The notes under the pieces were generated by a model. That model ran no database searches. It saw nothing but the letters and a program-made list of their open reading frames with translations, and was not told where the DNA came from. A DNA stretch of 20,270 nt from a virus. Position 1 is the first letter of the stretch. Every line of letters begins with the position of its first letter. The position numbers were made by a program, and so were the translations under genes. The stretch spans positions 1-20,270 of IMG/VR virus record IMGVR_UViG_3300025168_000892, one strand, 5' to 3'. Below, in pieces: positions 1 through 20,270 of the stretch.

Positions 1-1
1 A

Positions 2-3000
2 TACAAAAAAACGTTACTTGATCATTACGGTATAACTCAAGTTAGAAAGTCTAGAATTGTTCCTATTCATATTAGATATAAATATGATAAGAATAAAAAA
101 ATGATAACTGCTAAAGTAGATACTATTCAAATGGGATCTGATATGAGTGTATATTTAGAACAGATACCTGTAGCAGATGAGATGACAGATTATGACTCTT
201 TAAATAAAGTTCTTAAAACACAGATTTACAGAAGAGAGAATATAAAGAGAAAAATGCAAGATTCTAAAGGGGCTGAAAGAGATACTTTAAATGATAGGCT
301 TAAAGTTATTAATATGGCTATTAGAAAGTTGCAAGTAAAACAAGATCTAGGGTATGTACTTACTGAGGCTAATAAGGCATTAAAAAAAGCAGAGAAAAAA
401 GTCAGTATAGATGAAAGACGTAAAGCAGATGGTAGCATTAATCCTGACTATCTAAGTAATAGAGAACTTTTAGATTTATATGAAGATTTAAAATTTTATG
501 AGACATTATTAAAATTAGAAGAATTTAAAGAAGATAAAGAATTTAATAAAAAGATTTTCGAGATTAAAAAAGCGGTTGGCCCTATTATTAACTCAATGGC
601 TACTACGATAGAACAAAAATTAATACAAAGAGGTGAAGAAGTTGCAGCGAACCAGGGAGTAAGAGGATTAAGAACTTTTAATACTCAAATAGGATTTGGT
701 ACATCTAATCTGGTAAGTTTATCTAAACAGTCTAATCCATTTATGAGAACTTTATGGGAGACTATGGATAGTGTTAGGATTCTTAAAAATAGATCTACTA
801 AAGCTCTAGCAGAGGAGATATACGATAAACAAGAAGCTATACTTGCTTGGGGAGAAAATAACGGGTATTCAGGAGTTAAGGTCTACGATAAAATACTAAA
901 CGAAGAAACAGGTAATTTATGGGCTAAGTACAGTGCAGAGTTTTGGTCTTTAAGAAAAAAAGCTTTAGAGTCTGACGATCATAAGTGGATGCAAGCTAAC
1001 TATGAGGTAGATGAAGATTATTATAAAAAAGAATTTGCTAAGTGGAGGAAAAATGCATACACAAGAGTAGAAAAAACATATGAAAAATCTGAGTGGACGA
1101 AACAAAAACTTTTATGGGATAAAAAGTATGATGTTAAAACTCATTTTAAAACTGCGTCTATAAATAATGGTGGAATATACTTTTTAAAAGTTAAAGAAGA
1201 GTCTACTCAAAAATACATGACTTCTGAGTATAGAGAAATACAAAGTACACCAGAACTAAAAGATTTTTATGATTTTCATATACAGAAAGTTAGAGAATTT
1301 TCAGATATGTTTGGTATGAAGTTATCTAGAGGGTTTACAGCTAATGTGCATGCAGATATGTTAGATGTGTTAGTCCAAAAAGGATTTAACATGAATAATA
1401 TAACTGAGGCTTTCTTTGATAACCTTCAGATTAGAGAACATGATGTAAGTTTAGGTAAGATAGATCCTAATACAGGTGAGACTATTAGAACTATACCTAA
1501 AATGTATATAGCAGAATTAGTAGACTCTAAAGGAAATAAAGATTCAAGTTTAAAATCTAAAGATTTAGGTAAAAGTTTATTCTTACTGGGTAAGGCTGCA
1601 ATGGAATATCAGTATAATACTGAAGTAATAGATGATATAATGTTATTGGAAACTCTTTTAACAGATAATCTAGTTACTGAAATACCAAGAGGAAATACAT
1701 CTAAAATATTAAGAGATGTTAATGGTAAAGTGCAGGAAGTTATGAAGAACAGTAATTCTGAGATGTTTTCTGATTTCGTTAATATGTATTTATATGGACA
1801 ATCTTTAAAAACTAAAGATAGAAGTAAAAATATTTTTGGAAGAGATATAAGTGTTAATAAAACTTTACTAGGTCTAAAACAGTATCATTCTACTTCTATG
1901 TTAGCATTAAAAGCCCCGGTAGCATTAGGTGCTTTAGGTGCAGGTATGATAAGTTTACAACTACAAGCAGCTAAAGGTATTTTTATAACTAAAGCTAATT
2001 TATTAGCAGCTCAAAAAGCTTTAGTATCAGCAGATCCTAAAATGAGGGCATTAGTAGAACATTTAGATGTATACCAAGATGATAAGTTTGGTATTGTAGG
2101 TAATAAATTATCTGCAAACTATAAAAGTAAACATTTAACAGGAGAGAACTGGTTTATAATGTTAATGTCTGCAGATCGAGCTATAGACGCAGTAGCTTCG
2201 GCTGCTATGACTATGAATTATGGTATAGATGAGAATGGTAAAGTAAAAAGACTTGCAGAGTTACCAGAAGGTACTAAATCTATATGGGAAACTATGCAGT
2301 TTGAAGAAAATCCTAAATGGAAAAGACATGCAGCAATAGACAGGTATAAAACTAAGATTGAAGGTTTAGATGATAAAGGTTTTAGAAGTATTAGAAATAA
2401 AATTAGAGCAGTATCCGATAAAGTTAAAGGAACATTGTCTGATGATGATAAAATGAGAATTAACTCTATTTTAGGTGGTAGATTATTATTACACTACAAG
2501 TCCTGGTTACCAGGAATTGCTATGGAAAGGTTTGGAAGAACTAGATATAATTATATATTAGAGCATTTTGATGAAGGAACTCATAATACTTTTTGGAGTA
2601 ATTTTGGGTCTGACATCTCTCCTGAACAAGCTTTAGATCAAGAAGTGCATATGCATAATTATCTAGGCGCAATTGGTGGAGATCTATTACGTGTTGCAGC
2701 AGATGTGGCTACATTTGGAATGTCTAACAGTTTTAAAATAAAAGAAGGTAAAGCTAAACTTGAATTCGAAAAGTTTATACTAGAACAAGAGGGTAATCCT
2801 GAGTTTGAATATGAGACAGAAGCAGAAAAGGAAGAGTTATTTGAAAAGTTTATAGACTTGAAAAGAGCTAATATGAGAGCTGCAGTAGGAGAAATAAGAG
2901 CCGTATCTTTACTTATGCTACTCATCATGTTGATGGGAGGTGATTGGGACGATGACGGTAAAGTTGATATTAGACAAACTTGGATTGGACGTAAATTATA

Positions 3001-3280
3001 TGCAGTTACAAATAGAATATACAGAGAAACTGCAGTTATTATAGATCCTAGAGAATTTATGAATAGCAGATCAACGTCTGTACCATTAGTAAGTTTAGGC
3101 ACAAATCTTATAAATCTAGTAGCAAATTCTATAGATGAAATTAGAGATGTAACTTTTGGTGAAAACTCTCAATCAGATAGATCAGAGTTTGGATACTATA
3201 CATTTAAATTCTTTCCAGGATTAAATGGTGTTGTTAAAGCTGCTGAGATTTATAGTCAAGACAAGAACGCTAAGTTTTAA
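2..3280 (+). CDS. Large phage protein, 5' end cut by window edge (probable virion-associated protein)
   Basis: The frame is open from the window edge, so the ATG at 101 is only the first internal Met; 1092 residues are visible. I recognise no enzyme family. The first part is charged and helical, with likely coiled coil at about nt 190-590 (Lys/Glu-rich heptads). The middle holds an Ala/Gly/Leu-rich hydrophobic stretch (about nt 1890-1975). Near the C-terminus a hydrophobic run (SLLMLLIMLMGG, about nt 2909-2944) is followed directly by an EF-hand-like loop, DWDDDGKVDIRQ (nt 2942-2977), with Asp at 1, 3, 5 and 9 and Gly at 6. Size, mixed helical and hydrophobic content, and position at the end of a rightward block opposite the replication genes suggest an internal or ejected virion protein; this is inference. 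The frame ends at a TAA 4 bp before the next gene. Confidence 0.8.
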   Translation, partial: YKKTLLDHYGITQVRKSRIVPIHIRYKYDKNKKMITAKVDTIQMGSDMSVYLEQIPVADEMTDYDSLNKVLKTQIYRRENIKRKMQDSKGAERDTLNDRLKVINMAIRKLQVKQDLGYVLTEANKALKKAEKKVSIDERRKADGSINPDYLSNRELLDLYEDLKFYETLLKLEEFKEDKEFNKKIFEIKKAVGPIINSMATTIEQKLIQRGEEVAANQGVRGLRTFNTQIGFGTSNLVSLSKQSNPFMRTLWETMDSVRILKNRSTKALAEEIYDKQEAILAWGENNGYSGVKVYDKILNEETGNLWAKYSAEFWSLRKKALESDDHKWMQANYEVDEDYYKKEFAKWRKNAYTRVEKTYEKSEWTKQKLLWDKKYDVKTHFKTASINNGGIYFLKVKEESTQKYMTSEYREIQSTPELKDFYDFHIQKVREFSDMFGMKLSRGFTANVHADMLDVLVQKGFNMNNITEAFFDNLQIREHDVSLGKIDPNTGETIRTIPKMYIAELVDSKGNKDSSLKSKDLGKSLFLLGKAAMEYQYNTEVIDDIMLLETLLTDNLVTEIPRGNTSKILRDVNGKVQEVMKNSNSEMFSDFVNMYLYGQSLKTKDRSKNIFGRDISVNKTLLGLKQYHSTSMLALKAPVALGALGAGMISLQLQAAKGIFITKANLLAAQKALVSADPKMRALVEHLDVYQDDKFGIVGNKLSANYKSKHLTGENWFIMLMSADRAIDAVASAAMTMNYGIDENGKVKRLAELPEGTKSIWETMQFEENPKWKRHAAIDRYKTKIEGLDDKGFRSIRNKIRAVSDKVKGTLSDDDKMRINSILGGRLLLHYKSWLPGIAMERFGRTRYNYILEHFDEGTHNTFWSNFGSDISPEQALDQEVHMHNYLGAIGGDLLRVAADVATFGMSNSFKIKEGKAKLEFEKFILEQEGNPEFEYETEAEKEELFEKFIDLKRANMRAAVGEIRAVSLLMLLIMLMGGDWDDDGKVDIRQTWIGRKLYAVTNRIYRETAVIIDPREFMNSRSTSVPLVSLGTNLINLVANSIDEIRDVTFGENSQSDRSEFGYYTFKFFPGLNGVVKAAEIYSQDKNAKF

Positions 3281-3284
3281 TGTA

Positions 3285-3707
3285 ATGCTAATAAAAAGAT
3301 ACTTACGGAAAATAAAGGAAACCTTGATCTATTTTGATTTTGAACCTTTACTTTTTATGTGGGTCTCTAGTGATATTTTAAACAATATGGTTCTGTGGAC
3401 ATCATTATCTTATTGGGAAGCAGAAGGACAGCCGTACACATATTGGTTGTATTTTTCATATTTAATAGGTAGTGTAGGTATGATGATCTTTTTGCATAAT
3501 AAAAAGTGGCTTGCTAGATTTATTGCATACTATTTAATTATTTATTTATTTTCAACAATAAGATACTTAGTGGATATTTTTGGTGGTGGCGAGCCTTTTA
3601 CTTTTATAGATGCTAAAAACATACTCATAACTTGTTGGTATGCATCAATGTGGGTTTGGATTTTATTTAAAGTAAAAAAAGAAATCTTACATAAAACATT
3701 ATCATGA
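3285..3707 (+). CDS. Four-helix membrane protein, holin candidate
   Basis: A 140-residue protein with four likely membrane helices, at about residues 22-41, 53-71, 76-95 and 107-126, and a basic C-terminal tail. I chose the ATG at 3285, 4 bp after the stop of the upstream gene. The frame extends back to an ATG at 3225, but that start would put 56 bp inside the upstream coding region. The stop overlaps the next start in ATGA (3704-3707), so translation of the two is probably coupled. It matches no holin family I can name. Position at the end of the late block and pairing with a membrane-anchored coiled-coil protein make a holin or other lysis role plausible but unproven. Confidence 0.7.
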   Translation: MLIKRYLRKIKETLIYFDFEPLLFMWVSSDILNNMVLWTSLSYWEAEGQPYTYWLYFSYLIGSVGMMIFLHNKKWLARFIAYYLIIYLFSTIRYLVDIFGGGEPFTFIDAKNILITCWYASMWVWILFKVKKEILHKTLS

Positions 3708-3991
3708 GCGAAAACTTAACTACAATCATTATTACTACAGTGTCTGTGCTGTTTGGTGCAGGCGGTTGGAAGTTCTATGAGTTTCTTATTCGTAATAAAC
3801 GAGAGAGACACCAAGAGGATAAGTCTGAGCAGAATATCTATAGAGATGACCTAATGGCTAGAGTCGAAAGATTAGAAAAAGATAAAAATGAACAGACTGA
3901 AGAATTAATGAGAGTTAAAGTAGAAGCTGCAGGTCTAAAAATGAAAGTTGAATTCTTAGAAAGGGAGCTTGATAGAATAAAATCTAAGTAA
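3704..3991 (+). CDS. Small membrane-anchored coiled-coil protein (lysis or spanin-like candidate)
   Basis: The 95-residue product has one N-terminal hydrophobic helix (about residues 6-25, TTIIITTVSVLFGAGGW), then a basic segment (RNKRER) and a long charged helix from about residue 35 to the end with heptad-like leucines, predicted coiled coil. The positive-inside rule would put the coiled coil in the cytoplasm. Small phage proteins of this shape lie next to holins and endolysins, but an inner-membrane spanin would have its coiled coil in the periplasm, so that label fits poorly. It is the last gene of the + strand block; the terminator begins 34 bp after its stop. Confidence 0.7.
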   Translation: MSENLTTIIITTVSVLFGAGGWKFYEFLIRNKRERHQEDKSEQNIYRDDLMARVERLEKDKNEQTEELMRVKVEAAGLKMKVEFLERELDRIKSK

Positions 3992-4025
3992 TCTCAGTCG
4001 TAAAGAGGCCGGTGCAAAAAAATAT

Positions 4026-4050
4026 AAGGTGGACCCATGAGGCCCACCTT
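4026..4050. terminator. Bidirectional intrinsic terminator between convergent gene blocks
   Basis: An inverted repeat: AAGGTGGACC (4026-4035), loop CATGA, GGCCCACCTT (4041-4050). Seven outer and two inner pairs flank one A-C mismatch. On the + strand the stem is followed by TTTATTTT; on the minus strand the same stem is followed by TTATATTTTTTT (from the A-tract at 4016-4022). It sits between the stop at 3991 and the opposing stop at 4055, so it can end transcription from both sides. Confidence 0.88.
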
Positions 4051-4054
4051 TATT

Positions 4055-4540
4055 TTACATAGACATTTTTAACAATAATAAATAACCAATTAAATCATCT
4101 ACAGTATCTTCTGTAGCGTCAGTAATTCCTCGGTTTTTTATTCTCATTAATTTATCATCTATTCTTGCGCATAGAGACTCCGTAGCGTCAAGCTGGCTAA
4201 ATATCTTAGCCGGATTTAACGCACTATTCCCATATGCTTTGTTTTTACTCTTTAAGAGATCTGTTATATTTTTTATCATTGCATCTAAATTGGCTGCAAA
4301 GGCCTCGCTCTCTGTTTTTGGTTTATCTATATCATAGTCTGCTCCTGTTGAACTTGTTACACTGGAGTTCATAACATTGTTTGGATGTGTATAAAAACAA
4401 TGTGAAAGATCTGGATCTACTCCAGAGCATAACTTTATTTCAGTTTTAAGTATCTCTACTATTTTATATGTGCTACCTACTACTCCTCGTGAATAGTGTT
4501 CTGTAGTTTGTACTAATATTACTTTATCTCCTATTTTCAT
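4055..4540 (-). CDS. DUF1599-type (nucleotide modification associated domain 1) protein
   Basis: The C-terminal half (about residues 80-161) carries the pattern of the DUF1599 / nucleotide-modification-associated-domain-1 family common in phages: KNKAYGNSALNP (99-110), RIDDKLMRI (126-134) and DTVDDLIGYLLLLK (145-158). The acidic and Lys residues in these motifs recall small helical nucleotide-metabolism proteins, but the family's reaction is not firmly known to me. The N-terminal about 60 residues are beta-rich (KIGDKVILVQ and VVGSTYKIVEI) and look like a small SH3- or KOW-like barrel, joined by a polar linker. The start overlaps the upstream stop in ATGA. It is the last gene before the convergent terminator. 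A role in the phage nucleotide pool or base modification is inference from the family name. Confidence 0.75.
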   Translation of the reverse strand: MKIGDKVILVQTTEHYSRGVVGSTYKIVEILKTEIKLCSGVDPDLSHCFYTHPNNVMNSSVTSSTGADYDIDKPKTESEAFAANLDAMIKNITDLLKSKNKAYGNSALNPAKIFSQLDATESLCARIDDKLMRIKNRGITDATEDTVDDLIGYLLLLKMSM

Positions 4541-5304
4541 AATCCTATGTATTTATTTTTTCTAATATATTTATCCATATTTAACATTTCCTTACTCATA
4601 TCTATTATACTCAATAACTCTGAGTTCTCAGGTAAATCGCATTCTAACAAATCTTCTAGAAATTTTCTCCTAGCTTTTTGTTTATATAAAACTTGAGCTG
4701 TTACGCCTTTTAAATTGAAGTTGTGAAATTCTATTATTTGATCTTTATACCTCTGAGACATCTGAGAATACATACCTTTTAGAAATTTATTAAAATTTCT
4801 TTTTTGCTTAACAGGTATATTTAATATAAATACAACATATGTAGGATCAGGATCTAAAACTTTTGAAAAAGATTCAAACTTTTTAACTGCTTGTTCAAAT
4901 TTCATAAATAAAGGGTCTGAAGAAAATCTATAAACAAGTGCTATATAATATTTATCATCTTCTTTATATAAATGACAGTTTACAAATAAAGAGTTCCAGA
5001 AAAATAAAGATCTATCTCCTCCTATCATTGGCATTAGAAAAGTAGAGCTCTTAGTTCTCTCTGCCATTGATAATTTATAAGAAACTACATTACCAATAAT
5101 CTCCTCTTTAATATTATTTACAATATACCAATGCTTTTTAACTTCTACAGCTAGATCTAGTGTAATATGTAAACCTTCAGGTCCTTCTAAAGCATATATA
5201 ATATCTTCAGATTTATGAGGTTCTAAAGTTGACGTACCTCCTGTTATTCTAAAAGACAGCGCATCTACCGGGGTGAATATTAATTCTTTACTCTTTATCC
5301 CCAT
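4537..5304 (-). CDS. Unrecognised phage protein
   Basis: A 255-residue protein I do not recognise. The N-terminal about 140 residues alternate beta-like strands (ELIFTPVDALSFRITGG, EGLHITLDLAVEVKKHWYIV, KYYIALVYRFSSD); the C-terminal part is helical and Lys-rich (FNKFLKGMYSQMSQRYKDQI, and QKARRKFLEDLLECDLPENS at about 210-229). There are no membrane segments and no obvious catalytic motif. Its start overlaps the 3' end of the exonuclease gene by 10 bp and its stop overlaps the DUF1599 start, so it sits in a tight three-gene unit with a nuclease and a nucleotide-related protein. A DNA-metabolism role is a guess from context only. Confidence 0.7.
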   Translation of the reverse strand: MGIKSKELIFTPVDALSFRITGGTSTLEPHKSEDIIYALEGPEGLHITLDLAVEVKKHWYIVNNIKEEIIGNVVSYKLSMAERTKSSTFLMPMIGGDRSLFFWNSLFVNCHLYKEDDKYYIALVYRFSSDPLFMKFEQAVKKFESFSKVLDPDPTYVVFILNIPVKQKRNFNKFLKGMYSQMSQRYKDQIIEFHNFNLKGVTAQVLYKQKARRKFLEDLLECDLPENSELLSIIDMSKEMLNMDKYIRKNKYIGL

Positions 5305-6059
5305 AGGTCATTTTCTGTTTTAGGCTCTGCCGTATTAATAACTAAGTTAGGTATTGCTACTCCAGTTTCTAAGAATGCTTCAGCTTTAGTCTTTAGTATA
5401 TATACAAGTTTAAAAGTTTCAGAAAATCTATGTACTCCTTCATGTGTGCCAAACTTTTCAATATATTTGTCTAATACAAATGCAGGCATTTCTTTAACTT
5501 TAATTTCTGATAACCATTTATCCGCAGTTTTCTCACCTATTTTAGGTATACCTTGAATTCCATCAGTACTATCTCCCATAAGCATTTGTTTCCATAAGAA
5601 CTTTTCACCATCCATCTTAGTTGTACCTATTTTCTCAGCTGTTCTATAGTTAAAATGTACAGAAGCTACTTGCTTTAATACATCTTTATCAGGAGAGCAT
5701 ATAATGTGCCCTTCACAATCTTCTCTGTAAATAGCTACAAGATCATCAGCTTCAAATTGAGATATATAAGTAAATCCCCATTTTTGTTTTAAATACTCTT
5801 TAATTGCTGGGAATATAATAGGTTTATCACCATACTTTCTGTTACCTTTATAAGGCTTAGTAGTTGCACGTTGGTACCTATAACATTTACCTTGAGTTAA
5901 AAATCCAGCATATTTATTAGTATTACATTTCTCTAACATTGTATGAATCCTATTATCTATACCAATCAAGGCTTCTTCTAATGTTTCTTTACCCATTTCA
6001 AAGTAAATAAGACTATCTCCGTCTATAAGGGCGACGGTGCCCGTGCTTATTGTTGTCAT
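5295..6059 (-). CDS. 5'-3' exonuclease / flap endonuclease (FEN, T5 D15-like family)
   Basis: A FEN-family nuclease that should remove RNA primers and 5' flaps during phage replication. Visible metal-binding residues in a 254-residue protein: D13 and D15 in ALIDGDSLIYF, E103/D105/D106 in FEADDLVAIY, D124 and D126 in SPDKDVLKQ, and D163/D166 in MGDSTDGIQG, followed by the helix-hairpin-helix IPKIGEKTADKWL. Length is a little below T7 gp6 and T5 D15. I chose the ATG at 6059 because ALIDGD normally lies within about 15 residues of the start and the leader AATAAATAATATATATATG fits the start context used here. In-frame ATGs at 6092 and 6119 would add 11 or 20 residues of low-complexity sequence encoded by a structured gap. 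Confidence 0.92.
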   Translation of the reverse strand: MTTISTGTVALIDGDSLIYFEMGKETLEEALIGIDNRIHTMLEKCNTNKYAGFLTQGKCYRYQRATTKPYKGNRKYGDKPIIFPAIKEYLKQKWGFTYISQFEADDLVAIYREDCEGHIICSPDKDVLKQVASVHFNYRTAEKIGTTKMDGEKFLWKQMLMGDSTDGIQGIPKIGEKTADKWLSEIKVKEMPAFVLDKYIEKFGTHEGVHRFSETFKLVYILKTKAEAFLETGVAIPNLVINTAEPKTENDLWG

Positions 6060-6096
6060 ATATATATTATTTATTGTTATTACTTTAAACATATTA

Positions 6097-6163
6097 GGGG
6101 AGGAATTGTAATTGTTCACAAAGTATAACCGCTGAGTTATTTATTATAATTACTAACCTCCCC
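6097..6163. other. Structured intergenic element with GC-rich stem
   Basis: This lies in the longest gap of the minus-strand train (6060-6176, 117 bp). AGGGGAGG (6096-6103) and CCTCCCCT (6157-6164) form a perfect 8-bp, mostly G-C stem closing about 53 nt of AT-rich sequence. Inside, TTGT (6106-6109) can pair with ACAA (6118-6121) as a small inner hairpin. The spacing and a CTCAGCGGTTA motif on the minus strand recall a tRNA D-arm, but the span is only 67 nt and no anticodon arm or T-arm can be drawn. It may be a leader structure, processing site or small RNA upstream of the exonuclease gene. There is no U-tract, so a terminator is unlikely. Confidence 0.4.
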
Positions 6164-6176
6164 TTCTATGCATCAA

Positions 6177-7361
6177 TTAAACAAGAGCGCCGGCCGCATC
6201 ACCAACCAAGCTGCTCTTCTCAGCAACTTTTATAACGTCTAGTTTAATATCTTTTCTGTCTAAGAGAATTTTAGTCTCTCCATGTGAATTCATATACTTC
6301 ATTATAGATTTATATACTCTATCTAGCATCATCGCTTCTGCTTCTGAGTTTAAAATGCCATCCTTAACAAGGTTAGAAGTTAAGAATTTTATATCATTTA
6401 TATCTCTATAATAATTATTTGTAGAAGTATTCATATACTTATCAAACATCTTTTTAAGAGTTTTAAAAGCTACTTGATTCCACATTTTATTACCTCTCAT
6501 AGAATATGTATGATCATAAAATAATATACTCAACCATGTTTTAGAGCTTTCTATCTTACAATTAGCCATAAGAGTCATCGCTACATTCATATCTTCTTTA
6601 TTTCCTTCAAGCATTTTATCTATTTGAGTATAATTTTCGAAATTTAAAGCTACGGAATCTTCAGCTGTTGCAGTATTAATTACAACATCTGTAGCAAGTA
6701 TATTTATATTACTTTTAAGATCTTTATATTCTTGTATAGATCGTTCTGTAAGGTAGTTCCCACTGTGTACTTCTAAAATATATGGGTCTAACTTTGTCTT
6801 AATATCATCTATAATGTTACTACCATAAAAATAATTTTCTAACTCTATGAAATGCATAGATTCTGTGGTATCCTCTGAATTTGTTAAGGACTCTTTCTGC
6901 CCCATCAAAGATACAAAAACATCGTCAGTGAATTGTGATTTTCTAGATTCAAGTTCTGTAAAGAAACGATCTGCAGGATATAAAGTTATACCGTATCTAT
7001 ATTTAGTTAAACTTTCTAAATATTTATCAGATATAACCCATAGATGTGCTTTATCTTTATCACGTACCACTTTAATTCCATACTTATCTTTTAATATAGC
7101 TACTCGGTCTCTAGATAATGTAAGATTAGGAAATCTATATAAACTTCTAGATTTATTAAAATCTAATTGTTTTTTGCTAGCAGTTTTTAATATGTCTCCT
7201 AAAGCATTAGAGAACTCTGTATGCATGCCTTCAATCGTTCCATTTTTTGAATTACTAAGAATATTACCTAAAATATTTTCTCTTTGTACAATGTCTACGG
7301 TTGCAATTTTATTATAATCATCAACTCGAAAGCAAAGTTTTGAATATTTTATTTTGTCCAT
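6177..7361 (-). CDS. Unrecognised protein, distant paralog of the upstream 341-residue protein
   Basis: A 394-residue protein of unknown family with no membrane segment. Residues about 80-110 (SRDRVAILKDKYGIKVVRDK, then AHLWVISDKY) have the helix-strand-strand pattern of BRCT-like or other small Rossmann-like domains, and match RVKSLLKEHKVTITNDYEKA and DVIITHNS in the neighbouring 341-residue protein. A second shared block is IDKMLEGNKEDMNVAMTLMA here and LRSMLKGGSEEQEIGLSLVP there. The C-terminal third is helical. The leader is AATTAAACAAAAATG. It is the last gene of the block carrying the MoxR ATPase and vWA protein, with 13 bp to its upstream neighbour and 117 bp downstream. It may be a substrate or partner of that ATPase pair; this is inference only. 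Confidence 0.72.
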   Translation of the reverse strand: MDKIKYSKLCFRVDDYNKIATVDIVQRENILGNILSNSKNGTIEGMHTEFSNALGDILKTASKKQLDFNKSRSLYRFPNLTLSRDRVAILKDKYGIKVVRDKDKAHLWVISDKYLESLTKYRYGITLYPADRFFTELESRKSQFTDDVFVSLMGQKESLTNSEDTTESMHFIELENYFYGSNIIDDIKTKLDPYILEVHSGNYLTERSIQEYKDLKSNINILATDVVINTATAEDSVALNFENYTQIDKMLEGNKEDMNVAMTLMANCKIESSKTWLSILFYDHTYSMRGNKMWNQVAFKTLKKMFDKYMNTSTNNYYRDINDIKFLTSNLVKDGILNSEAEAMMLDRVYKSIMKYMNSHGETKILLDRKDIKLDVIKVAEKSSLVGDAAGALV

Positions 7362-7374
7362 TTTTGTTTAATTT

Positions 7375-8400
7375 TTAATTTGTTAAATATTGTCTATACT
7401 CTGGTGCTACCTTTACTTTGAATACAAATATAGATTTATCTCTTATACTTATATCATTCCTACAAAGTAGTTCTATATACTTAAAAGATGCTTTATCTAA
7501 CGTTCCTCTGTTATGTTCTCTCTGAAGTACTTCTGTAGCATTTGAAGTATAAAATCTATTTCTTACATCGTTTGTGTTTTCCCAGTATTTTAAAGCTTTG
7601 TCTTTATTGAAATATCCTTCATTAATTGTTTGATATAATTGCCATACTAGATGTACATTCGTTTCTGAATTAATGGTTGGGACTAAACTTAGTCCAATTT
7701 CTTGCTCTTCACTGCCTCCTTTTAGCATTGATCTTAAATCTTCTAATAAAGAATCTGTTAAGTCTTGCTTAGTAGCAGATAAGTTATCTACTGTTTCTGC
7801 ATTAATAACTTGAACTTCTTTATTTTTAATTTTAGCTCCTAAGTTAATAGTTAAGCCAGGGATTAAGTAAGAAATATGAGGCATAGAGGTATAATTACAA
7901 TTATGAAAATAATCACCATCAACATTAGCATCAGTTGCTACACAATTATTTCCAGTAGATGTATGATAATCTTCAACATAAGTTCTATTATCATTTAAAA
8001 AATACCCACCAGTAATTTGACAAAACATTTTAGTTTTTAAAATACTATGTGGATAAGAATTTGAATCTGTATGTTGTTCTATACTATTATGAGTTATAAT
8101 AACATCAGCTTTTTCATAATCATTTGTTATAGTCACTTTATGCTCCTTCAATAGAGATTTAACTCTATCTATGGGCATATTACAGGAAGGCAGTACAAAT
8201 GCTTTTGATACCTGTGTAAGATCTGTTATAGTTTCTGTTTCAAATAAATCTGCTATATTTACCCATGCTGTGGTATCCTCTGTTAATAAAACTGTCTCTA
8301 CTGAGTATTTGTAAGGTATGCCTACGTTTACCTGATCTACAATACCTAAAGTAGAAACAGCTCCAGGATCTATGTCCTGGAATACTGTTTTACTTGCCAT
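7375..8400 (-). CDS. Unrecognised protein, distant paralog of the downstream 394-residue protein
   Basis: A 341-residue protein with no family I can name. The N-terminal about 85 residues look beta-rich. Residues about 95-120 (IDRVKSLLKEHKVTITNDYE, then KADVIITHNS) show the alternating helix/strand segment shared with the next gene. A central Gly/Asn/His-rich part follows (TGGYFLNDNRTYVEDYHTST, NVDGDYFHNCNYTS). The C-terminal helical part starts with LEDLRSMLKGGSEEQEIGLS, again shared with the neighbour. The gene lies 2 bp after the small membrane-protein gene and 13 bp before the paralog, within the MoxR/vWA block. No catalytic signature is evident; a structural or target-recognition role is equally possible. 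Confidence 0.72.
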   Translation of the reverse strand: MASKTVFQDIDPGAVSTLGIVDQVNVGIPYKYSVETVLLTEDTTAWVNIADLFETETITDLTQVSKAFVLPSCNMPIDRVKSLLKEHKVTITNDYEKADVIITHNSIEQHTDSNSYPHSILKTKMFCQITGGYFLNDNRTYVEDYHTSTGNNCVATDANVDGDYFHNCNYTSMPHISYLIPGLTINLGAKIKNKEVQVINAETVDNLSATKQDLTDSLLEDLRSMLKGGSEEQEIGLSLVPTINSETNVHLVWQLYQTINEGYFNKDKALKYWENTNDVRNRFYTSNATEVLQREHNRGTLDKASFKYIELLCRNDISIRDKSIFVFKVKVAPEYRQYLTN

Positions 8401-8402
8401 AA

Positions 8403-8639
8403 TTATTCGTTATCTAGTTTAACATCTACTATTGCATCATCTAAGTAATCAAACCTATCCTTAATATATAAAAACAATGCTACTAATAAGAATACTAAAG
8501 TGTTTTCTATAGAGTGTGTTAAATAAGAATATACAGAGTAGACTACTAATACAATAAAGGGTCTAACTTCTAAAAGAAGCATAAATAACATACCTATCAG
8601 TGATGCTACATATTTACATGTGTTTTTTATTTTTTCCAT
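8403..8639 (-). CDS. Small membrane protein in the MoxR/vWA block
   Basis: A 78-residue protein with hydrophobic segments at about 10-40 (VASLIGMLFMLLLEV then FIVLVVYSVYSYL) and 47-59 (TLVFLLVALFLYI), so two or three membrane passes, and an acidic C-terminal tail (DYLDDAIVDVKLDNE). The start is preceded by TAAATAAATAAAAAATG, and the gap to the MoxR ATPase gene upstream is 7 bp. I know no family for it. Its place between the AAA+ ATPase and two paralogous unknown proteins suggests the system may act at the membrane. Confidence 0.7.
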   Translation of the reverse strand: MEKIKNTCKYVASLIGMLFMLLLEVRPFIVLVVYSVYSYLTHSIENTLVFLLVALFLYIKDRFDYLDDAIVDVKLDNE

Positions 8640-8646
8640 TTTTTAT

Positions 8647-9822
8647 TTATTTAATTGTCATTTTAATTATTTCAGGATTCATCATTAATTTAGAGAATTT
8701 CTTCTTGTTACCATTAAAGATAGTTCTTACAACTAAGTATTTAAGATCATTAGTAAAATAATCCTTAGTACATAGGTCCGTAATTCTTTCAGTAATTTTA
8801 GGTGTAATTGTATTATCTTGAGAATATACAACTGCAAAATTAGAAACTCTAGTTGCTAATATACTTGCAATATCCGCTCTATAACTATCACCAGTACCTG
8901 TACTTTTAGATAATTTACCAAGAATTTCTCCTTCTCCTAATAATAACTCTTTTGGTGTTACCAATAGATCTAATTTATTATTAATAAAAGTAGTAAACAT
9001 ACTAGCAAATTCATTACCTACAGATCCTTCACCTATCATTTGAATTAAAGGTAATTGGTCGTTAAATTTAGGTATACTTGATATACTGTTAAAGAACGTT
9101 GATATAGAACGAGCGTTAGTCTCTTGAGTTACTAATTCTGGGTGTAATAATAAGAAATTAATACATCTAGAATCTAATCCTTCAGACTCTGCCCATCTAG
9201 CCCATACATCTACATCAAACTTTAAGTTAGCTGTTATGTACCTAGTCTTTTGAGCTGAATCTACACTATTAACCATATAATCTCCATTATCAGGATTAGC
9301 AGTTAATATAATATGCCAGTCTTTAGGAAGACTCCAAGAAATATAAGTCTGTCTATCCACTAATTCCATACATGCTTGAATAAATCTTACATCAGCTCTA
9401 TTCCAGTCATCTAGAATTAATAAACCTCCGTCTTTTTTATCAGCAATCCATTCAGGTGCTGCATACCCCATTCTAGATTTACCAGTAGTTAGATAACCTT
9501 TAGTAGCATGCGCCTGTACAGCAATCTCATCTACCCATTTACCTTTCTTCTTACCAGCTACTTCTATGTACATTTGATATTGTTTAATAGGAAAACCTAC
9601 TAAATCACCTAACTCTTCGATCTGAGCTAGATTTAATTTTACTACGTCTAATCCATGGTCTTTAGCCATAGTCATTACGGAAGTGGTCTTTCCAATTCCG
9701 GACTCTCCAACAACTTCTACCGCTACCGGGTTCTTACCGTTAGATTGTAAGAATCTGTTGTTACTAATAATATGACCTACAAAATCTTGTAGTTCATCGA
9801 TGTTTAAATTTACTTCGCTCAT
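8647..9822 (-). CDS. MoxR-type AAA+ ATPase
   Basis: A 391-residue AAA+ ATPase of the MoxR/AAA_5 group (relatives include MoxR, CbbQ, NorQ, GvpN and RavA), which act as remodelling chaperones together with vWA-domain partners. Walker A is GESGIGKTT (39-47), Walker B LLILDDWNRAD (134-144) with D138/D139, sensor 1 the Asn in LTANPDN (173-179), and a likely arginine finger region SAQKTRYIT (189-197). The N-terminal short helix before Walker A and the C-terminal helical lid, rich in SKSTGTGDSYRADIASILAT-like segments, fit the group. The vWA/metallopeptidase gene lies 20 bp upstream, the usual MoxR-vWA pairing. The start has a leader of three TTAAACAA copies. Substrate unknown. Confidence 0.9.
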   Translation of the reverse strand: MSEVNLNIDELQDFVGHIISNNRFLQSNGKNPVAVEVVGESGIGKTTSVMTMAKDHGLDVVKLNLAQIEELGDLVGFPIKQYQMYIEVAGKKKGKWVDEIAVQAHATKGYLTTGKSRMGYAAPEWIADKKDGGLLILDDWNRADVRFIQACMELVDRQTYISWSLPKDWHIILTANPDNGDYMVNSVDSAQKTRYITANLKFDVDVWARWAESEGLDSRCINFLLLHPELVTQETNARSISTFFNSISSIPKFNDQLPLIQMIGEGSVGNEFASMFTTFINNKLDLLVTPKELLLGEGEILGKLSKSTGTGDSYRADIASILATRVSNFAVVYSQDNTITPKITERITDLCTKDYFTNDLKYLVVRTIFNGNKKKFSKLMMNPEIIKMTIK

Positions 9823-9846
9823 TTGTTTAATTGTTTAATTGTTTAA
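9823..9846 (-). promoter_or_regulatory. Triplicated TTAAACAA translation leader of the MoxR gene
   Basis: Three perfect tandem copies of the 8-bp unit TTAAACAA (minus strand) stand directly before the MoxR ATG; the first overlaps the stop codon of the vWA gene. One copy of this A-rich leader is the Bacteroidota-type substitute for a Shine-Dalgarno site, seen singly before other genes here (7361, 11289). Extra copies may raise initiation or result from slippage. Confidence 0.6.
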
Positions 9847-11033
9847 TTTAATTTGATTTTTAACCCCGGAAGGTCATCGTTTATATTACTTCTTGAACTG
9901 TGTACCCATAAAGTATTTTGAGGACAGTCTTCTGGTGTGTTTGCTTCACCATCTGTTAGATATATAAGAGCTGTATAATTATTCTTAGGCGCATTATAAT
10001 GATCTATTACAGGTTGGAAAATAGTACCACCTCTACCTTTAATGTTCCAATCTTGATTAGGCTTAAAGTCTGATATATCATTTATCTCTGTATCACACTG
10101 AACTACTGTAATACGATGTCCAGTTTTATGCATATGATATATTTCATTCATAAATTCTTTTAACTCCTCTGTACAAACAGATGCTGATGTGTCAACTCCA
10201 ACACATATATGATTCTTGAATTTAATCTTCATACCAGGATTAGCAGAATATCTTTTATTCTCTTTTCTTCTGATTTTCTTTGTATACACTTTAGTAGCAT
10301 TTCCAATAAATCTTTTTAGATATGCTTTCCAGTTAAATTTAGGAGGCTCTACATTAAATAGTCTTTCTAGAATTTCTTTTAACTCTCCCGGAACAGTTCC
10401 ATGCTTCTTTTGTATAACATCTGCAGTTTCCTTCATCTGATGTTCATATTGTTTTTGAACTAACTTCTTATCAGCTTCAGGAAGGTCTTCAATTTCAGTC
10501 CAAGTTTTGTGAGAATCATCATCACCTCCTGGTTTACCCGCTCCTTTATTACCTAACATTTCTTCTAAGTTTGGACATTTGCCCTCTCCACCTCCATTAC
10601 CGTTACAATCCTTCTCGAGTAATTTATAGTAAACATCAGTACCGGCTTTAACAGGTAGATCTAACTCAGGAAATGTTGCAAATGTAATACCTCCATCGGG
10701 TAGCATATCTGAATCTATATATTGGTTGATTTCCATATCCGCCGCAATATTAAAAAGTTTAAAGTTAGTATACCTATCCCTCATTAACAAGTGTCCAAAA
10801 GCTATATGTAATAACTCGTGTTTTAATAGACCCTGTTGATGTTTATCAGATAGATCTAAAAAGAACTCTTTATTAATAGCTAACTGCATTCCTATACCAT
10901 TTTTACTAACACCTGCTGTAGGTAGATCTTTTCTAAAAACTTTGTTTAGTCCTATTAGAAAGATACCATAGAAGGGCTCGCTAAATATCAATGTTTTTGA
11001 TATTCTACTTAATTGATCTTTTTCTTTACTCAT
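9843..11033 (-). CDS. Metallopeptidase-like domain plus vWA (DUF2201-type) protein
   Basis: A 396-residue two-domain protein. The N-terminal domain carries a zinc-protease signature, HELLHIAFGH (H72-E73, H76, H81), and NIAADMEIN (95-103), as in the putative metallopeptidase domain DUF2201_N. A Gly/Asp-rich linker (about 140-180) and helices follow, then a vWA-like domain with a complete MIDAS: D281-T-S283-A-S285, T337 in GRGGTIF and D361 in YLTDGEA. DUF2201 proteins pair with MoxR ATPases, and the MoxR gene lies just downstream. I chose the ATG at 11033, which overlaps the zinc-ribbon gene's stop by 8 bp and has an A-rich leader; in-frame ATGs at 11051 and 11099 lie inside that gene. Peptidase activity is a prediction; the domain may serve only for binding. 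Confidence 0.88.
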   Translation of the reverse strand: MSKEKDQLSRISKTLIFSEPFYGIFLIGLNKVFRKDLPTAGVSKNGIGMQLAINKEFFLDLSDKHQQGLLKHELLHIAFGHLLMRDRYTNFKLFNIAADMEINQYIDSDMLPDGGITFATFPELDLPVKAGTDVYYKLLEKDCNGNGGGEGKCPNLEEMLGNKGAGKPGGDDDSHKTWTEIEDLPEADKKLVQKQYEHQMKETADVIQKKHGTVPGELKEILERLFNVEPPKFNWKAYLKRFIGNATKVYTKKIRRKENKRYSANPGMKIKFKNHICVGVDTSASVCTEELKEFMNEIYHMHKTGHRITVVQCDTEINDISDFKPNQDWNIKGRGGTIFQPVIDHYNAPKNNYTALIYLTDGEANTPEDCPQNTLWVHSSRSNINDDLPGLKIKLN

Positions 11034-11289
11034 TGTATTTTCTTTTTGCATCAGATCGATCCTCCTCGTGAGATTCTCTCTTTTGCTGTTTATATTCATA
11101 TTCTAGTTCTGGTTCTTCAAAGAATTCTTCACAGTCTTCACATACAAATCCCTCTAGAGGTTCTGCATGATCCAAACAGTCTATGTCTGAACATATACCA
11201 TTTAAGATTGGTGCGTCACAGCAATAGCTGGGTCCGTCTTCATTATCTGTGTATTCTGCCCCACAGCAAGGGCTTACTAAATCTGGCAT
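11026..11289 (-). CDS. Small zinc-ribbon-like acidic protein
   Basis: An 87-residue protein with nine cysteines in the first 58 residues, arranged as paired knuckles: SPCCGAEY, SYCCDAPI, GICSDIDC and GFVCEDCEEFF, typical of one or two zinc ribbons. The C-terminal third is a highly charged helix (EYEYKQQKRESHEEDRSDAK). The leader TTAATTAAACAAAAATG comes right after the hairpin terminator, so this is the first gene of the MoxR/vWA block and should have its own promoter or depend on read-through. It overlaps the vWA gene's start by 8 bp. Function unknown; a nucleic-acid or protein adaptor is the usual role for such ribbons. Confidence 0.72.
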   Translation of the reverse strand: MPDLVSPCCGAEYTDNEDGPSYCCDAPILNGICSDIDCLDHAEPLEGFVCEDCEEFFEEPELEYEYKQQKRESHEEDRSDAKRKYNE

Positions 11290-11303
11290 TTTTGTTTAAT
11301 TAA

Positions 11304-11327
11304 AAAGGGACCCTTTCGGATCCCTTT
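11304..11327 (-). terminator. Intrinsic terminator after the nuclease gene
   Basis: AAAGGGACCC (11304-11313), loop TTTC, GGATCCCTTT (11318-11327): seven outer pairs, a C-A mismatch and two inner pairs. On the minus strand it is followed by TTTTTAATT. It begins 3 bp after the stop at 11331 and ends 14 bp before the next start, splitting the minus-strand train into two transcription blocks. The + strand side lacks a good U-tract. Confidence 0.8.
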
Positions 11328-11330
11328 GGT

Positions 11331-11768
11331 TTATAATTGTTTTATTAACTCTAATACTTCTAAGCACTGTGCCTTGTTCCTCGGCATAAATAAGACATAA
11401 GTCAGGTTATTTTCTTTAAGATGACGTTTAAATAACTTCCATCTCAAAGGAAAGGATTCATTTGCATATCCTTTAGTTTCGATAATCCATTTACCATTAG
11501 GGTCTACGAAATCCGGAGTATAAGTAATAGGTCTAACTTTAGACCCTTTATTATACAGCTTTTTTGCAGTTCCTTCATAGCATGCTTGTGGATATACTAA
11601 CGCATCAAATATTGTAAAAGAGTGGTTTTCATAATCTACAGGAATCTCAGACTCGTGCAGCATTTTATACATACTCTTTTCTAATAAGGATTGAAAATCT
11701 ATCCCATTGTATGACGTTTTCTTTGATTTAATCATTGAACGACCTTTCGATCTTTTTTTCCACGCCAT
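11331..11768 (-). CDS. PD-(D/E)XK endonuclease, T7 endonuclease I-like (Holliday junction resolvase candidate)
   Basis: A 145-residue protein with the PD-(D/E)XK nuclease core: E30 in FQSLLEKSMYKML, D86 in TYTPDFVDPNG, and E97-T-K99 in WIIETKGY. The order, length and surrounding words (SLLE...DYE...YTPDF...NG..IETKG) fit T7 endonuclease I, which cuts branched DNA; the phage DUF1064 group is the close alternative. The N-terminus is very basic (MAWKKRSKGRSMIKSKK), as expected for DNA binding. The start shares TAATG with the stop of the phosphoesterase gene upstream, and a terminator follows directly. A role in resolving recombination or replication intermediates is inferred from family and context. 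Confidence 0.82.
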   Translation of the reverse strand: MAWKKRSKGRSMIKSKKTSYNGIDFQSLLEKSMYKMLHESEIPVDYENHSFTIFDALVYPQACYEGTAKKLYNKGSKVRPITYTPDFVDPNGKWIIETKGYANESFPLRWKLFKRHLKENNLTYVLFMPRNKAQCLEVLELIKQL

Positions 11769-12928
11769 TAGTCTAGTACATTTACTTGAAACATACCTTC
11801 ATATCCACGGTCAAAGTGATAAATATGCATCTGTCCAACACGTTGGGTTCCTACATATGCTCTACCCTTGTGCCATTCATCATTACCACATATACTTGGA
11901 ATATGTCTGACTTTGGTTCCCATGATTTCATCTACTAACTCTTTATGTATGTGCCCTACTAAAGCCTCTCTAAACTTAGTATTGCTCCACATAATAGGTT
12001 CTTCAGTAGCCATAAGTAAAGGTATATTTTGTCTTTTTACCTTATCTCCATGAAAATTTAAGAACATATTAGATCCATACTGGTAGTATTTTCTTTCATT
12101 AAGTGAATTGTCTACATCAATGTTAGGGTTATTAGAATACCTAGACTCTAATAATTCCCCTATATAGAACATGCGTTCAAAATCATGATTACCTTGTACA
12201 ATAACAACTTTAACTGGAATTTTTTTAGATAACCATGTAATAGCTGTATCCATTAGCTGCCAATAGCCTCTAAAAGATTGTCTCCATCCCATATAATCAT
12301 CTTGCGGTGTTCCTGCAGTGGTTGCTTTGCTCAGCCCTTCCGAGTTCATACCATCATTACCTATAGGCATTAATAATTGCTCTATGTTAGAACCTTTCGA
12401 TTTTTCCCATAATTCCATTACTATCTGCATAAAGTGCTCTTCTATAGCTTCCGGGCCCTCACCCGTAATCTTTCCATAATGTATATCCGGCAGGGATAAT
12501 ACACCTAGAGAAGCGCTTGTCTTTGGTTTATAAGAATATTTACTGACTTTTGGTGACTTGTGTTTTACTGCGTCCAGAAATGCGTTCTTTTCTGAATCTA
12601 GCTCATGCCATTTATTCAATGGTACTACTGAGTATCTACTATCACCTTTGCTAGTTTGCCAAAACTTTACAGATTTTACATCTTCTAGTTTTAGTCCGAT
12701 CTGTGACAAATGCTTTTTAAAGCCATTGTCATTGATCTCATTTACATTCTCATTTGTGAACTCTTGTGTACTGTTTTTGCACGCTTTATAAGTATCTGCA
12801 GCTACTTCTTTTTTACATTCAGTAGCTAAAGATAAATCAATACCTAGCTTATCAGCTACCCATTGGTTTCCTTTCTTTAAATAACCTGTCCTATTTCTTA
12901 GAAATTCAATTACATCTTGTTTGTTCAT
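11768..12928 (-). CDS. Calcineurin-like metallophosphoesterase with N-terminal HTH-like region
   Basis: A 386-residue protein. All five metallophosphoesterase motifs are present: D148-x-H150 (LPDIHYG), G190-N-D192, G246-N-H-D249, H293-G-D295 and G325-H-I-H328, predicting a two-metal phosphodiesterase. The first about 50 residues (VIEFLRNRTGYLKKGNQW, VADKLGI) look like a small helix-turn-helix domain, suggesting DNA binding. Position between primase and branched-DNA nuclease suggests a nuclease or phosphatase acting on DNA, comparable to the Mre11/SbcD class, although no SbcC partner is seen here. The start overlaps the primase 3' end by 23 bp and has a TAATAAATG leader. Substrate is unknown. 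Confidence 0.88.
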   Translation of the reverse strand: MNKQDVIEFLRNRTGYLKKGNQWVADKLGIDLSLATECKKEVAADTYKACKNSTQEFTNENVNEINDNGFKKHLSQIGLKLEDVKSVKFWQTSKGDSRYSVVPLNKWHELDSEKNAFLDAVKHKSPKVSKYSYKPKTSASLGVLSLPDIHYGKITGEGPEAIEEHFMQIVMELWEKSKGSNIEQLLMPIGNDGMNSEGLSKATTAGTPQDDYMGWRQSFRGYWQLMDTAITWLSKKIPVKVVIVQGNHDFERMFYIGELLESRYSNNPNIDVDNSLNERKYYQYGSNMFLNFHGDKVKRQNIPLLMATEEPIMWSNTKFREALVGHIHKELVDEIMGTKVRHIPSICGNDEWHKGRAYVGTQRVGQMHIYHFDRGYEGMFQVNVLD

Positions 12929-13910
12929 TTATTATATGTTTTAAAATGTTAGGTGAACCAACATTTACCACCAGATCAGATGGGTCTTTTGACTTATACT
13001 TATCCGGTATACATATATTACTTAGATTAAACTTATCACAGATTTTCCTGGCCATTGTCTGCCCAGGGTTATTTTCATTATCATAATCATTGTCATAGAA
13101 AATAAGGATTTCTTCAAATCTATCATGTAGGTCTTGAATTAATTTTTCATCAGGATTTTGCATTTCGCTTTGTAAAGCGATTGCGCTATAACCTGCAGCA
13201 TAAAGACACATAACATCTTTTAAAGAAGAGGTAATAAACAGTTGTTTACCTATATTAGGTAACTGTTTTAGACCTTGTATATCAGTAGATTTTGTATTAC
13301 TACTCCATTTAAACTTATCCTCTAAAGGAGAATAAATCTTGAAGCGACGTCCAAACTTAAACGCATAAGTAATTGTGTTACAACTGAATCTGTTTTGGTT
13401 CACCCAGTAATGGCTTATTGGTTCAACGCCAAACATAACTAATATTTTCTTATTAATATAGTATTTTGTCCAAAACTTTTGGTCTTCTTGCGAAAACGGT
13501 CTTCTCTTCTTCTTTATAGTTGTTAATTTTTCATAAATTTTAGGTTGTTTTAATCTCATACCTATAACTCCCATAGTAAACAATGTTTCTTCTTTACTAG
13601 AGTTTAGATTTAGATTAAAGTCGCAATCTATAATTTTTAAAGCTGACATAAAATCACATGAATACTTATGCATTACATACCTGAAACAGCTAAATGAGTG
13701 ATCAGAACATCCAAAATCTTTATACAATAAATGACCTTTCCAAGCCACGATAGACGCAGTTGGTTTTCTATCTTGACGTAAATCACTACAGAAAGGCTTG
13801 CCTAATTGTTTAAAGTTTGGACAATAATACACAAAAATGTCATACTCAGAGATTTCTCTAAGTATGACATCACTGTGTAAATAATCTTCACTGCTTCGAG
13901 CTTTAATCAT
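12906..13910 (-). CDS. DnaG-like primase with variant Toprim domain
   Basis: A 334-residue primase-type protein. Residues about 28-80 form a CHC2-like region with the core word FCSDLRQDRKPTAS and KDFGCSDHSFSC; the four zinc ligands of DnaG are not in their usual spacing. A Toprim fold lies at about 223-300: LFITSSLKDVMCLYAAG, then IFYDNDYDNENNPG with the DxD (D273, D275). The Glu that normally begins Toprim motif 1 (EGxxD) is Ser228, an unusual change discussed in the findings. Primer synthesis for the phage fork is the expected job. The start shares TAATG with the SSB stop. Confidence 0.85.
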   Translation of the reverse strand: MIKARSSEDYLHSDVILREISEYDIFVYYCPNFKQLGKPFCSDLRQDRKPTASIVAWKGHLLYKDFGCSDHSFSCFRYVMHKYSCDFMSALKIIDCDFNLNLNSSKEETLFTMGVIGMRLKQPKIYEKLTTIKKKRRPFSQEDQKFWTKYYINKKILVMFGVEPISHYWVNQNRFSCNTITYAFKFGRRFKIYSPLEDKFKWSSNTKSTDIQGLKQLPNIGKQLFITSSLKDVMCLYAAGYSAIALQSEMQNPDEKLIQDLHDRFEEILIFYDNDYDNENNPGQTMARKICDKFNLSNICIPDKYKSKDPSDLVVNVGSPNILKHIINEQTRCN

Positions 13911-14701
13911 TAAAACGGAGAATCGTTTTCTGCTAATTGTTTTGCATTTTGCGGCTTCTCCGGCATAGTCCAGTCATCATCCTCATTTAAGGCGTCTGGC
14001 GTTACTAGATCTACAGTTGGTGTGTGAGTATCCCATTTAAGATCTGAATTAAAATCAGCATTGAATGTACCATAGTCGTCTTTCAACATTTTAACAAACA
14101 TATCATCTCTTTGTGGTTTAATTCTACCAAAGTATTTATTGTATACTGTTTGGTATTTGTCATCTTTAACACCAACTAATAATCTAACTTGATTGTCTTT
14201 TAAAACAGATACAAGAGCTTTAATTTCTTTTGCATCTCCATTAGCTATATTCTTAATAGTTTCAAAAGATACTTCATCTCCGTTAGCTACATTAGCCCAA
14301 GCTTTAGTAAAATGAATCAAAGTTTCTTCGCCTATATATGCATGTCTTTCTCCGTCTTTCTTCCACCAGTCATATGATGGGGCGTCGTCAGACCATGTAG
14401 ATTGGCCAATATTGTTTATCCATTGTTTCTTTCCTGACTTAGCAGTTCTAATATCTCCAGAAAGTAAAATTTCTACCTTAGTAGTTAAGTCTTCGTTCTG
14501 CACCCAGAAAATAACTTTGTTATAATCTATGTTGTTAAATGATACTGTATAATTTTGTTCGGATTTAACTTTAATGTCTAATGCATGTAGTTCAGCCATA
14601 GTTGGATTCACTGCAATAATATTAAAGTTAGATAATCCAGAGTATAATTTCATACCCTCTCCTTGTACTGATTCAGTACTTGCGTTGCTTTTAATTGCCA
14701 T
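13910..14701 (-). CDS. Single-stranded DNA-binding protein, phage type
   Basis: A 263-residue protein resembling SSBs of Bacteroidota phages. The N-terminal region (KLYSGLSNFNIIAVNPTMAE) and a beta-rich middle (TVSFNNIDYNKVIFWVQ, TKVEILLSGDI, KKQWINNIGQSTW) fit an OB-fold core, followed by helices and VRLLVGVKDDKYQTVYN. The tail is acidic and disordered (ALNEDDDWTMPEKP) and ends in NDSPF, close to the SSB tip consensus DDDIPF that recruits replication proteins. It sits between the Sak4-like ATPase and the primase. The leader is AATAAATAAATAAATATG; an internal Met at residue 17 is a less likely start. Confidence 0.8.
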   Translation of the reverse strand: MAIKSNASTESVQGEGMKLYSGLSNFNIIAVNPTMAELHALDIKVKSEQNYTVSFNNIDYNKVIFWVQNEDLTTKVEILLSGDIRTAKSGKKQWINNIGQSTWSDDAPSYDWWKKDGERHAYIGEETLIHFTKAWANVANGDEVSFETIKNIANGDAKEIKALVSVLKDNQVRLLVGVKDDKYQTVYNKYFGRIKPQRDDMFVKMLKDDYGTFNADFNSDLKWDTHTPTVDLVTPDALNEDDDWTMPEKPQNAKQLAENDSPF

Positions 14702-14719
14702 ATTTATTTATTTATTGGT

Positions 14720-15196
14720 TTATAATTCAAATGAGTCGAATTCATCTTCTTCGATCTCTTCCATTTGTTGTTCTTTTACTAATTCTAGAGTGTCTGGTAA
14801 TGTTGGGATCTCTAGTTCATCCTCTTCTTTGATAACTTGGTCAATAGTAACCTGATTAGGGTTTACTTCTTCTGTTACATCATCCATACTAGATGGAAAT
14901 TGTGTAGACTCTTCTCTGTCTGGTTGTGGGACTGTGTTAGGAGGAACTACTACATCAGTTTCTTCTGTATCATCTACAAATGAAAAAGAAAGTTTTTTAA
15001 CATACGCAGGTCTTTTACCTTTTAGTTTAGGATGTTTAAATACTTCATCCATTTCCCATTTCTTAACATTGTACTTAGTACACATGCCTTTTTTAGTTAT
15101 ACCGTCTGATAGATCTTTTAGGATCATATTAACAGTAATCTTTGTTGGTGTAACATTAGTGTTTTCTACACTAGCGTTAGGTCTTGTTTCAATCAT
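14720..15196 (-). CDS. Small protein with HTH-like core and acidic tail
   Basis: A 158-residue protein with no family I can name. Residues about 18-75 (ITVNMILKDLSDGITKKGMC, YNVKKWEMDEVFKHPKLKGK) look like a DNA-binding HTH followed by a basic strand. From about residue 77 the sequence is acidic, Pro/Thr/Glu-rich and probably disordered, ending IEEDEFDSFEL. It lies between the Sak4-like ATPase (11 bp away) and SSB (18 bp away), so a recombination or replication accessory role is likely from context. The leader is AAAATAATTAAACATG. Confidence 0.68.
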   Translation of the reverse strand: MIETRPNASVENTNVTPTKITVNMILKDLSDGITKKGMCTKYNVKKWEMDEVFKHPKLKGKRPAYVKKLSFSFVDDTEETDVVVPPNTVPQPDREESTQFPSSMDDVTEEVNPNQVTIDQVIKEEDELEIPTLPDTLELVKEQQMEEIEEDEFDSFEL

Positions 15197-15207
15197 GTTT
15201 AATTATT

Positions 15208-15975
15208 TTAGTCTATAAATATTTCTGACCATTCTACAGGCATGGTCTTACCTTTCAAGTGCTCACATCTACTACCAGCTACAATATCATCTAAAGAATC
15301 AAAACTGATCATAGTTTTATCATCTTCTCGATATATGTAACCAACTGCATCTGAGTTTGCACATGTTATCTGCTTAATCTTCCCGGTGAGGTCAAGGTCC
15401 TTTACTGCAACCTCTTTGCCTTTCTTCTCAAGCATCTTGTCCTTCAAGTGTCCAACTAATATGATATGATCTGCTAGTTTGTTCAAATTATCTATCCACT
15501 TTTTGTAGGCCATCCTTAAATATAGATAGCCAGCGCCATTAGGCAGTGCTAGAATTGACATTCCAGGATTCTTCTCATTGAAGTTTTTTCCCATCGGGGT
15601 TTTCATATAAATCTTTTTGCCTTCTGCCTCACACCATTCCTCAAGCTTAGAAATTGTGTCAATAGCAATATATTTATATGGTCGTCCTTCTTTCATAATA
15701 GCTTTACCTACTTCCGCAAGCTCTGCTAAACTATTTACTTTTACTTTTAATGCGTCTACCATATCTGAACCATCTTCAAGATCTATGATAAGACAACCAT
15801 CAAGCTGAGCTAATACAGAGGTTTTTCCTATTTTAGGTGCTCCATATATTATCATGTTCTTAGGCGATTTACGGCTAGCCTTTACCTTCTCTTTTGGTAA
15901 TTTCATAATATTTTCTTTTTGTGTGTGTGCCTTCTCAAGCATTTTTTCTACGTTATATTTACTTTGTGGTCCCAT
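15208..15975 (-). CDS. Sak4-like RecA-fold ATPase (AAA_24), single-strand annealing/recombination ATPase
   Basis: A RecA-fold ATPase of the phage Sak4/AAA_24 type. Walker A is GAPKIGKT (45-52), the next strand reads LIIDLEDGSD (62-71), Walker B IAIDTIS with D106, and the sensor-like HIILVGHLKDK (170-180). Family members work with an SSB in phage recombination, and an SSB gene is two genes downstream. From the ATG at 15975 the protein is 255 residues; a second ATG at 15906 gives MKLPKEKVKASRKS, close to the usual N-terminus of the family and also with an A-rich leader, so the true start may be 15906. The upstream 56-codon gene ends 4 bp before the longer start. Confidence 0.85.
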   Translation of the reverse strand: MGPQSKYNVEKMLEKAHTQKENIMKLPKEKVKASRKSPKNMIIYGAPKIGKTSVLAQLDGCLIIDLEDGSDMVDALKVKVNSLAELAEVGKAIMKEGRPYKYIAIDTISKLEEWCEAEGKKIYMKTPMGKNFNEKNPGMSILALPNGAGYLYLRMAYKKWIDNLNKLADHIILVGHLKDKMLEKKGKEVAVKDLDLTGKIKQITCANSDAVGYIYREDDKTMISFDSLDDIVAGSRCEHLKGKTMPVEWSEIFID

Positions 15976-15979
15976 AATA

Positions 15980-16150
15980 TTATTTAGTTTTTAATTTGGT
16001 CCTTTCATTTGTTTTAATATTTTTCATGTTATTAATTAATTTTACATTTCTTCGTGCTCTCGTATATCCTTGATACATATCTAGTACCCAGAAAATCAAC
16101 ATAGCTAGTACTATTAGACTAGGCCATATCACTACTATATCGTAACTCAT
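15980..16150 (-). CDS. Tiny single-pass membrane protein (56 aa)
   Basis: A complete 56-codon frame: ATG at 16150 and TAA at 15982-15980. One hydrophobic helix (IVVIWPSLIVLAMLIFWVLD, about residues 5-24) is followed by a basic tail rich in Arg, Lys and Asn ending TKLKTK, so the tail should be cytoplasmic. Its ATG overlaps the upstream stop codon as ATGA, and it fills an otherwise empty 171-bp gap up to the Sak4-like gene; these are the main reasons to call it real. No family is recognised. Confidence 0.68.
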   Translation of the reverse strand: MSYDIVVIWPSLIVLAMLIFWVLDMYQGYTRARRNVKLINNMKNIKTNERTKLKTK

Positions 16151-16353
16151 GCTCTTGGACCTGTATCAGGTGATAAACCTCCAGTACGTGTTTTACCATC
16201 ATACTGATCATCTCCTCCTGCAAGGTAATAGGCGGCAGCCCATAAATCTGCAAATCTTAGTAGTTGTTCTTCAGTATACTCTTGTTTACCTCCTGGGTCA
16301 AATACTGAGTCATCTTCATGCATTACTTCATGTAAGTATTCTTTTGCATCCAT
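16147..16353 (-). CDS. Small acidic protein, unknown
   Basis: A 68-residue acidic protein with a helical stretch YTEEQLLRFADLWAAAYYLA (about 26-45) and a Gly/Asp-rich C-terminal part (GGDDQYDGKTRTGGLSPDTG). No cysteines, membrane segment or known motif. It is translationally coupled to the tiny membrane protein downstream (ATGA overlap) and follows the next upstream gene by 22 bp. Short accessory genes of this kind are common in phage early regions; function unknown. Confidence 0.62.
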   Translation of the reverse strand: MDAKEYLHEVMHEDDSVFDPGGKQEYTEEQLLRFADLWAAAYYLAGGDDQYDGKTRTGGLSPDTGPRA

Positions 16354-16375
16354 AGTTTTAATTATTTTTTATTTA

Positions 16376-16561
16376 TTATTTTAAATCTTCAGCTTCTAAT
16401 TTATATTTATTTACTAAATCATCATAGATACGCTTAAGTTTGTCTTTAGATATAGTAGGACTAGTAAATACTGCTGTAGTTTCAGGTCCAATTTTAATCT
16501 TTGCTTTTTCCATAGACATTGCTAAGTTTTTACAAATCTCTATTGCTTTATTTTTTCCCAT
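16376..16561 (-). CDS. Small helical protein, unknown
   Basis: A 61-residue Lys-rich protein with an N-terminal helix (KAIEICKNLAMSMEKAKI) and a C-terminal helix (KDKLKRIYDDLVNKYKLEAE) joined by a strand-like GPETTAVFTSPTIS. No known family. The start is 1 bp after the stop of the collagen-like gene upstream, which supports its reality. Role unknown. Confidence 0.6.
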   Translation of the reverse strand: MGKNKAIEICKNLAMSMEKAKIKIGPETTAVFTSPTISKDKLKRIYDDLVNKYKLEAEDLK

Positions 16562-16562
16562 G

Positions 16563-17072
16563 TTATTCTATTCTAGACCAATTTGCTACTCCCCCTCCCA
16601 ATCTATCTTCAGGTCTCTGATCTTCTATTGGTTCCTCATCTCCTAATAATTGTTTTATATAGGTATTTGCTTCTTCAATTTTAGTCAATCTATCTTGAAA
16701 GCTTTCTATAGTCTTTTCTAAGGTTTTTGATACACCTAAACTAGAATCTCCAGGCTCTCCTTTTAAACCTTGTTCACCTTGTGGTCCAGGATTCCCTTGT
16801 TCTCCTTGGATACCATCTTCGCCTTGAATACCTTGAGGTCCTTGTTGGCCAGTAAATCCAGCTAATCCTTCCTTGCCATCAACGCCATCAACGCCATCTG
16901 CACCATTGCTTCCATGCAAACCATTTTTACCGTCTTTACCATCTTTACCATCTTTACCTTTTAAAGAAGTGTTTTTTACATTAGATACAATATTATTCTC
17001 TATTTGAGATGCTATATACATACCTGCTACAACCCCTACTACTAGGCTGACTATTATTACTACTATTTCCAT
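16563..17072 (-). CDS. Membrane-anchored collagen-like protein
   Basis: A 169-residue protein: one N-terminal membrane helix (VVIIVSLVVGVVAGMYIA, about 4-21), a short polar segment, then 24 uninterrupted Gly-X-Y triplets (G39 to about S110), beginning with GKDGKDGKDGKN and later PQGIQGEDGIQGEQG. A predicted coiled coil (about 115-143, TLEKTIESFQDRLTKIEEAN) follows, then an acidic tail. Collagen-like runs form triple helices and are usually found in phage tail fibres; here the repeat is tied to a membrane anchor and lies in the replication block beside the DnaB-like helicase. A trimeric membrane-bound protein is the straightforward prediction; its task is unknown. Confidence 0.82.
   Translation of the reverse strand: MEIVVIIVSLVVGVVAGMYIASQIENNIVSNVKNTSLKGKDGKDGKDGKNGLHGSNGADGVDGVDGKEGLAGFTGQQGPQGIQGEDGIQGEQGNPGPQGEQGLKGEPGDSSLGVSKTLEKTIESFQDRLTKIEEANTYIKQLLGDEEPIEDQRPEDRLGGGVANWSRIE
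16926..16958 (-). repeat. 9-bp tandem repeat in the collagen-like gene
   Basis: Near-identical 9-bp units (TTTACCATC on the + strand) encode the first Gly-Lys-Asp triplets. A similar run of GCCATCAAC units stands at 16875-16901 and encodes Gly-Val-Asp triplets. Such runs can expand or contract by slippage. Confidence 0.6.
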
Positions 17073-17090
17073 AATTTTTTAATTTTTAGT

Positions 17091-18035
17091 TTAAATTCTT
17101 TCGTTAATTGTAAATGTGCTCATATCTGCTTCAAAGGGAAGCATACCTAATAAACCGTCTCGGTTCTTTTCTATATGTACAGCTAATAATCCTACTGGAT
17201 CATGACTGCAATATAATTCTGTAATACCATATAGATCATAAGGACGTTGCAACATCATAACAACATGTGCATCCTGGCCAATACTATCACCACCAAATAA
17301 ATCTGTTAGTAATGGTTGATACTGAGCTTTAGCACGATGTTCTTGTTCTATGTTACGATTTAGTTGTGATAAGAGTATATTAATAACTCCCATTTTAGCT
17401 TGCATCCACATACATCCTTTAGATAATCTATCTAATTTCTGTAACTCATTGTCTGCACGGCCTGATACTAACCTACTATGATCAAATATATTTATAATCA
17501 TTCGATCTGGTAAAGCTGTAGTCATTTCTACACATGTATCCTTAATGTAGTCTATTGTTCTAGGTATATTATTAAACAGAATAGGATATTTCTTATATAC
17601 TGAGACTTTCTCTTTATATAATGAATATTCTTCTTCTGATAATTTACTTTCTACAGATAGTAAATCTAACACTTGCTTCTTAACATCTTTAGATCCAGCT
17701 CTTAAAATTTGTTGATGTCCAGGCATTTCAAATGACCAGTATAATACTATAATCTTTTTATCTGGATTGTTATCCAATAGATCAAATATTAATTGATTAC
17801 TAAATGCTGATTTACCTACACCTGGGCGTCCTGCAATTACATACATTTTACCTGGTTGTAGTCCACCTAATAAATTTTTATTAAGGCGATTCCATTTAGT
17901 AGGGAGAACTTTTCTCTTCCCCAACATTCCTGTTCTAACTTCATTTATAGATGTATCTACTGATTTTTTTATGCTTGAAAACCCTCTCTCTTTAAAGAGT
18001 TCTCGTAATTCTTGGTCTTTGTCCTTTTTCTCCAT
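17091..18035 (-). CDS. Replicative DNA helicase, DnaB C-terminal domain type
   Basis: A 314-residue RecA-fold helicase of the DnaB/T7 gp4 superfamily that should unwind DNA at the phage fork. Walker A is GRPGVGKS (69-76), motif 1a LYWSFEM with E103, Walker B INIFDHSR (181-188) with D185, motif 3 LLSQLNRN with Q224, motif 4 DSIGQDAHVVMMLQR (250-264), and a candidate arginine finger in KNRDGLLG (R292). The N-terminal primase-interaction domain of DnaB is missing; only about 55 residues precede the helicase core. Its 5' end overlaps the upstream gene by 44 bp in another frame, an unusually long overlap. Confidence 0.9.
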   Translation of the reverse strand: MEKKDKDQELRELFKERGFSSIKKSVDTSINEVRTGMLGKRKVLPTKWNRLNKNLLGGLQPGKMYVIAGRPGVGKSAFSNQLIFDLLDNNPDKKIIVLYWSFEMPGHQQILRAGSKDVKKQVLDLLSVESKLSEEEYSLYKEKVSVYKKYPILFNNIPRTIDYIKDTCVEMTTALPDRMIINIFDHSRLVSGRADNELQKLDRLSKGCMWMQAKMGVINILLSQLNRNIEQEHRAKAQYQPLLTDLFGGDSIGQDAHVVMMLQRPYDLYGITELYCSHDPVGLLAVHIEKNRDGLLGMLPFEADMSTFTINERI

Positions 18036-18558
18036 TTTCTGTTTGATTTTGTTCGTTTAAGTCTTCGTATTTTTCCCATGTGTGATTATTAATCCACACT
18101 TCTAAGTTTTGCAAATATCCTAGATTATTTCTATCTACAGTAAGCTGTTTATCCAAACATTTCATAATATACCTATGCTTATGAGCTTTAGTTCCTACTA
18201 TTGATTGGTATTTAGATTTAGCTTTTGCATTAGACTTAGAATCTGGATCTATAGCATGTAAAACACGAACACCCCTACTAGGAGAATTCACTTTAAAAGG
18301 ATATGTACCACATAACTCAGCAAACATTGCATCAAAATCAGATACAAAAAGATCGATGAACTCTTGTCTAATCACATGATTTCCAAGAGAATCACCGATC
18401 TTTATATAACCGTTGTGTTGCAATTCTGTTAAATTTGGTTTCAAGTTAAGGGTTGATAAATAGTTAAATCCTTTTCTATAAACAATATATAAATATGTAT
18501 AATCATCTGCTGACATACCCGTTTCCTTAAGTATCTCAAAGTCTAGTTCTATTTTCAT
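17992..18558 (-). CDS. Winged-helix-like protein, possible helicase loader or initiator
   Basis: A 188-residue protein. Residues about 12-70 (ETGMSADDYTYLYIVYRKGF, LTELQHNGYIKIGDS) look like a winged-helix domain; the middle holds SPSRGVRVLHAIDPDSKSNA and HKHRYIMKCLDKQLTVDRNN, and the tail is polar (EDLNEQNQTENGEKGQRPRI). I cannot name the family. Its 3' end overlaps the DnaB-like helicase start by 44 bp, so the two are probably co-translated; a loader or origin-binding role is reasonable but inferred. It is the first gene after a 61-bp gap holding a promoter-like box. Confidence 0.68.
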   Translation of the reverse strand: MKIELDFEILKETGMSADDYTYLYIVYRKGFNYLSTLNLKPNLTELQHNGYIKIGDSLGNHVIRQEFIDLFVSDFDAMFAELCGTYPFKVNSPSRGVRVLHAIDPDSKSNAKAKSKYQSIVGTKAHKHRYIMKCLDKQLTVDRNNLGYLQNLEVWINNHTWEKYEDLNEQNQTENGEKGQRPRITRTL

Positions 18559-18576
18559 ATTATAAAGATATTTTTT

Positions 18577-18606
18577 ATATTAATATATATTGTAACTGCA
18601 AATATA
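18577..18606 (-). promoter_or_regulatory. Candidate Bacteroidota-type promoter
   Basis: In the AT-rich 61-bp gap 18559-18619 the minus strand reads TATATTTG (18606-18599), an exact match to the Bacteroidota -7 box TAnnTTTG, about 40 bp before the ATG at 18558. A clear -33 TTTG box is not seen at the right distance, so confidence is limited. The palindrome ATATTAATAT (18577-18586) lies just downstream of the box and could be an operator. Confidence 0.4.
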
Positions 18607-18619
18607 CACAATTTTTTTA

Positions 18620-19774
18620 TTATAACCATTTTACACCTTTTAAATCGTACACTGCATTTTTAAGCCATTTCTCTTCTTGCGAATCTTTAATGTATAGTAC
18701 ATATATTTTACCTGTTTTACCTTCTTCCCATCTAATTAACCTACCTACACGTTGTATCATAGATAATGACTTAGATGTTAGTCCACAAATTATCCCTAAA
18801 TTAGCATTAGGTATATCAAATCCTTGATTTAAAGCTTTAGTTGAGCATAATACATTCACTTCACCCTCTTTAAACCTTCTTAGAGCCTCTTTACGCCTCT
18901 TACTGCTAATCTTGCTATGATATACTTCAGCTAGAGGTGTAACGCTCTCAGCCAGTTTATCTGTAAATGCATTTAGACCTCCAAAAGTTATAATTTTCTT
19001 ATCTAAGTTAGAATATACTATTTCTTTAAACTTATCTATCTTATTATAAGCTGTATCTACAATAGTCTTACGTTCTCGTATAGTTTTATAAAACCCAGCA
19101 GCATGTGATTTTAGTTCATAACTAACATTTGGACTCTTTAAAGCTGTTCTAGCAAAGTCAAACGCATTAGGTTCTAAAGCCATTTTATGAGATATAAACA
19201 AATTGTTTATTCTTTTATACTCTGTACGTTCCTTGTCTGTTAATTCTAAAGGAATACAATATATTTCATAAGGTGCAACTAAACCTCTAGCTACACATTC
19301 ATCTAATGATATTTCATATACTGTAGGTGCTAATTTAAATAGATCTATTCTATATCTTGGCTCTTCAGGCGGAGTTGCAGTCATACATAGTAATTTATTA
19401 TAAGTATTATTCTGAAAGAATCTTTTGTACTTATCACTTAATCCTAAATGTATCTCATCACATATTACTATATCATAGTGCTTACCTCTTAGTTTGTATG
19501 CAGACTGATAACACATTACTTCTACTCTGTCGAGGCAATCTGTGCATTCCCATTTGTCAAACTCTTCTCTAAATTGATCTTGTAATTGTATAGTAGGTAC
19601 TAATACTAATGCATTTTCTCCTCCACACCTATTAAGTGCAAAGTCTACAGCCATTACTCCACATCTAGATTTACCAAATCCTGTACCTGCTATAATGCTT
19701 CCATTACAATCATTAGAAGCCCAGTTATTTAATGCTAATCTCTGCTCTTTATCTTTAATTTTATGCATTTCCAT
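18620..19774 (-). CDS. SF2 DNA helicase (DExH, UvsW/RecG-like branch)
   Basis: A 384-residue superfamily 2 helicase. Motif I is GTGFGKS (30-36), Ia VLVPTIQLQDQF (57-68), II DEIH (106-109), III TATP (132-135), and the second RecA domain has ITFGG, VLCSTKALNQGFDIPNANLG (motif V) and QRVGRLIR (341-348, motif VI). Overall it resembles phage helicases such as T4 UvsW that remodel branched DNA and stalled forks. A short Cys pair (ECTDC, about 76-80) is an oddity. The start shares TAATG with the stop of the HTH gene upstream. Confidence 0.9.
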   Translation of the reverse strand: MEMHKIKDKEQRLALNNWASNDCNGSIIAGTGFGKSRCGVMAVDFALNRCGGENALVLVPTIQLQDQFREEFDKWECTDCLDRVEVMCYQSAYKLRGKHYDIVICDEIHLGLSDKYKRFFQNNTYNKLLCMTATPPEEPRYRIDLFKLAPTVYEISLDECVARGLVAPYEIYCIPLELTDKERTEYKRINNLFISHKMALEPNAFDFARTALKSPNVSYELKSHAAGFYKTIRERKTIVDTAYNKIDKFKEIVYSNLDKKIITFGGLNAFTDKLAESVTPLAEVYHSKISSKRRKEALRRFKEGEVNVLCSTKALNQGFDIPNANLGIICGLTSKSLSMIQRVGRLIRWEEGKTGKIYVLYIKDSQEEKWLKNAVYDLKGVKWL

Positions 19775-20163
19775 TATAGGTAGTATTTATATTCGATTTT
19801 TAATTCTTTTTTATGTGTAAAATATAGATCTAAGGCTCCTTTAACTGAAGGCACAGTACATTTTAATCTGTTTGCTAATTGCTTTCTAGTCAATTGCGGG
19901 TAACGTAAATGTCTGTATATAATATTTGTCCTTAATCTTGCAGCTCCGGGTCTAGTGTGTTTTTCTACAAACTTACTTACTGCGTATCTAGTGGGTAAGA
20001 GAGGACGCTTAAAAGCTGCTACTCCTATAGCATCTCTTGAATCCTCTTCTATTTCTCCACTGTATTTCCATAGTTGATCTGCAGTCTTAACAATAGGACC
20101 ATTATCCTTTTTCCATTGTTGTTCTTCTTCCATTTGCACAGCTACATGATGTCTCTCTTTCAT
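19774..20163 (-). CDS. Small HTH-domain protein
   Basis: A 129-residue protein whose C-terminal about 50 residues contain a helix-turn-helix: PQLTRKQLANRLKCTVPSVK (about 92-111), followed by a short wing. The N-terminal part is charged and helical (MKERHHVAVQMEEEQQWKKD, LWKYSGEIEEDSRD). It could regulate early transcription or assist the adjacent SF2 helicase, with which it shares a TAATG junction. No named family is recognised. A 14-bp spacer separates it from the truncated gene at the edge. Confidence 0.7.
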   Translation of the reverse strand: MKERHHVAVQMEEEQQWKKDNGPIVKTADQLWKYSGEIEEDSRDAIGVAAFKRPLLPTRYAVSKFVEKHTRPGAARLRTNIIYRHLRYPQLTRKQLANRLKCTVPSVKGALDLYFTHKKELKIEYKYYL

Positions 20164-20177
20164 ATCTATTGTTTTAG

Positions 20178-20270
20178 TTAAAAAATGTATCTTATTTTAT
20201 TCCAAGGAATTATATTATTGTGTAATTCTCTGAACCTTTTTATATACTCTCTTTTTAGTTGATATTCATA
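20178..20270 (-). CDS. C-terminal end of a gene cut by the window edge
   Basis: The last 93 bases form an open frame on the minus strand ending at TAA (20180-20178), giving 30 residues rich in aromatic and basic amino acids (YQLKREYIKRFRELHN then IPWNKIRYIF). The composition and its fit in the co-directional train support a real gene, but the fragment is too short to identify. Confidence 0.55.
   Translation of the reverse strand, partial: YEYQLKREYIKRFRELHNNIIPWNKIRYIF

Follow-up and report, generated by a model that had tools for sequence, protein, structure and literature searches.

The window, by which we mean the whole analysed stretch of 20,270 nucleotides from the IMG/VR virus record IMGVR_UViG_3300025168_000892, carries six same-strand open reading frames on its minus strand between positions 6177 and 11289. 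They are separated by gaps of 20, 7, 2 and 13 bp and joined by one overlap, a compact row that the initial annotation had described correctly. In transcription order they encode a Cys-rich 87-aa protein, a vWA protein, an AAA+ ATPase, a 78-aa membrane protein, and two further proteins, U341 and U394. The genes and flanking elements are as follows.

11304..11327, minus strand: 10-bp stem with a GAAA loop, flanked by the Holliday junction resolvase gene on one side and the cassette on the other
11026..11289, minus strand: small zinc-ribbon-like, Cys-rich protein, outside the core but syntenic in the U341-only clade
9843..11033, minus strand: vWA protein, homologue of N4 gp25, with DUF2201_N HExxH N-terminal and DUF2201 vWA C-terminal domains
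8647..9822, minus strand: MoxR/midasin-type AAA+ ATPase, N4 gp24-like (phrog_1297, 6.3e-31)
8403..8639, minus strand: 78-aa membrane protein, accessory, seen only in the window and contig L001
7375..8400, minus strand: U341 partner protein, with predicted BRCT-like alpha/beta and helical domains
6177..7361, minus strand: U394, U341 homologue with the same predicted architecture; the SSB-like C-terminal tip of its relatives is lost here
6082..6182, minus strand: conserved hairpin element, separating the cassette from the FEN exonuclease gene

The vWA reading frame is open from 11099, and its true start is likely the ATG at 11033, because relatives begin with MRTxQDQLSRISK, which corresponds to window residue 23. 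The overlap with the zinc-ribbon gene is therefore about 8 bp, not 74. The gap at 6060-6176, singled out earlier as structured, is strongly so (z -3.9) and conserved, and proved to be a hairpin element laid out as GTTTAATTGAT(T)GCATA, a variable G-rich stem-loop and TATGTTTAA. On the other side, the supposed terminator at 11304-11327 does form a hairpin (z -4.4), but a terminator scan made no call there.

The two central proteins were identified by profile searches and by their motifs. The vWA protein was matched by Pfam PF13203 (1.8e-17) and PF09967 (3.1e-15) and by phrog_1314 (1.8e-65), and its MIDAS residues in the window are D303/S305/S307, T359 and D383. The AAA+ protein matched phrog_1297 and, below the cut-off, Pfam AAA_5, with no match to PF07726 (AAA_3) in the profile search; its motifs are Walker A GESGIGKT, Walker B LILDD and sensor 1 LTANPDNG. 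At least 97% of 150/130 relatives keep the HELLHxxxxH motif, the MIDAS (DTSAS..T..D), Walker A/B and sensor 1. Pfam matches and motif conservation thus agree on an HExxH-containing vWA protein with a full MIDAS, and phrog_1297, Walker A/B and sensor 1 on a MoxR-type AAA+ ATPase, for which midasin/Rea1 is the closest solved AAA+ protein by sequence (E 1e-7, residues 29-77). By tblastn, the vWA protein has matches in 350 sequenced phage records, Schitoviridae among them. In five of the relatives examined, group I introns (Rfam) lie within the vWA/AAA+ gene stretch, and the reading frames there are broken up or set at a distance from each other. This suggests that the two genes are conserved and required.

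The residues N117 and D121 beside HExxHxxxxH are also kept in at least 97% of relatives, and HExxH is found in 8/8 distant phage vWA proteins. This conservation speaks for regulated proteolysis, in which HExxH would be an active metalloprotease, the AAA+ protein would feed it, and U341/U394 would serve as substrates or adaptors. Since the peptidase activity of DUF2201_N is only "putative" in Pfam, however, we regard this explanation as unlikely.

The linkage of the U proteins to this pair was examined by searching the U394-family and U341-family alignments alone against IMG/VR and then inspecting the upstream genes. The relatives found are uncultured IMG/VR contigs, many of 60-136 kb. AAA+ and vWA genes lay directly upstream of U in 138/138 loci with enough upstream sequence, at an AAA+-to-U gap of 100 bp or less in 137 of them, counts that are inflated by near-duplicates, as the 145 U proteins collapse to 87 clusters at an identity of 90% and to 47 at one of 70%. 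In the reverse test, which started from vWA alone, AAA+ was followed by a U gene in 54/54 loci, and 18 longer virus records had U matches at the cassette locus only. Spacing is tight, with a median of 1 bp from AAA+ to U341 and of -4 bp from U341 to U394. Outside these viruses, tblastn gave no match for U341/U394 in cultured phages, and no U394 relatives were found among 84,980 bacterial and archaeal species genomes; the window U394 used alone as a query against viral contigs matched nothing, its sequence being too diverged. The two proteins had been proposed as dedicated clients of MoxR/vWA, a view that their wide occurrence without the pair would have refuted; in the testable loci neither occurs apart from it. 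These results show that in such loci the U proteins are always encoded with the vWA-AAA+ pair and constitute its third conserved component. Taken alone, a vWA-AAA+-U ternary unit is very probable. Cultured phages carry the vWA-ATPase pair without U, and therefore the pair can function without it. In Moorella, Alteromonas and other phages, the third gene next to the pair gave no U profile match, and the two such genes that were tested against Pfam belonged to no family.

The remaining two genes are less constant. The zinc-ribbon gene lies just upstream of the cassette in the window and in the U341-only clade, and a first scan did not detect it near the cassette in U394-only loci. The membrane gene is present only in the window and the near-identical contig L001, and the AAA+-to-U distance is below 150 bp in 202/207 relatives. 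Co-occurrence across relatives holds for the vWA and AAA+ genes with a U gene, fails for the membrane gene, and extends to the zinc ribbon only in the window and the U341-only clade. The cassette is real, and its core comprises four genes, encoding vWA, the MoxR/midasin-type AAA+, U341 and U394. As to the membrane protein itself, previously given two or three passes, two hydrophobic stretches are indeed present, but only the first exceeds a 19-residue mean of 1.6.

Around the cassette we found genes for an SF2 helicase, DnaB, Sak4, an SSB-like protein, primase, an SbcD-like exonuclease, resolvase and FEN. The neighbours that stay constant belong to replication and recombination, and no virion gene is linked; this company may reflect nothing more than expression timing. 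The window DnaB and primase have their best matches in gut crAss-like phages (about 30-36% identity), the primase matches also include Flavobacterium, Bacteroides and Cellulophaga phages, and a 1059-aa protein (101-3280) matches crAss-like phage cr108_1 only. Assigned from its replication proteins, in a window without capsid or terminase genes, the virus belongs to the crAss-like phages of the environment. A parallel case was seen in gut crAss phage cr10_1, where an AAA_5 ATPase adjoins primase; its partner, however, is a DUF7192 protein in which no vWA domain is recognised, and the case was kept as a parallel only.

These observations bear on the function first proposed for the cassette, which would remodel a host or virion complex at the membrane. 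In such a reading the 78-aa protein would be the anchor. The membrane gene does lie inside the window operon, and in the literature E. coli RavA-ViaA is tied to respiratory enzymes and the inner membrane. But because that gene is confined to the window and one near-identical contig, and is missing from all other relatives, it does not qualify as a dedicated partner and the words "at the membrane" lose their support. With no virion gene linked and replication genes as neighbours, we consider membrane or virion remodelling highly improbable.

A further gene near the cassette encodes an SPL-like radical SAM protein (PF20903, 8.7e-29). It lies upstream in 33 of the 43 loci with U341 only, and 6 of the 34 tandem loci have it downstream. 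Together with the conserved HExxH of the vWA protein, this gene would fit insertion of a metal or cofactor into a client such as this enzyme, in the manner of a chelatase or of NorQ/NorD. The gene was found in 0/59 U394-only loci and not in the window, however, and is therefore no obligate client; metal insertion seems distinctly unlikely, if somewhat less so than an action at the membrane.

Three architectures were distinguished among the relatives. Type I (U394-only) has the order small U - vWA - AAA+ - U394, where the small U, of about 140 aa, is related to the helical part of U394. Type II has vWA - AAA+ - U341, and type III, to which the window belongs, vWA - AAA+ - U341 - U394. In a concatenated vWA+AAA+ tree, the window is sister to type II (100/99), and the two together nest with type III (100/100). 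The simplest reading of this tree is that the U341-U394 tandem was ancestral in the clade of the window, type II and type III, type II having lost U394 and the window having kept both.

The U proteins diverge more quickly than the motor: identity to relatives is about 36% for window U341 and about 72% for vWA+AAA+. Such divergence would be compatible with counter-defence, in which U would direct the machine to a host antiviral complex to be taken apart or cleaved, and MoxR-vWA pairs do occur in bacterial conflict systems (PMC7159879). A housekeeping phage role is nevertheless a better fit to the universal retention in the sampled clade, and is also favoured by the core status of the pair in N4-like phages (PMC4193335) and by the group I introns at the vWA/AAA+ genes. 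We assign counter-defence a low probability, on a level with that of proteolysis.

We then considered what the U proteins are. Their description as paralogous was upheld by profile-profile comparison, hhalign aligning U341 with U394 over about 270 columns at E 3.3e-6. Neither matched a family in Pfam or PHROG, and a PDB sequence search with the U profiles found nothing. AlphaFold models were of good quality, with pLDDT values of 88.3 for U341 and 79.6 for U394. In Foldseek searches against the PDB every E-value for either protein was above 0.05; at that level, the best local matches of U341 were to PARP1 BRCT (prob 0.99 and 0.94), with further BRCT matches to MCPH1, RFC1, Sir4 and bacterial ligase. 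For U394 the highest probability again went to PARP1 BRCT (prob 0.63). Against a viral structure library, whole-length matches of U341 were followed by BRCT-bearing NAD-ligases and a phage BRCT protein. The PF00533 (BRCT) profile matched 1/50 U394 members, at 0.0094, and 0/30 U341 members. Given the Foldseek E-values and the near-absence of a Pfam BRCT match, the BRCT assignment draws on predicted local structure, and the models suggest two domains in the U proteins, one BRCT-like but degenerate and the other helical.

The whole-length matches were A0A8S5TKB2 and A0A8S5TL70, both from Podoviridae sp. ctz6O13, and A0A6J5LXR8 (E 3e-6 to 2e-5, prob 1.00), uncharacterised proteins with 12-14% identity to U341 and low global TM-scores (0.27-0.37). 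Podoviridae sp. ctz6O13 has two copies per phage, as is the case with U341/U394. The third match, A0A6J5LXR8, comes from a different phage.

Inspection of the C-termini of U394 revealed a further feature. In type I phages, 50 of 54 distinct U394 tails have an acidic linker followed by a terminal [DE]WF, a tag found on no other type I protein in the loci collected, and several type III U394 proteins end in DDLPF. Among the 2190 distinct ORFs of these loci that are longer than 120 aa, the SSB-like [DE]..PF terminus was restricted to a 263-aa SSB-like family (21) and type III U394 (7). No database match proves the SSB identity of the 263-aa protein; two members of its family weakly match DUF669. 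The window U394 ends in GDAAGALV, without the SSB-type acidic stretch and PF/WF tip, and about two thirds of the distinct U394 tails in U341-U394 tandem phages also lack an SSB-like tip.

In one lineage, a widespread pair with no listed function now has dedicated partners, and the predicted fold of these proteins, their tails and the genes around them suggest a part in DNA replication or repair, which offers a concrete way into what the pair does; the U partners look like DNA-replication helpers, not membrane parts. We infer that they form a complex with the pair. In the mechanism that we favour, the AAA+ protein would form a ring, and the vWA protein, with its metallopeptidase-like N-terminal domain, would act as co-chaperone, its Mg-loaded MIDAS gripping an acidic residue or peptide. 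The duplicates U341 and U394 would be dedicated adaptors or clients of AAA+/vWA, a client role being plausible, and the ATP-driven ring would load, release or re-fold U on a DNA replication/recombination complex. The SSB-like U394 tip of many relatives might dock replication proteins that bind SSB tips, or feed the vWA/AAA+ machinery. For a dedicated MoxR-vWA ternary machine with U as adaptor or client and a replication or recombination complex as target, we see the chances as evenly balanced. The fuller proposal, that environmental crAss-like phages encode a MoxR-vWA remodeller of the replisome or recombination complex, with a duplicated BRCT-like protein, often bearing an SSB-mimicking tail, as client or adaptor, is put forward tentatively, as a doubtful though possible extension.

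Several known systems can be set beside this cassette. In the model for midasin, nucleoprotein complexes are remodelled through MIDAS-bound ligands; midasin/Rea1 is one giant chain, whereas the phage cassette encodes separate small proteins with no ribosome link. RavA-ViaA of E. coli also combines a MoxR AAA+ with a vWA co-factor, and its clients, respiratory enzymes and the inner membrane, differ from what the phage cassette suggests. ViaA is not known to contain a DUF2201_N HExxH domain.

Closer in organization are the bacterial MoxR-vWA pairs with a conserved third protein, described as ternary systems, in which the vWA protein was proposed to capture a peptide and the AAA+ protein to remodel the complex (PMC7159879). 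Like the cassette, these systems (VMAP, iSTAND, FtsH, beta-propeller) have MoxR, vWA and a dedicated third component. None of these four families was matched by the U proteins in Pfam or PHROGs. Unlike those classes, the vWA protein here is a DUF2201 protein with HExxH, and the third component is a predicted BRCT-like/helical protein in a phage replication block. U341/U394, a partner pair that had no name before, is none of the third components described there.

The nearest phage counterpart is N4, whose gp24 (AAA ATPase) and gp25 (vWFA) are both annotated with unknown function (PMC2784036); the pair is core in N4-like phages and is expressed from middle transcripts in N4 (PMC4193335). These proteins (PHROG 1297/1314) are homologous to the AAA+ and vWA proteins of the cassette, with the genes adjacent in most phages and HExxH kept, and the AAA+ protein of one relative matches Vibrio N4-like phages. 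N4-type phages often have the ATPase before the vWA gene, whereas in the window cassette vWA precedes the ATPase; cultured phages with the gp24/gp25-type pair gave no U341/U394 match, whereas the cassette here has both. If the reading as a replisome or recombination remodeller is true, the N4 gp24/gp25 core pair could for the first time be assigned to a pathway.

The interval between the cassette and the adjoining FEN exonuclease gene holds a conserved hairpin element, copies of which are present in related phages (L-numbers denote their loci).

Window 6082-6182, minus strand: conserved hairpin element, cassette/FEN gene interval
L019:11434-11532; L031:9980-10052: copies in relatives, among others

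Its flanks, GTTTAATTGAT(T)GCATA and TATGTTTAA, are almost invariant, and the G-rich stem carries compensatory changes at 5 of 13 pairs, while loop length is highly variable. A single strong copy per record was found in five of the six longer type II (vWA - AAA+ - U341) records searched; none was detected in type I (small U - vWA - AAA+ - U394) or type III (vWA - AAA+ - U341 - U394) loci. The element has no Rfam entry; its possible roles include transcription termination or processing, phage promoter activity, and a part in replication.

Two other features of the window were observed. The terminator-like hairpin closes the minus-strand gene block, facing plus-strand genes; the collagen-like protein, with an N-terminal hydrophobic segment before its Gly-X-Y stretch, is encoded among replication genes.

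Window 4026-4050, minus strand: strong terminator-like hairpin, 11 pairs plus T tract
Window 16563-17072, minus strand: 169-aa protein with collagen-like Gly-X-Y stretch

Most type II phages have a spore-photoproduct-lyase-like radical SAM gene next to the cassette, and some type III phages have one downstream of it; the window has no such gene. Rfam revealed group I introns within the vWA and AAA+ gene stretch of some relatives, and other vWA-gene inserts of 0.9-1.1 kb (L094, L098, L107) gave no Rfam match.

L002:7135-7989; L205:10345-11178: radical SAM gene
L089:4591-4856 and 5876-6176; L166:2990-3225; L120:2833-3069; L059:2920-3156; L131:4756-5048: group I introns

The DUF2201 vWA/HExxH family (window 9843-11099, PHROG 1314) is labelled 'HNH endonuclease' in PHROGs and many phage records, probably in error; neither Pfam nor motifs supported that identity.

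In the gut crAss-like uncultured phage cr10_1, two genes lie immediately upstream of the primase gene, one for an AAA_5 ATPase and the other for a DUF7192 protein.

L240:6596-8726: AAA_5 ATPase and DUF7192 protein genes, cr10_1

These genes are possibly a parallel to the vWA-AAA+ pair.
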